NCBI RefSeq assembly: GCF_004114975.1
Contig: NZ_CP030051.1
Coordinates: forward strand, 2,356,001-2,420,000
Length of the DNA stretch: 64,000 nucleotides
Direction of reading: 5' to 3'
Source of the DNA: Bradyrhizobium guangdongense
GTDB taxonomy: Bacteria; Pseudomonadota; Alphaproteobacteria; Rhizobiales; Xanthobacteraceae
Each line of letters starts with the position of its first letter. Position 1 is the first letter of the stretch. Below, piece by piece: positions 1-64,000 of this stretch. Position numbers and translations under genes: made by a program. The notes beneath the pieces were generated by a model. It made no database searches. It saw nothing but the letters and a program-made list of their open reading frames with translations, and was not told the DNA's origin.

Positions 1-1
1 G

Positions 2-127
2 ACCGGCAACATGATCACGGCGGCCAGCGCCGACATGCGCGGCAATACCGATGAATCCTGGTCGCGCACGATGAGCTATCTAATCCGCAACCGCCTGCTC
101 GCGCCAAATTACGGCAAGCCGGAGTAG
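2..127 (+). CDS. C-terminal end of an unidentified protein (partial)
   Basis: The frame is open from the window edge to a TAG at 125-127 and encodes about 41 residues, ending in RNRLLAPNYGKPE. The composition (TMSYLIRNRLLAP) looks like real coding sequence. I do not recognise the family. Its position beside the formaldehyde-oxidation gene fghA suggests it may belong to the same C1 gene group, but that is inference from location only. Confidence 0.5.
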   Translation, partial: TGNMITAASADMRGNTDESWSRTMSYLIRNRLLAPNYGKPE

Positions 128-157
128 GGCAACTCTCAGCGAGTCCGGAATCGCAGG

Positions 158-246
158 GTGGGCAAAGGCGCCCTCGCGCCGTGCCCACGATCGTTCAATG
201 ATTCGAGAGAAATCGTTGGGCACGCTTCGCTGTGCCCGCCCTACGA
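158..246. repeat. Intergenic REP-like palindromes
   Basis: Two adjacent inverted repeats lie between the stop of the first gene and fghA. The first has GTGGGCA (158-164) pairing with TGCCCAC (182-188), plus an inner GGCG/CGCC pair. The second has GGGCAC (218-223) pairing with GTGCCC (232-237), followed by CGCCCTACG. Short GTGGGCA..TGCCCAC palindromes of this kind are common between genes in Bradyrhizobium genomes. They may also stop transcription between the two genes. Confidence 0.5.
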
Positions 247-284
247 TACTGCGGTGGCGGAGAGTTAGGGGAGAAGGAAGAACC

Positions 285-1130
285 TCACCCCTTCAGCCGC
301 TCCGCATGCCAATGCAGATGATCGCTCATGAACGTCGAGATGAAGTAATAGCTGTGGTCGTAGCCCGGCTGACGCCGCAGCGTCAGCGGGATGTTGGCCT
401 TGCTGCAGGCGGCCTGGAGCAATTCGGGCTTGAGCTGCTCCTTCAGGAAATTATCGGCCTCGCCGACGTCGACCAGGAAGCCCGAATATTTCGCGCCGTC
501 CTCGATCAGCGCCACGGTGTCGTGGCTGCGCCAGGCATCTTTGTTGGGCCCGAGATAGCCGTTCAGCGCCTTGATGCCCCACGGCACCTGTGACGGTGCC
601 ACGATCGGGGCAAAGGCGCTGGCCGCGCGATAGCGGTGCGGGTTGCGCAGAGCCACCGTCAGCGCACCGTGGCCGCCCATCGAATGGCCCATGACCGATT
701 GGCGCTTGGCATCGACGGGAAAATGTCCCGCCACAAGTTTGGGCAACTCGTCGGTGACATAGCTCCACATGCGGTAGTTCCGTGCGAAGGGCTCTTGCGT
801 GGCATCGACGTAGAATCCGGCGCCCAGGCCGAAATCATAGGCATTGTTGGCGTCACCAGGCACATCGGGCCCGCGCGGGCTCGTGTCCGGCGCGACGAAG
901 ATCAGGCCGAGTTCGGCGCAGGCTCTGCGGAATTCGCCCTTCTCGGTGACGTTGGCGTGCGTGCAGGTCAGTCCCGAGAGGTACCAGACCACAGGCAGCT
1001 TGGCGCCTTCGGCATGCGGGGGAACATAGACCGAGAACACCATATCGGTTCCGGTGACCTCGCTGGCATGGCGATACACGCCTTGCACGCCGCCGTAGGA
1101 TTGATTGGTCGAGACAGTCTGGATCGTCAT
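285..1130 (-). CDS. fghA: S-formylglutathione hydrolase
   Basis: This cytosolic esterase hydrolyses S-formylglutathione to formate and glutathione, the last step of glutathione-dependent formaldehyde oxidation. The protein is 281 residues from the ATG at 1130, matching the usual 275-285. An in-frame upstream start at 1166 would add 12 residues unlike the family. The nucleophile elbow GHSMGGHGAL carries Ser150. Asp226 (VGEADNF) and His259 (GYDHSYYF) complete the catalytic triad. The N-terminal half contains the family segment YLSGLTCTHANVTEKGEFRR. The neighbouring two-component genes and TonB receptor suggest a C1-oxidation cluster that continues to the left of the window. Confidence 0.95.
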   Translation of the reverse strand: MTIQTVSTNQSYGGVQGVYRHASEVTGTDMVFSVYVPPHAEGAKLPVVWYLSGLTCTHANVTEKGEFRRACAELGLIFVAPDTSPRGPDVPGDANNAYDFGLGAGFYVDATQEPFARNYRMWSYVTDELPKLVAGHFPVDAKRQSVMGHSMGGHGALTVALRNPHRYRAASAFAPIVAPSQVPWGIKALNGYLGPNKDAWRSHDTVALIEDGAKYSGFLVDVGEADNFLKEQLKPELLQAACSKANIPLTLRRQPGYDHSYYFISTFMSDHLHWHAERLKG

Positions 1131-1197
1131 GCCGTTTGCTCCATGGCATCTCACCACATCTTGCAATGCCTGTGTGACCGAAATTTGCGGAGTGCTC

Positions 1198-1818
1198 TTA
1201 CGCCACGCCGCTGTCGATCGCCAGCCGCACCAGCTCTACCGAGGTCTTCACCCCGAGCTTCTGGCGCATGATCGAGGAGGTGTTGGCGACCGTCTTGTAG
1301 GACGATTGCACCAGCCAGGCGATCTCGGACAGGCTTTTTCCGGCGCTCAGCAGTCGCAGGATCTCCATCTCGCGCGCGTTCAGCTTCGACAGCGGGCTCT
1401 GCGCCAGCGTGGGACCGGCGAAAGCGATGCTGCGCGCGATAGCGCTCGGCAGATAGGTGCCGCCCCCACCGACGGTGCGGATCGCTTCGACCAGATCGTC
1501 GGGATCGCCGGTCTTGGATACATATCCCTTGGCGCCGCATTCGATCGCGCGCGCGGCGAAGGCGGGGTCATCGTTCATGCTGAACATGATGATGCGGGCC
1601 TCCGGCGCGCGCTCCAGGATGCGGCGCGCAAGCTCGAAGCCGGAGACGGTCGGCAGGTTGATGTCGATGACACAGAGGTCGGGGCGCTCGACGATGAAGA
1701 TGCTCTCGCCATCCTCGGCATCGGCGGCTTCCAAAATCTCGATTTCGCCTTCGTCGGCCAGCACGGCTCGGCAGCCGGAGGCGACAATGGGATGATCGTC
1801 GACGATCAGAATGCGCAT
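1198..1818 (-). CDS. NarL/FixJ-type response regulator
   Basis: This 206-residue protein is a receiver domain followed by a LuxR-type helix-turn-helix. The receiver has the acidic pair Asp7/Asp8, the phospho-acceptor Asp52 (VIDINLP) and the conserved Lys102 (GYVSKTG). The DNA-binding domain spans about 140-195 (LNAREMEILRLLSAGKSLSEIA). It is divergent from the histidine kinase gene at 2017, leaving a 198-bp shared control region, so the two are almost surely partners. MoxX/MoxY-type pairs of this architecture control methanol oxidation in Paracoccus. The location next to fghA makes a similar role plausible but unproven. Confidence 0.9.
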   Translation of the reverse strand: MRILIVDDHPIVASGCRAVLADEGEIEILEAADAEDGESIFIVERPDLCVIDINLPTVSGFELARRILERAPEARIIMFSMNDDPAFAARAIECGAKGYVSKTGDPDDLVEAIRTVGGGGTYLPSAIARSIAFAGPTLAQSPLSKLNAREMEILRLLSAGKSLSEIAWLVQSSYKTVANTSSIMRQKLGVKTSVELVRLAIDSGVA

Positions 1819-2016
1819 AGGCGTTTCCCCGTGACAGCGCCTTCCCCGTGTTCGAACTGCCTGTTTCGTGCCGCATGATACCGGATGAGGACGAGTGTCC
1901 GGTCATGCAACCCGGCCGGGATTGCTGTACGCTTCCGATTAGATATCGGGCGCTTTGCCTCTGTCAACGCTATCAGACAGATGCACGCGATCCCAGGGCT
2001 AGGGCAGACGAAAGCA

Positions 2017-3375
2017 ATGTGGCAAAATCTATCCTTGCGCGGGCGCATCAACCTTCTGCTGGCGCTGCTGCTCGCGCTCGGGCTCGTCGTCAACATCGGT
2101 CGCCAGGTCGCGGAGGCCTCTCCCCGCGTGCAGGCCGAGGACCAGAGCGTGATCCGACTGGCGCGCGAGTTCATCGAGATGATCGTTGCCGATCTCAACG
2201 AGGCGCCGGATCCCGATGCCAGGCTGAACCAGATCGCGCGTGACCTCAATCGCCTTCGCCATGTCAGCATTGGGCTCCGCGATAGCGGCGGGAACCCGCT
2301 GACGCCGCTGCGGCCCGAGACCGACGATGACACCCCCGGGCCGCCGGCCTGGTTCGTCAACCTGGTTCATCCCGAACAAACCGCCGTCAGCGTGCCGGTC
2401 TCTGTCCATGGCAAATCGGGCTCGCTCGTCATCACCTCGCATCCCAACGACGAGATCGCCGAGATCTGGGACGCGATTCTCACGCAGCTCGAGGTCGGGT
2501 CCGTAATCGCTTTGGTGCTGTTTCTGGTCATGATGAATGTCGTCGGCCGGGCGCTCGCGCCGCTCGAGTCACTGGGGCGAACCATGACCGAGATCGAGGA
2601 CGGCGACTACAATGCCCGCGTCACGCCCGGCGGCGCACCCGAACTCGCCGCGATCTGCACAAAACTCAATCATCTCGCGGCAACGCTCGGCGAGGCGGTT
2701 GAGGACAAGCGGCGGCTTGCCGAGCGCGCGGTATCGCTGCAGGACGTCGAGCGCAAGGAGATCGCGCGCGAGCTGCATGATGAGTTCGGGCCATATCTGT
2801 TCTCCCTGCGTGCACATGCCAGCGCGCTGGCGAAGCTGGCCGACGGACGGGCGCCAAGCGCCGATGCCGTGCGAAAGCACGGCAGCGCCCTGCTGGAGCA
2901 GATCAATGCGCTGCAGCAGTTCACCCGCCGCGTGCTGGAGCGCTTGAGGCCCGTCGGCCTTGCCGAGCTTGGCCTTGGCAAGGCGCTGGAATCGCTGTCG
3001 CGGCTGTGGCGGGAATCGCATCCCGACGTGACGATCGAAACGTCGATCTCGCCGGCGCTCGGCGTCATGGGAGAGACCGCCGACCTCACCATCTACCGCG
3101 TTGTGCAGGAGGCGCTCACCAATGCGTTCCGCCATGCCGGTGCCACCGCGATCGTCGTGGTGATCGAGCCGGCGGAGCAGCCCGGGCGCGACGGACGAGG
3201 CTGTGCCCGGGTGCGGGTCAGCGACAACGGCCACGGCATGGAGCCGGGCCAGAAACTCGGCTTCGGTCTCGTCGGCATGCGGGAGCGCATCCTCGCGCTG
3301 GGCGGCACGCTCAATCTGGTGTCGGGCGAGGGCGGCGTCACCGTCGAGGCGCTGGTTCCGATCGCAGCGGCCTGA
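2017..3375 (+). CDS. HisKA_3-type sensor histidine kinase
   Basis: This inner-membrane sensor kinase is 452 residues from the ATG at 2017. The frame is open back to 1885, but the chosen start places the first membrane helix (about 9-28) right after a short basic tail. A periplasmic region follows, then a second helix (about 159-176) and a HAMP domain ending in DGDYNARVTPGG. The phosphorylated His254 lies in ERKEIARELHDEFG, typical of kinases that pair with NarL-type regulators. The ATPase domain has an N box (EALTNAFRHAG) and a G box (DNGHGMEPGQKLGFGLVGM). It is divergent from its likely partner regulator at 1198-1818. Confidence 0.92.
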   Translation: MWQNLSLRGRINLLLALLLALGLVVNIGRQVAEASPRVQAEDQSVIRLAREFIEMIVADLNEAPDPDARLNQIARDLNRLRHVSIGLRDSGGNPLTPLRPETDDDTPGPPAWFVNLVHPEQTAVSVPVSVHGKSGSLVITSHPNDEIAEIWDAILTQLEVGSVIALVLFLVMMNVVGRALAPLESLGRTMTEIEDGDYNARVTPGGAPELAAICTKLNHLAATLGEAVEDKRRLAERAVSLQDVERKEIARELHDEFGPYLFSLRAHASALAKLADGRAPSADAVRKHGSALLEQINALQQFTRRVLERLRPVGLAELGLGKALESLSRLWRESHPDVTIETSISPALGVMGETADLTIYRVVQEALTNAFRHAGATAIVVVIEPAEQPGRDGRGCARVRVSDNGHGMEPGQKLGFGLVGMRERILALGGTLNLVSGEGGVTVEALVPIAAA

Positions 3376-3391
3376 TGAGGAAAATCTCCGA

Positions 3392-3420
3392 TCGGGAAGA
3401 ATTCCCGATTTGGTCGGGAA
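3392..3420. promoter_or_regulatory. Repeated TCGGGAA heptamer, possible operator
   Basis: TCGGGAA at 3392-3398 and TTCCCGA at 3402-3408 form a perfect inverted repeat with a 3-nt spacer. A third copy (TCGGGAA, 3414-3420) lies 22 bp after the first, about two helical turns on the same face. The block lies between the kinase stop and the TonB receptor start. It could be a binding site for the adjacent response regulator. There is no clear T-run, so a terminator is less likely. Confidence 0.4.
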
Positions 3421-3540
3421 AACGGGTGCGGATATTGCCCGACCTTTTGTGGCTAGTGCATCCGTGAGGGCCGACTACACTTCTCCACGCGATCGGCGAC
3501 GTTCAAAACAGCCGACGCGGGGGAATGGGAACGGCAGGGG

Positions 3541-5976
3541 ATGGGTGCGCGAAAGCTTTTGATCGCCTCGTCGATGGGGCTGGTGCTTTGGACCGACGCG
3601 GGCATGGCCGCGCAGGACGAAGACACCAATGTGCAGAATCTGCCCGCCATCGAGGTGGTGGCGCCACAGCCGGCTGCGCGGCGTAGCGCGCCGCGAACGG
3701 CGGCGCGCGTGGTGAATTCCGGGAAGCCCAAGAACCGCATCTACGTCTATCCGACGGCGCCCGGCAATGCGAAGGGCCTCGAAGTCGACAAAATTCCCTC
3801 CAGCATCAACGCGGTCGATGCCAGCCAGATCAAGCGTACCGGTTCGCTGAACGTCACCGATGCGCTGCGTGACAATGTCGCCGGCGTCAACATCACGGAG
3901 GTGAGCGGTAATCCGTTCCAGCCGAATGTCGAGTTTCGCGGCTTTGTTGCCTCGCCCATCGTTGGCACACCGCAAGGGCTCGCCGTCTACCAGAATGGCG
4001 TGCGCATCAACGAAGCGTTTACCGACAGCGTCAATTGGGACCTGATCCCGACCGCAGCGATCCGCTCGGTCACGGTGGTGACCAACAACCCGGCCTTCGG
4101 CCTCAATGCACTCGGCGGCGCCGTCAATCTACAAATGAAGGACGGCTTTACCTATCAAGGCGCCGAGATCGACACGATGGGTGGTTCGTTCGGCCGCATC
4201 CAGAGCTCGGCGCAATGGGGCAAGCAGGTCGACACCAACTACGCCGTTTATGCCGCGCTCGAAGGGCTGCACGACAACGGCTTCCGCACCTCCTCGCAGT
4301 CGGACGTGCGCCGCTTCTACGGCGATGTCGGCTACAAGGGCGGGGACAGTGAATTCCACGTCAACATGGGGCTCGCCAACAACAATTTCGGCGCCTCTGC
4401 CACCGTTCCGGCCGAACTGCTACAGCAATATTGGGGTGCGATCTACACCAACCCGCAGACCACCAACAACCGTGTCGGCTACGTCAATCTCACCGGCAAG
4501 GTCGAGGCGACGCCGACCTGGACGTTCGAAGGCACCGCGCATGCGCGCGTGTTCGAGCAGCGCGTGGTCGACGGCAACCCAACCAGCGTGCAGGAATGCG
4601 CCGCCGTCGGTTTGCTCTGCTTTGGCGACGATACCACGCCTGCGAATGGTCTCAATGGGGCGCAGCTCGCCAATCCCTTCCCGACCGGAAGCCTCCTCGG
4701 AGAACTCGACCGAACGACCACGCGATCGACAACGTTCGGGGTGTCCGGGCAAGCGACCAACACGGACAGGTTGTTCGATCATGAGAACCGATTCGTTCTC
4801 GGCGCCAGCTTCGATGCCAGCGTCACGCGATTCAATGCGACCGCAGAGCTCGGAACCATCGGCACCGATTACGTGGTCAGCGGCAGCGGGGTTTTCCTCG
4901 GCCAGTCCGGCACCCCCGCGACCGGCGAGATGGGACCGGTGTCGCTACGAACCGTCAACCAATATACCGGCCTCTATGCGCTCGACACGTTCAACGTGAC
5001 CGATGCCTTCGCCATCACCGGCGGTGGCCGATTCAACCACGCCCGTGTCACGCTGGAGGACCAGCTCGGCACCGCGCTCAACGGCGATCACACCTACGAC
5101 CGCTTCAACCCTGTTATCGGGGGCACCTACAAGATCACGCCGGAGCTCACTGCCTACGCCGGCTATTCCGAGGCCAACCGCGTGCCGACGCCGCTCGAGC
5201 TCGGTTGTGCCGATCCGAACAACCCGTGCTTGATCGCCTCCTTCCTGGTCTCCGATCCACCGCTGAAGCAGGTGGTGTCCAAGACGGTCGAAGCTGGCCT
5301 GCGCGGCACCAGGGAATTGAATATCGGTACGCTCGGCTGGAAGATCGGCGGCTTCCGCGCCACAAATTATGACGACATCATGGGTCTGCCCGTGGCGGGA
5401 CGTCAGGGCTTTGGCTTCTTCCAGAACGTCGGCAACACGCGCCGGCAGGGCCTCGAGGCCGAGGTCAACCTCAAATCGGACACCCTCCAGTTCCACGCCA
5501 GCTACGCGTTCGTGGACGCGCGTTTTCTCGACGCTCTCGAGCTGTCGTCCAATAGCCCCACCGCCGTGTTGAACGGCGGCCTCATCCAAGTCGTGCCGGG
5601 TAACCAGATCCCGGCCGTGCCGCGCCACCGCATCAAGGCCGGTATCGAATATGCCGTGACCGACGCCTGGAAGGTCGGTGGCGAGGCGCTGTGGGTCTCC
5701 AGCCAGTATCTGGCCGGCGACGAAGCCAATCTCGAGGCCAAGCTGCCGTCCTATGCCGTCTTCAACCTGCACACGTCGTACCAGGTCAGCAAGAACGTCC
5801 AGCTCTACGGCAAGGTCGACAACATCTTCGACAACCGCTACGCGACCTACGGCACCTTCTTCGATACCACTGCGGTGCCGAATTTCGCCAATGGCGGAGC
5901 CGCCTTCACCGACCCACGCTCGCTGAGCCCGGCAAGGCCGCGTGCGTTCTATGCGGGGATGCGTGTGACGTTCTGA
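3541..5976 (+). CDS. TonB-dependent outer-membrane receptor
   Basis: This 811-residue receptor imports a scarce ligand across the outer membrane using TonB energy. An N-terminal signal peptide ends near MGLVLWTDAGMAAQ. A proline/alanine-rich linker follows, then the plug domain (about 80-200, from KIPSSINAVDASQIKRTGSL to LGGAVNLQMKDG), a 22-strand-type barrel, and the terminal RAFYAGMRVTF ending in Phe. It reads in the same direction as the sensor kinase, 165 bp downstream. The ligand is not shown by sequence. Beside a C1 cluster, uptake of a lanthanide-chelator complex (LutH-like) is possible; siderophore uptake is the alternative. Confidence 0.92.
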   Translation: MGARKLLIASSMGLVLWTDAGMAAQDEDTNVQNLPAIEVVAPQPAARRSAPRTAARVVNSGKPKNRIYVYPTAPGNAKGLEVDKIPSSINAVDASQIKRTGSLNVTDALRDNVAGVNITEVSGNPFQPNVEFRGFVASPIVGTPQGLAVYQNGVRINEAFTDSVNWDLIPTAAIRSVTVVTNNPAFGLNALGGAVNLQMKDGFTYQGAEIDTMGGSFGRIQSSAQWGKQVDTNYAVYAALEGLHDNGFRTSSQSDVRRFYGDVGYKGGDSEFHVNMGLANNNFGASATVPAELLQQYWGAIYTNPQTTNNRVGYVNLTGKVEATPTWTFEGTAHARVFEQRVVDGNPTSVQECAAVGLLCFGDDTTPANGLNGAQLANPFPTGSLLGELDRTTTRSTTFGVSGQATNTDRLFDHENRFVLGASFDASVTRFNATAELGTIGTDYVVSGSGVFLGQSGTPATGEMGPVSLRTVNQYTGLYALDTFNVTDAFAITGGGRFNHARVTLEDQLGTALNGDHTYDRFNPVIGGTYKITPELTAYAGYSEANRVPTPLELGCADPNNPCLIASFLVSDPPLKQVVSKTVEAGLRGTRELNIGTLGWKIGGFRATNYDDIMGLPVAGRQGFGFFQNVGNTRRQGLEAEVNLKSDTLQFHASYAFVDARFLDALELSSNSPTAVLNGGLIQVVPGNQIPAVPRHRIKAGIEYAVTDAWKVGGEALWVSSQYLAGDEANLEAKLPSYAVFNLHTSYQVSKNVQLYGKVDNIFDNRYATYGTFFDTTAVPNFANGGAAFTDPRSLSPARPRAFYAGMRVTF

Positions 5977-6251
5977 GTGCACCACAGCAGCTTGCGGCTG
6001 GTGGGCAAGGCATGGCCCAATCTAGTTTTCAGGCGCATCCTGCCAGTGTCGCTCCAGCAGAAGCGTTTGACAGAAGCCAAGATTTGTGGCCCGAACGCGC
6101 AGTGCTGTTAGGACCCGTGGTCGTCCGCTTACTGGGGTAGACCGAAAAGGAATGCCAAACTCGCTGAAGGGAGCGATCGACCCGAGGCGGAACTCCGTTC
6201 TGCTTATAGTTGAAGCTTTCTGACCGCAATTTTTGACAATCAACAGACTAA
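5977..6251. other. Gap without a recognisable gene
   Basis: The stretch between the TonB receptor stop and the hairpin at 6252 shows no convincing coding frame, promoter or RNA. Confidence 0.5.
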
Positions 6252-6275
6252 AGAAGCCGCCAATGGGCGGCTTCT
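6252..6275. terminator. Hairpin between converging genes
   Basis: A 10-bp perfect stem pairs AGAAGCCGCC (6252-6261) with GGCGGCTTCT (6266-6275) around a 4-nt loop. It lies just past the 3' end of the minus-strand PEP-CTERM gene and about 275 bp past the TonB receptor. The T-tract is weak on both sides, so efficient intrinsic termination is uncertain. Confidence 0.55.
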
Positions 6276-6297
6276 GTCTTGACATATCTTCGTAGCG

Positions 6298-7029
6298 TCA
6301 GACGGACAGTGCTGAGAATGATTTTCGATTGCGATAGGAGGCAAAGCCAACGCCTGCGAAGCCAATGAGCATCATTACCCAGGTGGATGTCTCAGGAACG
6401 CCTCCTATTACGCCCGAGGTGTCTCGGGTGACTTCGGCGTACAAATCCGCCGTAGCGCTTCCGCCTTCAATAACGTGCAGTTGGGTGCTGCTGGAGGAAA
6501 GGAAGCCATCACCCACTACGTTCTGGAAGTCCACTAATGTTACGGTGTAGTTCGTCCCGCCGATATTGAAGATGCTTGGCGTGAAGGTACTTGGAAGGTT
6601 CACAAAGTCGGCGCTTGCGATTGGGTCGCTCGTGTTCGGTGTTGTCACAAGGCCAAGCGTAAATGTACTCGTGACCAAACCAAGAGCGCTCGGGGTCGTG
6701 AAATTCGTGGCTAGCTGAAGGTCAACAGATGTTGCCTGCGTTCCCAACGAGATTGCGCCGTTATGGTAGAAAAGGGTGCCCACGTAAAAGGGGACCTCAA
6801 ACGCACTTGCAAACGAAGGATTGCCGGTAAATGTCAGTCGCGTCGGCACGTCGATTGTCTGGCCGTACGTGAAGTTGTTTGTTCCAACCCCTGTCGTGGT
6901 AGCCCCAACTGGCAGTGGGTTTACAAAAATGCCGCTCGACGAGCCTTCAACGTCCGCCGCTTTCGCGGGTATGTCTCCGAAGCTTGCAATTCCTGCTAGG
7001 ACGACAACAAGCGCTATGTGGTTTCTCAT
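6298..7029 (-). CDS. PEP-CTERM sorting-domain protein
   Basis: This 243-residue exported protein has an N-terminal signal peptide (RNHIALVVVLAGIASFGDIPAKA). The middle domain begins SSSGIFVNPLPVGATTTGVG and resembles the 'choice-of-anchor K' type. The C-terminal sorting signal is VPETSTWVMMLIGFAGVGF followed by the basic tail ASYRNRKS. Proteins with this tail are cut and processed by an exosortase and are linked to exopolysaccharide and biofilm. PETSTW is a common rhizobial form of the PEP motif. No exosortase gene is in the window. The A/T-richer upstream region contains no identifiable operon partner. Confidence 0.8.
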   Translation of the reverse strand: MRNHIALVVVLAGIASFGDIPAKAADVEGSSSGIFVNPLPVGATTTGVGTNNFTYGQTIDVPTRLTFTGNPSFASAFEVPFYVGTLFYHNGAISLGTQATSVDLQLATNFTTPSALGLVTSTFTLGLVTTPNTSDPIASADFVNLPSTFTPSIFNIGGTNYTVTLVDFQNVVGDGFLSSSSTQLHVIEGGSATADLYAEVTRDTSGVIGGVPETSTWVMMLIGFAGVGFASYRNRKSFSALSV

Positions 7030-7419
7030 TTGATGCTCCGATAATTAAATGAATTTCCTTCCTTCCAATTAAACAAAGCCAAAAACCGCGCTTAGAATAT
7101 CCACCTTAATTCATTTTGCGTCAATCGCCGACAGCTTCTTGCCAGCGCAAATTCCGGGGGCTTGCTCTTCCAAATCCGTGGCGGCGGCCCTTTCAATAAT
7201 CAAGTCATTCTCTCTGCATGGATTTTTAATCGTGCGTTGTTCTGGTCCGACTGCGGAGTTCGACGCTCACTGAGAAGGTCGGCTTATCGGGGTAAAGCGA
7301 AAGCGGCTACATGGCGTTCCACTGGCGAACTGAAACTCCAACTCGATCTCTACAGGCCCGCCGTTGTCCCAAAGGCTGCGTTGCAGTTTCTTGCGGACGG
7401 CACCGCGCACAGATTCACA
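7030..7419. other. Gap with only decayed coding sequence
   Basis: No intact gene is seen. From about 7300 a plus-strand frame reads like the C-terminal part of a small protein (LKLQLDLYRPAVVPKAALQF...GTAHRFTYSLGDKGARSEEQKARL). It has no convincing start and runs straight into the debris described next, so it looks like a gene remnant. Confidence 0.4.
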
Positions 7420-7509
7420 TATTCGCTGGGCGACAAAGGAGCGCGATCGGAAGAGCAAAAAGCCAGGCTTCTTGTTGAGCAAATATGTTGCCTGATGAGT
7501 TCGCAGGCG
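7420..7509 (+). repeat. Dispersed repeat, copy A (gene-tail remnant)
   Basis: About 90 bp closely match 12792-12897. Shared blocks include TATTCGCTGGGCGACAAAGG, GAGCGCGATC, GCCAGGCTTCTTG and TATGTTGCCTGATGAGTTCG. In both copies the frame reads SLGDKGARSE(E/K)QKARLL(V/A)EQ(I/V)CCL, so the repeat is the 3' end of one ancestral gene. Copy A is fused at about 7510 to a broken HAF-repeat gene. Confidence 0.8.
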
Positions 7510-8012
7510 CAAGCTACGTCGATACTCCCACTAATTCTGTGGCAACCGTTTGGAACGGAATGATTCCAAGTGCTCTGCCAGCGGTTCCGGGCGCCTCGAC
7601 AAGTAGCGCTTTTGCTATCAACAATTTCGGCCGGGTCGTCGGTGTTAGCAATTCCGGTGCGTCGAGCATCGCAACTGTGTGGAATGCCAACATCCCCACA
7701 GCGCTGAACCTTCCGGCAAATACGACAGGTAGTACGGCGCTAGACGTCAATGATGTCGGTCGGGTGGTCGGATAGAGCATCGATGGCGAAGGACACGCTT
7801 TTGCAACACTCTGGAATGGGTCGACGCTTACCTTACTTCAGATGCCCGCGACGGACGTAAGTAGCGTCGCATATTCGATTAACGAACTAGGCCAGGTCGC
7901 TGGTTCCATCACTGATGCGAACGGACGGACCCTCGCGGTGATGTGGGATGGTTCGTCGATCGTTCAGTTAGATGAGCTGATCCACGATGATCACCGCGAT
8001 TTTCCTGATGGC
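7510..8012 (+). pseudogene. HAF-repeat extracellular protein, broken
   Basis: The frame encodes repeated units of the HAF type, for example SSAFAINNFGRVVGVSNSG, ATVWNANIPTAL and VAYSINELGQVAGSITDANG. It is interrupted by an in-frame TAG at 7773-7775, and the same frame continues with good family sequence to about 8000 (WDGSSIVQLDELI). It has no start or signal peptide, because the 5' end is fused to the dispersed repeat. The 3' end is replaced by the opposite-strand DUF3833 gene. It is best read as a relic of a larger secreted protein. Confidence 0.7.
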
Positions 8013-8489
8013 CTAAATTCTCTTGTAGGTGACATGCGCCGTCGCGAATGGAATGCCAGCGCGCCCCGCGCTACCGCGGACGATGCACGCACGATCATCG
8101 ATGGCATAGAACCAATCATCGAAGTTCAGTTTGAAAGACTTGCCATCGCCTTGCGGCGTATCTCGGGTGTACTTCCAATGGAACGCGCATCCGACCTGCT
8201 CGCCGACCGCTTCGCCTTCCAGCCGGTTCTCATGCCCCGTATATTGACCTTCGGCCGTCTTATGAATTGTCCATCTCAGTGTATCGCTGTGACCGTCATC
8301 GAACGTATAGGTCTCAGTGAAAACGACCGTGTCGGTGTCGCTGTCCAATTCCCCGTGAGCCGTGATTGCCGCACGCTTGAGGAGGCCTCCGACAAGACTT
8401 TCCATTACCGCCCATCCTTCGAGGCGACCGACAAAGAACCTCTCGGGAAGGAATAGGGGCGCGGTGCCCGCGAACGCGTCTATAGCCAT
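8013..8489 (-). CDS. DUF3833-like protein
   Basis: This 158-residue protein has the DUF3833 pattern. FFVGRLEGWAVMESLVGGLLKR is followed by ITAHGELDSDTDTVVFTETY, the basic-acidic FDDGHSDTLRWTIHK, and the late NFDDWFYAIDDR block. The start at 8489 is preferred because AAAGGA lies 7 nt upstream. An in-frame start at 8591 would add 34 residues unlike the family. Family members are often lipoproteins, but no lipobox is visible here. The function is unknown. Confidence 0.7.
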   Translation of the reverse strand: MAIDAFAGTAPLFLPERFFVGRLEGWAVMESLVGGLLKRAAITAHGELDSDTDTVVFTETYTFDDGHSDTLRWTIHKTAEGQYTGHENRLEGEAVGEQVGCAFHWKYTRDTPQGDGKSFKLNFDDWFYAIDDRACIVRGSAGRAGIPFATAHVTYKRI

Positions 8490-8683
8490 GGATGATCCTT
8501 TCGGCGACACAAGCCGTTGTTCGAAAAGAAGTTCCACCTCGATCGCGGCATCCTCCGGCTCAGCTTTAGCTGAAGCTTGCAGAACGAGCATTCGATAGAG
8601 CGCGTCCTGCTTGGTTTAGCGCTCCATGAACTCGAAAAAAGGAACACCGGCGGTCCGATTTGATTGGATGCTCGGAGAGCACC

Positions 8684-9814
8684 ATGAAGAACGTTTGGGC
8701 CAAATCAGGCGAGCAAGAAAACCTCAGTAGCTGGGGACTGGCCACCGCGATCGGGCTGCTTGTGGTCGCATTTGTGGTGGAGCGTGTGGCACCGCCGGAG
8801 CGCCAGGCGCGACTCGCCGAAAAGTCACCCGCTCGTGCCGCTAGAGCCGGCGCACAAGATAGAGGAGAAGAGCGCGGCCGGCATGCCACCTCTCCGTCAG
8901 AGATCCCCGCGAAGGGATGGAAGGATATCCTGCTGCGGGTCTATTCCGACGTCTCGAAGCACCGCATCTTAGCCCTCGCTGCAGGCATGACCTACTACAG
9001 CATACTTGCCATTTTTCCCGCGATCGCGGCGCTGGTTGCGGTTTACGGACTGTTCTCCGATCCCATGACCATCGGCAAACACCTCGATCAGCTCGGCGGA
9101 TTCCTGCCGGGCGGGGCGCTGGAGGTTGCGAGAGAGCAACTGACCCGCGTGGCGTCAAAGGGCTCCCACACGCTCGGCATCACTTTCCTGATCGGACTGG
9201 CAACATCTCTCTGGAGTGCGAACGCGGCCATGAAGTCGCTTTTCGACACCATGAACATCGTCCATGGAGAGGACGAGAAGCGCGGCTTCTTCAAGCTGAA
9301 TGCTGTTTCGCTGAGCTTCACGATCGGGGGTATATTATTCATCCTAGCGGCTCTTGGCGCCATCGTCGCTGTTCCGGTGCTCCTCAACTATGTAGGCTTG
9401 TCCAATACCGCCGACCTTCTACTTCGTATCGGCAGATGGCCTGCGATGTTTCTGGTACTCACGCTGGCCTTGGCCTTGATCTACCGATACGGCCCGAGCC
9501 GGGAAGCCGCCCAATGGCGCTGGGTGACGTGGGGTAGCGCGATCGCCGCGCTGCTTTGGCTGGCGGTCTCCGGCTTGTTTTCCTGGTACGCTGCCAGTTT
9601 TGGCAAGTTCAATGAGACGTACGGTTCGCTTGGGGCCGTCATTGGCTTCATGACCTGGCTATGGATTTCGGCCATCGTCGTCCTCCTTGGCGCCGAAATC
9701 GATGCCGAGATGGAGCATCAGACCGCTCGCGACACAACGACCGGGCCTCCAACCAATCTGGGCGCACGGGGCGCACGCGTCGCTGACACGGTGGGCGCCG
9801 CGCAAGGCCGGTGA
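8684..9814 (+). CDS. YihY/virulence-factor BrkB family membrane protein
   Basis: This 376-residue inner-membrane protein starts at the ATG at 8684, with GGAGAG just upstream. A first hydrophobic segment (about 13-30) and a basic linker precede the YihY core. The core begins KDILLRVYSDVSKHRILALAAGMTYYSILAIFPAIAALVA and contains about six membrane helices. The late motif FGKFNETYGSLGAVIGFMTWLWISAIVVLLGAEIDAEMEHQT is the family hallmark. The molecular role is unsettled; it is often described as a putative transporter. It begins a cluster of envelope-stress genes. Confidence 0.9.
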   Translation: MKNVWAKSGEQENLSSWGLATAIGLLVVAFVVERVAPPERQARLAEKSPARAARAGAQDRGEERGRHATSPSEIPAKGWKDILLRVYSDVSKHRILALAAGMTYYSILAIFPAIAALVAVYGLFSDPMTIGKHLDQLGGFLPGGALEVAREQLTRVASKGSHTLGITFLIGLATSLWSANAAMKSLFDTMNIVHGEDEKRGFFKLNAVSLSFTIGGILFILAALGAIVAVPVLLNYVGLSNTADLLLRIGRWPAMFLVLTLALALIYRYGPSREAAQWRWVTWGSAIAALLWLAVSGLFSWYAASFGKFNETYGSLGAVIGFMTWLWISAIVVLLGAEIDAEMEHQTARDTTTGPPTNLGARGARVADTVGAAQGR

Positions 9815-9867
9815 AGGACAGTTGGTGGAGATCATCCGCCGTCGTACGCCTGCTTCTTGCCTGCCAT

Positions 9868-11793
9868 TCACGACAATGCTGTTGGCCGGGATCCCTTCTG
9901 GGCTTCAGCCACACACACATCTACAGCAGCTCGCAGCGAACTGACGTAATAATCAGCCCCCACGGCCATCTGCACTGCTTTATCTTTGAGAACCTCGTCA
10001 TCGGCGGGCCATAACCCGACGAGAAGGGGGGTATCAGGGAGCCTGCGCCTCAGTCGCTGCAGCAAATAGCGCAAATGCGAAGGATTGCCCTGGATGTCAA
10101 GGTACGAGATGCAAACCATTGCAACACCCGTTACCTCCAAAGAGCTGATCCCTTCTCGCGACGCCTCATGATAGCTCGCCACCCTTGCTCCGAGACCGTG
10201 CTTGTCGAGCAGTTGCGCCAGCATCGCAGCCGCGGATTCGTCGAGGGGACCTTTGCCCGCAAGGCATAACACCGGCCGCTCGCCCTGCCACGGGGCCGAG
10301 AGCGAGCGGGGGTTCAAGATGGTCTTCGGCGGAGGCGATTCCGCAATGCGTTGCTGGTCTTTCGGAGTTCCAGCCGGCGGCTCTCCGGAGGAAGGCGGAT
10401 GGCCGTCATCGTAGGTCGACAGCTCGCTTATCAGGCCGAGGATCGTATTCCTGACCTTCTCCAGTTGCCGGTGACCGATCGCGCCGCGTTCCGCGTCATT
10501 CGCAGCAAGCTGCAAGCCCTTGAGCGCAACCTCGTCGTAGTAGGAAGACAAGGAGCGCTTGTCCAACAGGAGCTCCGCATGGTCTTGAGCCTCGTCGGCA
10601 TCTCCTGCCAGGATTCGCTGATAGAAGCTCTCGACCGGGGTCAGCGGTGGCCGATCACCAAGCAGAACGTCAAGAAATTCAAGCCGGTCCACGTATCTGC
10701 CAAGAACGACCAGGCACAATGTCAGAGGCATCGAAAGCACTAGTCCGATCGATCCCCAGAGCCAGCTCCAGAAAATGGCGGAAACGACGACCGCAAAAGG
10801 CGAGAGGCCGGTGCTGTGGCCGTAGAGAACCGGTTCAACGCCTTGGCTCACCAGCAGTTCGACCACCACGTAGAGTGCGGCCGTCCAAATCGCCATGGAC
10901 CAGCCGGGGTCAACCGCCGTTGCAAGTGCGATGGGCAGGCCTGCCGACATGAACGAGCCGATGTAGGGCACAAATCGCAGCAATGCGGAAAGAATGCCCC
11001 AGAGAATTGGGTTGGGCACACCGATCAAATAAAGGCCTGATCCGATGACGAGTCCGAATGCCGAATTCAACCCAAGTTGTGCCAGGAAATAGCGGCTCAA
11101 TCGTTTGGCGGCGTCATCCATCGCCACGGTCGTCCGATGCAAATCCGTGGAGCCGAACAATCGGATCATACGATCGCGCAAATCCTCCTTCTGCAGCAGC
11201 ACAAAAATGGCGACGACCACAATGATCCCGAATGTGGCGAATGGTGACAGGACCGGCGACAGATATTTTTCCAACAGCGCTAACGGATTTGATGGCTGGG
11301 CACCGGGCGCTGGCTGCTCGCGAGGGGGGGAGTCGGCCCTCGGCGTCGAAGGCGGCGTTGTGGAGGTTTGCCCAGACTTTACGTCATAACCAAAATGCTC
11401 AACTACGCCTGATATCTTATCCAAGGCTAACTCCCGCACGGTCAAGACCTTCTTCTCGATCGTCGAAGCATATTCCGGGGCATGACGCGTCAATTGCGCG
11501 ACCTGAGATCCGATGATGGTGCCGATGACAGCGATGATCCCGATCGCAAAGAGGACGGCGATGAGAACCGACGGGATCCGGCCAAGCCGCAACCGGCGAA
11601 GGAAGTTCACCAGTGGAGACAGCACGAACGATAGAAGAACCGCGACGGTGATCGGTACGAGCACCTCTCTTGCAAAATAGAGCGCAGCTACGATGATGAC
11701 GCCAATCTGCAGCGATAAGATGGTCGAAGCCGGACTGGCGGCGGCTGGGACATTTTCTTCTTCCCAGGACGGGGAGCGATCCGCATGAGACAT
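9868..11793 (-). CDS. AI-2E family (PerM-like) transporter with extra C-terminal domain
   Basis: This is a 641-residue protein. Residues from about 15 to 370 form the AI-2E/PerM permease: two early helices (IGVIIVAALYFAREVLVPIT and VLLSFVLSPLVNFL), a soluble segment, then helices with LRFVPYIGSFMSAGLP and the block GVEPVLYGHSTGLSPFAVV. A cytosolic region of about 270 residues follows. Its end (RPVLCLAGKGPLDESAAAML to GADYYVSSLRAAVDV) resembles a Rossmann or B12-binding-like fold without a cobalamin His motif. The ATG at 11793 is favoured over a TTG at 11859 because it has AGGG upstream and lies downstream of a stress-type promoter at 11842-11866. Confidence 0.88.
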   Translation of the reverse strand: MSHADRSPSWEEENVPAAASPASTILSLQIGVIIVAALYFAREVLVPITVAVLLSFVLSPLVNFLRRLRLGRIPSVLIAVLFAIGIIAVIGTIIGSQVAQLTRHAPEYASTIEKKVLTVRELALDKISGVVEHFGYDVKSGQTSTTPPSTPRADSPPREQPAPGAQPSNPLALLEKYLSPVLSPFATFGIIVVVAIFVLLQKEDLRDRMIRLFGSTDLHRTTVAMDDAAKRLSRYFLAQLGLNSAFGLVIGSGLYLIGVPNPILWGILSALLRFVPYIGSFMSAGLPIALATAVDPGWSMAIWTAALYVVVELLVSQGVEPVLYGHSTGLSPFAVVVSAIFWSWLWGSIGLVLSMPLTLCLVVLGRYVDRLEFLDVLLGDRPPLTPVESFYQRILAGDADEAQDHAELLLDKRSLSSYYDEVALKGLQLAANDAERGAIGHRQLEKVRNTILGLISELSTYDDGHPPSSGEPPAGTPKDQQRIAESPPPKTILNPRSLSAPWQGERPVLCLAGKGPLDESAAAMLAQLLDKHGLGARVASYHEASREGISSLEVTGVAMVCISYLDIQGNPSHLRYLLQRLRRRLPDTPLLVGLWPADDEVLKDKAVQMAVGADYYVSSLRAAVDVCVAEAQKGSRPTALS

Positions 11794-11841
11794 GGCGGCC
11801 CTATGAGGCAGGCACCCCGCAAGCGGCGCGGCGCTTAGCCG

Positions 11842-11866
11842 AACCCGCCGTTCTTCCAAACGTTCC
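11842..11866 (-). promoter_or_regulatory. Candidate EcfG general-stress promoter
   Basis: On the minus strand GGAAC (11866-11862) is separated by 16 nt from GGTT (11845-11842), close to the alphaproteobacterial EcfG consensus GGAAC-N16/17-CGTT. It lies about 50 bp before the ATG at 11793 of the AI-2E-type gene. Confidence 0.5.
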
Positions 11867-12014
11867 CACGCCCGCAGTCATCGTTTGGGATCCGCAGACG
11901 GGTGATGGCCATAAGCAAGGAGCTCCGACTTTTGTGCCAGTCCAAGAGGCCTCGCGTCTACCCACACCCTCTCTGGCGCCGGGTTCAGCGCAACGCTTGC
12001 AGGGGCGGCGGATA

Positions 12015-12039
12015 GGAACACCCCGGTCTCCTCCAAGTT
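12015..12039 (+). promoter_or_regulatory. Candidate EcfG general-stress promoter
   Basis: GGAAC (12015-12019), a 16-nt spacer and AGTT (12036-12039) match the EcfG pattern with one change in the -10 element. The yidB start codon is 31 bp downstream. Confidence 0.5.
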
Positions 12040-12069
12040 CAACTTCTCAACCTGTTGAGGAGCCCTAAG

Positions 12070-12521
12070 ATGAGCCGCGGAATGCCCTCCATGACCGCAC
12101 TTCTCGGAATGCTGGCGATTGCCGGGTATCAGAATCGCGACAAGCTGGCGGAGTTGCTTAGAGGGCCAGGCGCTGGATCGCTGGAGCCAACCGCCAGCAG
12201 CCGCTCGGCGGCCTTCTCGGAAATCTTACAGGTATGTTGAGCGGCGCGGGCGTTGCGGGCCTGCTTCAAGGAGGAATTGGCGAACTCCTGGAAAACTTCA
12301 ACCAGAATGGCCATGGAGACACGGCCAAGTCTTGGGTCAGTTCTGGGCCAAACAAGGAGATTTCGCCCCCGCAGCTCCGGGAAGCAATCGGGCCCGAAGT
12401 GTTGGACAAGCTCGAGAAGGAGACCGGGCTCTCTCAAGAAGAAATCCTCGCAAGGCTATCGCGTGAGCTGCCACAGGCGATCGACAAGTATACGCCCGAG
12501 GGGCGCCTACCAAACTCATAG
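12070..12521 (+). pseudogene. YidB family (DUF937) protein, frameshifted
   Basis: The start at 12070 has GAGGAG upstream and encodes SRGMPSMTALLGMLAIAGYQNRDKLAELL, the YidB N-terminus. Around 12155-12200 the coding sense moves to another frame, where PLGGLLGNLTGMLSG (from 12201) leads into GLLQGGIGELLENFNQNGHG, the SPPQLREAIGPEVLDKLEKE block and the end TPEGRLPNS. Both halves are well conserved, so the break is recent, or it is a sequencing error in the Gly/Ala-rich linker. YidB proteins are small soluble proteins of unclear role, often in stress regulons. Confidence 0.8.
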
Positions 12522-12559
12522 CCGTTGAACTGTCCCCCATCGATTATCAGGAGTGGAGC

Positions 12560-12823
12560 ATGAGCATTATTTGGACGGTTATCATCGGCTTTATCGCAGG
12601 CGTGATCGCAAAATTCATCATGCCGGGTGACAACGAACCCTCAGGGTTCATCCTTACGACTATTCTCGGCATCGTCGGCGCCTTCGTTGCCACCTATCTT
12701 GGCCAAGCACTTGGCTGGTACCGTCCAGGAGAGGGTGCCGGACTCATTGGTGCCGTGTTCGGCGCCATGATTGTGCTCTTTGTGTATGGCCTATTCGCTG
12801 GGCGACAAAGGAGCGCGATCTGA
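12560..12823 (+). CDS. GlsB/YeaQ/YmgE family stress membrane protein
   Basis: This 87-residue, three-helix inner-membrane protein starts with SIIWTVIIGFIAGVIAKFIMPG, continues with GFILTTILGIVGAFVATYLGQALGWY and ends with GLIGAVFGAMIVLFVYGLF. The conserved glycine-zipper pattern identifies the transglycosylase-associated (GlsB/YeaQ) family. GGAG lies 7 nt before the ATG. It follows the YidB gene by 38 bp in the same direction, so the two may be co-transcribed. Its last codons overlap copy B of the dispersed repeat, so the natural C-terminus may have been altered. Confidence 0.9.
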   Translation: MSIIWTVIIGFIAGVIAKFIMPGDNEPSGFILTTILGIVGAFVATYLGQALGWYRPGEGAGLIGAVFGAMIVLFVYGLFAGRQRSAI

Positions 12824-12897
12824 AAAGCAAAAGGCCAGGCTTCTTGCTGAGCAAGTATGTTGCCTCAACTATGTTGCCTGATGAGTTCGCGGGAGCG
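12792..12897 (+). repeat. Dispersed repeat, copy B
   Basis: This is the partner of 7420-7509, with a few substitutions and a 16-bp insertion that duplicates TATGTTGCCT. It overlaps the last 32 bases of the GlsB gene in a different frame. Read in the frame of copy A it gives SLGDKGARSEKQKARLLAEQVCCL followed by a stop. Confidence 0.8.
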
Positions 12898-12931
12898 TGC
12901 CGCCGTCAGCACGCACCTGCGATAACGCTCA

Positions 12932-13666
12932 TCAAGAAGACTTCACCTCGGCACGCGCTGCTGCGGCAGCATCCGAGCCAGTTTGCTTGAGGCGGTCCAC
13001 CAGTTCCGCGCCGGTGTCGCTGATCTCTGCGACGACGGTGTCCGAAGCTTCCCGGAGAGCCTGCGAGACTGCACCGGCGCGTCGATTCAGATCCGCCTTC
13101 AGGTCGTCGCTGACGTCGCCGATATACTTGTTCTCCATATCGGACGCGCGAAACGCGCCCGCAACTGCAGCCCCGATCGCGACACCCACGAAACCGAGCA
13201 CGAGGGGCTGCCGTTCAAGCATATCGGCAAGCGACGATTTTGCGCTGTTGACGGTTTGTCTGTCCGGAAACGAACTGCCGAGTTTGCTGAATTGCTCCTG
13301 CGCGAAGGCGAGGCCCTCGTCGAAACGGTCGCGGACGTTGTCGGCAGCTCCCGAGACAGCATCGGAACCGGCAGCGGTGGCGCCACGAAACGTGTCTCCG
13401 ACGCCCATCGACCTGTCGTCGTCCATTTCAGGTGCGGTCGGAGGCGCCACAGTCTGCTTGACGGCGGATGCCGCCGACCTGAGACCGCCCGTTGCAGCGT
13501 CGGCGGTTGATGTAACGGTCTCTGTCGCCGATCGGGCCGCACTCTTGACCCTTTGGTCGCCGGCGAGCAACCAGAGCGCTCCTCCCCCGATCAGCGCGGC
13601 GGCAAGGGGGTTTTCCCTGGCGGCGATCACCAAACTGTCCATAAAGCTGGTTTTTGTGCTGGTCAT
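12932..13666 (-). CDS. DUF883-like stress protein
   Basis: This 244-residue Ala-rich protein begins with a short amphipathic stretch and a hydrophobic Gly segment (NPLAAALIGGGALWLLAGDQ, about 19-38). A long helical region follows, with ATETVTSTADAATGG and similar repeats. A second small hydrophobic segment (PLVLGFVGVAIGAAVAGAF) sits at about 150-170, and the tail is again helical. This pattern matches ElaB/DUF883-like and rhizobial nutrient-deprivation-induced proteins. Its ATG overlaps the stop of the upstream gene (ATGA at 13663-13666). It is the last gene of a four-gene operon. Confidence 0.65.
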   Translation of the reverse strand: MTSTKTSFMDSLVIAARENPLAAALIGGGALWLLAGDQRVKSAARSATETVTSTADAATGGLRSAASAVKQTVAPPTAPEMDDDRSMGVGDTFRGATAAGSDAVSGAADNVRDRFDEGLAFAQEQFSKLGSSFPDRQTVNSAKSSLADMLERQPLVLGFVGVAIGAAVAGAFRASDMENKYIGDVSDDLKADLNRRAGAVSQALREASDTVVAEISDTGAELVDRLKQTGSDAAAAARAEVKSS

Positions 13667-14079
13667 CGCACCATTCCCTTCACGGTATCCTCATCCTTTT
13701 CGAGCTGGCCGATCGTTTCCCGGGGGGCCAGATGTCGCGCATCAAGGCGGTTGATACCGATGGCAACCAGCACCGCGGCGATCACCGCCGCGATGATTGC
13801 TGAGGTCAGATAGGAAACCGGCGGCGACCATCCCGCGGAGATCAATGCTGCGGACAAGGCGAAAAGCGCCATGACGATCGCCGGGATCACCAAAACGGCG
13901 CCGCCTACGATTAGGCCTAACGCCCCGGCGATCTTCTGAAGCTTGTCGCCGAGCTCCGCTTTTGCCAGGTCTATTTCATTCTGGAACAGCTTGGCGAACT
14001 GCGACATGGCATCGGCGAGCAGTGTTGAGATAGCCCTGAATTCGCCCTGGCTGGTTTTGATGTCGCGCTCGATGCTCAT
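13663..14079 (-). CDS. Holin-superfamily-III-like (Phage_holin_3_6) membrane protein
   Basis: This 138-residue protein has a helical N-terminus (DAMSQFAKLFQNEIDLAKAE) that is characteristic of the family. Two close membrane helices follow (GALGLIVGGAVLVIPAIVMALFALSAALI and YLTSAIIAAVIAAVLVAIGI). Chromosomal members are not phage lysis proteins and often sit beside DUF3618/DUF883 genes. It overlaps both neighbours by 4 bp, so the set is translationally coupled. Confidence 0.8.
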   Translation of the reverse strand: MSIERDIKTSQGEFRAISTLLADAMSQFAKLFQNEIDLAKAELGDKLQKIAGALGLIVGGAVLVIPAIVMALFALSAALISAGWSPPVSYLTSAIIAAVIAAVLVAIGINRLDARHLAPRETIGQLEKDEDTVKGMVR

Positions 14080-14756
14080 GGTACGGTGCTGCCCTGTGCC
14101 GACGAGGTTTGTTTCGTATTAGAGCTGCCCTGGGTGGATTCCTGAGCCCAGGCTTGTTGGCCCGCCCCGAACGAGCTCCCGCCCGGCTGCTGACCCTCTC
14201 CCGAAGACGAACTGCCCGTCATCTTGCTCTGCCCCGCGGATGAGGACTGCCCTCCTGATGCCTTCAAGAAGCGCACGGCGGCGAAGCCTGCCAGCACTGA
14301 TATCCCGAGAAAGGCGGCGGGCTGACGTTTGGCAAAATCGGTGGCACCCTCGAGGAGATCTCTGAAGCTTCCTTCCCGGATCTTCTGCGCAGAGTTCTCG
14401 ACATAGTCGGCGGCGGAATCGATTCCCCGCGCCGCAAACGGCACGTCTGCCTCAAACGCGCGGGCGGCTTCGCGAATATTGCCTGCCAGGCGCTCGATGA
14501 ATTCGGCGCCGGAGCGCTGCTGCTCGCGAGCCTGGCTCTGGATCTGGTCAACGGCCCCGTCCGCGACGCTCTTCGCGGCATCTGCGGCCTCCCCGAACTT
14601 GTCCCGTGCAAGACCGGCCGATGCCTGGAAAGCATCGCCCGCGCGCTGCTTCATCTCCGCTCCGGCATCGCTAAGCTGTTCTTTGAAATCATTCGCGGTG
14701 CCCCTGTTCTGGTTCTTCCCGAATTCAGTGACGTTGTGTGGGTCCAAATCGCTCAT
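14076..14756 (-). CDS. Nutrient-deprivation-induced-like protein
   Basis: This 226-residue protein is dominated by an alpha-helical region rich in Ala, Gln and Glu (AGDAFQASAGLARDKFGEAA and similar). A single hydrophobic segment (PAAFLGISVLAGFAAVRFLKAS) lies near 145-166. The tail is low-complexity Ser/Gly/Gln. This architecture is seen in rhizobial 'nutrient deprivation-induced' proteins, whose biochemical role is unknown. It lies 12 bp downstream of the DUF3618 gene and overlaps the next gene by 4 bp. Confidence 0.65.
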   Translation of the reverse strand: MSDLDPHNVTEFGKNQNRGTANDFKEQLSDAGAEMKQRAGDAFQASAGLARDKFGEAADAAKSVADGAVDQIQSQAREQQRSGAEFIERLAGNIREAARAFEADVPFAARGIDSAADYVENSAQKIREGSFRDLLEGATDFAKRQPAAFLGISVLAGFAAVRFLKASGGQSSSAGQSKMTGSSSSGEGQQPGGSSFGAGQQAWAQESTQGSSNTKQTSSAQGSTVP

Positions 14757-14768
14757 GACGGTCTTCCT

Positions 14769-15728
14769 TCAAGTGTTGGTTTGAGAGGGGCTAAAGGCAG
14801 CTTTGACCACGTCTTCGGCTGCCTCTTTCAAAGTGTCCGCCATGTTCTGCGTCATACGGCTGGCATGGCTGCCGAGATCAGCCTCGGTGACCTTTTGCGT
14901 CGCAGCATCGGCTGCAGATGTGGTCGCGTTTTTCACCACCTCGAATCCGGATTGCGCGGCAGCAGCCGCAGCCTGCCTCATTCCGTCACTTGCCCCGCCC
15001 ATCACCTTGGCTTCAGCCTTCGTCTCGGGAAGGGCGGCAGCAATGATGGCGCCGAGCGCGATGCCCAAGCCTCCAATCAGCGCGGCATTGTCGCCGATGG
15101 TCTGTCGGGCCTGCTCAGGCGCGTTCGCAGCGGCACCCTTGGCTGCGTCCATGCTGCTCTTGAGTTTTTCACTTGCGAAGTTGGCAGCCTGCGCCGCGCT
15201 CGCCCGCAGATCCGAGGCAAGACCAGCGGCCTTGTCCTGCGCGTCAGCAGCCGACCCGGCGGCTCGGCTTTGGGCGGAGGATAGTGTCTCCCTGGCCTCA
15301 CTATGCATGGCCCGGGCGACCTCCGTCACGTCCCCAAGCATCTGCTCCGCTTTGTCCATGACCGGACCGGTGACGTCTGCCGCGCGATCCCGCAGAGTCT
15401 TCGAAGTCAGGGCCAGCCCGGCCCCGATCATGAGAAGCGGCAGCGGCGTACCTCGCACCAGGCGGAGCAGCGGGAAACCCACTGCGGCGCCCGCGGCCAC
15501 CGCGCGCATCGGATTGTCCATGATTTGCTGCTTGAGCCCGTCGACCCAACTCTGGGTCTTTTGGCTGACATATTCGGTGACTTCGGATTTGATGTGCTGC
15601 GGGGAGACCTTATGGCGAATGTCGTCAGCGGTGTCCGATATCTGCTCTTTCAGCAGACTTACCGTAGTCGCCAGCTCTGCGCGTGTGCGCTCAGACTCGC
15701 GTCTCAACTCCTCCACCGATCGCGTCAT
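14769..15728 (-). CDS. DUF3618 domain protein
   Basis: The N-terminal DUF3618 signature is clear: VEELRRESERTRAELATTV, then ISDTADDIRHKVSPQHIK. Two hydrophobic stretches follow (RAVAAGAAVGFPLLRLV and LPLLMIGAGLALTSKTL, about 75-110). The rest of the 319 residues is a long Ala-rich helical region with a further hydrophobic Gly/Ala segment (AALIGGLGIALGAIIAAAL). Such proteins are thought to sit at the membrane with a coiled cytosolic or periplasmic arm. It is the first gene of the operon and has a stress-type promoter about 50 bp upstream. Confidence 0.85.
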   Translation of the reverse strand: MTRSVEELRRESERTRAELATTVSLLKEQISDTADDIRHKVSPQHIKSEVTEYVSQKTQSWVDGLKQQIMDNPMRAVAAGAAVGFPLLRLVRGTPLPLLMIGAGLALTSKTLRDRAADVTGPVMDKAEQMLGDVTEVARAMHSEARETLSSAQSRAAGSAADAQDKAAGLASDLRASAAQAANFASEKLKSSMDAAKGAAANAPEQARQTIGDNAALIGGLGIALGAIIAAALPETKAEAKVMGGASDGMRQAAAAAAQSGFEVVKNATTSAADAATQKVTEADLGSHASRMTQNMADTLKEAAEDVVKAAFSPSQTNT

Positions 15729-15779
15729 CGATCCACCCTCATATTTCTCTTTGTCCTATTTCTCTCGAATTTAAGGACG

Positions 15780-15804
15780 AACTCACGCTATATTGAATCG
15801 TTCC
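15780..15804 (-). promoter_or_regulatory. Candidate EcfG general-stress promoter
   Basis: On the minus strand GGAAC (15804-15800), a 16-nt spacer and AGTT (15783-15780) repeat the geometry seen at 12015-12039. The predicted start of transcription lies about 45 bp before the DUF3618 ATG at 15728. Confidence 0.55.
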
Positions 15805-16574
15805 TCAGGGATCGTCTTGGTCGTGCTTGTTGCGACGTAACCGTGCTTTGAAGAGCGGCTAATCCGCCCACCCTGTCCATGTAATTTTGGAGCGATAGAG
15901 CTCGCGCCGCGTGCCCGCCCGCGACCTGGACGTTTTAGCCGACGACCTTTGACAGCGCGGCCGAACTATCGGGGAGAACAGGCGTTTACCGACCAGGCAG
16001 ACGCGTTCGACTATTTCCGCGCCTACACCGTCCGAGCTTGCAAGCGCGGCCGATGCCGAAGGGCCGGATGAAGCACCTGCAGCTTGTGGTCGGCCGGCTC
16101 TATAGCCTGATGCGCGCTAGCGTGAGCGCGATAGCGAAGGAGCGGTATGAGCGGTAGTCCAAGATCGGATGCGCTCCGCGTCGCGGCAGGTCTGTAATGC
16201 AGCGCGATCACTTATAACCGGGTATGACAGTTTTAGCGGCTATCAGTCACATCGTGGAGCGGCGCAAGCCGCCCGTGCCGTGCTGTCAAAGCGCTGTTGT
16301 CGATAGTTCTGTCAGGACGTGCTTGGTCACGTCCGGTCGTATGCCTGCAATATCTCTGATATTGGCGTTGCGATCTTATGTTCGCGCCATGAAAACTCAG
16401 AGGTAGAAAGAATGTCGCCTAGGCCCCCACCGAGCATTTTAACGGCACATCGGGTGAGTCAATCGAATGTAACCAGGCCGAACTGAATTGCCTCGCATCG
16501 ATAAGGGCACTGGCTCGCATTGTCCCAACGGTTAAGAGCTATGCGAGCCAGCGCCGATGGGCGAAAGAGCAGCC
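15805..16574. other. Gene-poor gap
   Basis: About 770 bp lie between the stress operon promoter and the interrupted binding-protein gene. Short frames exist on both strands, but none has a family-like sequence, a good ribosome site or consistent codon use. Nothing further is supported. Confidence 0.5.
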
Positions 16575-17738
16575 CTAGGAGCCTTTCTCCCCGCTCATAA
16601 CCGGGCCAAATCGCTCCCAGCTTTCTCCCTTGAACCGCATCATTTGAAGCTGTTCGATCGGAGCGAAGTCAGTCGGGCTCGTTTTGATCCGAGTTCCGGG
16701 CAAGTAGATGCCGATCTCGAAATCGAGGTTGGCTGCCTGCTTCATGACGTTCTCACGCGTGAGATTGTCACCGCATTGCCGAAGCACTTGCTCCAAACCT
16801 TTGGCAACGCCATAGCCGAACACAGTTGCAGAGTCGTCAAGATCGCCTTCAGGATACCACTTTGTCATGAAGGCTCGCCACTCGTTCATAGCGGGATCAT
16901 TCTTCCACTCAGCATCCTTCGGATCTTTAAGGTATGCCGTAGATAGGATGTCCTGGCTGGCCTCATAACCCGCAGGCTTAATTACACCTCCAATGGAAGC
17001 AGAAACGTTGGTCAAAAACTGCACTGGATGCCAGTTCAGTTCAGCGATCTTCTTGATGGCTTGAGCCGCGAATTTGGGCGTTGCGATGTTAACGAAAATG
17101 TCGGGGTTTGCACCTTTGATCTGGACGATCTGAGAATCGACTGTCGGCGAGCTCGTCTCATACGCTGCTTCTGCTACGATGAGCTTGCCGGCTTGCTCGC
17201 CAAGGCCGTCCTTTAGCCCGATTACGTAATCCTTGCCGAAATCGTCATTCTGATAGAGGACCGCAATCGTTTTCCCCGGGTAGTTTTGGAGGATGTACTT
17301 GCCATAGATGCGAGCTTCCACCTGATAACTCGGCTGCCACCCCATCGTCCAAGGGAAGTTCTTCGGGTCATTCCACTTAGCGGCGCCTGTCGACACGAAC
17401 AGCTGAGGGACTTTCTTGGCATTCATGTATTTCTGAATTGCGGTGTTGCCGGGCGTTCCGAGTGGGTTGAAGATGAGTAGCACCTCGTCGCTCTCTACTA
17501 GCTTGCGAGCCTGTTCGACCGTCTTTGGCGGACTGTACGTGTCGTCATAAGAGATGAAATTGATCTTGCGACCGTTGATGCCCCCTTCAGAGTTGATCTT
17601 GTTGAAGTAGGCCGCCTCTGTTTTCCCAATGGTGGCGTAAGCTGATGCCGGACCTGAGTACGGCATGATGTTGCCGACCTTGATCTCGGTATCACTTGCC
17701 CCGGGATCGTATGATCTTCCCCCGATAAAGTGGACGGG

Positions 17739-18599
17739 TTAAGCGGCTTTTAGCTCCATCTCGATCGGGGGGATATATCCGAGTGCGGAATGGAGCCTTG
17801 TCCGGTTATAGAATCCTTCGATGAAGCTGAAGATATCGCGCTGGGCCTCAGTGCGGGTCTTGTAGTTGCGATGATGGACGAGCTCGGTCTTCAGGGTATG
17901 GAAGAAGCTTTCCATCGGGGCGTTGTCGTAGCAATCGGCCCTGCGGCTCATTGATGCCGTCATGCCGGCCTCCATAAGGGTGCTGCGATAAGCGTGCGAA
18001 GCGTATTGCACACCCCGGTCGGTGTGACAGATCAATCCGGCCTGCGGCCGCCGCTCCCGGATTGCCATCGTCAGGGCTGCGGAGGCGAGCTCGACCTGCA
18101 TGTGATCGCGCATGGCCCAGCCGACGATCTTCCGACTGAACAGATCCATGACGGCGGCCAGATAAAGCCACCCCTCGGCGGTCGGGATGTAGGTGATGTC
18201 GCCGAGCCAGACCCGGTTCGGGGCTTCCGCCGTGAAGTCGCGCGCGACCAGGTTCGGTGCGATCGGCAGGTCGTGACGGCTGTCGGTGGTGCGCACACGG
18301 CGTGGCTTTGCGGTGATGGCGCGGATGCCATGCCGGCGCATCGTCCGCTCGATCCGGCCGCGGCTGGCGCTGCGTCCCTGCCTGCGCAGAGCGGCATGGA
18401 CGCGGGGACTGCCGTAGCGGCCGCTGCTGTCCTGATGGACCTGCCGTATCTCGGCCAGCAGCGCGGCATGGGATTTTGCCCGCTCGCTCACGGGGTGGTC
18501 GCGCCAAGCGTAGTAGCCGGCCGGCGAGACCTCGAGCACGGCGCACATCAGCCGCACCGGATAGGTGTTGCGATGGTCCTCGATGAAGCGAAAGCTCAT
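17739..18599 (-). CDS. IS3-family transposase OrfB (DDE integrase)
   Basis: OrfB carries the rve-type catalytic core. The first Asp is in RVWLGDITYIPTAEGWLYLA, the second in LICHTDRGVQYAS, and the Glu in YDNAPMESFFHTLKTEL. The N-terminal HTH_21 region has AGYYAWRDHPVSERAKSHAA. The end (RTRLHSALGYIPPIEMELK) is typical. Its own ATG is at 18599, but the frame extends upstream through the slippery site, so the working product is probably an OrfAB fusion made by -1 frameshifting. All catalytic residues are present, so it may be active. Confidence 0.93.
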   Translation of the reverse strand: MSFRFIEDHRNTYPVRLMCAVLEVSPAGYYAWRDHPVSERAKSHAALLAEIRQVHQDSSGRYGSPRVHAALRRQGRSASRGRIERTMRRHGIRAITAKPRRVRTTDSRHDLPIAPNLVARDFTAEAPNRVWLGDITYIPTAEGWLYLAAVMDLFSRKIVGWAMRDHMQVELASAALTMAIRERRPQAGLICHTDRGVQYASHAYRSTLMEAGMTASMSRRADCYDNAPMESFFHTLKTELVHHRNYKTRTEAQRDIFSFIEGFYNRTRLHSALGYIPPIEMELKAA

Positions 18600-18907
18600 G
18601 TTCGGGTTCCGGCAAAGATCGCGATCGACTTTTTTAAAATGTCGCGTTCCATCCGCAGCCGCTCGTTCTCCTGGCGCAACACGGCGAGTTCCGAAGCCTG
18701 GTCCGCCGACATCGGCGTCGCCTGCGTGGTGGGGCGCCACGCCGCCGATGCCGGCTCGCGCCGGAGCTTATCGACCCAGCGCCGCAGCACTGAGTCGCGC
18801 AGACCGAGCTCCTTGGCTACCGACCCGATCGAGCGGCCGCTCGACACCACCAACCCCGCCGCCTCGCGCTTGTACTCTTCAGTAAACGACCGACGTGCAC
18901 GTTCCAT
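18596..18907 (-). CDS. IS3-family transposase OrfA (HTH)
   Basis: This 103-residue DNA-binding subunit has a helix-turn-helix (RSFTEEYKREAAGLVVSSGR, then SIGSVAKELGLRDSVLRRW) and a leucine-rich helix (ELAVLRQENERLRMERDIL). The slippery heptamer AAAAAAG (minus strand, 18635-18629) lies within the LKKS codons. A -1 shift there leads into the OrfB frame. Confidence 0.93.
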   Translation of the reverse strand: MERARRSFTEEYKREAAGLVVSSGRSIGSVAKELGLRDSVLRRWVDKLRREPASAAWRPTTQATPMSADQASELAVLRQENERLRMERDILKKSIAIFAGTRT

Positions 18908-19062
18908 TCAACACCTCCAGGCTCAACGAGCCTACTACAGGTGTCCACTCATTCGGAGGAAGTTCAGTATTTCTTTTGGGCGTTGGCGGTGCCAGACAGA
19001 GCGAGAAACGTTGCCGCCGCGATAGCGATCGAACAAGTGAATTTGACGTAATCACTACGCAT

Positions 19063-19974
19063 CCTTGTCCTCCCATAAAGCTCCGGCTCTTCACCTTCTA
19101 TGGGTCTTCTCGGCCGGACTTCTTGAGTATGCACGACAAGGAATTGGACGCTAGGCAAGTTAGCAGTTCCATGCTGCCGCCGAATTGCAGCGCAGTGCAC
19201 AATTCCTCATATTGGAATATCTGAGCAACGAACGGTTGCGCTCCCTAAGAGCCGCCGGTGTATCCGAGCAAATAATGATCTTGTACTCGCTCACCCTGTT
19301 CGCTCATTCGAAATCAATCCATCTAACTGTCGTCGATCTCATGGTTCTCTTCGCTCAGGGACCATCGATAGAGCGGAACAGCTGCTCGAGCGACGAAACG
19401 AAGCGTCCGAGCAGCGACTGGCGAGCTTAATTGTGAGAGCGTAACGCTTCCTGAACTGGTTGCATGGAAGGAGCACAAGGACGTGCGGCGAGGCGGATGG
19501 CTGCGGATAGGCTGGCCTAGACTGGAAAAGCGGAAACCCAAAGAGGTGACGATGGCTCCGGCCTGGACCTCCGGCAAAAATTGTCCGTCGTCTTGCTTGC
19601 CAGGGCTTGTCTTCCAGAGTCGAAACCTCCGGCAAACCCGGGGCGGTTCAAGATTACCCGCGCCGCCGACATCGCGGCCGCCTCTGGCGGCCTAGCGCGT
19701 CTGCGCGGCCACCATCCTCACTCCCCTGACGAGAAACTGCGGATTGCCGTCGAAGACTCCGTGTGCCGCAGTCCGTGTCACTCAATTCCCGCTGACAAAC
19801 CCTATCCCGATAGCCGTTGCGGGAAGCATGATATGGCCACCATAGGTCATATCCCATATGGGTCATGTTCAAACCCAAAGAACGCGATAGAGCCAATATC
19901 TGGCTGCATCGCATGCGCAACCCTACTCGCGAGGCGGCGTCCCGATCCGGCCAGCAAGGATTGTGAGCAGTCCA
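19063..19974. other. Gene-poor gap upstream of the split binding-protein gene
   Basis: About 900 bp presumably contain the former promoter of the binding-protein gene. No frame with family-like sequence or a good ribosome site was found. TCATATCCCATATGGGTCATG near 19847-19866 is a short palindromic stretch of unknown meaning. Confidence 0.4.
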
Positions 19975-20280
19975 ATGACTTCAGTTCCATCGCGTTACGA
20001 TCATCGCGATTCCGGAGATTTCCTTGTGCTAGACACGCGTGTGCGGAGACGCGCGCGTGGATGGGAATGGAACGTTACGACCTACTCAGGTAGGATCCTC
20101 ATGCGAGGAAAAGTAAGAAGGCGAGCGGCAGCACGATATGAGGCCGCACGAGCACTGTTTCTACTGCTCATGAGCACGTCATCAGCCGGGGTTCGAAGTC
20201 GAAGCGACCCCAGCATTTTACTTAGAAACATCGACGAGTTGTTTTGGGTCTTTGAATGTTCACAACGCGATTCTCGATAG
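19975..20280 (+). CDS. Small basic hypothetical protein
   Basis: The frame encodes about 101 residues with RGWEWNVTTYSGRILMRGKV and RRRAAARYEAARALFLLL. This layout (aromatic beta-strand pair, basic helix, hydrophobic end) resembles short rhizobial hypothetical proteins. No strong ribosome site is seen and the start is uncertain (19963 or 19975). It could be a chance frame. Confidence 0.35.
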   Translation: MTSVPSRYDHRDSGDFLVLDTRVRRRARGWEWNVTTYSGRILMRGKVRRRAAARYEAARALFLLLMSTSSAGVRSRSDPSILLRNIDELFWVFECSQRDSR

Positions 20281-20342
20281 CGGTGAGGTCTCCGCTGATG
20301 CCTAATCGTTGTGAACTCACCACTTTCCACACCTGCGTTGGA

Positions 20343-21476
20343 TCAACGCAATACTAGCCGGCCTAACAGCGCCGTGAGCTCGCTTTGCCTGGAGATGTCG
20401 AGCTTGCCGAACACGCGCTTCAGCACGTTGCGGGCTGTCTCCTCAGCAATTCCGAGACGTTCCGCAGCCTGTCTCGGGGGGATCCCCGAGCCGACGAGGG
20501 ATGCGACCCTTGCTTCCCCAAGCGTCAGTCCCAGGATGTCGCGCACGACCGCCGGGTCGGCCGGCTCCGCGGGTTTCTGCTCGATCGCGAGCACGATCGC
20601 CCGGGTGTGGGTTAGAAAATGATTGGCTGAAAGGGCGCCCGCCGTGATCGGGAGCAGGTAGATGACGAAACGGCGGCCTGTCGTGGTCGGTCCTACAAGA
20701 ATCGGCTTCGGTTCCGACAGAACGTCGTGCGCCTCGGCGCGAAGCGTTCGCGTCACTGCGCTCTCGAAAGGACCTTTGCTTGCCGCCATGCAAACACGGA
20801 GCTGGTCGTTCACAAGGTCGAACACCTCGCCTAATAGACTTTGAGCGACCGGGTTGGCGAACAGCAAGCGCGACGACCAATCAAGGGAAAAAACGCCGAT
20901 GCCAATCCGGGCCAGGGCCTCGCCAAGGCCGACATTGGTCAGTTCGGCATTGAGAAGCCGGATCGAGAGCCGCAAGGATTTCTCGATATGGCGTCCCAGC
21001 AAGCCGACAACCTCGAGGTCAGCATCAGAAAACTGCGGCTGGGCGAAATGTCGATGCACGGTGAGCACCACACCGATCGCCGGATCCGGCGACACTGGCA
21101 CTCCGCCAAACCAGCCCAAGCCATGTTTGACGAGGAATTCCTTGTAGAAGGGATGATTGACGTAAGCATCGTCGAACGGTCCAACGTGCCGATCCGTAAT
21201 GGGTTCGCCTCCGAAGTAGAGGCCGGCCCGCACCGCCCGCTCACCCTTGAAATCGTGCTGTGACCACCGTGCCTCATATTCCCGGGCCGCCTCTGTCAGG
21301 CTTTCTGAGACAATTACGCCGAACGTCCCATCCTCCCTTTGCCATTGTAGGAGCGCGCCGACGTTATCAAAGCAGCTTGCCACTTTGCCGAGGGCATGGG
21401 GCCAAAGGGACGGATCGGGGGCCGCGTCGTAGATCGCCTCAACGGCTGCGGTCAGATAGTCAAGCTTAACGGACAT
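20343..21476 (-). CDS. LuxR-type transcription regulator with PAS-like sensor
   Basis: This 377-residue protein ends in a LuxR-type helix-turn-helix (LTLGEARVASLVGSGIPPRQ, AAERLGIAEETARNVLKRVF, GKLDISRQSEL). There is no receiver domain. The N-terminal 170 residues form a GAF-like region, and residues 190-300 look like a PAS fold (ALARIGIGVFSLDWSSRLLFANPVAQSLL). Such single-component regulators are common in Bradyrhizobium, and their ligands are unknown. It stands alone, with gene-poor DNA on both sides. Confidence 0.85.
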   Translation of the reverse strand: MSVKLDYLTAAVEAIYDAAPDPSLWPHALGKVASCFDNVGALLQWQREDGTFGVIVSESLTEAAREYEARWSQHDFKGERAVRAGLYFGGEPITDRHVGPFDDAYVNHPFYKEFLVKHGLGWFGGVPVSPDPAIGVVLTVHRHFAQPQFSDADLEVVGLLGRHIEKSLRLSIRLLNAELTNVGLGEALARIGIGVFSLDWSSRLLFANPVAQSLLGEVFDLVNDQLRVCMAASKGPFESAVTRTLRAEAHDVLSEPKPILVGPTTTGRRFVIYLLPITAGALSANHFLTHTRAIVLAIEQKPAEPADPAVVRDILGLTLGEARVASLVGSGIPPRQAAERLGIAEETARNVLKRVFGKLDISRQSELTALLGRLVLR

Positions 21477-22229
21477 GGGGTCCTATCAAATAATTCAGAA
21501 CCCCTTCAGATTATGTGTGTTTTTTGACTCTCAACAACAGCCATTCGTCGAATTTCGCCGGAACCTTCCCAATTTTTCGCACCGTCACTTCAGGGGACAG
21601 GGGTCGTCGGCTGCTGAAGGGAGCGTCACTTCGGGTTTGCCGAACGGGTGCTTTTGCATAGACGACGGATGGCAAGCACAGCCCAAATTTTTCGAACTAA
21701 CTTCGTACCTGCAGTCCCAGATTTTTTCAGCATGCGCAATAATGGTGAGATGTTCTGGGATTTCAGCTTCGCTTCCCCAAAACGTTTGCGAAGTGTTGCT
21801 GGGCGAGTGTTCGGGTGCCATCCCGGCGTCCATGGTCAGAGTTGGATGGGAATCGATTGTTCTAGCTCCGCGTTTGTAATGAAGTGAGGAACCCATGGCC
21901 TTGAGCGAGGGAGACATCGCACCCGGGCTTGCTTGATCTTAGAAAAAGCCGGCCGCTGATGCATGTAATGGGACATGCCCAATGTTTCATGGCCAAATAC
22001 CTTATGCTCAATCCGCACAAGCTTGTTGTGAGTTCTCATGCGTGCGTGACTCGAAACATAGGTTCGCTGAGTGAGCAGTCTCTCCCTAGACAGGCTTGTC
22101 GAGAATGGCGGGCTCTCTTTGAGCGCGCGCCGAAAGACGCATCCGCAGAAACCGTCCCGCTTGAGACCTCCGGTCACGGATTGAGTATCAGGCGCTCGTC
22201 GCGATTAATGCCGGTCCCAAACACGACCG
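21477..22229. other. Gap without recognisable gene
   Basis: The roughly 750 bp between the LuxR-type regulator and the 3' end of the ABC operon show several short frames on both strands. None resembles a known family or has a clear ribosome site. Confidence 0.5.
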
Positions 22230-22940
22230 CTACATGGCAAGATAACGCCGGCGGATATCCTCGTTCCTGGCGAGACCGACAGTGTCCTGTTGGTGCACCA
22301 CTTTGCCTTTATCGATGACTACGGCCTCCTCCGCAATTCGCAGGCAAAAATGCATGTTCTGTTCAGCAAGCAGGATGGTAGCGCCGCTTGCTCCCAGTTC
22401 GCGTAGCATCCTGCTGATGGTGGCGACCACCATGGGAGCGAGGCCTTCGCTTGGCTCATCGAGCAAGAGAACCAAGGGATTGCCCATCAGAGCCCGCGCG
22501 ATCACCAGCAACTGTTGCTCGCCGCCGGACAGGCGGCCCGCCTCGCGGGCGCGAAGATTTTCGAGCAGCGGGAAGGTGTCCCAAATGCGCGGCAGCGTCC
22601 AGCCGCGCCGTCCATCGGGACCGCTCTTGGCTGCAATTAGGAGATTGTCTTCCACGCTGTGCTCGGGGAACACTTGGCGATCCTCGGGCACATAGGCGAG
22701 ACCGAGCCTAGCGCGCGCATGCGGCGGCATGCGGGTGATGTCTTGGCCGGCGAAGATGATGCGGCCGCTCCTGGCCGGCACGATCCCGGCAAGCGTCTTC
22801 ATGGTCGTGCTCTTGCCCGCGCCATTGCGGCCGAGTAGCGCCAGCGTGCGCTTCTCTTGGAGCACGAGGTTGACATCGAACAGTATCCGGCTGGGACCGT
22901 AAAAGGCGCTCAATCCTTCGGCGCGTAGGAGCTCCGTCAT
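22230..22940 (-). CDS. LivF-type ABC transporter ATPase
   Basis: This 236-residue ATP-binding subunit has Walker A (LLGRNGAGKSTTMKTLAG), the signature LSGGEQQLLVIARAL and Walker B (VLLLDEPSEGLAP). The short length and the AYVPEDRQVFPEHSVEDNL segment are typical of the LivF class, one of two ATPases of branched-chain-amino-acid-type importers. It overlaps the upstream LivG-type gene by 4 bp and is the last gene of the operon. Confidence 0.93.
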   Translation of the reverse strand: MTELLRAEGLSAFYGPSRILFDVNLVLQEKRTLALLGRNGAGKSTTMKTLAGIVPARSGRIIFAGQDITRMPPHARARLGLAYVPEDRQVFPEHSVEDNLLIAAKSGPDGRRGWTLPRIWDTFPLLENLRAREAGRLSGGEQQLLVIARALMGNPLVLLLDEPSEGLAPMVVATISRMLRELGASGATILLAEQNMHFCLRIAEEAVVIDKGKVVHQQDTVGLARNEDIRRRYLAM

Positions 22941-23689
22941 GGATCATGTTCCTCCTTGCCGAGATACGCGTCGATCACCGCCTGGTTGTTGCGGATCTCG
23001 TCCGGCGTGCCCTCCGCTAGAACGCGGCCGTAGCACAGCACGCGAATGGTGCTCGCGACCTGGAAGACGATGTCCATATCGTGCTCGATGAACACCAGCG
23101 TCAGCTTCTGCTGGTCCCATAAGCCCCGGACCCGCTCGATCATGCCCCAGCGCTCGTCGGGGCCCATGCCGGCCGTCGGCTCATCGAGCAGGAGCACCTT
23201 CGGTTCGAGCGCTAGCGCAATGGCGATATCGAGCAGCTTCTGGTCGCCGTGGGAAAGGATGGCGGCCTCGACATCGGCTATGTGGCTCAGACCTACCAAC
23301 TCCATCACCTCTCGAGCGCGCTCTCGCGCGCCGGGCAGCGGAAAGCGGCGGGCGAGATTGCCCCACTGACCGAGATGGGCGGTAACGGCGGCCATTAAGT
23401 TTTCCGCCACTGTCATGCTCGGAAAGCAGCTCGCCACCTGAAACGCCCGCCCGATGCCAAGTTGCATGCGCTCAGCCTTTGAGCGACGGACGACGTCCTC
23501 GCCATCGAGCAGCACCTCCCCGCTATCGGGGGCGAATGCGCCGCTGATCAGGTTGAAAAAGGTGCTCTTGCCGGCGCCGTTCGGTCCGATCACCGCCGAA
23601 AGCGAGCCTGAAGGAAAGGCCAGCGACACATCGTCAATCGCTCGCACGCCACCGAATGTTTTAGTGAGATGTCTGACCTCAAGTTTCAT
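22937..23689 (-). CDS. LivG-type ABC transporter ATPase
   Basis: This 250-residue ATPase has Walker A (VIGPNGAGKSTFFNLISG) and Walker B (VLLLDEPTAGMGPDE). The signature region is degenerate (ILSHGDQKLLDIAIAL), as usual in LivG. The start at 23689 overlaps the permease stop in an ATGA; an ATG at 23707 is also possible and would add six residues. It partners the LivF-type ATPase immediately downstream. Confidence 0.92.
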   Translation of the reverse strand: MKLEVRHLTKTFGGVRAIDDVSLAFPSGSLSAVIGPNGAGKSTFFNLISGAFAPDSGEVLLDGEDVVRRSKAERMQLGIGRAFQVASCFPSMTVAENLMAAVTAHLGQWGNLARRFPLPGARERAREVMELVGLSHIADVEAAILSHGDQKLLDIAIALALEPKVLLLDEPTAGMGPDERWGMIERVRGLWDQQKLTLVFIEHDMDIVFQVASTIRVLCYGRVLAEGTPDEIRNNQAVIDAYLGKEEHDP

Positions 23690-24645
23690 CGTAAGCTGCT
23701 CGGCCATGCACGTCGGAGAAAATCCAGCACGCCGCGGCGCAAACCAACGGCGAAGATGAGGACCACGATTCCCAGCACCAGGCCCTGATACTCGGTGGTG
23801 CGGGCCAGCAGGTCATTCAGCGCAAGCAGGATCGCCGCACCGAGCAAAGGTCCGAGGAAGCTGTTGATGCCGCCCAGCATGACGGCAAAGATCGCTTGAC
23901 CAGAATTCGGCCAATCGGCGAGTTCCGGATAGGCGCCCGAGACGAACAGTGCGGCCAATACGCCGCCGAGCCCTGCGAAGCTGCCGGCGATGGTGAATGC
24001 CCACAGCCGGGCGCGCCACAGCACCACGCCAAGAAAGCTCGTGCGGCTATCGTTGTCTCGGATCATGCGCAGCGTTTGGCCAAAGGGGCTTGCGGAAATG
24101 TGGCGCAGCGCCAGCAAGCCAATTACCGCGACGACCGCGCAGAACTGGTAAAGATGAAGCTGCGAGGCGAGCTCGAAGCCGAAGATCTCGCGTCGCGGCA
24201 GGCCGCCGCGCAGGCCCTGGTCGCCGCCGGTGAGGCTCTGCCAGGAGATGATGACACTGTAGATCAGCATCTGAAACGCCAGGGTGATGAAGGCGAAATA
24301 GTCCGTGCTGAGGCGGACGCAGATCGCGCCGACGCAGAGCGCGGCTACGGCCGTGAACAGCACCGCGAGCACGGCCGCGACGGGCAGCGAGAGCTCCGTC
24401 ATCTGCATCATCAAGGCGAAAGCGTAGGCGCCCAGCCCATAGAACAGGCCATGGCCGAATGAGACCATGCCGGTGTTGCCGACCAACAGGTTGAGCGAGG
24501 TCGCAAACAGCGCCATTGCACTCAATCGGATGACGAAATCCTCGAACGCAGGGCTGCGATGGACGAACGGGATTGCGAGCACGACAATCAAGGCTAGTGC
24601 GGCAATCGCCGCCTCGCGCATGGCCGGGCGGCGATTCTCTTTCAT
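23686..24645 (-). CDS. LivM-type ABC permease
   Basis: This 319-residue inner-membrane permease has about eight to ten helices. The family block SLNLLVGNTGMVSFGHGLFYGLGAYAFAL occurs near residue 50. The conserved cytoplasmic loop is at about 195-215 (SPFGQTLRMIRDNDSRTSFLGV). It begins with an ATGA overlap with the LivH-type gene and forms the permease pair with it. Confidence 0.92.
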   Translation of the reverse strand: MKENRRPAMREAAIAALALIVVLAIPFVHRSPAFEDFVIRLSAMALFATSLNLLVGNTGMVSFGHGLFYGLGAYAFALMMQMTELSLPVAAVLAVLFTAVAALCVGAICVRLSTDYFAFITLAFQMLIYSVIISWQSLTGGDQGLRGGLPRREIFGFELASQLHLYQFCAVVAVIGLLALRHISASPFGQTLRMIRDNDSRTSFLGVVLWRARLWAFTIAGSFAGLGGVLAALFVSGAYPELADWPNSGQAIFAVMLGGINSFLGPLLGAAILLALNDLLARTTEYQGLVLGIVVLIFAVGLRRGVLDFLRRAWPSSLR

Positions 24646-25541
24646 AGACGGCGACCGAATAGGCCCTGCGGCCGGAGCAGCAGGATAGCAATCATCACGA
24701 TGTAAATCAGGCCGTCGGTGAACTGGGGGAAGCCGATCGTGCCGAAGCCGCGGACCAGCCCTATCAACAGCGCTGAAACCAGAGCGCCCGGGATCGAGCC
24801 CATACCGCCGATTACGGTGACAATGAAGCTCTCGATCAAGACCGAAAAGCCCATGCCCGGCGACAGCGAACGCACCGGCGCCGCGAGCGCGCCCGCGAGT
24901 CCGGCGAGCCCCCCGCCGATGGCGAAGACGATCGTAAACAGCAGTGTGGTGTTGACGCCGAGCGCAGACACCATCTGCGCGTTGATCGCGGCGGCGCGCA
25001 CCGTCTTGCCGAGCCGCGTCATCGACAGGCCGAGGCCGAGAATGACTGCGATCAGCGCAGCGATTCCGATCAGCACGGCGTAAAAGGGGGGCACCACTCC
25101 ACCCGCGATGAACAGCGGCGGCACCTGGAACGCCGGCGGCATACCCATGGCGTGGAATTCCGGTCCCCAGATGATCTTGACGAGATCGTCGAAGATCAAC
25201 ACCACGGCGTAGCAGATCAGAAGCTGCATGAGGACATTGGAGCCATAGACGCGACTAATCAGCGCACGCTCGAACGCAACGCCAAACGCCGCCATTGACA
25301 GTGCGCCCGCCAGCACCGCAACAGCATAGCTGCCGGTTACGCCGAGCGCCGTATAGGCGACGTAACCGCCTAGCATGTAGAAGGTGCCGTGGGCGAAATT
25401 CACGACTTTCAGCACGCCGAAGATCAGCGTCACGCCTGCGGCGACCAGGAACAGGAGCATGCCCACGATCAGCCCGCTGGTGGTTTGGGTCACCACACAG
25501 GCCGATGTTGCGAAGCAGGCGCCGAGTGCGTTGAGGTCCAT
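24642..25541 (-). CDS. LivH-type ABC permease
   Basis: This 299-residue permease has the LivH hallmarks: LFLVAAGVTLIFGVLKVVNF and AHGTFYMLGGYVAY near the N-terminus, the loop TRLGKTVRAAAINAQMVSAL, and the late GGMGSIPGALVSALLIGLV. It starts 6 bp after the binding-protein stop and overlaps the LivM-type gene by 4 bp. Confidence 0.93.
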   Translation of the reverse strand: MDLNALGACFATSACVVTQTTSGLIVGMLLFLVAAGVTLIFGVLKVVNFAHGTFYMLGGYVAYTALGVTGSYAVAVLAGALSMAAFGVAFERALISRVYGSNVLMQLLICYAVVLIFDDLVKIIWGPEFHAMGMPPAFQVPPLFIAGGVVPPFYAVLIGIAALIAVILGLGLSMTRLGKTVRAAAINAQMVSALGVNTTLLFTIVFAIGGGLAGLAGALAAPVRSLSPGMGFSVLIESFIVTVIGGMGSIPGALVSALLIGLVRGFGTIGFPQFTDGLIYIVMIAILLLRPQGLFGRRL

Positions 25542-25547
25542 CTGAGC

Positions 25548-26783
25548 TCAGATGTACTTCTGCTGCTTCTTCCACTCCGTCTCGAGCTCGATGATCTTAC
25601 CCCAGTCGGCGGCCTTCACGTCGACAATGAACGGCTCGGTCGGTATGGTCTGGCCCCAGCCGATGGCATAGCCGATCGTGGTGTGGTCGTCGCGCATGGT
25701 GATCGTGCCGTCGACGCCGAACGGCGTGTTGATCTTCATGCCGGTGAGCGCGTCGGCCAGCGCCTTGCCGTCCAGGGCATTGGCCTTCTTGATGGCCTGC
25801 TCATAGAACTGCATTGCCACCGTGTTCTGCCACGACCAGTTGGTCGGCCGCTCGTTCCACTTCTTGAAGTAGGCCTGGCCCCATTCCTTGTTGGCGGGCG
25901 TATCCGGGAAGGTTTCGAGATAGCGGGTAGCCGACTGGATGCCGGCCGGCAGGTTCTTGATCGCAGCCAGCACCGGATAATCGACGTTGGGGGTCGCCAC
26001 GGCCATCTGCGAGAACAGCGCATAGATGTTGCCCTGGTTCACGAAGGCCGAGAGGTCGCCGGCATAAAGCAACGTGAACAGCGCCTGCGGCTTGGCCTGG
26101 ATCAGCTTAGTGATGACTTCCGTGAAGTCTGGCTGCCCGAGCTTGGGCCAGGCCTCGGTGATCACCTCGAGGTCCGGCTTGAACTGCTTGAAGAATTGCA
26201 GGTATTGGGCGGTGGTGTCGCGGCCGTAGGCGTAGTCAGGCGAACAGGTCGCCCATTTGTTGAGCTTCTTGGCGTTGGCGTATCCGGAGAGATAAATGCT
26301 GCCGGCGACAGCGTCGTGCACGCCTTGCCGCGCGACTCGGAACGCGGTGGGCGCACGAATCTTGGGATCCGCAGTCAGCGAGGACGTTTCGCTGTTGGTG
26401 TGGATGCAGGGAACGCCGAGACTGCGCACCACTTCCTGGACCGCAAAGGAGGCGGACGATGCCTCGGCATCGATCAAGAGCTCACAACCCGAGCTGTTCA
26501 CCAGCTCTCGCGCGATGCGGGCGGCCTCCTGCGGCTGGCCCTTTGAGTCGCGGTACACGATTTCGATCTGTCGGCCGAGGAAGCCCCCGGCCGCGTTGAT
26601 GCGATCCTGTTCCATCATCAGCGCATTACGCGACGAGGTGCCGAGCAGTGCGATCGGCCCGGACAGGATGCTTTGCATTCCAATCCGTAAGGTGTTGCTC
26701 TGGGCCCTGGCCACCCAGGGAGCGGCCAGCAGGCTGGCGGTACCACCCGCCAGTACAATGCGACGCGTGATGACTGCGCTCAT
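25548..26783 (-). CDS. Liv-type ABC substrate-binding protein
   Basis: This 411-residue periplasmic protein has a twin-arginine-like signal (TRRIVLAGGTASLLAAPWVARA) followed by the Peripla_BP_6 fold. Typical blocks are LRIGMQSILSGPIALLGTSS, GGFLGRQIEIVYRDSKGQPQ and YAYGRDTTAQYLQFFKQF. It heads a five-gene importer operon with all parts present. The ligand is not predictable: the family covers branched-chain amino acids, amides, urea and aromatic acids. GGGAGG lies 9 nt before the ATG. Confidence 0.92.
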   Translation of the reverse strand: MSAVITRRIVLAGGTASLLAAPWVARAQSNTLRIGMQSILSGPIALLGTSSRNALMMEQDRINAAGGFLGRQIEIVYRDSKGQPQEAARIARELVNSSGCELLIDAEASSASFAVQEVVRSLGVPCIHTNSETSSLTADPKIRAPTAFRVARQGVHDAVAGSIYLSGYANAKKLNKWATCSPDYAYGRDTTAQYLQFFKQFKPDLEVITEAWPKLGQPDFTEVITKLIQAKPQALFTLLYAGDLSAFVNQGNIYALFSQMAVATPNVDYPVLAAIKNLPAGIQSATRYLETFPDTPANKEWGQAYFKKWNERPTNWSWQNTVAMQFYEQAIKKANALDGKALADALTGMKINTPFGVDGTITMRDDHTTIGYAIGWGQTIPTEPFIVDVKAADWGKIIELETEWKKQQKYI

Positions 26784-27242
26784 CGAACCGCACCTCCCAT
26801 GAACCTGTTCTTTTGGCCTGTCTTGAAAACAACCGGCTCTTTCTGTTCAGGAGGCCCACTGTAGATCGGCCACAGCTGTGTGATCAACCGACATTTGCGA
26901 GTGGCGGGCGGCGCCGCGACATTGCGACGGTTACGTGGAGCGATGGCCATGATCGACAGCGGCTGGATCGCTTACGCCGAAGTATCAGGGCGAGGAAGGC
27001 GGACGACGAAGGTGCGGCAATATCTCGCCGCGTGAAATAAGCCCGGTCGGGGAATCGACCAGACTGCGGCGGCTCATGCCGCGCCGCAAAACCGCTCTCA
27101 ATTTCGTCGTGGGGGTGGGCCAGGAGCTGCACAACCGACAGTTTTTGTGCTATGAAGCTGACGTCCGACAAACATGGAAAGACGGAACGGAAAAGACAAA
27201 GACAAGAGACGAAACAAAATACGTCAAAACCGGGAGGACGAC
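26784..27242. other. Divergent intergenic region
   Basis: About 460 bp separate the ABC importer operon from the exported metallo-beta-lactamase and must hold both promoters. No convincing -35/-10 pair or operator could be assigned by eye, and no gene is seen. Confidence 0.5.
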
Positions 27243-28133
27243 ATGCTGATGCGCTGTGCTCGAGTCCTTGGCTTGGTATTTGGAGGATTGGTTTGGGCAG
27301 CCGCCGGGGCGACGGCGGCGGAGCCGCCGAAAGAGATGAAGCTCTACGTGTTCTCCTCGGGGGCGCTTAATCTTGACAAGTCCATCATTCAAAACGGCTC
27401 CAGCGGCAAGGTCCAGATTCCCGTCGGTTTTTTCCTGATCCGCCATCCCAAAGGTGATGTGCTGTTCGACTGCGGCAACAATGATCGTATCATCAAGGAT
27501 CCGGATTATTGGGGACCGTTCGTGAAAGCGCTCGACCCAGGCCGCGATCCCGACATCGCCATCGACGCCCAGCTTTCCAAGATTAACGTCAAGCCCTCCG
27601 ACATCAAATATGTCGTACTCGGCCACTTCCACGTCGACCACGCCGGCAACATCGGCAAGTTCCTGGATTCGACATTCGTGTTCCAGCGCGACGAGATCAG
27701 GAACGCGTTCTGGCCGGCGCCCGGCTACGCGACGTTTTTCATCTCGGAAGATTTCTCCATGCTGCGGAACAGCATCGGCGGGGGCATGCCCGCCAAGTAC
27801 AAGACCATCGAACTCGACGGGGACCTCGACCTGTTCGGTGACAATAGTGTCTTCATCCACCGCAGCGTCTCGCACACGCCGGGAAGCCAGATCCTTGTCG
27901 TGCGGCTGCCGAAGACCGGCACAGTGGTGCTGACCTCCGACGCTGTCTATCTGCAGGAGAACCTCGATAAGAACATCCTGCCGAGCATCGGCAGTGTCTA
28001 CGATCCGGTCGGCATGCTAGACGCCTACGCTTGGGTGAAACGGGTCCGCGACACCGAGGGCGCCGACATCATCTATGCCCATGACCCTGATACGTTCAAG
28101 GCGCACAAGCACTCGCCCGAATTCTACGAGTGA
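27243..28133 (+). CDS. Exported metallo-beta-lactamase-fold hydrolase (AHL lactonase family)
   Basis: This 296-residue protein starts at the ATG at 27243, with GGGAGG upstream. It has a signal peptide ending near GGLVWAAAGATAAEPP. The zinc motif HFHVDHAGN gives His128, His130, Asp132 and His133. Later ligands are likely in SVSHTPGSQ, LTSDAVY and YAHDPD. The layout (FFLIRHPKGDVLFDCGNN) matches the N-acyl-homoserine-lactonase (AttM/AiiA-like) branch. Classical members are cytosolic, so the signal peptide suggests a periplasmic enzyme. The substrate could be a lactone or another ester. Confidence 0.85.
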   Translation: MLMRCARVLGLVFGGLVWAAAGATAAEPPKEMKLYVFSSGALNLDKSIIQNGSSGKVQIPVGFFLIRHPKGDVLFDCGNNDRIIKDPDYWGPFVKALDPGRDPDIAIDAQLSKINVKPSDIKYVVLGHFHVDHAGNIGKFLDSTFVFQRDEIRNAFWPAPGYATFFISEDFSMLRNSIGGGMPAKYKTIELDGDLDLFGDNSVFIHRSVSHTPGSQILVVRLPKTGTVVLTSDAVYLQENLDKNILPSIGSVYDPVGMLDAYAWVKRVRDTEGADIIYAHDPDTFKAHKHSPEFYE

Positions 28134-28168
28134 TTAGCTAGCGACCTCGGTCGTCTTCGCGCATCATC

Positions 28169-28191
28169 ATCCCGGGCCTGATGCCCGGGAT
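28169..28191 (+). terminator. Hairpin after the metallo-hydrolase gene
   Basis: ATCCCGGGC (28169-28177) pairs perfectly with GCCCGGGAT (28183-28191) around a 5-nt loop, 36 bp after the stop codon. A weak TCTGTT follows. It may be a terminator or one of the repeated extragenic palindromes of this genome type. Confidence 0.5.
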
Positions 28192-28241
28192 TCTGTTCGG
28201 TGCAGTCGGCGGACCGCCGCCAGAGAAGTGTTCGGATTGCC

Positions 28242-29180
28242 ATGCCTCCGGTCGTTCTGGCGCAGCATGTGACGAAATGGTACGGGTCGCGGCGCGCCGT
28301 TGCTGACGTGTCCTTTGCGATCGAGCCGGGTGAAATCGTCGGCCTGCTCGGGCCCAACGGATCCGGCAAGAGTACGATTTTCCGCATGCTCACGGGCTAC
28401 CTCGTGCCGACTTCAGGGCGGATCGAGGTGGCAGGCTGCGACGTGGTGTCGGATTCCCTCGGCGTCCGACGTGCCATCAGCTACGTGCCTGAGGATGCGC
28501 CGCTCTACGACCACATGCGGGTTGGCGAATTCCTGCATTTCATGGCGGGCCTCAAGGGGCTGCACGGCGCTGGAGCGCGCGGGGCGGTGGATGAAGCCGC
28601 CGAGCGGCTTGAGTTGACGGCGGTGATGATGCTGCCGGCCGGAAAACTGTCGCGCGGCTTCCGCCAGCGCGTTTCGATCGCGCAGGCGCTTCTGGCGAAC
28701 CCAAAGGTGCTCGTGCTCGATGAGCCGACCAGCGGGCTCGACCCGCATCAGGTGATCGCCGTGCGCGATCTCATCCGGTCGCTGGCCGGCCGCCACACCG
28801 TGTTGATGGCCTCGCACATCCTGCCCGAGATAGAGAAGATCGCCTCGCGCGTGATGATCCTGCTCGATGGCCGGCTGCTGACATCAGACGCGCTGAAGGA
28901 GATGACGCAGCATCTGGCGCTGCGGCTGTCATCATCGTCCCCTTATGCTCTGATCGTTCTTGCAGCCCAAGGCGTCTCCGGCGTGCGCGAGGTCGCGCCC
29001 GATGCGGATGCCGGCACGGGCCATTATCTCGTTCGTGCCGAACGGCGCGCGTCGCTTCCGGCCGATCTCATCGCGGCGCTCGTGGCGGCCGATGTCGCCG
29101 TGTCGGAGCTTACGGAGGTGCGTCCCGATCTCGAGCGGGTGTTTCTCGATCTCACCAAGCGCCTCGGTGAGGCAGCATGA
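28242..29180 (+). CDS. GldA-like ABC exporter ATPase
   Basis: This 312-residue ATPase has Walker A (LLGPNGSGKSTIFRMLTG), a signature-like region (KLSRGFRQRVSIAQALL) and Walker B (VLVLDEPTSGLDP). A C-terminal extension of about 90 residues is typical of ABC-2 ATPases. The ATG at 28242 is chosen because VVLAQHVTKWYGSRRAV follows directly; the frame is open further upstream. The next gene starts in an ATGA overlap. The order ATPase, ABC-2 permease, GldG-like protein matches the Gld-type cassette, not gliding itself. Confidence 0.92.
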   Translation: MPPVVLAQHVTKWYGSRRAVADVSFAIEPGEIVGLLGPNGSGKSTIFRMLTGYLVPTSGRIEVAGCDVVSDSLGVRRAISYVPEDAPLYDHMRVGEFLHFMAGLKGLHGAGARGAVDEAAERLELTAVMMLPAGKLSRGFRQRVSIAQALLANPKVLVLDEPTSGLDPHQVIAVRDLIRSLAGRHTVLMASHILPEIEKIASRVMILLDGRLLTSDALKEMTQHLALRLSSSSPYALIVLAAQGVSGVREVAPDADAGTGHYLVRAERRASLPADLIAALVAADVAVSELTEVRPDLERVFLDLTKRLGEAA

Positions 29181-29878
29181 GAAGTTTTGCGGTGCTGCTC
29201 CAAAAAGAAGAGGCGGCGCTGTTTTCCGCGCCGATCGCCTACGTCCTGATGACTGTGTTCCTCCTGATCATGGGCTACAGCTTCACGCTCACGCTGTTCC
29301 TCAGCCATCAGCCCAGCATGGTGCACATCTTCTTCCAGATGTTCGTGCTGTTCGGGCTCACCGCTCCGCTGATCACCATGCGCCTGTTCGCGGAGGAGCG
29401 GAAACTGAAGACGCTGGAGGTTCTCCTGACCGCCCCGGTGTCGGAGGTCGCGATCGTCTTGGCAAAATACGTCGCTGCGATGAGCCTAGTTGTGGTCATG
29501 CTGCTGCTCTCGACGGCCTACGCCGCTGCGCTCGCCTGGTTCGGCGATCCCGACTTCGGCCCGATCTACTCTGGCTATCTCGGACTGCTGTTGTTCGGCT
29601 CCGCGCTGGTCAGCACCGGACTCCTGGCCTCGGCGCTGACGGCGAACCAGGTCATCGCGGCGCTGATTACACTCAGCGTCTTCCTGCTGCTCTGGATCAT
29701 CGATAATTTCGGCTGGCTGCTTCCGAGCCCCGCCGACACGATGGTGGTGAACCTCTCGCTTTCCGTGCACTTTCGTCCGTTCGCCGTCGGGTCGATCTAT
29801 CTGTCAGACGTCGGTTTTTTCGTCAGCGTCACGCTGTTGACGCTGGTGCTCTCCGTGCGGGCGCTGGCGCGAAGATGA
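29177..29878 (+). CDS. GldF-like ABC-2 permease
   Basis: This 233-residue protein has about six membrane helices. The ABC-2 loop is FAEERKLKTLEVLLTAPVSE, with VLAKYVAAMSLVVVMLLLST after it. Short length and the block SVHFRPFAVGSIYLSDVGFF are GldF/NosY-like. It overlaps both neighbouring genes by 4 bp, indicating translational coupling. Confidence 0.9.
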   Translation: MRSFAVLLQKEEAALFSAPIAYVLMTVFLLIMGYSFTLTLFLSHQPSMVHIFFQMFVLFGLTAPLITMRLFAEERKLKTLEVLLTAPVSEVAIVLAKYVAAMSLVVVMLLLSTAYAAALAWFGDPDFGPIYSGYLGLLLFGSALVSTGLLASALTANQVIAALITLSVFLLLWIIDNFGWLLPSPADTMVVNLSLSVHFRPFAVGSIYLSDVGFFVSVTLLTLVLSVRALARR

Positions 29879-31479
29879 TGGCGCGCTTTGCCCGAGCCGA
29901 CTTCGGCCTAGCCGCGCTTGTGGCCGGTGCCGTCGCGACCGGCCTGCTCGGCTTTGCCGGACTTGGCGAGACGGTGTCGAACGGCCTACTTTTCGCAGCC
30001 TGCCTCCTCGTGCTGCTTGCGCTGTTCGTGCTCGCGGTCCGTCTTCCGCTGCGCGGCGGTGCATCGCGCGCCTCGGAGTGGGCTATGAATGCGGCCATTG
30101 TCTGTGGCGCCGTCGCCATCGTGGTCGGCGCCAACGTCGCGCTCTATCGCCACGACGTACATCTCGACGTCAGCCGAGAGGGGGCGAACACGCCGCCGCG
30201 CCAGCTCACCGACGTCATCGCGCAATTGCGCGAGCCGCTCGCGCTCACCTATTTCTACAACGCTGGTGATCCCCACGCGGTGGGCCTTCGCGACCTCGTG
30301 CAGATTGCCGCGCGCAACCATCCGCTGTTCGTCTTTCGCGCCGTCGACCTTGACAAGGAGCCCGGCACGGCGCGCGACCTCGGCGTGCGCGTCTACAACA
30401 CGGCGGTGCTGCAGGCTGGGGATCGCAAGGTGCTGGTCGAGAACGTGGTCGATCCCGCGCGGCTCGGATTAGCCGCGCTGCGCGTCCTGCGCAAGCATAC
30501 CGAGACCGTCTGCTTCGTTACCGGTCACGGCGAGACTTTCCGTCCGATGCCGTCACACTTCCATTACAGCCATGTCGAGACGCTGAAGGGCCATGAGACG
30601 CCCGGCGCCGGCGACGTGCTGGAGGCCTCACCCGAGCAGCTCGACAGGCTGGAGCTTGCGCTGAATCAGATCGGTTTCGAGATGCGCGAGCTCGTTACCG
30701 CGACTAGCGTGGTGATACCGCCGGACTGCTCCGTGATTGCCGAGATTGGACCGCGCAGTGCGTTCACCGCAGACGAGGTGCAGCTGTTCGGTAATTACCT
30801 CAAAGGGGGCGGGCGGCTCCTCTTGCTGCTCGATCCGCTGTCGGAGATATCCGGCGATTTCGAGCGGCTTGTGCTCAAGCCCGTGGGGCTGTCTAGTGCG
30901 GCGGCGATCGTTGTCGATCCCCTCAATCATTTCCGGACCGATTCGGACAAAGTAGCGGTTCCTTATTATCCTTCCCATCCGATCACGAAGCGCCTCGCGC
31001 TGACTATATTCCCGCACGCGCGGCCAATCTCGGTCGGGCAGCCTCCGTCAGGCGTGGCTGTCGTCGTGCTGGCGGCGAGCAGCCAGGATAGCTATCTGAA
31101 ATCCCCCCAGGCAACGGTCGCCGTGACAGGCGGCGAAGCGCCGAGTGCTAACCGCACCTCGCAAACGCTCGCCGTGGCTCTCGAGGGCACCTGGCCCGGC
31201 GCAGGCGACGACAAACACTTCCGCCTTGTGGTCGCCGGTACCAGCAAGTTCGCTAGCAACGAATACTTTCCTTACGTCTCTAACGGCGAGCTCTCGCTGT
31301 CAATGCTGCGCTGGCTCGCCGAGGATGATGCTACCCCGAGCGTGGCACCACAGCCGTTGAAGCTGCCGGAGATCGTGATGACGAGCCGCCAGATGCGCGA
31401 CAGTTTCATTGTGCTGGAGGTCCTGTTGCCGCTGAGCACCGCGCTTTTCGGGATGCTGATGTGGTGGAGGCGGCGGTGA
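29875..31479 (+). CDS. GldG-like ABC-associated protein
   Basis: This 534-residue protein has two N-terminal helices (about 9-60), a third near 70-90, a large periplasmic domain and one C-terminal helix ending at WWRRR. The GldG domain is recognised by LDVSREGANTPPRQLTDVIA near the start and FVTGHGETFRPM in the middle. The ABC_transp_aux-type motif GGRLLLLLDPLSE follows. Such proteins partner ABC-2 exporters, and the substrate is unknown. Confidence 0.88.
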   Translation: MMARFARADFGLAALVAGAVATGLLGFAGLGETVSNGLLFAACLLVLLALFVLAVRLPLRGGASRASEWAMNAAIVCGAVAIVVGANVALYRHDVHLDVSREGANTPPRQLTDVIAQLREPLALTYFYNAGDPHAVGLRDLVQIAARNHPLFVFRAVDLDKEPGTARDLGVRVYNTAVLQAGDRKVLVENVVDPARLGLAALRVLRKHTETVCFVTGHGETFRPMPSHFHYSHVETLKGHETPGAGDVLEASPEQLDRLELALNQIGFEMRELVTATSVVIPPDCSVIAEIGPRSAFTADEVQLFGNYLKGGGRLLLLLDPLSEISGDFERLVLKPVGLSSAAAIVVDPLNHFRTDSDKVAVPYYPSHPITKRLALTIFPHARPISVGQPPSGVAVVVLAASSQDSYLKSPQATVAVTGGEAPSANRTSQTLAVALEGTWPGAGDDKHFRLVVAGTSKFASNEYFPYVSNGELSLSMLRWLAEDDATPSVAPQPLKLPEIVMTSRQMRDSFIVLEVLLPLSTALFGMLMWWRRR

Positions 31480-32531
31480 GGGCGGCGGCTGCAAGCACGA
31501 CCGGACGATGGCGAATGCCGCTATTGGCCGCGTTGCTGCTGGCGCTGCTCGCCGCACTTGTGATCAGCGGGCAGTGGCCGGAGTTGCGTAGCAAGGTCGC
31601 GTTCGCGCCAAAGGGCCTGGTGGCGATTGCGCCGGCCGACGTGCGTCGCGTCGCGATCCGCTCTGGGGGCAACAGTATCGTGCTCGTCCACGGGGCGAGC
31701 GGTTGGAGTATCGAAGCTGTCGATGGCGCCGTGCCGCCTGAACTCGGCAAGCATCTTGATACGGCGCTGCGGCTGATCAATGTCAGTGATGTCGTGCGCG
31801 AGATTCCCGCGAGCGAGCTCACCGTCGCAAGCTTCGCCGAGTTTGGGCTCGATCCACCAGTCATCGTCGCTGCAATCGAAGCCAACGGCACTGCTGCGAC
31901 CATCAATTTCGGCGTGCTCAATCCGGCGAGCACCTCGCACTATGTCCGGCTCGCCGGCCGGCCCGCGGTCGCTTTGATGCCGCGTCATGTCGCCGAGGAG
32001 TGGCGTGTGGCCTTCGACATCGCACGCCGGTTCCGGGATCAGGCCGGTGCGAGCGCGTCTAGACGCGGCAAGGACCTGCTGCTGCCCGTGTCGATGGCGC
32101 AGGTCTGGGCGATCGAGATCGTCTTTGCGGGCAAGCTCACCCGGTTCGAGCGCGACATGGACGGCAAGTGGTTCCGCCATAAGGGCCAGCATAGCCACGC
32201 TGGCGGCGATATCACCCACGTCGCCGATCCCGAGCAGGCGGGCATCATTGATACGGCGCTGCGCGCATTCGATGCGAGTGCCGTCGAGACGCGCATCGGT
32301 CCGGCCGATCCGTCGCAGCTCGCGCGCTACGGCCTCAACCTGCCGCACCTGATTCTGCTGGCGTTCGCGCGCGACTCGTCTGCGCCGCTGGCGCGGCTCG
32401 AATTCGGCGCGCCAGCCGATCCCCTCGACCGCTACGCCCGGCTCGCGCCCGACGGTGCCGTGGTCACTGTCGCCGAGTTCGAGATGCGTCGGCTCACCGA
32501 GCTGTTGCGTGCGATCGGAGCGGGCTCGTGA
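31476..32531 (+). CDS. DUF4340 domain protein
   Basis: This is a 351-residue protein from a GTG at 31476 that overlaps the previous stop as GTGA, with GGAGG 5 nt upstream. A GTG at 31461 is possible too. One N-terminal helix (PLLAALLLALLAALVISG) anchors a periplasmic DUF4340-like domain made of repeated beta-rich units, for example DVRRVAIRSGGNSIVLVHGA and ELGKHLDTALRLINVSDVVR. DUF4340 genes commonly follow GldG genes. It overlaps the HupE/UreJ-type gene by 4 bp. Confidence 0.82.
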   Translation: MRAAAASTTGRWRMPLLAALLLALLAALVISGQWPELRSKVAFAPKGLVAIAPADVRRVAIRSGGNSIVLVHGASGWSIEAVDGAVPPELGKHLDTALRLINVSDVVREIPASELTVASFAEFGLDPPVIVAAIEANGTAATINFGVLNPASTSHYVRLAGRPAVALMPRHVAEEWRVAFDIARRFRDQAGASASRRGKDLLLPVSMAQVWAIEIVFAGKLTRFERDMDGKWFRHKGQHSHAGGDITHVADPEQAGIIDTALRAFDASAVETRIGPADPSQLARYGLNLPHLILLAFARDSSAPLARLEFGAPADPLDRYARLAPDGAVVTVAEFEMRRLTELLRAIGAGS

Positions 32532-33625
32532 GATATCCGCTACTCTGCGCGATCCTGCTTGCCGCCTTCTCGCAGAGTTTGGCGCTGCCGGCAGCGGCGC
32601 ACCAGATCAACCTCTTGACGACGCGCCTTGCTCTCTCCCACGATCGTACGGTCACCGTCGAGATGGGGCTCAAGGGCAGCGACGTCGACCGTCTGATCGG
32701 CACCAGGCTCTATGATGCAAAGGAGGACGCGGTCGATCCCGCCGCCGTCGCCGCTGCCACACCGGCAATCCTCACCTATCTGAATGCGAATCTCGGCATA
32801 TCAAACAATAGCGGTGTTGCGTGCGCCGCAAGCCAGGGGAGGATCTTCGCCGACGGTGACGGTGTCATCTTCCGCAATACGTATTCCTGCGCAACTGTTC
32901 CCGGCGACATCCTCTATCGCTCCATGGTTCTGACCGAGAACGACCCGACCGCGCGGCAGGTCGTCCTCATCGTCCAAGGCGGGCAGGAGGCGCAGGCGCT
33001 GCTCGATGCCGACAAAACGACCGTGACGCTGTCGGCGCCGCCACCCTCGCTCGCCTCGACGATGCACAGCTATCTGATCGCCGGCATCGAGCACATTTTT
33101 CTCGGCTATGACCATATCGCCTTTCTAGTCGCCGTCGTGCTGTGGGCTACACGGATCATGCCGGTCATCAAGATCGTGACGGCGTTCACGATTGCGCATT
33201 CGATTACGCTCTCGCTGGCCGCGCTCGGCATCGTCGTCATCCCAAGCCGGATCGTCGAGCCGGCGATTGCGGCGTCGATCGTATTCGTTGCGATCGAGAA
33301 TTTCTTCTCGCGTGACCTCGACCGGCGCTGGCGAGTGACCTTCATGTTTGGGCTGATTCACGGTTTCGGTTTTGCCAGCGTTCTGAAGGAGATCGGTGTC
33401 CCGCCACACGCGATCGTGCCGGCACTTGCGGCGTTCAACATCGGCGTCGAGATCGGCCAGGTCGCGATCGTTGCAATCGTAATTCCGGCGCTGATCGCCC
33501 TTGAGCAACTCGCGGCGATTGGCAGAGCCAAGCCGGCAAGGCGCGCAGCTTTGGTTTATGCGCTGTCGGCTGTGATTACAGTGCTCGGCAGCTATTGGTT
33601 CTTCACGCGCGTGCTCGATGCATAA
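32528..33625 (+). CDS. HupE/UreJ-type membrane protein
   Basis: This is a 365-residue protein with a GTG start overlapping the previous stop. A signal peptide (CAILLAAFSQSLALPAAAHQ) leads to a periplasmic domain of about 150 residues. The HupE/UreJ_2 membrane core follows: IAGIEHIFLGYDHIAFLVAV, VTAFTIAHSITLSLAALGI, FGLIHGFGFASVLKEIG. His residues in the helices suggest metal handling, as for HupE (nickel). Its coupling to a Gld-type exporter is unusual. Confidence 0.88.
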   Translation: MRYPLLCAILLAAFSQSLALPAAAHQINLLTTRLALSHDRTVTVEMGLKGSDVDRLIGTRLYDAKEDAVDPAAVAAATPAILTYLNANLGISNNSGVACAASQGRIFADGDGVIFRNTYSCATVPGDILYRSMVLTENDPTARQVVLIVQGGQEAQALLDADKTTVTLSAPPPSLASTMHSYLIAGIEHIFLGYDHIAFLVAVVLWATRIMPVIKIVTAFTIAHSITLSLAALGIVVIPSRIVEPAIAASIVFVAIENFFSRDLDRRWRVTFMFGLIHGFGFASVLKEIGVPPHAIVPALAAFNIGVEIGQVAIVAIVIPALIALEQLAAIGRAKPARRAALVYALSAVITVLGSYWFFTRVLDA

Positions 33626-34696
33626 CAACCGAACCGATCGGATCGGCTGATAAAAGCATCTCTGCGATCCATTCGATACTACCCGAGCCCGCGCCGGTCG
33701 GGGAGTAGCAAGGGGCATCGTCCCGCGCATTGCGCCGGCTTTCATGGCGAGGGACTTTGGAGGGAGCAGAACGGGAGCATCGAATGATAGGCGAGTGCTA
33801 CTCGTCCAGTCGATAACTAATAGGCGATACTCTCCCCGTCGGTTCCCCCCGATAGCTGGCAAGCGCAATAACTTTCTATGAGAGCACGCTAAATGATCGA
33901 GTGCGTCTATCCTTAAGAGGAGTAGGGTCCTTTGGAAGTCCGCTTTGATATGCAGAGCGGAAGAGCCTGAGCCGGCTGACCGATTCTGCGTTTGACCGTA
34001 GCCGACCATGCCCAAGCCTCACCGCCTGGCCATGTACGCGCCGGCATATCCGCCCACGGCGCCTTCCCCATGCTGTGACCGTGCTCCCCGTCGGCCTTAC
34101 GACGAAGGTACTGTACTTGCCGAGCTCACTGCAAAGCTGACGCACGCGCGAGATGCCATCCAGATCTGCGTGTACTGGCCTGCCTGGGGGAGCCATGCTG
34201 CAGAGCGACCCGGTGCGCCGTTTCTCGACGCTGCTCGGGAGGGGCCGTTCGTGTGGGTCAGGCGCTAGTTTATAAGCTGGAAGAGATCCTGGATTTGCCG
34301 GCCGAGACCATCGCACGCGCTAGGAAGGCGACGAAGCGTCGCTGCGCGCCTGCGATCAGCAGCGCTTTTGTGATGCCAAATACACCTCGTCCGAGCAGCG
34401 CCCGTCGATGGCCCATGACATGCAGAGGGTCCGAGAATTTGGTTCCCGCCCGCCGTCCATAAGAGGAGTTGCAGCAGCATTGTTCACATCTGGCCGGCTC
34501 GGTCTTTGAAGGAGTGCATTCGAGAGTTTGGAGGGTGACGCCAGGCAGTGAGCTGCATTGAGCAGAGAGGCGACCTTGAGCGCACGTACCGGGACGGTTA
34601 TGTTAATCGAAATCACCATGGCGCAGCGCACCATCGCCTTACGGCGCTGCCGGAATACCTAGCCTATATTTGGCGGCGTAGTGAGCGAGTGCAGCA
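33626..34696. other. Gene-poor gap of about 1.07 kb
   Basis: Short frames on both strands have no family-like sequence. A stretch at about 34200-34470 (LRACDQQRFCDAKYTSSEQR in one frame) reads like worn coding DNA with internal stops, so it may be a relic gene. Nothing more is supported. Confidence 0.45.
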
Positions 34697-36304
34697 ATGT
34701 CGAATAAACCAATTGAGCTGGACGCGCTGGTTGTTGGCGCGGGTTTTTCTGGTCTTTACCAGCTGCTTCGGCTTCGGGATAACCATGGCTTGAAAGTCAA
34801 AGCTGTAGAAGCGGCTCATGGTGTTGGGGGCACGTGGTTCTGGAATCGCTACCCTGGAGCTCGGTGCGACTCTGAAAGCCATGTTTATTGGTACACGTTT
34901 TCCCTTGACTTGATGCAACAATGGGAGTGGTCCGAGCGCTATCCTGGCCAAGCAGAAATTCTGCGCTATCTGAATTTCGTTGCCGACAAGCTTGACCTGA
35001 AACGCGACATTCAATTCGGTACTCGGGTCGCGGCGGCGCATTATCAGCAAGCCACCAATCGCTGGCACATCCGTGCAGAAACGGGCGAGACCTTTATCGC
35101 GAAGTTTCTCATTACTGCAGTCGGCTGCCTGTCCAGTGCCAACGTGCCCGACATACCCGGGCTGAAGACGTTCAAGGGTGAGTGGTACCACACGGGGCAG
35201 TGGCCGCACGAAGGCGTCGAGTTTGCGGGTAAGCGGGTGGGAATAATCGGCACCGGATCGACCGCCATCCAGGCGATCCCGGTGATTGCTGATCAAGCGA
35301 AGCATTTGACTGTGTTTCAGCGTACCGCGAACTATTCAGTCCCAGCACGCAATGCGCCGCTGACGGCGGATTTCAAGCAGTACGTTAAACGTAATGCTCG
35401 CGAAATACGCGCGACCACACATCAAACTTACAATGGCATGGGGTTCAAGGTCGCGGAACGCAAAGCGGTCGACACGCCGCCAGAGGAGCGCGAGAGGATC
35501 TATGAGGAGGCCTGGGAGCGCGGGGGGCTGCAGTTCCGCGCATCCTTTGAGGACATGCTCATTTCTAAGGAAGCAAACGACACGGCCGCCGAGTTCATAA
35601 AGAGGAAAATCCGCTCGATTGTGAAGGATCCCAGCACCGCAGCGGTCCTCGCTGACATTGATCATCCGTATGCGGCCAAGCGACCGCCGATCGATACCGA
35701 CTATTTTGAGACTTACAATCGGCCGAATGTCACGCTCGTGGACGTCAAAGCTGCGCCAATCCGGCAGATCTCTGAGACTGGAATTCGCACGGACGAGGCC
35801 GAGTACCCCCTGGATATCATAGTTTTCGCGACAGGGTTCGATGCGATGACGGGACCGCTACTCAAGATGGATATCCGCGGTCGCGACGGGATCGCACTGA
35901 AGGATGTGTGGGCGGCCGGACCACGCAACTACCTGGGTTTGCAGGTCGCTGGTTTTCCAAACATGTTCACGATCACGGGGCCGGGCAGTCCATCAGTTTT
36001 GTGCAATATGCCCGTCGCCATCGAGCAACATGTCGACTGGATCACCGATTGCATCGCTCACATGCGGACTAACGGACTGGAGCGCATCGAGGCACGGGCC
36101 GACGCCGTCGATACATGGGTAAGCGAAGTCAACGAGGCTGCTGCCCGAACACTGCTGCCGCAGGCAAAGCATTCCTGGTATCTCGGGGCCAATATTCCGG
36201 GCAAGCCGCAGGTGTTCATGCCGTATGCGGGCGGATTGGTCCGTTATCGCCAGATCTGCCAGAACGTCGTTACTCGCGGCTATGAAGGTTTCGCTCTATC
36301 CTAA
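34697..36304 (+). CDS. Baeyer-Villiger-type flavin monooxygenase
   Basis: This 535-residue cytosolic enzyme would use FAD, NADPH and oxygen to insert oxygen next to a ketone. The FAD-binding motif is GAGFSG (14-19), followed by GVGGTWFWNRYPGARCD. The Baeyer-Villiger fingerprint FKGEWYHTGQWP fits FxGxxxHxxxW[P/D] (159-170). The second Rossmann motif GTGSTA is at 185-190. Length matches cyclohexanone and phenylacetone monooxygenases (about 530-550). It stands alone in AT-richer surroundings next to insertion sequences, so it may have been acquired. The substrate is unknown. Confidence 0.92.
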   Translation: MSNKPIELDALVVGAGFSGLYQLLRLRDNHGLKVKAVEAAHGVGGTWFWNRYPGARCDSESHVYWYTFSLDLMQQWEWSERYPGQAEILRYLNFVADKLDLKRDIQFGTRVAAAHYQQATNRWHIRAETGETFIAKFLITAVGCLSSANVPDIPGLKTFKGEWYHTGQWPHEGVEFAGKRVGIIGTGSTAIQAIPVIADQAKHLTVFQRTANYSVPARNAPLTADFKQYVKRNAREIRATTHQTYNGMGFKVAERKAVDTPPEERERIYEEAWERGGLQFRASFEDMLISKEANDTAAEFIKRKIRSIVKDPSTAAVLADIDHPYAAKRPPIDTDYFETYNRPNVTLVDVKAAPIRQISETGIRTDEAEYPLDIIVFATGFDAMTGPLLKMDIRGRDGIALKDVWAAGPRNYLGLQVAGFPNMFTITGPGSPSVLCNMPVAIEQHVDWITDCIAHMRTNGLERIEARADAVDTWVSEVNEAAARTLLPQAKHSWYLGANIPGKPQVFMPYAGGLVRYRQICQNVVTRGYEGFALS

Positions 36305-36729
36305 GCATTTGCTACCGAATTCCGGGCCGCCACCTCTCACCGGCCCAAGCGTCGCCGGAAAGTTGCCGCCGCAGGTGCAAATCCTGGTTGACGCCTAGGC
36401 CGCTGTGCTCCTGGCGCGGGATACGCGGGGCGCTTGAACAACAAAGGCGACATTCGAGGCCGGGAATATGATTCCCGATTGCTACCTAACACTTTAGCCC
36501 TGATTGGGAGGCAGCGGCATCAACCAGGCCGTGTACCCATAAACCCAGCGGCGTGATGCAACGAAGGCAATGTCGGCTTCGCGCCAACAGCGGCTGAGTT
36601 CGTGCGGCGGCGCAATATGTCGCGATAGGCCACTTTCGGACCTCCGGGCGATTCGGCGCTTGCAGGCAGGTAAATATGGCGCTGAGCAGTCGAACTGCTA
36701 AGCTGCGTGAACCCAGTGTGGAGCACATC
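36305..36729. other. Intergenic region with a 7-bp palindrome
   Basis: No gene is seen. CGGGAAT (36461-36467) and ATTCCCG (36471-36477) form a perfect inverted repeat with a 3-nt spacer, about 250 bp before the ModA-like gene. It may be an operator. Confidence 0.4.
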
Positions 36730-37491
36730 ATGACAGCGCTGAGTTTTGCGCGCGCGGCATTCCTCGCGTCAGTGTTTATTACATTTCTGGTCGAGAACGG
36801 ACACGCAGCCGAGCTGCGCGTTCTGGCGGGCGGCGCGATGACTGCGGTGTGGGCTGAGGTGAAACCGAAGTTCGAGCAAGTCACCGGACACCAGCTCGAC
36901 ATCTTCTTCGGCACTACGCCAAATTTGATCAAGGAGGCGACGTCGGGAAAGTCGTTTGACGTCGGCGTCGTGCCGGTCGAGGTGATGCAGGACGCAGCAG
37001 CACGTGCAAAGTTCACCGCCGGCACGACATCCGATGTGGCGCGCGTTGGCCTAGGTGTTGCGGTGCGAGCTGGCGCTCCAAAGCCCGACATCGGCACACC
37101 TGACGCATTTAAGGCTGCGCTGCTCAAAGCACAGTCGATTGCGACACTGCCGGCAAGCGCTGCAGGTGCGCAAGTGATGAAAGCATTCGAGCGACTTGGT
37201 GTCGCCGACGCAATCAAGGGCAAGCTTCAGGCAAAAGCGGCACCAGCGGAGATCGTTGCGGCAGTTGCAAAGGGCGAAGCGGAGCTAGGCGTGTTCTTGC
37301 TGAATGTGCTCACCGCTCCTGGCCTAGACGTCGTCGGCCCATTCCCTGCGGACCTGCAGCAAGAAGTCGTCTTTACGGGCGCGGTTGCCGCGGACACAAA
37401 GCAAGGAGATGCCGCAAAAGCGCTGCTCGGGTACCTCAAGTCGCCGGAAGCAAGAGCCATCATCAAGGCGAAGGGAATGGCGCCGGGCTGA
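36730..37491 (+). CDS. ModA-like ABC substrate-binding protein
   Basis: This 253-residue exported protein has a signal peptide ending at ENGHAAELRVL. The family segments are LAGGAMTAVWAEVKPKFEQV, TPNLIKEATSGKSFDVGVVP and the late LLGYLKSPEARAIIKAKGM. The fold is the molybdate/tungstate-type binding protein. Bradyrhizobium has many paralogues of this solo type without modBC, so the ligand is uncertain. No permease or ATPase gene lies beside it. GGAG is 6 nt before the ATG. Confidence 0.8.
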   Translation: MTALSFARAAFLASVFITFLVENGHAAELRVLAGGAMTAVWAEVKPKFEQVTGHQLDIFFGTTPNLIKEATSGKSFDVGVVPVEVMQDAAARAKFTAGTTSDVARVGLGVAVRAGAPKPDIGTPDAFKAALLKAQSIATLPASAAGAQVMKAFERLGVADAIKGKLQAKAAPAEIVAAVAKGEAELGVFLLNVLTAPGLDVVGPFPADLQQEVVFTGAVAADTKQGDAAKALLGYLKSPEARAIIKAKGMAPG

Positions 37492-37629
37492 GGCAACCGG
37501 GGGTCATTTTCGACGGTTTCAACAGGATTGTCGGCGGGCTGCCCGTAAGCGTCCAACCGCCGCCTGCCTCGAAGCGTTGCGGCGGACCAGGTCGCTGTGA
37601 TTCAAGCTTCCAAACTGGGGGTTCGAATC

Positions 37630-38390
37630 ATGCGCTACGAACTCGCCGATCATGAATGGATTGCCATCCAACCCATGCTGCCGAACAAGCCGCGTGGCGT
37701 TCCTCGGGTGAACGACCGTGGTGTCCTCCATGGCATCTTCTGGGTCCTGCGATCCGGGGCACCTTGGCGCGATTTGCCTGATCATTTTGGCCCTTACACG
37801 ACCTGCTGTAACCGTTTCGTCCGCTGGCAGCGGGCTGGCGTCTGGGGCCGCATCATCGACGCGCTTGCCGCTGCCCATGACGCCGCTGTTCAGATGATAG
37901 ACACCTCCATTGCCCGCGTGCATCAGCATGGAGCCTGCATCACGCGAAACCAGCGCCAGTCGATTGGAAGGTCACGCGGTGGCCTAACGAGCAAAATTCA
38001 TGCGGTTGTCGATAGCAATGGTCTGCCCGTACGGCTGGCGCTGAGCTCCGGTGAGGCCCACGACGTCCGGCTTGCCGGAAAACTGCTGTCTCGTCTGAAA
38101 TCCGGGTCAATGCTGCTTGCCGACCGTGGCTATGATGCCGACTGGATCAGAGAGCTTGCTATGAAGAAGGGCGCGTGGGCCAACATCCCGCCGAAAAGCA
38201 TCGCAGCGATCCGATCTGTTTCAGTCCCTATGTCTACCGCGCTCGCAACCATGTCGAGCGGTTCTTCAACAGGATCAAACAATGCCGTCGGGTGGCGACG
38301 CGCTACGACAGGCTCGAGGCCAACTATCTTGCCTTCGTTCAACTCGCGTCGATCAGGCTATGGCGGCGCCTCAATGAGTCCACGTCCTAG
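37630..38390 (+). pseudogene. IS5-family transposase, frameshifted
   Basis: The protein reads as an IS5/IS427-group transposase (RYELADHEWIAIQPMLPNKP, FWVLRSGAPWRDLPDHFGP). The first two catalytic Asp residues are in VQMIDTSIARVHQHG and LLADRGYDADWIREL. Near 38198-38203 one base appears to be missing: the family sequence continues in another frame (RSDPICFSPYVYRARN, then HVERFFNRIKQCRRVATRYD) and ends at LNESTS. The catalytic Glu lies past the shift. No slippery run is present, so this is damage and not programmed shifting. Element ends were not resolved. Confidence 0.85.
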
Positions 38391-38481
38391 CACTACTTTG
38401 GCAGATTGTCGATTTTGCCGTGCTTTATAGGATTCTAGTTTTTCAATGATTCATGGGTGGTCGGCTCTTGGAGGGCTGATC

Positions 38482-39471
38482 ATGGCGGGATGGGAAGACG
38501 AACTTGAACGCTGGCTGATGCCGTTTTTGGATCGGCTGGGTCACAAGACCCGGCAGCGGATGTGTCCTCTGTATGTTGCAGGACTGATCGGTCCTGGCGA
38601 TCGCAAGAGCGTTCAGCTGATGGCGGAGCGCCTTGCCACGGGCAACTACGACCAGCTGCACCATTTCATTGCGGACGGTGTCTGGGACGCGACGCCGCTG
38701 GAGAGGGAACTGCTCAACCAGGCGGACCGACTTGTCGGCGGCAAGGATGCGGTGCTGGTTATTGATGACACTTCACTGCCGAAGAAGGGCGAACGCTCGG
38801 TTGGTGTTGCGGCTCAATATGCGTCGGCTCTCGGCAAAACGGCAAATTGCCAAACGCTGGTATCTTTGACGCTTGCGCGCGGCGAAGTGCCAGTGATGGT
38901 CGCGTTACGTCTCTTTCTGCCTGATAGTTGGACAAGCGACGTGGCTCGTTTGAAGCGCGCTCGCGTGCCAGTCGAACACCGAACGCCACGGTCCAAGCCG
39001 GAAATTGCTTTAGCCGAGATCGACCGCGCGATGGCAGCCAACGTGCATTTTGGATGTGTGCTGGCGGATGCAGGATACGGACTTAGCGCACCGTTTCGAC
39101 AAGGGCTAACAGATCGCGGGCTGACATGGGCTGTCGGGATCCCTCGGCACCAGAAAGTGTATCCGGTCGATGTGAAGCTCATTTGGCCGATCACCAAAGT
39201 CCGTGGCAAACCACGAAAGCACCACGTGCCCGATATCTTATCGATTGCGGCAGAACAAATGCTGGCCAGCGCCAAATGGAAAACCGTGAGTTGGCGTAGC
39301 GGAACGAAAGGTCGGCTTAAAGCTCGTTTTGCTGCTCTCCGTGTCCGCACCGCTGACGGCCCTGCGCAGCGAATATGGGATAAAGGTCAGCAGCATCTCC
39401 CAGGCGACGCAAACGAGCCAGACTGCTTCCGGATCGATCCAATCCACTTGACCTCGGGACTGAACACCTAG
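38482..39471 (+). pseudogene. IS701-family transposase, 3' truncated
   Basis: The start at 38482 has GGAGGG upstream and gives AGWEDELERWLMPFLDRLGH. Family blocks include LVIDDTSLPKKGERSVGVAA and FGCVLADAGYGLSAPFRQGL. Good similarity stops at about 39403 (RIWDKGQQHLPGD), after which about 22 unrelated residues lead to a stop. Full-length members run about 60-100 residues further and include the catalytic Glu, so this copy is dead. It begins only about 90 bp after the broken IS5 gene. Confidence 0.82.
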
Positions 39472-39689
39472 GGCGAGGACAGGCCAAGAACGGCAATTTC
39501 ACATCGCGCGCTAGTTGCACCTGCGGGAAGTCGCTTTCCACTTGCGGTGGACCTGCTCCACGGCATTATCGAGCACTCGCAGCCGGCTTGCGACGAGATT
39601 CTCCGGATTGGCACGGTGTGCCGGATTAACGCTTTGTTAGTGCTCCTCGTGCGGATGATCGGAAGGGAATACCAGGGGAGGTTGCTCCC

Positions 39690-40097
39690 ATGCTGAAGGA
39701 CGGCACCTACACGGCGTGGTACAAGACCCCCCTCGACCAGGGCACCGGGATCGTCCATGTCGCGGACGGCCAGATCTGGGGCCGCGACAGCCTGATGACG
39801 TATCACGGCTCCTGCAAGATCGATGGCGATCGGTTCACGGCAACCGTGTCGACGAAGCGTCATACGGAGGGACGCGACACGGTCTTCGGTACCTATGATG
39901 ATCTCACGCTGGACATCGAGGGGACCTGTCCCGACAAGATCGCAACCTACACGGCGACAGCAGGGCAGGCACGGGGAGTGGTCCTTCAGGGAACGCTGAT
40001 TCTGACGGAACCTTCGGCGGCTCGGCCTGAACGAACCGGGCCGATCCCGGCCTTTAGTCCCGGCAAGCTGCCAAAGCTGCCGAAACGGTCGCGCTGA
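39690..40097 (+). CDS. GrlR-like protein
   Basis: This 135-residue protein matches the GrlR-like pattern: KDGTYTAWYKTPLDQGTGIV, VADGQIWGRDSLMTYHGSCK, then DRFTATVSTKRHTEGRDTVF. GrlR itself represses a type III secretion regulator in enteric bacteria. Rhizobial homologues are short lipocalin-like beta-barrels of unknown role. GGGGAGG lies upstream of the ATG. A C-terminal Pro/Lys tail (about 105-135) is variable. No type III secretion genes are in the window. Confidence 0.75.
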   Translation: MLKDGTYTAWYKTPLDQGTGIVHVADGQIWGRDSLMTYHGSCKIDGDRFTATVSTKRHTEGRDTVFGTYDDLTLDIEGTCPDKIATYTATAGQARGVVLQGTLILTEPSAARPERTGPIPAFSPGKLPKLPKRSR

Positions 40098-40251
40098 GCG
40101 CAGGCGCCGTCGCGGCTTGCTGCATCGCCTGCTGCGACATGTCGCCCGGAAGCAGCGCGATTCTGTATCCTCAAATTTTGGTGTCGGCGCTTCTCAAATC
40201 GCCTGCGTCCCGTCATTGTGCCGCCGCGTCACTCATCTCGGGGCAGCATCA

Positions 40252-41715
40252 ATGTCGGACCAGGTCTCGCGTCGCCAGTTCGCGAAAATCGCGGGAGTAT
40301 CGGCAGCTGCAATGACGGGCCCGCTTGAGGCCGCCGACGCCAGGCCACCGACCGAGTCGCGCAACGCGCAGACCTTCCCGGCGGGCTTCGTCTGGGGTAC
40401 GGCGACCTCGTCCTATCAGGTTGAGGGCGCGGTCAACGAAGACGGGAGAGGGGCTTCGATCTGGGACAAGTTCGTCCGTATCCCCGGCAAGATCGAGGAC
40501 GACACGACCGGGGATCGCGCCGCTGAGCATTATCACCGCTACAAAGCCGACATCGCGCTCATCAAGGAACTCGGCTGCAAGGCCTATCGCTTCTCGGTGG
40601 CGTGGCCGCGGGTGTTCCCGGACGGTGACGGCAAGCCCAATCCGAGAGGGCTTGATTTCTACAATCGCGTGGTCGACGAACTCCTGAAGAACGGGATTGA
40701 GCCGTGGCTGACGCTCTATCATTGGGACATGCCGCAATCGCTGCAGGACCGTTTCGGCGGCTGGCGCTCGACCGAGACCTGCAAGATCTTCGGCGATTAC
40801 GCGGCCTATATCGCCGAGCACCTGACCGATCGCGTCAAGAACGTGTTCACGCTGAATGAGAGCGGTCGCTTCGTCTATTTCGGCTATGGCATCGGCATCG
40901 ATGCGCCGGGCCTCACCTTGCCGCAGGCCGACGTGAACCAGATCCGGCACAACACCGCGCTCGCGCATGGGCTCGCGGTGCAGGCGGTGCGCGCCCATGG
41001 CCGCTCCGGCACGCGTGTCGGCCCGGCCGAGAACGTTGATGCCTGCATTCCCGCGATCGATACGCCGGAGAACGTGCGTGCCACCGAGATCGCGCTGCGC
41101 GAGCTGAATGCCGGTTATCTCAACGTCATCATGACCGGCCGCTACACCGAGGCGTTCCTCAAATATGCCGGCGCGGCCGCGCCGAGATATACCGACGCGG
41201 AATTGAAGATCATCTCCTCGCCGGTCGACTTCCTCGGCCTCAACATCTACGCGCCGCAGCATTACATCGTCGCGGCCGACCAGGGCGCGGGCTTCATGCC
41301 TCTGCCGATCCCGAAATCGTTCCCGCACATGAATTCGGACTGGCTGCGCGTCGGCCCCGAAACGATCTACTGGGTGCCGAAGCTGGCCGCCAATATCTGG
41401 AAGACGAACGCGATCTATATCAGCGAGAACGGTACCTCCGGCGAGGACCAGGTGACGCAAGACGGCAAGATCTACGACACCGATCGCATTATGTACCTGC
41501 GCAATTATCTCGCCCAGCTCCAGCGCGCCACCGCCGAGGGCGTACCGGTACGGGGCTATTTCCTATGGAGTCTGATCGACAATTTTGAATGGGTGTTCGG
41601 GCTCAGCAAGCGCTTTGGGCTCTATCACGTCAATTTCGACACCCAGGTGCGGACGCCAAAGCTGAGCGCGAGCTTCTATCGCAACGTGATTGCAAAGAAC
41701 GCGGCGGGAGCGTGA
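40252..41715 (+). CDS. Tat-exported family-1 glycosidase (beta-glucosidase)
   Basis: This is a 487-residue enzyme. The N-terminus carries a twin-arginine motif (SRRQFAK) and a short Ala/Gly-rich segment, so it is probably exported folded. The GH1 barrel begins FPAGFVWGTATSSYQVEGAV and AGRFSVAWPRVFP-like blocks follow. The acid/base Glu sits in FTLNESGRF, where the usual Pro after Glu is Ser. The nucleophile Glu is in IYISENGTS. The aglycone-side block RGYFLWSLIDNFEWVFGLSKRFGL is standard. It would release terminal beta-glucose or related sugars in the periplasm. Start chosen at 40252 because the Tat motif follows it. Confidence 0.92.
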   Translation: MSDQVSRRQFAKIAGVSAAAMTGPLEAADARPPTESRNAQTFPAGFVWGTATSSYQVEGAVNEDGRGASIWDKFVRIPGKIEDDTTGDRAAEHYHRYKADIALIKELGCKAYRFSVAWPRVFPDGDGKPNPRGLDFYNRVVDELLKNGIEPWLTLYHWDMPQSLQDRFGGWRSTETCKIFGDYAAYIAEHLTDRVKNVFTLNESGRFVYFGYGIGIDAPGLTLPQADVNQIRHNTALAHGLAVQAVRAHGRSGTRVGPAENVDACIPAIDTPENVRATEIALRELNAGYLNVIMTGRYTEAFLKYAGAAAPRYTDAELKIISSPVDFLGLNIYAPQHYIVAADQGAGFMPLPIPKSFPHMNSDWLRVGPETIYWVPKLAANIWKTNAIYISENGTSGEDQVTQDGKIYDTDRIMYLRNYLAQLQRATAEGVPVRGYFLWSLIDNFEWVFGLSKRFGLYHVNFDTQVRTPKLSASFYRNVIAKNAAGA

Positions 41716-41832
41716 TGGTGGATTTTACGCGCAGCGGAAAATCCCGGCGAGAGGCCGTAGACGCCGCGCATTGACTCCGCTGTGCCCCTGATTCAAAACC
41801 ACCCCCAACACTGATAACAAGAGGACACGCCC

Positions 41833-43065
41833 ATGAGCGACGCGCTGATCATCGATGCCTGCCGCACCCCGCGCGGCATCGGCAAGGCGGGCAAGGGAGC
41901 CCTCTCCGGCATTCATCCGCAGCAATTAGGTGCCACCGTGCTGCGCGCGCTCGCCGATCGGACGGGCATCGACACGGCAGATGTCGATGACATCGTCTGG
42001 GGCTGCAGCGCGCAGGTTGCGACGCAAAGTGGGGATCTCGGCCGCATGTCGGCGCTCGATGCCGGCTATGACGTACGCGCCAGCGCCGTGACGCTGGATC
42101 GCTTCTGCGGTTCTGGCATCACCAGCGTCAACATGGCCGCAAGCTCGATCATGGCAGGGGCGGAAGACCTCGTTATCGCCGGCGGCTGCGAGATGATGTC
42201 GATGGAAGGGCGCCGCGGCGGCGGTCCGATGATGATGGACGCCGGCAATTTGCGGCTTCGCGCCCGGCACCCGCAGTCGCATCAGGGTGTCTGCGCCGAT
42301 GCCATCGCGACGCTCGAAGGCATCACGCGGCAGGACGTCGACGCCCTCGGGCTGGAGAGCCAGAGGCGCGCCGCGCAGGCGATTGCCGGCAGTCACTTCA
42401 AGAAGAGCCTCGTGCCGGTTCATCGCGAGGACGGCAGTCTCGCACTAGACCATGAGGAATATCCGCGGCCGCAGACCACGATGGAGGGGCTCGCCGCGCT
42501 GAAGCCGGCGTTTCCCGCGATCGCCGACTATGCGCTGGACGACAAGGGAACGACCTATCGCGGCCTGATCCTGCAGAAATATCCCGATCTCGACATCGAC
42601 TTCGTGCACCATGCCGGGAATTCGTCCGGCGTTGTCGACGGAGCCGCTGCGATCCTGCTGGCGTCACCGTCTTACGCGAGCGCGCATGGCCTTAAAGCCC
42701 GCGCCCGCGTGGTTGCGATGGCGAATATGGGGGACTCGCCGACCCTGATGCTGAACGCGCCCGTCCCGGCCACGCGCAAGGTGCTGGCGAAGGCGGGGCT
42801 CTCCATCGACGACATCGACCTGTTCGAGATCAACGAAGCCTTCGCGGTCGTTGCGGAAAAATACATCCGCGATCTCAAGCTCGACCGCGCCAAGGTCAAC
42901 GTTAATGGCGGTTCAATCGCGCTCGGCCATCCCATCGGCGCGACCGGCTCGATCCTGATCGGCACCGTGCTCGATGAGCTCGAAAGGCGCGACCTCAAGC
43001 GCGGTCTCGTCACCATGTGCGCCGCCGGCGGCATGGCGCCGGCCATCATCATCGAACGCGTCTAG
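41833..43065 (+). CDS. Thiolase family protein (acetyl-CoA C-acyltransferase)
   Basis: This 410-residue thiolase joins or cleaves acyl-CoA units. The active-site cysteine is Cys92 (TLDRFCGSGITSVN). The C-terminal catalytic residues are His366 (GGSIALGHPIGATG) and Cys396 (VTMCAAGGMAPA). NEAFAVVAEKYIRDL is also conserved. AGAGG-type ribosome site lies upstream. Beta-oxidation (FadA/FadI) and biosynthetic (PhaA) roles cannot be separated from sequence. No hydratase/dehydrogenase partner is adjacent. Confidence 0.93.
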   Translation: MSDALIIDACRTPRGIGKAGKGALSGIHPQQLGATVLRALADRTGIDTADVDDIVWGCSAQVATQSGDLGRMSALDAGYDVRASAVTLDRFCGSGITSVNMAASSIMAGAEDLVIAGGCEMMSMEGRRGGGPMMMDAGNLRLRARHPQSHQGVCADAIATLEGITRQDVDALGLESQRRAAQAIAGSHFKKSLVPVHREDGSLALDHEEYPRPQTTMEGLAALKPAFPAIADYALDDKGTTYRGLILQKYPDLDIDFVHHAGNSSGVVDGAAAILLASPSYASAHGLKARARVVAMANMGDSPTLMLNAPVPATRKVLAKAGLSIDDIDLFEINEAFAVVAEKYIRDLKLDRAKVNVNGGSIALGHPIGATGSILIGTVLDELERRDLKRGLVTMCAAGGMAPAIIIERV

Positions 43066-43407
43066 CCGATCGCCCGTCGGTTTCTCCCTGTTTTTACGGG
43101 GAGGAAGACCGCCGACATGCGGTCCGACCCTTATTTTTCAGGGTGAAACATGCGCCTCCTTTCACAAAGAGGCCGGTCTTCGCTTGTCGAAAGCGGCGAA
43201 TCAGTTCTAGCAAGATGTCGTGCGGGCCTTTGAAACAAGGCAAAATCCGCTGCTCAAGGCTCCTTCCACCCTGGAAGTGGCTAAAATGCAGGGTTTTTTG
43301 CTACAGCGGGGCAAAAAGCCCGTAAAATCGCGACAAAACTGTGCAGAAGGCTATAGGCCTTCGCCGGTTGGTCTAATATGCAGCCGTCACGAATCAGAGG
43401 AGACACG
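43066..43407. other. HU leader region with an inverted repeat
   Basis: No gene is seen. GGGTTTTTTGC (43291-43301) pairs with GCAAAAAGCCC (43311-43321) with one mismatch, about 90 bp before the HU start. It may be a regulatory hairpin. A weaker CTCCC/GGGAG hairpin near 43085 may end the thiolase transcript. Confidence 0.4.
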
Positions 43408-43710
43408 ATGGCAACCCAAATGTCCAAATCGCAGTTGATCGAAAAGATTGCGACCGCCACAGAGCTTTCCAAGCGCGACGTCAAGAGCGTCATGGAGACG
43501 CTGACCGACGTCGGCCACAAGGAGCTCAAGAAGAACGGCCTGTTCCTGGTGCCGGGCTTCGCCAAGTTCGTGGTCATCAAGAAGCCCGCGACCAAGGCGC
43601 GCAAGGGCACCAACCCGTTCACGGGTGAAGAGATGATGTTCAAGGCCAAGCCGGCCCGGAAGATCGTCCGCGCCCGCCCTGTCAAGGCCGCCAAGGACGC
43701 CGTGGCCTGA
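43408..43710 (+). CDS. HU-family DNA-binding protein
   Basis: This 100-residue nucleoid protein has the HU fold: SKSQLIEKIATATELSKRDV, then GFAKFVVIKKPATKARKGTN with the DNA-arm sequence NPFTGEEMMFKAKPARKI. The tail is Lys/Ala-rich. It lacks the classical N-terminal MNK start and is a divergent rhizobial HU. GAGGAG lies 8 nt before the ATG at 43408. A strong terminator follows directly. Confidence 0.93.
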   Translation: MATQMSKSQLIEKIATATELSKRDVKSVMETLTDVGHKELKKNGLFLVPGFAKFVVIKKPATKARKGTNPFTGEEMMFKAKPARKIVRARPVKAAKDAVA

Positions 43711-43716
43711 TAACGC

Positions 43717-43744
43717 AAAGGCCCCCTCGTATGGGGGGCCTTTT
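43717..43744 (+). terminator. Rho-independent terminator after HU gene
   Basis: AAAGGCCCCC (43717-43726) pairs with GGGGGCCTTT (43734-43743), followed by T residues and a G. The hairpin lies 7 bp past the HU stop codon. The A-tract on the other side could also end transcripts from the minus-strand lon operon. Confidence 0.9.
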
Positions 43745-43779
43745 GTTTGGGGCAGCCGCGAGGGCCTGAGACGGAGGGC

Positions 43780-43935
43780 TCAACCCTTGCGGCGCTTCAC
43801 CCGGACCGGAATCGGTTGAAGCCGCGGCTCGGGTCCTGCGAGCGCATCGCGCACCCGGTCGATGGCACGATCGAGCAGCTGGCGCAGCCGCTGCGCCTTC
43901 CGCGATCTTCTCGCGTCTTCCAGCAGTTTCTTCAT
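43780..43935 (-). CDS. Small basic protein downstream of lon
   Basis: An ATG at 43935, five bases after the lon stop, opens a 51-residue frame ending at a TGA at 43780-43782. The product is very basic and helical: KKLLEDARRSRKAQRLRQLL, then DRAIDRVRDALAG, ending in PIPVRVKRRKG. A GGAG-type ribosome site overlaps the lon stop. The tight spacing suggests it is the third gene of an hsp20-lon operon. I do not know the family. Confidence 0.6.
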   Translation of the reverse strand: MKKLLEDARRSRKAQRLRQLLDRAIDRVRDALAGPEPRLQPIPVRVKRRKG

Positions 43936-43940
43936 CGTGT

Positions 43941-46334
<2,394 letters not shown>

Positions 46335-46342
46335 GATCGACC

Positions 46343-46723
46343 TCAGGATTTGGCGAGGCGCAGTGCGACGCAGCCGTCCATCACGAAGCGGCTGATGGCG
46401 TAGCGACCAAGGGGCAATGCAATGCGGCGTTCAAAACGCCCCTGCGGCAGTTCGAGCCGGTGGATCCGGGCATTGCGAAGCTCCGGCGGCAATGTGCGCT
46501 GTCCGGAAATGACCAGCACGCCGTCATGGATGACAGTCTCGACATTGTCCGGATTGACGCCGGGAAGCGCGACCAGGATCAGGAGTTCGTGCTCGGTCTC
46601 GAGCACGTCGATCGGCGGCTCCCAGCAGGCTTCCTGCCGGCCGAACTGCTGGCGCATGCGTTCGCCGCGGGTCAGCTGGTCCAGGGCTTCGGACAGCATC
46701 CAGTCGAAGGGATTTTTGGGCAT
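46343..46723 (-). CDS. Hsp20/alpha-crystallin small heat-shock protein
   Basis: This 126-residue protein has a short N-terminal arm and the alpha-crystallin core: WEPPIDVLETEHELLILVAL, then PGVNPDNVETVIHDGVLVIS. The last part (FERRIALPLGRYAISRFVMD) lacks the usual C-terminal I-x-I anchor; instead it ends CVALRLAKS. The start at 46723 gives a family-like N-terminus (PKNPFDWMLSEALDQL). It holds unfolded proteins for refolding or for the Lon protease encoded immediately downstream. Confidence 0.88.
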   Translation of the reverse strand: MPKNPFDWMLSEALDQLTRGERMRQQFGRQEACWEPPIDVLETEHELLILVALPGVNPDNVETVIHDGVLVISGQRTLPPELRNARIHRLELPQGRFERRIALPLGRYAISRFVMDGCVALRLAKS

Positions 46724-46907
46724 GGCTAAACTCGGGGAAGGCGCTGCGGTTGGAAAACGAGGATATGGGGATGGTTCCCGCAAATTCCAGCATCGCGCGT
46801 TTGCAGCATGCCTGGCCCCCGAAGGCGAGGAGCCACTTGCGCTCAGACGCACTGACGCCGCGGAGATGTTCCGCGGCGTCGGAGGTAACAATTGGACGAA
46901 CCTGATG

Positions 46908-47480
46908 TCAGGCGGCGGCCCGGTAGTCTTCTTCCGCCTCGAGATTGATGACGGAGGTGGCGAGTTCGCTCAGCGTATGGTCGGTCGCCTCTTCCTCGTC
47001 CAGCGTCTCCTGGAGCAGCCTTGCAGCGTCCTGCATGCCGAGCTCCTCAGCCCAGGTACGCAGGGTGCCGTAACGGGAGATTTCGTAATGCTCGACCGCC
47101 TGCGCCGCGGCGAGCAGGCCGGCGTCGAGGGCAGGGGCGTTCTTGAAATCCTTCATGATCTCGGCGCCCTCGTCAGTAATGCCGTTGATCGCTTCGCAGG
47201 GCTTGCCGCGGGCCGGCTTGCCCAGCATCTTGAAGATCTGGTCGAGACGTTTGACCTGGCCTTGCGTCTCGCGCAGATGCTTGTTGAAGGCGGCCGCGAG
47301 GTCCTTCGAGTTGGCCGCCTTGGCCATCTTGGGCAGGGTCTTGATGATCTTGTTCTCGGCGAAATAGATGTCCTTCAGCGTTTCCAGAAACAGGTCGCTC
47401 AGTGTTTTCTGGGGCTGGCGCGACCGCGTGCTTCGCGTCGATGATTTCTTGCTTGTGCGTTTCTTTGCTCTTTTGGCCAT
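46908..47480 (-). CDS. DUF892 ferritin-like protein (YciE/YciF type)
   Basis: This 190-residue protein has a basic N-terminal tail (AKRAKKRTSKKSSTRSTRSR) and then the four-helix DUF892 fold: LFLETLKDIYFAENKIIKTL, HLRETQGQVKRLDQIFKMLG, AVEHYEISRYGTLRTWAEEL and ETLDEEEATDHTLSELA. Glu/His positions in helices suit a di-iron centre, but iron binding is unproven. The basic tail could bind DNA, as in Dps-like proteins. AGGAGG sits 4 nt before the ATG at 47480. Members are typically stress-induced. Confidence 0.9.
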   Translation of the reverse strand: MAKRAKKRTSKKSSTRSTRSRQPQKTLSDLFLETLKDIYFAENKIIKTLPKMAKAANSKDLAAAFNKHLRETQGQVKRLDQIFKMLGKPARGKPCEAINGITDEGAEIMKDFKNAPALDAGLLAAAQAVEHYEISRYGTLRTWAEELGMQDAARLLQETLDEEEATDHTLSELATSVINLEAEEDYRAAA

Positions 47481-47582
47481 AAATCCTCCTGTCGAGGTGA
47501 ACGGGAAGGCACCCCCTTCCTCTATCCTCGCGCGATCAAGACGCGGCGAGGTCAAAGGTTCCCATTCGGGCGCATAAGCCCG

Positions 47583-47789
47583 CTAGCCGGTTCGCTTGTA
47601 GGGGTCTTCCTGACGCTGTCGCTCCTCGGTCGCGCGATCGAGGCGCGCGCGCTCGCTGCGGCGCAGATGGCCGGCCTTCATCACCCCGTAGACGAGCACG
47701 CCGCCGAGCACGAACGCGCCGATAAACATCAGCCAAACCATCTGGACCGAGGCGTGCCCCAGCAGCATGCCAACTCCGCTGTCGCTCAT
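47583..47789 (-). CDS. Small single-helix membrane protein
   Basis: This 68-residue protein has one membrane helix (MVWLMFIGAFVLGGVLVYGV) and a basic, highly charged C-terminal tail (RRSERARLDRATEERQRQED). GGTGGAG lies 7 nt before the ATG. A stress-type promoter candidate is about 45 bp upstream. The family is not known to me. It is probably an inner-membrane protein with the tail in the cytosol. Confidence 0.65.
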   Translation of the reverse strand: MSDSGVGMLLGHASVQMVWLMFIGAFVLGGVLVYGVMKAGHLRRSERARLDRATEERQRQEDPYKRTG

Positions 47790-47833
47790 GGATGATCTCC
47801 ACCTTATTTCATTTCTTGCGGTTCAATTGAGCT

Positions 47834-47858
47834 AAAGCGGCGCCCCGAAGGTCGTTCC
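47834..47858 (-). promoter_or_regulatory. Candidate EcfG general-stress promoter
   Basis: On the minus strand GGAAC (47858-47854), a 16-nt spacer and CTTT (47837-47834) resemble the EcfG consensus with one mismatch in the -10 part. It would drive the 68-residue membrane protein and possibly the DUF892 gene beyond. Confidence 0.4.
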
Positions 47859-47877
47859 TAGTTGCGAACGCGACGCG

Positions 47878-49066
47878 TCAGACCAGATCGGCCAAAGGCT
47901 GCCGGGCCGGAGGGCCCTTCGGTTCGCCGCCCCGGGCGGTGAAGTCGCCGGCCTCGGTGGACGTCCGCAGCCATTTCGTGACGTCGCCGATTGCTTCCCG
48001 CGGCGAGCGGCCGAACTTCCGCAGGCCGCGGAAATATTCGAGCTGAAGATGCGCCGACGTGCCGCGCTTGGGGATCGACCTGAGATGCTGGATGTCGTCC
48101 TCGATGCCGAGATGCGCGATATCGCCCGCGAGCTTGGCGATCACGGCCTCGAGCCAGCTTCGAAACGAGATCGGCTCGAAGGAGGCCAGATCAATATAGG
48201 TGCCGTCGGTTCCGTAGCGCTGGGCCCGCCATCGATTTTCCTCGATTAGCGCGCGGTGCACGGCCGAATGGGTCGCGTTGAGATCGGGATGATGGACGGC
48301 GTGCCTGACCAGGGCGCGAAACAAGGCCGCGATCGCCACCGAGTCCACGATCGCCGTGCAGCAGTCGGTGATGCGAAGCTCCAGGGTGGGGTGCTGCAGA
48401 GAGGGCCGCAGCGCCCACCAGACATAGGTCGCGTTGGGGACGATGCCGGCGTCGACCAATGTCTTCACATAAGTCTCGTATTCGGCGAGGTTGCGGAACA
48501 TCTCGGGAAAGCCCGTCCGGGGCAGGGCGTCATTGGCGGCATTGCGGTAGCCCAGCAATCCTGTGGGGGTAGCCGCACCAGAACGGTGAGGACGTCGACA
48601 GCGCCAGCAGCAGCGGCAGGAACGGCACCAGTCGGTGCATGATCTCGACACGCAAGTCCGGATCGGGCACCTCGACATGGACGTGCAGCCCGCTGATGGG
48701 GTTGCCGAGGCCGACCATTCCGAGATCGTTGATGACCTTGCTGTAGCGGCGCTTGCGCGTCATGCGCTGCTGTTGCGGCTGCGCCAGCGGATGCGTTCCG
48801 GCCGCCAGGATGCCGACGCCGTGGTTCTTGCCGACTTCGGCAAGGGCCGCGCGATAGCGCGTAAGCTCGGCTATCGCATCGGCTGAATTCGCCAGCGGGG
48901 GCGTCGCGACCTCGATCTGCGATTGCAGGATCTCGGTGGTCAGACGTTCACCGAGGCGTTTCTGCGCCGCCGCCATGTAGGGCTTGGGCAACTCGGAGCG
49001 CGGCGCGGCCGATTGGCGGTTGACTAGAAAATATTCTTCCTCGATCCCGAAGCGGTAGCGGTGCAT
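47878..49066 (-). pseudogene. ybdK: YbdK-type carboxylate-amine ligase (GCS2 family), frameshifted
   Basis: The N-terminal half from 49066 has RFGIEEEYFLVNRQSAA, LTTEILQSQIEVATPP and NPISGLHVHVEVPDPDLRVE, the GCS2 fold that ligates glutamate to an amine. At a run of five C (minus strand, 48569-48565) the frame breaks after LALSTSSPFWCG. One C fewer would join it to PTGLLGYRNAANDALPRTGF and the rest of the family sequence down to 47878. The long intact 3' frame suggests recent loss, phase-type variation or a sequencing error. It lies 3 bp after a glutamine-amidotransferase-like gene. Confidence 0.85.
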
Positions 49067-49069
49067 GGC

Positions 49070-50017
49070 CTATGCGGTCTCCCGCGCTGTCGCATGCTGG
49101 TGAACCGCGTCTCCAAATGCCGAGATGATGCGCGCCGAGGTGTGGTCGGTGCTCGCCCAATAGTCGGGATGAAAGAGCGTGCCGAGCGCAAAGGTGCTGG
49201 CACCCTCCACGCTGACGGCTTCGATGGAGCCGTCCTCGGCCACTGCTTCCGCGACGAGGCCCGGCGCCAGGTCGGCGATCAGGAAGCTGTGCAGCGAATT
49301 CACCGTGATGGTATCCGCGCCGCAGATCTCCTGCAGCAGACCGTCCCTGCGCAGCGTCAGCTTTTGCCGCAGCCGGTAGCGCGCATCCTCATTGTCCGCC
49401 CCGGGGGTGCCATGGCGTTTGTCCTCGGGCAGATCGTCCGGCTCCTTCGCCAGCGTGCCGCCGAAGGCGACGTTCAGCTCCTGGATGCCGCGGCACACGA
49501 ACAGCGCGGGGAGGCCGCGAGCCAGTGCGCGCGGGATCAGGTGCAGCGCGACCTCGTCGCGGAATTCGTCGAAAGGGCCGTCGCGGGCCTCGTCCGCCAT
49601 CTGGCCATAGCGGGAGGGATGGACGTTGGTCTGCCCGCCGCCGACGAACAGGCCGTCGAGGCCATCGAGATAGGCGTCGATATCCGCCGCGGGTGCCGCC
49701 GGCAGGATCCGCGGCACGGCACCGGCCACGAGGCCGATTGCATTCACGCAAATCAGTGCGACCGAGGCGAGCTGTTCGCCGCGCGCAATCATGGTGTCGG
49801 AGAGAATGCCGACCTGCGGCGCACCGCCGCGGCCCTGCCACTGCCCGCGCGAGGCGCTGCGCTGCCACTGCTGGAGGCCGTCGGCCACTGCATCCGCCGC
49901 GCTCCCGAATTGATGGATCGCGGCCTTGAGTTCTCTGACATTTGCCCCTAATCGAAGCGCCCAGCGGCTGCAGGCAATGGGATCGTGCGGATCAATTCTG
50001 GAAAGGGGCTCGTGCAA
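49070..50017 (-). CDS. DUF3606-glutamine amidotransferase (peptidase C26) fusion
   Basis: This is a 315-residue protein from a TTG at 50017. Residues about 7-50 (RIDPHDPIACSRWALRLGAN, VRELKAAIHQFGSAADAV) look like the small DUF3606 domain. Residues 66-315 form a class-I glutamine-amidotransferase-like hydrolase of the gamma-glutamyl-GABA hydrolase group, with Cys175 (ALFVCRGIQELNVAFGG) and His283 (LGTLFHPDYWAS). It would cut gamma-glutamyl amides. The adjacent YbdK-type ligase gene makes such bonds, so the pair suggests gamma-glutamyl-amine turnover. No ATG allows the first domain, so the start is uncertain. Confidence 0.8.
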   Translation of the reverse strand: MHEPLSRIDPHDPIACSRWALRLGANVRELKAAIHQFGSAADAVADGLQQWQRSASRGQWQGRGGAPQVGILSDTMIARGEQLASVALICVNAIGLVAGAVPRILPAAPAADIDAYLDGLDGLFVGGGQTNVHPSRYGQMADEARDGPFDEFRDEVALHLIPRALARGLPALFVCRGIQELNVAFGGTLAKEPDDLPEDKRHGTPGADNEDARYRLRQKLTLRRDGLLQEICGADTITVNSLHSFLIADLAPGLVAEAVAEDGSIEAVSVEGASTFALGTLFHPDYWASTDHTSARIISAFGDAVHQHATARETA

Positions 50018-50163
50018 TTGTCTCGACTGCTCTTGCTCGGATGTTGATGCCTTTTGAAACGGCAGTCGGCGCGATTGGTTGCTGGGGCATCGAGCGGCTC
50101 GATTTTTTTTCCGAGCTCGAGGGTTAACTTTTGTTATGGCGCATCGCGCCGGGAGGCGCGTGC

Positions 50164-50790
50164 ATGATCGACTTCGCCCTGTCCGCTTTCGTCACGCTGC
50201 TGCTCGTGGTCGATCCCGTCGGCCTCGTGCCGGCCTTCCTGGCCGCGACCGCCGGCATGCCTGGCAAGGTCAAACGGACGATCGCGCTGCGGGCGCCGCT
50301 GATCGCGGCCTCGATCCTGGTCGTGATCGCGCTGGTCGGAAACTGGCTGCTGCGCCAGCTCGGGATCGGCATTCCCGCCTTCCAGATCGCCGGCGGGCTC
50401 TTGCTGTTCGGCGTCTCCTATCAGATGATCTTCGGCGACCGGCCGCATCGCGAGGCGCGAGAGGCCGACAAGGCGACCGCGGAGCACGCCTCCGATGTGG
50501 CGGTGTTTCCGCTCGCCATTCCCATGATGTCCGGCCCCGGCGCGATCGCGACGACGCTGCTGCTGGCCGGTGATGCCGGCTATGGGGCCAAGCTCGCCAT
50601 CATCATGGCCGTCGTCGTGTCCGTCTGCCTGCTCTGCATGTTCTGCTTCGTTTCAGCGCACCTGATCGCACGGACGCTCGGGCGCACCGGCAATGCCGTG
50701 CTCTCGCGCGTGCTCGGCATGCTGCTCGCCGCCTATTCGGTGCAGTTCGTGATCAACGGCATTGCGGCCGTACGGGCCAGCCTCGCGTAG
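50164..50790 (+). CDS. MarC family integral membrane protein
   Basis: This 208-residue inner-membrane protein has six helices. The first part (FVTLLLVVDPVGLVPAFLAA) and the block FPLAIPMMSGPGAIATTLLL with a conserved Pro and Gly pattern are typical of MarC/YhgN. GGGAGG precedes the ATG at 50164. The MarC function is unknown; the name comes from its place beside the E. coli mar locus, and a role in drug resistance was not confirmed there. Confidence 0.9.
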   Translation: MIDFALSAFVTLLLVVDPVGLVPAFLAATAGMPGKVKRTIALRAPLIAASILVVIALVGNWLLRQLGIGIPAFQIAGGLLLFGVSYQMIFGDRPHREAREADKATAEHASDVAVFPLAIPMMSGPGAIATTLLLAGDAGYGAKLAIIMAVVVSVCLLCMFCFVSAHLIARTLGRTGNAVLSRVLGMLLAAYSVQFVINGIAAVRASLA

Positions 50791-50961
50791 GATTGTGACG
50801 AACTTTTAATCCATTGATTTTACGATCGATTTCTTGGCGCAATGAGGGCGCAGGCAAGGCCGCGCCCGAACGGGTCCGCTTTCGCTTGCGCTGCCACATT
50901 GCTTTGACGTACTTCCGGTCTAACAAGCGCCCATCGCCAAGAAGGTGGAGATGAGATCGAG

Positions 50962-51615
50962 ATGTCGATGACAGTGGACGAGCTCGGCAAGAGACAGGCC
51001 ATCATCGACGCCTGCCGGCGCATGAACGCGCTTGGCATTAACCAGGGGACATCAGGCAACATCAGCGTGCGGCATGGCGATGGGCTGCTGATCACGCCCA
51101 CCAGCGTGCCCTATGACGCCATGACGCCGGACCAGATCGTCTTCATGGCAATGGACGGCTCGCACGCGCCCAACCAGAAGCCGTCGAGCGAGTGGCGCTT
51201 CCATCTGGACATCCTCAAAGCACGCGACGACGTCAGCGCCGTGGTGCACGCTCATCCGACCTATTGCACCATCCTGGCGATCATGGGCATGGAGATTCCG
51301 CCGGTGCATTACATGATCGCTGCCGCCGGCGGCGACAGCATCCGCTGCGCGCCCTATGCGACCTTCGGGACGGCGGAATTGTCCGAGCATGCGGTGCGCG
51401 CGCTGGAGGACCGGCTCGCCTGCCTGCTCGACCATCACGGCATGATTGCGATCGGCAAGACGCTCGGCAAGGCGATGTGGCTCGCCGTCGAGGTCGAGAC
51501 CTTGGCGCGGCAGTATCACGGCTGCCTCCAAATCGGTAAACCGCCGCTGCTCTCCAGCGCTGAGATTGAGCGGGTCCGCCAGCGCATGGCCGGCTACGGC
51601 CTATCGGAGGGTTAG
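50962..51615 (+). CDS. Class II aldolase/adducin family protein
   Basis: This 217-residue protein has the zinc-aldolase pattern: GINQGTSGNISVRHGDGLLI, KPSSEWRFHLDILKARDDVS, the metal ligands in VVHAHPTYCTILA (HAHP) and a further His in LLDHHGMIAIGKTL. This group contains fuculose- and ribulose-phosphate aldolases and decarboxylases. The substrate is not predictable. It precedes the CLC gene by a few bases, in the same direction. Confidence 0.88.
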   Translation: MSMTVDELGKRQAIIDACRRMNALGINQGTSGNISVRHGDGLLITPTSVPYDAMTPDQIVFMAMDGSHAPNQKPSSEWRFHLDILKARDDVSAVVHAHPTYCTILAIMGMEIPPVHYMIAAAGGDSIRCAPYATFGTAELSEHAVRALEDRLACLLDHHGMIAIGKTLGKAMWLAVEVETLARQYHGCLQIGKPPLLSSAEIERVRQRMAGYGLSEG

Positions 51616-51622
51616 GCGGGCA

Positions 51623-53410
51623 GTGTTCGCGCGGATCAGATATTTCGTTGACGGCAAGGGGACCAACCGCACCATGGTGCGGCTGCGCGCGCTGTTGCGC
51701 AGCAATGAGTTCTACCTCATCCCGCTCGCGCTGGTGATCGGTACGCTGGCCGGCGCGATCGTGACGTTGATGGCCGAGATCGCGCAGATCGCCCACGTCA
51801 TCATCTACGGCATTCCCATCGACGTGCGTCTATCGGCCAACACCTATATCAGTCCCTGGGCGGCGATGCTCGCGCCGGCGCTGGGCGGCCTCTCGCTTGG
51901 TGTGATGGAATGGTGGCGGCGGCGGTTGAAGATCTCCAGCGCGGTCGACCCCATCGAGGCCAACGCGCTGCGTGGCGGCAATCTGTCGATGCGCGACAGC
52001 GTGGTGGTGTCGAGCCAGACGTTGATCTCGAACGGCTGCGGCGCCTCGGTCGGTCTCGAGGCCGGCTATACGCAGATCGGCTCGGGCATTGCCTCGCTGT
52101 TCGGAAAGTTCTTCAATCTTCGCCGCAACGACCTCCGCCTGGTGGTCGGTTGCGGCGCTGCGGCGGCGATCGCGGCGGCGTTCGGCGCGCCGATCACCGG
52201 CGCATTCTATGCCTGCGAGCTGATCGTCGGCGTCTATGCCGTCGGCAGCGCCGCACCGATCCTGGCGGCTTCGCTGGCGGGCGCGCTCACGGCGCAATGG
52301 CTCGGCGGCGCGCCTTACTCGCTCGAAATCCCCAAGGTCAGCGCCGTCGGCGTCGAGCAATATCTGGCCCTGATTGGGCTGGCTCTCGTCACCAGCGGCG
52401 TCGGCATCGCCGTGATGCGGTCCTCGCCGGCGTTCGAGCGACTGTTCAAATGGCTGCCGGTCTGGCTTCGTCCGGTGCTCGGCGGCCTCATCGTCGGGAG
52501 CTTTGCCCTCGTCACGCCGCAGGTGCTCGCGGCCGGCCACGGCGCCATGGTGCTCGACCTCTTTCACGAGATGACGATCGGCCTGATCGCGATTGTCATC
52601 GCGCTCAAGGTGACAGCCTGCCTGATCTCGCTCGCCTCCGGCTTCCGCGGCGGCCTGTTCTTCGCCTCGCTGTTCGTCGGCAGCCTGATCGGAAAGTTCT
52701 TCGCCGCGGTGCTGCTGCTGATCAGCCCGAGTTTCGCGATCGACCCGCTGGTGGCGATGCTAACCGGCATGGCGACGCTGGGCGTTGCCATCGTCGGCGG
52801 GCCCCTGACGATGTCGTTCCTTGTGCTCGAGATGACGCGCAATGTCGACGTCACCGCCGTGGTGCTTGCGGGCTGCATTGTCACCTCGATCTGCGTCCGC
52901 TTCATGTTCGGCCATTCCTTCTCGACCTGGCGCCTGCATCTGCGCGGCGAGACGATTCGCAGCGCCAACGACGTCGGCTGGCTGCGCAACCTGACCGTCG
53001 AGCGGCTGATGCGCTCCGACGTCGGCAAGGTGCCCTCGACCACCACCATCGCCGCGACGCGCCGGGAATTCGTGCTGGGATCGCGCCCCGGCATCGTGAT
53101 CGTCAACAATGCTGACGAATATGTCGGCCTCGTCCTGCTGCCCGACCTGTTCTCCAGCGACCTCGACACCATCGCCGACGACATCCAGGTCATCGAGCTT
53201 GCACGCCTGACCGACATCGTGCTGATCCCGGAAATGAACGTGAAGAGCGCGATGGCCGTGTTCGACGAGGCCGAGGCCGAGATGCTGGCGGTGGTCGATT
53301 CCACCGATAGCCGCAAAGTGGTCGGCTTCCTAACCGAGACCTTCGCCCGCCGCCGCTATGTCGAGGAAATCGACAAGGCCACGCGGGGCGTGCTGGGCGC
53401 GTTGTCGTAG
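51623..53410 (+). CDS. CLC-family chloride channel/transporter with C-terminal CBS domains
   Basis: This is a 595-residue protein from a GTG at 51623; an ATG at 51674 is also possible. CLC selectivity segments are visible: QTLISNGCGASVGLEAGYTQ, GSGIASLFGKFFNLRRNDLR, then FGAPITGAFYACELI and ASGFRGGLFFASLFVG. About ten or more membrane helices are followed by a CBS-type region (VERLMRSDVGKVPSTTTIAA and later DIVLIPEMNVKSAMAVFDEA). CLC proteins carry chloride or exchange it for protons. It starts 8 bp after the aldolase stop, so co-transcription is likely. Confidence 0.92.
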   Translation: MFARIRYFVDGKGTNRTMVRLRALLRSNEFYLIPLALVIGTLAGAIVTLMAEIAQIAHVIIYGIPIDVRLSANTYISPWAAMLAPALGGLSLGVMEWWRRRLKISSAVDPIEANALRGGNLSMRDSVVVSSQTLISNGCGASVGLEAGYTQIGSGIASLFGKFFNLRRNDLRLVVGCGAAAAIAAAFGAPITGAFYACELIVGVYAVGSAAPILAASLAGALTAQWLGGAPYSLEIPKVSAVGVEQYLALIGLALVTSGVGIAVMRSSPAFERLFKWLPVWLRPVLGGLIVGSFALVTPQVLAAGHGAMVLDLFHEMTIGLIAIVIALKVTACLISLASGFRGGLFFASLFVGSLIGKFFAAVLLLISPSFAIDPLVAMLTGMATLGVAIVGGPLTMSFLVLEMTRNVDVTAVVLAGCIVTSICVRFMFGHSFSTWRLHLRGETIRSANDVGWLRNLTVERLMRSDVGKVPSTTTIAATRREFVLGSRPGIVIVNNADEYVGLVLLPDLFSSDLDTIADDIQVIELARLTDIVLIPEMNVKSAMAVFDEAEAEMLAVVDSTDSRKVVGFLTETFARRRYVEEIDKATRGVLGALS

Positions 53411-53539
53411 GCCGAACCCGCCCCGCGGCAGGCTGCCCCTGGCACGCTGAGCGGACTTGCCAGATCGTTCACAACCTCTAGGCTGGAGAGGGACGGTCAG
53501 GCAACGGCCTTGGCCGCATTCAGCGACGAGGGACGTGCG

Positions 53540-54856
53540 ATGTCGGACACGCTTCGCCTGTTGCTTGCCTTGCTCGAACTCGGGCCGCGGCTGAAGGATC
53601 TGCTGGGGGACAAATGGCCCCCTTACGCCGAGGAATTGCAGGAGCTCGCCAGGCGCGCCGGCGAGGGAGAAGATCCGGGCAAGCTTCGCCAGTCGCTCGA
53701 CCTCTTGCTCGTGCGCCTGCTCGCGGAACCGCCCGCGGTGGAATTGATCGAGCGATTGATGGAGGACATGGCAGCGCCCGTCGCCATCAAGGAGACCGTG
53801 ACCCGTCGCGGTGGGGTGTCGTCCGTCGTTCCGGATATTGTCCAGCCGCACACCGATCAAGCGACCGGCGTCGTCACCATCCCCGTCTTCTACGGCACCG
53901 ATCGCGCGCGCGGCGACGATGCGCCGGCGACCTATTTTGGCGGTGCGCGCGGGACGTTGTCCTTCGGTGTCGCGGAGGTCAGCGTGCCCACCCGCGGACG
54001 CGACCTCGGAGAGCTCACCGGTCCCAGCTGGTGGCGCCTCGAATTCTCGCCCAATCCGGCCAAGCACGTGATCGTCAAAAGCGTCGGTCCGCTCAGCCGG
54101 GACGCCTTCGTTGTGAGCCTGAAGGATTCGCTTGCGGCGGCAGACCTGCACGACGTCCTGATCTTCGTGCACGGCTACAACGTGACGTTCGAGGACGCAG
54201 CACGGCGGGCCGGCCAGCTTGCAGTGGATCTGAAGTTTGCCGGCCGGACGCTGCTCTATAGCTGGGCGTCGGCGGCGGACACCAAGAAGTACACCGTGGA
54301 TGAAAGCACGATCGATTGGTCGCGCGATCATTTCGAGGCGTTTCTCCAACTTGCGCTCTGCGAAGTCGGCACCGGCAAGGTCCACGTCATCGCTCATAGT
54401 ATGGGCAACCGCGCGGTGATCAACACGCTCGAACGGGTCAAGTCCTGGCAACTGCCGGCAGGCGCCGCCAAGCTCGGCCAGATCATCTTTGCCGCACCCG
54501 ACATCGATCGCGACCGCTTCGTTCAGCTCGCGGCAAAATTCAAAGGCTGCGCCGCGCGGCTCACGCTCTACGCTTCCTCTCGCGACGTCGCACTGCTGGC
54601 CTCGAAATTCGTCCACGGCTATCCGCGCGCAGGCGAGGCCGGCGAGGCGCTGACGGTCGTCGACGGCGTCGACACCATCGATGCGTCGCTAGTCGACACC
54701 AGCTTGGTCGGCCTGCGTCATTCCTATTTCGGCGAGAAGCGATCGATCCTGAACGACATGTTCAACCTGATCGCGCAGCAACTCGCACCCGACCAGCGCT
54801 TCGACCTCCAGGTCGCAGGTGACGCGGTCCGGAAATACTGGAGCTACCGGCCCTGA
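53540..54856 (+). CDS. Alpha/beta hydrolase (DUF900 type)
   Basis: This 438-residue protein has a helical N-terminal part (about 1-90, SDTLRLLLALLELGPRLKDL) and a DUF900 hydrolase domain. IPVFYGTDRARGDDAPATYF starts the domain, DVLIFVHGYNVTFEDAARRA forms the oxyanion region, and the nucleophile elbow is VHVIAHSMGNRAVINTLE. A late acid (FAAPDIDRDRFVQL) and His (GLRHSYFGEKRSIL) would complete the triad. The substrate is unknown. No signal peptide is visible, so it is probably cytosolic. Confidence 0.88.
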   Translation: MSDTLRLLLALLELGPRLKDLLGDKWPPYAEELQELARRAGEGEDPGKLRQSLDLLLVRLLAEPPAVELIERLMEDMAAPVAIKETVTRRGGVSSVVPDIVQPHTDQATGVVTIPVFYGTDRARGDDAPATYFGGARGTLSFGVAEVSVPTRGRDLGELTGPSWWRLEFSPNPAKHVIVKSVGPLSRDAFVVSLKDSLAAADLHDVLIFVHGYNVTFEDAARRAGQLAVDLKFAGRTLLYSWASAADTKKYTVDESTIDWSRDHFEAFLQLALCEVGTGKVHVIAHSMGNRAVINTLERVKSWQLPAGAAKLGQIIFAAPDIDRDRFVQLAAKFKGCAARLTLYASSRDVALLASKFVHGYPRAGEAGEALTVVDGVDTIDASLVDTSLVGLRHSYFGEKRSILNDMFNLIAQQLAPDQRFDLQVAGDAVRKYWSYRP

Positions 54857-55094
54857 ACGCAAGCACCAAGCGTGCGGAGCGCGTCATCACCGCCGTCCGC
54901 GTTTTCCGTCGCCCGGGCCGAAGGGCGCGGTTGTTCATGAACCGCTCATGTTGAATGGATCAAGTTCGATCTGGTGTCCGATGTACGATCGTTCAAAGCG
55001 CGGCGGATTGCCGCGATCGAGCAACCGTTTCAATGGTTTGCGCATTGTGTGTTGTTTGCCTATCTCTTCTCTGGCGAGAGCAGAGGATGTCAAG

Positions 55095-55475
55095 ATGATT
55101 AACAGGACCATGAATTCGAGCGCTGGCCGGGCTGCGCTGGCCGCGTTCACCAGTTTCGCCCTTGTCGTGGCGTCCCTGTCGCCGTCCGCCGCCGCGTCTC
55201 CTACGCCGGCCAAGGCAGCGCCCGCCGTGGCGGGGCAAGGCTCATCCAACGCAACCGATTTCAGCGCTGCCCGGCGTCACTATCGGCATTATCGGCGCGG
55301 ACCGAACGCTGCGGGGCTCGCCTTTATGGGTCTCGCGGCCGGCCTGATCGGCGGCGCGATCGCCGAGAGCCGGCGGCAGGAATATTACGACAACTATTAT
55401 TATGGCGGCCCGCGCTATTATGGCCCCGGCTACGGCTACTATGGCGGCCCGCGCTATTACTATGATCCCTACTGA
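55095..55475 (+). CDS. Small exported Gly/Tyr-rich protein
   Basis: This 126-residue protein starts at the ATG at 55095; the ATG at 55110 is possible. A signal peptide (GRAALAAFTSFALVVASLSP) is followed by an Ala-rich linker, a short hydrophobic Gly segment (AAGLAFMGLAAGLIGGAIAE) and a tail of Tyr/Gly/Pro repeats (YYGGPRYYGPGYGYYGGPRY). Similar short proteins are common in Bradyrhizobium and are probably associated with the envelope. The function is unknown. Confidence 0.75.
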   Translation: MINRTMNSSAGRAALAAFTSFALVVASLSPSAAASPTPAKAAPAVAGQGSSNATDFSAARRHYRHYRRGPNAAGLAFMGLAAGLIGGAIAESRRQEYYDNYYYGGPRYYGPGYGYYGGPRYYYDPY

Positions 55476-56261
55476 CGGGCAAAACCCCTGCAGCAGGGTG
55501 TTAAGCTCCGATTACAGAAATTCGGAATAACTTATGTATCGCTCACGCCGGCCTGATCTTGAGGGCGATCGTAGGTCGTCACGTCTGCGAGTCGGGATGC
55601 GGTGGACGCGGCAGCGTCGGCACGATGGGTAGCGGGCAGCCCGAAACCGCGGGCGGACGAACGGCGCTGTCAAATTCGTCGCGCCCACATTCTTTCGGCG
55701 CGTGTGCACATTGCTGAAAGTCCCTGTGGCATCAGCGGCGCGCGTACGACATAACCGTGTGGTCCTGGCCCCAGCCATTTTCGACTTCGATGTTCGGCGC
55801 GTCTTGTTCAGCCCAAGAATTCGATAACCCGCAATCCGACAACTGACGGCTTTTCGCAATCGCCGCCCACGCCATTCGAGGCTCAGCTGGTCTGGGACCG
55901 TGCCAGAGGCAGAGTTCCGATCCAGCCGGTGCGCAGTCCACTATTCTGTCTAACGAGCCGTCCCTCAACGCCCTTTTGTCCTGCATCCAGCCGCCAGTTC
56001 ATGCCTTGCGTTTGCTAGACAGCTTTCGGTGTCTTCTGCAGGGCTGGAGTATGGGTGCCGCTCAGGAGCTTCTGAAAATGAGCAATGTTCTGCTGGCAAG
56101 TGAACCTTTTCAAGCAGATCGGTTGGCCGTGTGGTTGCTAGGCTAGTGGCGATGCTTCTCGTTCCGAATAAGGGCGCAACACTGCCAGGGAACCATCACC
56201 ACGCAAACTCTCGCTTGCGGCTGGGTGCCACACCTGAATTCCACCTGGGGCTTGCCGAGCG

Positions 56262-56444
56262 CTAGATCAGAGCGTCGATCGTTCGTTGCAGCCGAGATAT
56301 GTTCTTCGCTTCCGTCTCGATTTGACGGTTCGTTTCAGAGTCCAAGGATCGCGCATCCGGGGGCGTGTCGGCCTCTAATCGCTCGATGCGCTTTCGAGAT
56401 AGTTCAAGGATCTCTTGAAGCTGCTCTTTCCAGAGAGCGGTCAT
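56262..56444 (-). CDS. Possible small coiled-coil protein
   Basis: A 60-residue frame with heptad-like charge spacing (LQEILELSRKRIERLEADTP, then RQIETEAKNISRLQRTIDAL) ends in a clean stop. The amino-acid pattern looks natural, but the upstream region lacks a clear ribosome site and no partner gene is near. It could be a remnant. Confidence 0.3.
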   Translation of the reverse strand: MTALWKEQLQEILELSRKRIERLEADTPPDARSLDSETNRQIETEAKNISRLQRTIDALI

Positions 56445-57087
56445 GGCTGCAATGCCTACGCAAGACTAGTCGGCTTAACGTTGTCTCTAATGGTTCATAA
56501 ATTACATCTCTTTTTGCTTTGTGCCACCCGCAAGAATACCGGATTCGGCGCCCCGAGGCATCGAACCGAAAGGGGCCGCCTCGCAGCGACCCCTTGCCGG
56601 TTGAAATGCTTGTTCGGGATAGGAAATCCAGCCCCGGCGGGGGCCAGCTTAGAGCTTTCGGAAGCGCCGATAATCCGGACGAATACCGAAAGCGATGCTG
56701 TCCTATTCCTGGACCGGCGAAGGGTCTCACGCCACCAGCCGCAACTTGCTAACCGCCGCCGTCCCGATGATCCGCCGCAACTCGGCCGCGATACCGTCCA
56801 GCACCGCACGTTTTTCGTTCAGTAGTTGTAGACTTTACCAGTGACCGTCGGCACGATTACCTCGGCCGCCTTGACCGCCGCGTGGTCGAGACATTTCGCG
56901 ATCCAGGCATCATCAAAGCCCAGATCACCGGCCAAGGTCGCTGCTGTTCGGCGCTAGTCATGTAGGGTGACAAGCACTGGCAAGCCACTCGCAAGGCTTC
57001 GTCTTCGAAAGTCCGGTCTATCCGGGGCAGCCGCTCTACCGTACCGCGATGAGTGCCGCACTGCGCGGCACCAAGCACGAGACCTGC

Positions 57088-57135
57088 AAGACCAAGACCA
57101 GGACTAAGACTAAAACTAAGACCAAGACTAAGACG
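57088..57135. repeat. Hexanucleotide repeat, eight AAGACY-type units
   Basis: Eight consecutive 6-bp units of AAGACC/AAGACT type, with three variant units, fill 57088-57135. In one plus frame they read as Lys-Thr repeats, and on the minus strand as Leu-Val repeats. Confidence 0.85.
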
Positions 57136-57239
57136 CCCGGTGTGAGCGAATTGCTTGGCCTTAAGCGATTTGCCCCACGACCTTTGTAGGACCGCTGCCA
57201 CACTTGCGGGCGAACTCGGTTACTAGCAGGCTGCGATTG

Positions 57240-57865
57240 CGAAGTGCTTGAGCAAGCCGTGATGGTGAGTTGGCCAATCCAAGGCTCCGTGATGACTCGA
57301 CTCTCGATGCGATGGTGAAGCGCGGCAAAACCCATGAAGAGGATTTTGTCGATCATCTCGGTAGCAGGGGAGCTCCGTCGCCGTCATTGCCGGTGTTGGC
57401 GTCGGTGACGCCTGGGTTGCCCAAACGCCGGAGGCGATGGCGCATGACGATGCGGTGATCGCCCAGGCGGCCTTGCAGGATGGGAATTGAAGTGGTCGCG
57501 CCGCCGTGCTGCGGCGCGTTGAGACACCGAGCGGTTTGGGCGCGTCGTCATACGAGGTCATCCACCACAAAGTTCTCCCGTGAGACTAAGGGCAACATGG
57601 TCCTGCAGCTCAGCACCTACTCGGACCTACTGGCGACCGTGCACCAGAAGGTTCCGGAGACGGCGTATGTCGTGACACCCGGGACGGAGGACCTTCAACT
57701 TGTTGCACTAACCAAAGCGCGGCGCTGATGATGATCAGCACCGGCCAGGTGTCTACAGCGTGGCCGATTTTGCGTCGTTCTACTCACATCAAGCGAAACC
57801 TAGTGGCCTTTGCAGCAGTGCCCCGCACGATCGCCGACCCGGCCGACCATTGCGAGGTCTGCTGA
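57240..57865 (+). pseudogene. RecB-like nuclease of the TM0106 family, decayed
   Basis: Family segments occur in order but in different frames. LRDDSTLDAMVKRGKTHEED begins at about 57290, LRRVETPSGLGASSYEVIHH at about 57510, and RETKGNMVLQLSTYSDLLAT with PETAYVVTPGTEDLQ at about 57580-57700. VADFASFY follows at about 57760. The Glu/Lys nuclease motif around Y-E-V is partly altered (EVIHHK instead of the usual EVVDTK). Several frameshifts and stops show the gene is dead. Confidence 0.65.
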
Positions 57866-58212
57866 TGGCGCGGGCTGCGATGCCGGGCCGATCCGCGAGC
57901 TTGTGCGGCTATTAATGCTGGCGGGATTTGTGAATTGCTTCACATAACGATGCTGCGAATGCTGTCGGTGCGCAAACTAGATCGTTCTCGCTCCATGTTG
58001 CAGACGTGGTCGGCGGATTGGAGCCGAATCTTATGCTAGCATCAAGGCGCCTCCTTGACAGAGGTGGCGTGAAAAGCTTTGATTACCCGCGTTTTCTGAA
58101 AAGTGATTTTTTGCTGCACTTGGCGCAGTGGGCGAACGTGTCTTCTAGAGCACCGTCAGACTAAGCTGAAGAGGAAGGCTCGCTGTTCATCGTCAGGCTT
58201 CGGAGATATTGC
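57866..58212. other. Upstream region of the giant repeat gene
   Basis: No gene is seen. A sigma-70-like pair lies at 58055-58060 (TTGACA) and 58078-58083 (TTTGAT) with a 17-bp spacer, about 130 bp before the giant gene. CGGAGATATTGC just before the ATG serves as a ribosome site. Confidence 0.5.
58055..58083 (+). promoter_or_regulatory. Candidate sigma-70-type promoter
   Basis: The -35 TTGACA is perfect. The -10 TTTGAT matches four of six positions. The spacer is 17 bp and the ATG of the giant gene is 130 bp downstream. By eye this is the best promoter candidate for that gene. Confidence 0.4.
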
Positions 58213-61200
58213 ATGTCCGATTCACTTGCCTCTTGGAACCGCATCAAGAACATCTCCGGGTTCAGTGACGGCGTCCATTCCGGACCGCCGCTGGCTGCGC
58301 CGCTGACATTGCCGGCGAGTGGAGTTGCGCCCGACAGCGCAGGCGCCTCGCTGGACTACTACGTGCGCTTCTCGATGTATGACGGGACGACGTTCACGGT
58401 CGACGGCAACAAGCTGTTCGGCCTGCATGGTTTCTCGTTCAGTGACGACCAGACGCTCAACATCGGCAGCCAGTCGACTGGTGCAGGAGCGGGCAAGGTC
58501 ACCTTCAATCCCTTGCATCTGAGCTTCTCGCAGCTCGGCCTGGATCCGAAGCTGTTCCAGATGCTCGCCTCTGGTACGGCGTTCAAGGAGGTTGATGTCC
58601 TCGGCTACCACGAGAGCGGCGATACCAGCCATCTTGCGGTCGACTACAGCTTTGGCCTGGCTGCAGCCAAGACGTTGGGCATCAATGACAGCGGCATCAC
58701 CACGCTCGACCTCGAATACGGCGCCGAGGCGATGCAGATCTTCAATCAGCATCTCGACGGCTCATACTCCTCGACCCCGGATGCGACGTCATCCTGGAAC
58801 CGCATCAAGAACATCTCCGGGTTCAGCGACGGCGTCCATTCTGGACCGCCGCTGGCTGCGCCGCTGACATTGCCGGCGAGTGGAGTTGCGCCCGACAGCG
58901 CAGGCGCCTCGCTGGACTACTACGTGCGCTTCTCGATGTATGACGGGACGACGTTCACGGTGGACGGCAACAAGCTGTTCGGCCTGCATGGTTTCTCGTT
59001 CAGTGACGACCAGACGCTCAACATCGGCAGCCAGTCGACTGGTGCAGGAGCAGGCAAGGTCACCTTCAATCCCTTGCATCTGAGCTTCTCGCAGCTCGGC
59101 CTGGATCCGAAGCTGTTCCAGATGCTCGCCTCTGGTACGGCGTTCAAGGAGGTTGATGTCCTCGGCTACCACGAGAGCGGCGATACCAGCCATCTTGCGG
59201 TCGACTACAGCTTTGGCCTGGCTGCAGCCAAGACGTTGGGCATCAATGACAGCGGCATCACCACGCTCGATCTCGAGTACGGCGCCGAGGCGATGCAGAT
59301 CTTCAATCAGCATCTCGACGGCTCATACTCCTCGACCCCGGATGCGACGTCATCCTGGAACCGCATCAAGAACATCTCCGGGTTCAGCGACGGCGTCCAT
59401 TCCGGACCGCCGCTGGCTGCGCCGCTGACATTGCCGGCGAGTGGAGTTGCGCCCGACAGCGCAGGCGCCTCGCTGGACTACTACGTGCGCTTCTCGATGT
59501 ATGACGGGACGACGTTCACGGTCGACGGCAACAAGCTGTTCGGCCTGCATGGTTTCTCGTTCAGTGACGACCAGACGCTCAACATCGGCAGCCAGTCGAC
59601 TGGTGCAGGAGCAGGCAAGGTCACCTTCAATCCCTTGCATCTGAGCTTCTCGCAGCTCGGCCTGGATCCGAAGCTGTTCCAGATGCTCGCCTCTGGTACG
59701 GCGTTCAAGGAGGTTGATGTCCTCGGCTACCACGAGAGCGGCGATACCAGCCATCTTGCGGTCGACTACAGCTTTGGCCTGGCTGCAGCCAAGACGTTGG
59801 GCATCAATGACAGCGGCATCACCACGCTCGACCTCGAATACGGCGCCGAGGCGATGCAGATCTTCAATCAGCATCTCGACGGCTCATACTCCTCGACCCC
59901 GGATGCGACGTCATCCTGGAACCGCATCAAGAACATCTCCGGGTTCAGCGACGGCGTCCATTCTGGACCGCCGCTGGCTGCGCCGCTGACATTGCCGGCG
60001 AGTGGAGTTGCGCCCGACAGCGCAGGCGCCTCGCTGGACTACTACGTGCGCTTCTCGATGTATGACGGGACGACGTTCACGGTCGACGGCAACAAGCTGT
60101 TCGGCCTGCATGGTTTCTCGTTCAGTGACGACCAGACGCTCAACATCGGCAGCCAGTCGACTGGTGCAGGAGCAGGCAAGGTCACCTTCAATCCCTTGCA
60201 TCTGAGCTTTTCGCAGCTCGGCCTGGATCCGAAGCTGTTCCAGATGCTCGCCTCTGGTACGGCGTTCAAGGAGGTTGATGTCCTCGGCTACCACGAGAGC
60301 GGCGATACCAGCCATCTTGCGGTCGACTACAGCTTTGGCCTGGCTGCAGCCAAGACGTTGGGCGTCAATGACAGCGGCATCACCACGCTCGATCTCGAAT
60401 ACGGCGCCGAGGCGATGCAGATCTTCAATCAGCATCTCGACGGCTCATACTCCTCGACCCCGGATGCGACGTCATCCTGGAATCGCATCAAGAACATCTC
60501 CGGGTTCAGTGACGGCGTCCATTCCGGACCGCCGCTGGCTGCGCCGCTGAAATTGCCGGCGAGTGGAGTTGCGCCCGACAGCGCAGGCGCCTCGCTGGAC
60601 TACTACGTGCGCTTCTCGATGTATGACGGGACGACGTTCACGGTCGACGGCAACAAGCTGTTTGGCCTGCATGGCTTCTCGTTCAGTGACGACCAGACGC
60701 TCAACATCGGCAGCCAGTCGAGTGGTGCGGGAGCGGGCAAGGTCACCTTCAATCCCTTGCATCTGAGCTTCTCGCAGCTCGGCCTAGATCCGAAGCTGTT
60801 CCAGATGCTCGCCTCTGGTACGGCGTTCAAGGAGGTTGATGTCCTCGGCTACCACGAGAGCGGCGATACCAGCCATCTTGCGGTCGACTACAGCTTTGGC
60901 CTGGCTGCAGCCAAGACGTTGGGCATCAATGACAGCGGCATCACCACGCTCGACCTCGAATACGGCGCCGAGGCGATGCAGATCTTCAATCAGCATCTCG
61001 ACGGCTCATACTCCTCGACCCCGGATGCGACGTCATCCTGGAACCGCATCAAGAACATCTCCGGGTTCAGCGACGGCGTCCATTCCGGACCGCCGCTGGC
61101 TGCGCCGCTGACATTGCCGGCGAGTGGAGTTGCGCCCGACAGCGCAGGCGCCTCGCTGGACTACTACGTGCGCTTCTCGATGTATGACGGGACGACGTTC

Positions 61201-64000
61201 ACGGTCGACGGCAACAAGCTGTTCGGCCTGCATGGCTTCTCGTTCAGCGACGACCAGACGCTGAACATCGGCAGCCAGTCGACTGGTGCAGGAGCAGGCA
61301 AGGTCACCTTCAATCCCTTGCATCTGAGCTTCTCGCAGCTCGGGCTGGATCCGAAGCTGTTCCAGATGCTCGCCTCTGGTACGGCGTTCAAGGAGGTTGA
61401 TGTCCTCGGCTATCACGAGAGCGGCGATACCAGCCATCTTGCGGTCGACTACAGCTTTGGCCTGGCTGCAGCCAAGACGTTGGGCGTCAATGACAGCGGC
61501 ATCACCACGCTCGATCTCGAATACGGCGCCGAGGCGATCCACGTGTTCGATCTCAATCAAGCGCCAGTTGCGCTGTACGGGAGTGCCACAGGTAACGAAG
61601 ACAATTCCATTTCCGGGCACGCTATCGCGACTGATCCTGATCAACTTCCCGGCCCGATTACGTACAGCCTTGTATCCAGTCCTCAACACGGAACGATCGA
61701 TTTCCATCAAGATGGTTCGTTTGTTTTCACGCCGACTGCAGATTTCAATGGGACTGATTCCTTTACGTTCCAAAGCAGCGATGGAGATCTGACGTCGAAT
61801 GTCGCGACATTCAAGCTGAACGTTCGCGAGGTCAACGACGCGCCAATAGCTAACGCGGATGTCAAAACGACAACCGAAAACAGCAAGCTCGTCTTCGCCG
61901 CGTCCGATCTGATCGCCAATGATGTTCCTGGGCCCACGAATGAAGCCGACCAGCACTTGAAAGTGACGTCAGTTTCCGCAACGCCAGACACCCATGGTCG
62001 GGTTTCGCTGGTCGGCGGCCAGGTTATTTTTACGCCCGACAAGGACTATATCGGAGGCGCCTCATTCAATTATACGGTCACTGATGACGGAACAACTGAC
62101 GGCCGCAGCGATCCCCAGAGCAGTTCCGGAATTGTGAGCATTAACGTCCTATCGACGAAAAATCTAACCTACCTGTTGAAGGTGGACGGGATTCAGGGCG
62201 ATTCGACAGTGAAGGGCTATGAGGGTGCCTTCACGGTTGACGAGTTCACGTTCAACGAGCTGACCAAGCTGGCCGCGGGGGCGGGCGGTGGTGGTGCAGG
62301 CAAGGCGCAGTTCGATCCGTTGACGGTCGATATCGGCAGGCTCTCGGCCGGGCTGGTAAAGCTCCTGGCAGATGCAGCGACAGGCAGGCACATCCCCACG
62401 ATTGAGCTTGTGGGTCTGAAGCCGCAGGGCGATGCGCTGCAGAAGCTCTATGACCTGAAGCTGACCGACGCGACGGTGGCAGGCTTTGCCAGCGACGGCG
62501 GCCACGACACGGCGATCGCTTTCGACTTCAACAGAGGCAGCGAGACGATCGCAGGTCAGAATGCCGACGGTTCGCTCAATGCGGGTCAGACCTTCAACTT
62601 TACGGCCGGCCCGCTCGCGCCCGTCGACCACGACATCCTGACGGCGTTTGCGCATGATCACAGCGGGCCTCAGCTAACCTACCTGTTGAAGGTGGACGGG
62701 ATCCAGGGCGATTCGACAGTGAAGGGCTATGAGGGTGCCTTCACGGTTGACGAGTTCACGTTCAACGAGCTGACCAAGCTGGCCGCGGGGGCGGGCGGTG
62801 GTGGTGCAGGCAAGGCGCAGTTCGATCCGTTGACGGTCGATATCGGCAAGCTCTCGGCCGGGCTGGTAAAGCTCCTGGCAGATGCAGCGACAGGCAGGCA
62901 CATCCCCACGATTGAGCTTGTGGGTCTGAAGCCGCAGGGCGATGCGCTGCAGAAGCTCTATGACCTGAAGCTGACCGACGCGACGGTGGCAGGCTTTGCC
63001 AGCGACGGCGGCCACGACACGGCGATCGCTTTCGACTTCAACAGAGGCAGCGAGACGATCGCAGCTCAGAATGCCGACGGTTCGCTCAATGCGGGTCAGA
63101 CCTTCAACTTTACGGCCGGCCCGCTCGCACCCGTCGACCACAACATCCTGACGGCGTTTGCGCATGATCACAGCGGGCCTCAGCTAACCTACCTGTTGAA
63201 GGTGGACGGGATCCAGGGCGATTCGACAGTGAAGGGCTATGAGGGTGCCTTCACGGTTGACGAGTTCACGTTCAACGAGCTGACCAAGCTGGCCGCGGGG
63301 TCGGGCGCTGGTGCAGGCAAGGCGCAGTTCGATCCGTTGACGGTCGATATCGGCAGGCTCTCGGCCGGGCTGGTAAAGCTCCTGGCAGATGCAGCGACAG
63401 GCAGGCACATCCCCACGATTGAGCTTGTGGGTCTGAAGCCGCAGGGCGATGCGCTGCAGAAGCTCTATGACCTGAAGCTGACCGACGCGACGGTGGCAGG
63501 CTTTGCCAGCGACGGAGGCCACGACACGGCGATCGCTTTCGACTTCAACAGAGGCAGCGAGACGATCGCAGCTCAGAATGCCGATGGTTCGCTCAAGGCG
63601 GGTCAGACCTTCAACTTTACGGCCGGCCCGCTCGCACCCGTCGACCACAACATCCTGACGGCGTTTGCGCATGATCACAGCGGGCCTCAGCTAACCTACC
63701 TGTTGAAGGTGGACGGGATCCAGGGCGATTCGACAGTGAAGGGCTATGAGGGTGCCTTCACAGTTGACGAGTTCACGTTCAACGAGCTGACCAAGCTGGC
63801 CGCGGGGGCGGGCGGTGGTGGTGCAGGCAAGGCGCAGTTCGATCCGTTGACGGTCGATATCGGCAAGCTCTCGGCCGGGCTGGTAAAGCTCCTGGCAGAT
63901 GCAGCGACAGGCAGGCACATCCCCACGATTGAGCTTGTGGGTCTGAAGCCACAGGGCGATGCGCTGCAGAAGCTCTATGACCTGAAGCTGACCGACGCGA
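58213..64000 (+). CDS. Giant repeat protein with Hcp-like modules and cadherin-like domains (partial)
   Basis: From the ATG at 58213 (GGAG upstream) the frame stays open to the window end, at least 1929 codons. There is no N-terminal signal peptide, so export by a type I system with a C-terminal signal beyond the window is likely. Residues about 7-1110 hold six 187-residue repeats (DYYVRFSMYDGTTFTVDG, KVTFNPLHLSFSQLGLDPKL). About 1117-1315 hold two cadherin-like domains (GTIDFHQDGSFVFTPTADFN, YIGGASFNYTVTDDGTTDGR). From about 1318 a second array of about 170-residue repeats begins (LTYLLKVDGIQGDSTVKGYE, LADAATGRHIPTIELVGLKP), resembling the T6SS tube protein Hcp. I infer a surface or secreted adhesin-like protein. 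Confidence 0.85.
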   Translation, partial: MSDSLASWNRIKNISGFSDGVHSGPPLAAPLTLPASGVAPDSAGASLDYYVRFSMYDGTTFTVDGNKLFGLHGFSFSDDQTLNIGSQSTGAGAGKVTFNPLHLSFSQLGLDPKLFQMLASGTAFKEVDVLGYHESGDTSHLAVDYSFGLAAAKTLGINDSGITTLDLEYGAEAMQIFNQHLDGSYSSTPDATSSWNRIKNISGFSDGVHSGPPLAAPLTLPASGVAPDSAGASLDYYVRFSMYDGTTFTVDGNKLFGLHGFSFSDDQTLNIGSQSTGAGAGKVTFNPLHLSFSQLGLDPKLFQMLASGTAFKEVDVLGYHESGDTSHLAVDYSFGLAAAKTLGINDSGITTLDLEYGAEAMQIFNQHLDGSYSSTPDATSSWNRIKNISGFSDGVHSGPPLAAPLTLPASGVAPDSAGASLDYYVRFSMYDGTTFTVDGNKLFGLHGFSFSDDQTLNIGSQSTGAGAGKVTFNPLHLSFSQLGLDPKLFQMLASGTAFKEVDVLGYHESGDTSHLAVDYSFGLAAAKTLGINDSGITTLDLEYGAEAMQIFNQHLDGSYSSTPDATSSWNRIKNISGFSDGVHSGPPLAAPLTLPASGVAPDSAGASLDYYVRFSMYDGTTFTVDGNKLFGLHGFSFSDDQTLNIGSQSTGAGAGKVTFNPLHLSFSQLGLDPKLFQMLASGTAFKEVDVLGYHESGDTSHLAVDYSFGLAAAKTLGVNDSGITTLDLEYGAEAMQIFNQHLDGSYSSTPDATSSWNRIKNISGFSDGVHSGPPLAAPLKLPASGVAPDSAGASLDYYVRFSMYDGTTFTVDGNKLFGLHGFSFSDDQTLNIGSQSSGAGAGKVTFNPLHLSFSQLGLDPKLFQMLASGTAFKEVDVLGYHESGDTSHLAVDYSFGLAAAKTLGINDSGITTLDLEYGAEAMQIFNQHLDGSYSSTPDATSSWNRIKNISGFSDGVHSGPPLAAPLTLPASGVAPDSAGASLDYYVRFSMYDGTTFTVDGNKLFGLHGFSFSDDQTLNIGSQSTGAGAGKVTFNPLHLSFSQLGLDPKLFQMLASGTAFKEVDVLGYHESGDTSHLAVDYSFGLAAAKTLGVNDSGITTLDLEYGAEAIHVFDLNQAPVALYGSATGNEDNSISGHAIATDPDQLPGPITYSLVSSPQHGTIDFHQDGSFVFTPTADFNGTDSFTFQSSDGDLTSNVATFKLNVREVNDAPIANADVKTTTENSKLVFAASDLIANDVPGPTNEADQHLKVTSVSATPDTHGRVSLVGGQVIFTPDKDYIGGASFNYTVTDDGTTDGRSDPQSSSGIVSINVLSTKNLTYLLKVDGIQGDSTVKGYEGAFTVDEFTFNELTKLAAGAGGGGAGKAQFDPLTVDIGRLSAGLVKLLADAATGRHIPTIELVGLKPQGDALQKLYDLKLTDATVAGFASDGGHDTAIAFDFNRGSETIAGQNADGSLNAGQTFNFTAGPLAPVDHDILTAFAHDHSGPQLTYLLKVDGIQGDSTVKGYEGAFTVDEFTFNELTKLAAGAGGGGAGKAQFDPLTVDIGKLSAGLVKLLADAATGRHIPTIELVGLKPQGDALQKLYDLKLTDATVAGFASDGGHDTAIAFDFNRGSETIAAQNADGSLNAGQTFNFTAGPLAPVDHNILTAFAHDHSGPQLTYLLKVDGIQGDSTVKGYEGAFTVDEFTFNELTKLAAGSGAGAGKAQFDPLTVDIGRLSAGLVKLLADAATGRHIPTIELVGLKPQGDALQKLYDLKLTDATVAGFASDGGHDTAIAFDFNRGSETIAAQNADGSLKAGQTFNFTAGPLAPVDHNILTAFAHDHSGPQLTYLLKVDGIQGDSTVKGYEGAFTVDEFTFNELTKLAAGAGGGGAGKAQFDPLTVDIGKLSAGLVKLLADAATGRHIPTIELVGLKPQGDALQKLYDLKLTDA
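58231..61542 (+). repeat. Six tandem 561-bp coding repeats
   Basis: Units start at 58231, 58792, 59353, 59914, 60475 and 61036, each beginning with Ser-Trp-Asn-Arg. The period is exactly 561 bp (187 codons). Copies differ by only a few mostly silent substitutions, for example T to K in the fifth unit near 60550. The sixth unit lacks the terminal linker and passes into the cadherin-like region. Confidence 0.95.
62164..64000 (+). repeat. Tandem array of about 510-bp Hcp-like coding repeats
   Basis: Units start at 62164, 62674, 63184 and 63691, with periods 510, 510 and 507 bp. The third unit lacks one Gly codon in the Gly-rich loop (GAGGGGAGK becomes GSGAGAGK). The fourth unit is cut by the window edge. 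Copies are nearly identical. Confidence 0.95.

Follow-up and report, generated by a model that had tools for sequence, protein, structure and literature searches.

A giant open reading frame of Bradyrhizobium guangdongense with six tandem Hcp units: a candidate one-chain hexameric ring

The 64,000-nucleotide stretch of the Bradyrhizobium guangdongense genome analysed here (the window) ends within a giant open reading frame (ORF), the C-terminal half of which carries six tandem units of the family of Hcp, the tube protein of type VI secretion systems (T6SS). Hcp is a single-domain chain that forms hexamers, and the rings of phage and T6SS tubes consist of six chains, or of three chains of two domains. 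The six units, called C-type here, are as many as the subunits of an Hcp ring, which suggests that a complete ring may form from one chain. We consider it likely (probability roughly 0.7) that the C-terminal half forms a one-chain Hcp hexamer, with six fused domains closing into a single pseudo-six-fold ring.

The ORF, at L011:6213-13226 in a genome of 8.44 Mb in two contigs, has a GGAG sequence 8-11 bases 5' of its ATG. It encodes, in this order, six N-type Hcp-like units, two cadherin/Ig domains, the six C-type units and a C-terminus reading DLFLV (Table 1). Pfam reports T6SS_HCP, Big_9 and Cadherin_5 in its window part, and further Hcp units follow in the part beyond the window. Its upstream neighbours are genes for MarC, an aldolase and a DUF900 protein, and downstream lie Ku and HAD hydrolase genes. 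Gene neighbourhoods differ between genomes; the related gene in G740 has a periplasmic binding protein gene on each side (two). Mirrored ORFs on the minus strand arise because the array is repetitive, and no sign was seen that they are genes. The approximately 2.7 kb 5' of the giant ORF (55476-58212) are gene-poor, with short overlapping ORFs of at most 136 aa, a G+C content below that of the preceding stretch, a CAAGAC hexamer repeat at 57087-57134 and no match in Rfam.

Table 1. Features of the giant ORF, in positions of the window
Feature	Position	Strand	Basis
Giant ORF, 2337 aa	58213..64000 within the window, ends at 65226 beyond it	+	open-frame scan, genome read
N-type Hcp-like unit 1	58348..58746	+	unit profile, profile comparison
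N-type Hcp-like unit 2	58909..59307	+	unit profile, profile comparison
N-type Hcp-like unit 3	59470..59868	+	unit profile, profile comparison
N-type Hcp-like unit 4	60031..60429	+	unit profile, profile comparison
N-type Hcp-like unit 5	60592..60990	+	unit profile, profile comparison
N-type Hcp-like unit 6	61153..61551	+	unit profile, profile comparison
Big_9 / cadherin-like domain, residues 1115-1202	61555..61818	+	Pfam
Cadherin_5 domain, residues 1207-1293	61831..62091	+	Pfam
C-type Hcp unit 1	62170..62574	+	PF05638, unit profile
C-type Hcp unit 2	62680..63084	+	PF05638, unit profile
C-type Hcp unit 3	63190..63591	+	PF05638, unit profile
C-type Hcp unit 4	63697..64000, cut by the window end, runs to 64101	+	PF05638, unit profile
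C-type Hcp units 5 and 6, DLFLV C-terminus	past the window end, up to 65226	+	genome

Each C-type unit opens with YLLKVDGIQGDS, and the units recur with a period of 169-170 residues. PF05638 matched the window part of the ORF with an E-value of 8.7e-82 in 10 stretches, and all six C-type units, at 52.5-53.4 bits, exceeded the curated cut-off of 23.5 bits. A unit profile built in this analysis, with which all 53 proteins discussed below were scored, placed the six units at residues 1320-2302 (170-172 bits). The best named PDB matches by sequence of one unit were of the Hcp1 family, i.e., 8yun (E 3e-7), 5xhh and 5xeu; 4tv4 and 3v4h, entries without a molecule name, were also among the best. Thus, the tandem Hcp-like units of the original prediction are real and belong to the family it named, but its account of their extent was incomplete: the C-type units total six, and the first half of the ORF is Hcp-like as well. 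C-type units 3 and 6 share a stretch of 510 identical bases, and approximately 2-5 base differences separate units 2, 4 and 5 from one another; judged by their sequences, the repeats are young.

The N-type units were recognised by the unit profile at residues 66-1112 with 56-64 bits. They are absent from the PF05638 genome matches that gave the C-type scores, and their kinship follows from profile comparison: hhalign aligned the N-type with the C-type profile over 127 columns (probability 98.2, E 4e-14). Units 1-5 share 348-356 of 357 bases, and unit 6 is more divergent (328-333 of 357). At the four loci counted in genome and locus searches, the number of N-type units was six (the B. guangdongense protein), four (G750, in an ORF with start, stop and tail), two (G004) and two (Bradyrhizobium zhengyangense). 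Because this number varies, that of the C-type units is more telling, and no rule of six is claimed for the N-type half. An AlphaFold2 model of two N-type units (seven rows in the alignment) reached a pLDDT of 44.6 and a pTM of 0.35 and was excluded from all claims on the fold.

Relatives were collected with the six C-type units as the query, admitting lengths of 0.55-1.75 times the query (approximately three to ten units) and scoring the best 7996 candidates by shared words. This search yielded 52 proteins, hence 53 with the B. guangdongense protein, and 37 of the 53 have full six-unit C-type arrays. Twelve, with ends judged by eye, were left out as cut or frame-broken (P0024, P0025, P0027, P0028, P0030, P0031, P0033, P0038, P0042, P0048, P0051 and P0052). 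Among the 41 full-length chains, our own included, 37 contain six C-type units, two contain five (P0023, P0026), P0036 three and P0053 one; none contains more than six. The Pfam Hcp model alone found six stretches in P0003, P0029, P0034, P0037 and P0044, and five in P0046. Six units are also present in L050, from G004, a member of another genus of the family, and in L055, from a single-contig genome of the same genus as B. guangdongense; the unit scores of L055 are those of P0011, and it was therefore not counted twice. With L050 included, the 38 six-unit chains, many of which are close kin, fall into 14 lineages at 50% identity and seven at 40%. The closest named relative found, B. zhengyangense (86% over one unit; draft contig), has two N-type and two C-type units, and G916, also of this genus, carries an equally long ORF with the same two plus two units.

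In genome surveys with the best 10 candidates per genome scored, so that weak units may be missed, our ORF was the sole multi-unit ORF among the matches listed for 385 genomes of the class (E 1e-5) and for 398 of the phylum (E 1e-8). A survey of 265 genomes of the genus (best 15 candidates each) found six units in G740, two plus two in G916, four N-type units in G750 and fragments in G872, G212 and G827. In the remaining genomes listed as matching, the ORFs have a single unit. Throughout the surveys, single-unit Hcp ORFs were mostly 160-230 aa long. Besides our own, the 296 genomes of the family contributed G004, with six units in one ORF and two N-type units in another. No match to our six units was found in plasmids or phages, nor one to P0045 in plasmid or phage records; P0003 matched 169 plasmid records, of which the 20 listed align with its cadherin tail (query 992-1419) and not with its Hcp units. 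A search of IMG/VR with one unit gave 12 pattern matches and no confirmed relative.

Several other features of these loci were observed. Two contigs (L057 and L058) of the draft genome G872 terminate in pieces of Hcp units, so these repeats may cause breaks, and perhaps collapses, in draft assemblies. A transposase-like ORF (L019:11414-13063; IS66-like by eye) adjoins the B. zhengyangense chain. The G004 chain (L050:695-6721) is one frame of 2009 aa with six Hcp units and then further repeats, followed by stretches that by eye resemble Hint (CYCDGTLILT..) and a glycosyltransferase; in the second G004 protein (L051:11446-14967), two N-type units are accompanied by repeats that look RTX-like by eye. 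Long basic N-termini are found in the six-unit chains P0004 and P0005; they close with a motif similar to VEQRVLLSA or VEPRVMLSA, of a kind typical of planctomycete secreted proteins.

A recurrent number may reflect descent rather than function. A tree was built of 155 units, taken from 25 chains selected out of 54 (26 arrays, since two come from our own chain). The unit closest to a given one was in the same array in 115 cases, at the same position of another chain in 32 and elsewhere in eight, which suggests that arrays were remade or homogenised within chains. One could imagine a single ancestral six-unit chain, kept by gene conversion and descent and never selected for a ring. The Hcp unit is common to all chains, and two close pairs, P0034/P0035 and P0044/P0047, show position-by-position orthology for 12 of 12 units each, as this explanation would have it. 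However, turnover is evident in the block copies of our own array, such as the identical units 3 and 6, and in P0043, a two-unit module repeated three times (ABABAB), which, as read from its sequence, reached six by another route than our array. Moreover, the number of N-type units changes among such proteins, and exceptions with five, three and two C-type units show that the C-type number can change as well. We therefore regard mere inheritance as quite improbable.

AlphaFold2 modelled the six-unit C-type chain with a pTM of 0.75, and the six units are predicted to sit around a closed ring. The original prediction had allowed that modelling might not give an Hcp beta-barrel or that a profile search might place the unit in another family; instead, the Hcp beta-barrel was obtained, and Hcp chains head the Foldseek matches. 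Neighbouring units of the model match two-domain, pseudo-hexameric phage tube chains, i.e., at least two ring domains per chain are placed as ring neighbours, as in fused pseudo-hexameric tube and hub proteins. Units 1 and 6 seem to be spanned by weaker matches to hub/VgrG proteins, as expected of a closed ring. Long DDB1-like matches (probability 0.25-0.63, TM at most 0.09) were disregarded.

These results also bear on the possibility that the Hcp domains are beads on a string, i.e., a rigid spacer within a giant adhesin or fibre that a type I system secretes, in which the unit number has no structural meaning. In favour of this are the giant size, the cadherin/Ig domains, the near-identical repeats and a C-terminus that, as judged by eye, resembles that of type I substrates, as well as the varying N-type counts (6, 4, 2, 2) and the 2+2 units of B. 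zhengyangense. It is nevertheless unlikely, given the C-type count, which is six in 37 of the 41 full-length chains and higher in none, the pTM of the six-domain chain and the match of consecutive units to pseudo-hexameric tube chains. The original interpretation is partly supported: Hcp units are indeed repeated in one long chain, and a one-chain hexamer is more likely than a fibre of beads.

Database names such as 'type VI protein secretion system component Hcp' and the membership of PF05638 suggest a T6SS component or effector. The original prediction saw no T6SS gene in the window. For two families, TssC/VipB and Hcp, this extends to the whole genome, in which neither a match to the TssC/VipB profile nor, at E 0.001, an Hcp outside the giant ORF was found. 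TssC/VipB was found in none of the five genomes with multi-unit chains (our own, G000, and G740, G750, G916 and G004), for which no single-unit Hcp was listed either, and present in five of five genomes with a single-unit Hcp of 165 aa, which were hand-picked from the genus survey and not random. With neither TssC/VipB nor a separate Hcp found, a role within such a system is highly improbable.

The protein is probably exported by a type I system (T1SS). An acidic and hydrophobic C-terminal end is of the type of serralysin-like T1SS signals, and the DLFLV end, judged by eye, resembles it. Similar ends are found in a number of relatives (HDGFFLA, SDFLL, TDFVLL, GDFVL), and a serralysin C-terminal domain occurs in P0046 together with RTX repeats. 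Such an end is lacking in P0004, P0005, P0029, P0032, P0034, P0035, P0039-P0041, P0045, P0049, P0050 and L050; with many six-unit chains thus devoid of it, export may differ between lineages. HemolysinCabind (RTX nonapeptide repeats) did not match the window part of the chain. The original prediction proposed to look beyond position 64000 for a type I signal and transporter genes: the chain end recalls the former, but no ABC or HlyD gene is among 20 chosen neighbouring ORFs (10 upstream, 10 downstream). Elsewhere in the genome, one PrtD-type ATPase scored over the cut-off, with an adjoining HlyD gene (C1:6997634-7000710); the pair is unlinked to the giant ORF, 4.6 Mb off on the same contig in contig numbering. 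PrtD-type ATPases were found in four of the five multi-unit genomes, G004 being without one at E 1e-120. In P0053 (639 aa), one Hcp unit directly follows an apparent Sec signal peptide, recognised by eye; T6SS-independent secretion of Hcp-fold proteins may thus take more than one form.

From these data we infer the ring, its export and its role as follows. The chain would leave the cell unfolded via a type I (ABC/HlyD/TolC) system and fold outside, where the six fused domains would take the shape made by six separate Hcp subunits in the T6SS tube. Fusion would provide a ring from one molecule, with no need for a high local concentration of six separate subunits. The cadherin/Ig domains would tie this ring to the N-type units, possibly a second ring. 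As a sheath gene was not found, an injector is not the likely product; more probably, the protein acts as a secreted ring or short tube to bind or retain a ligand. The full version, a secreted double-ring device of two one-chain Hcp hexamers tied by cadherin arms, is a tentative possibility. If true, it would represent so far undescribed six-in-one tube rings that act outside cells using no sheath, baseplate or membrane complex, with self-assembling extracellular tubes, cargo cages or pores as examples of uses.

A natural one-chain hexamer, if confirmed, would be the end point of the series of tube-ring fusions and a ring used without an injection machine, and would explain metagenome proteins named as T6SS parts. 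It might supply ready-made rings with six positions, each free to differ from the others, and, with one gene and a predicted monomeric ring, is easily testable. In the titles and abstract starts of the literature searched, no title concerned six-unit or tandem Hcp chains, and exact phrases gave none; the novelty of such chains is not firmly established.

Among known systems, Hcp itself (PF05638) has a single domain per chain, whereas here six domains are present in one chain and no T6SS sheath gene was found. More alike are the two-domain tail tube proteins (T5 pb6, P74-26) and hub or spike proteins (VgrG), which neighbouring units of the model match. A fused hexamerisation domain gives pb6 and spikes pseudo-hexameric rings, and pb6, with two ring domains per chain, forms trimers (PMC5717097). 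In our case, a single chain would suffice for the complete ring, and neither a phage nor a T6SS locus was found. Type I-secreted giant adhesins and RTX/serralysin proteins are alike in their cadherin/Ig domains and, as judged by eye, in C-terminal acidic and hydrophobic residues, and some relatives have RTX or serralysin parts. Our protein differs from them in the lack of an RTX match in its window part and of a transporter among the 20 neighbouring ORFs, and in the nearly fixed count of one repeat class, the C-type units.
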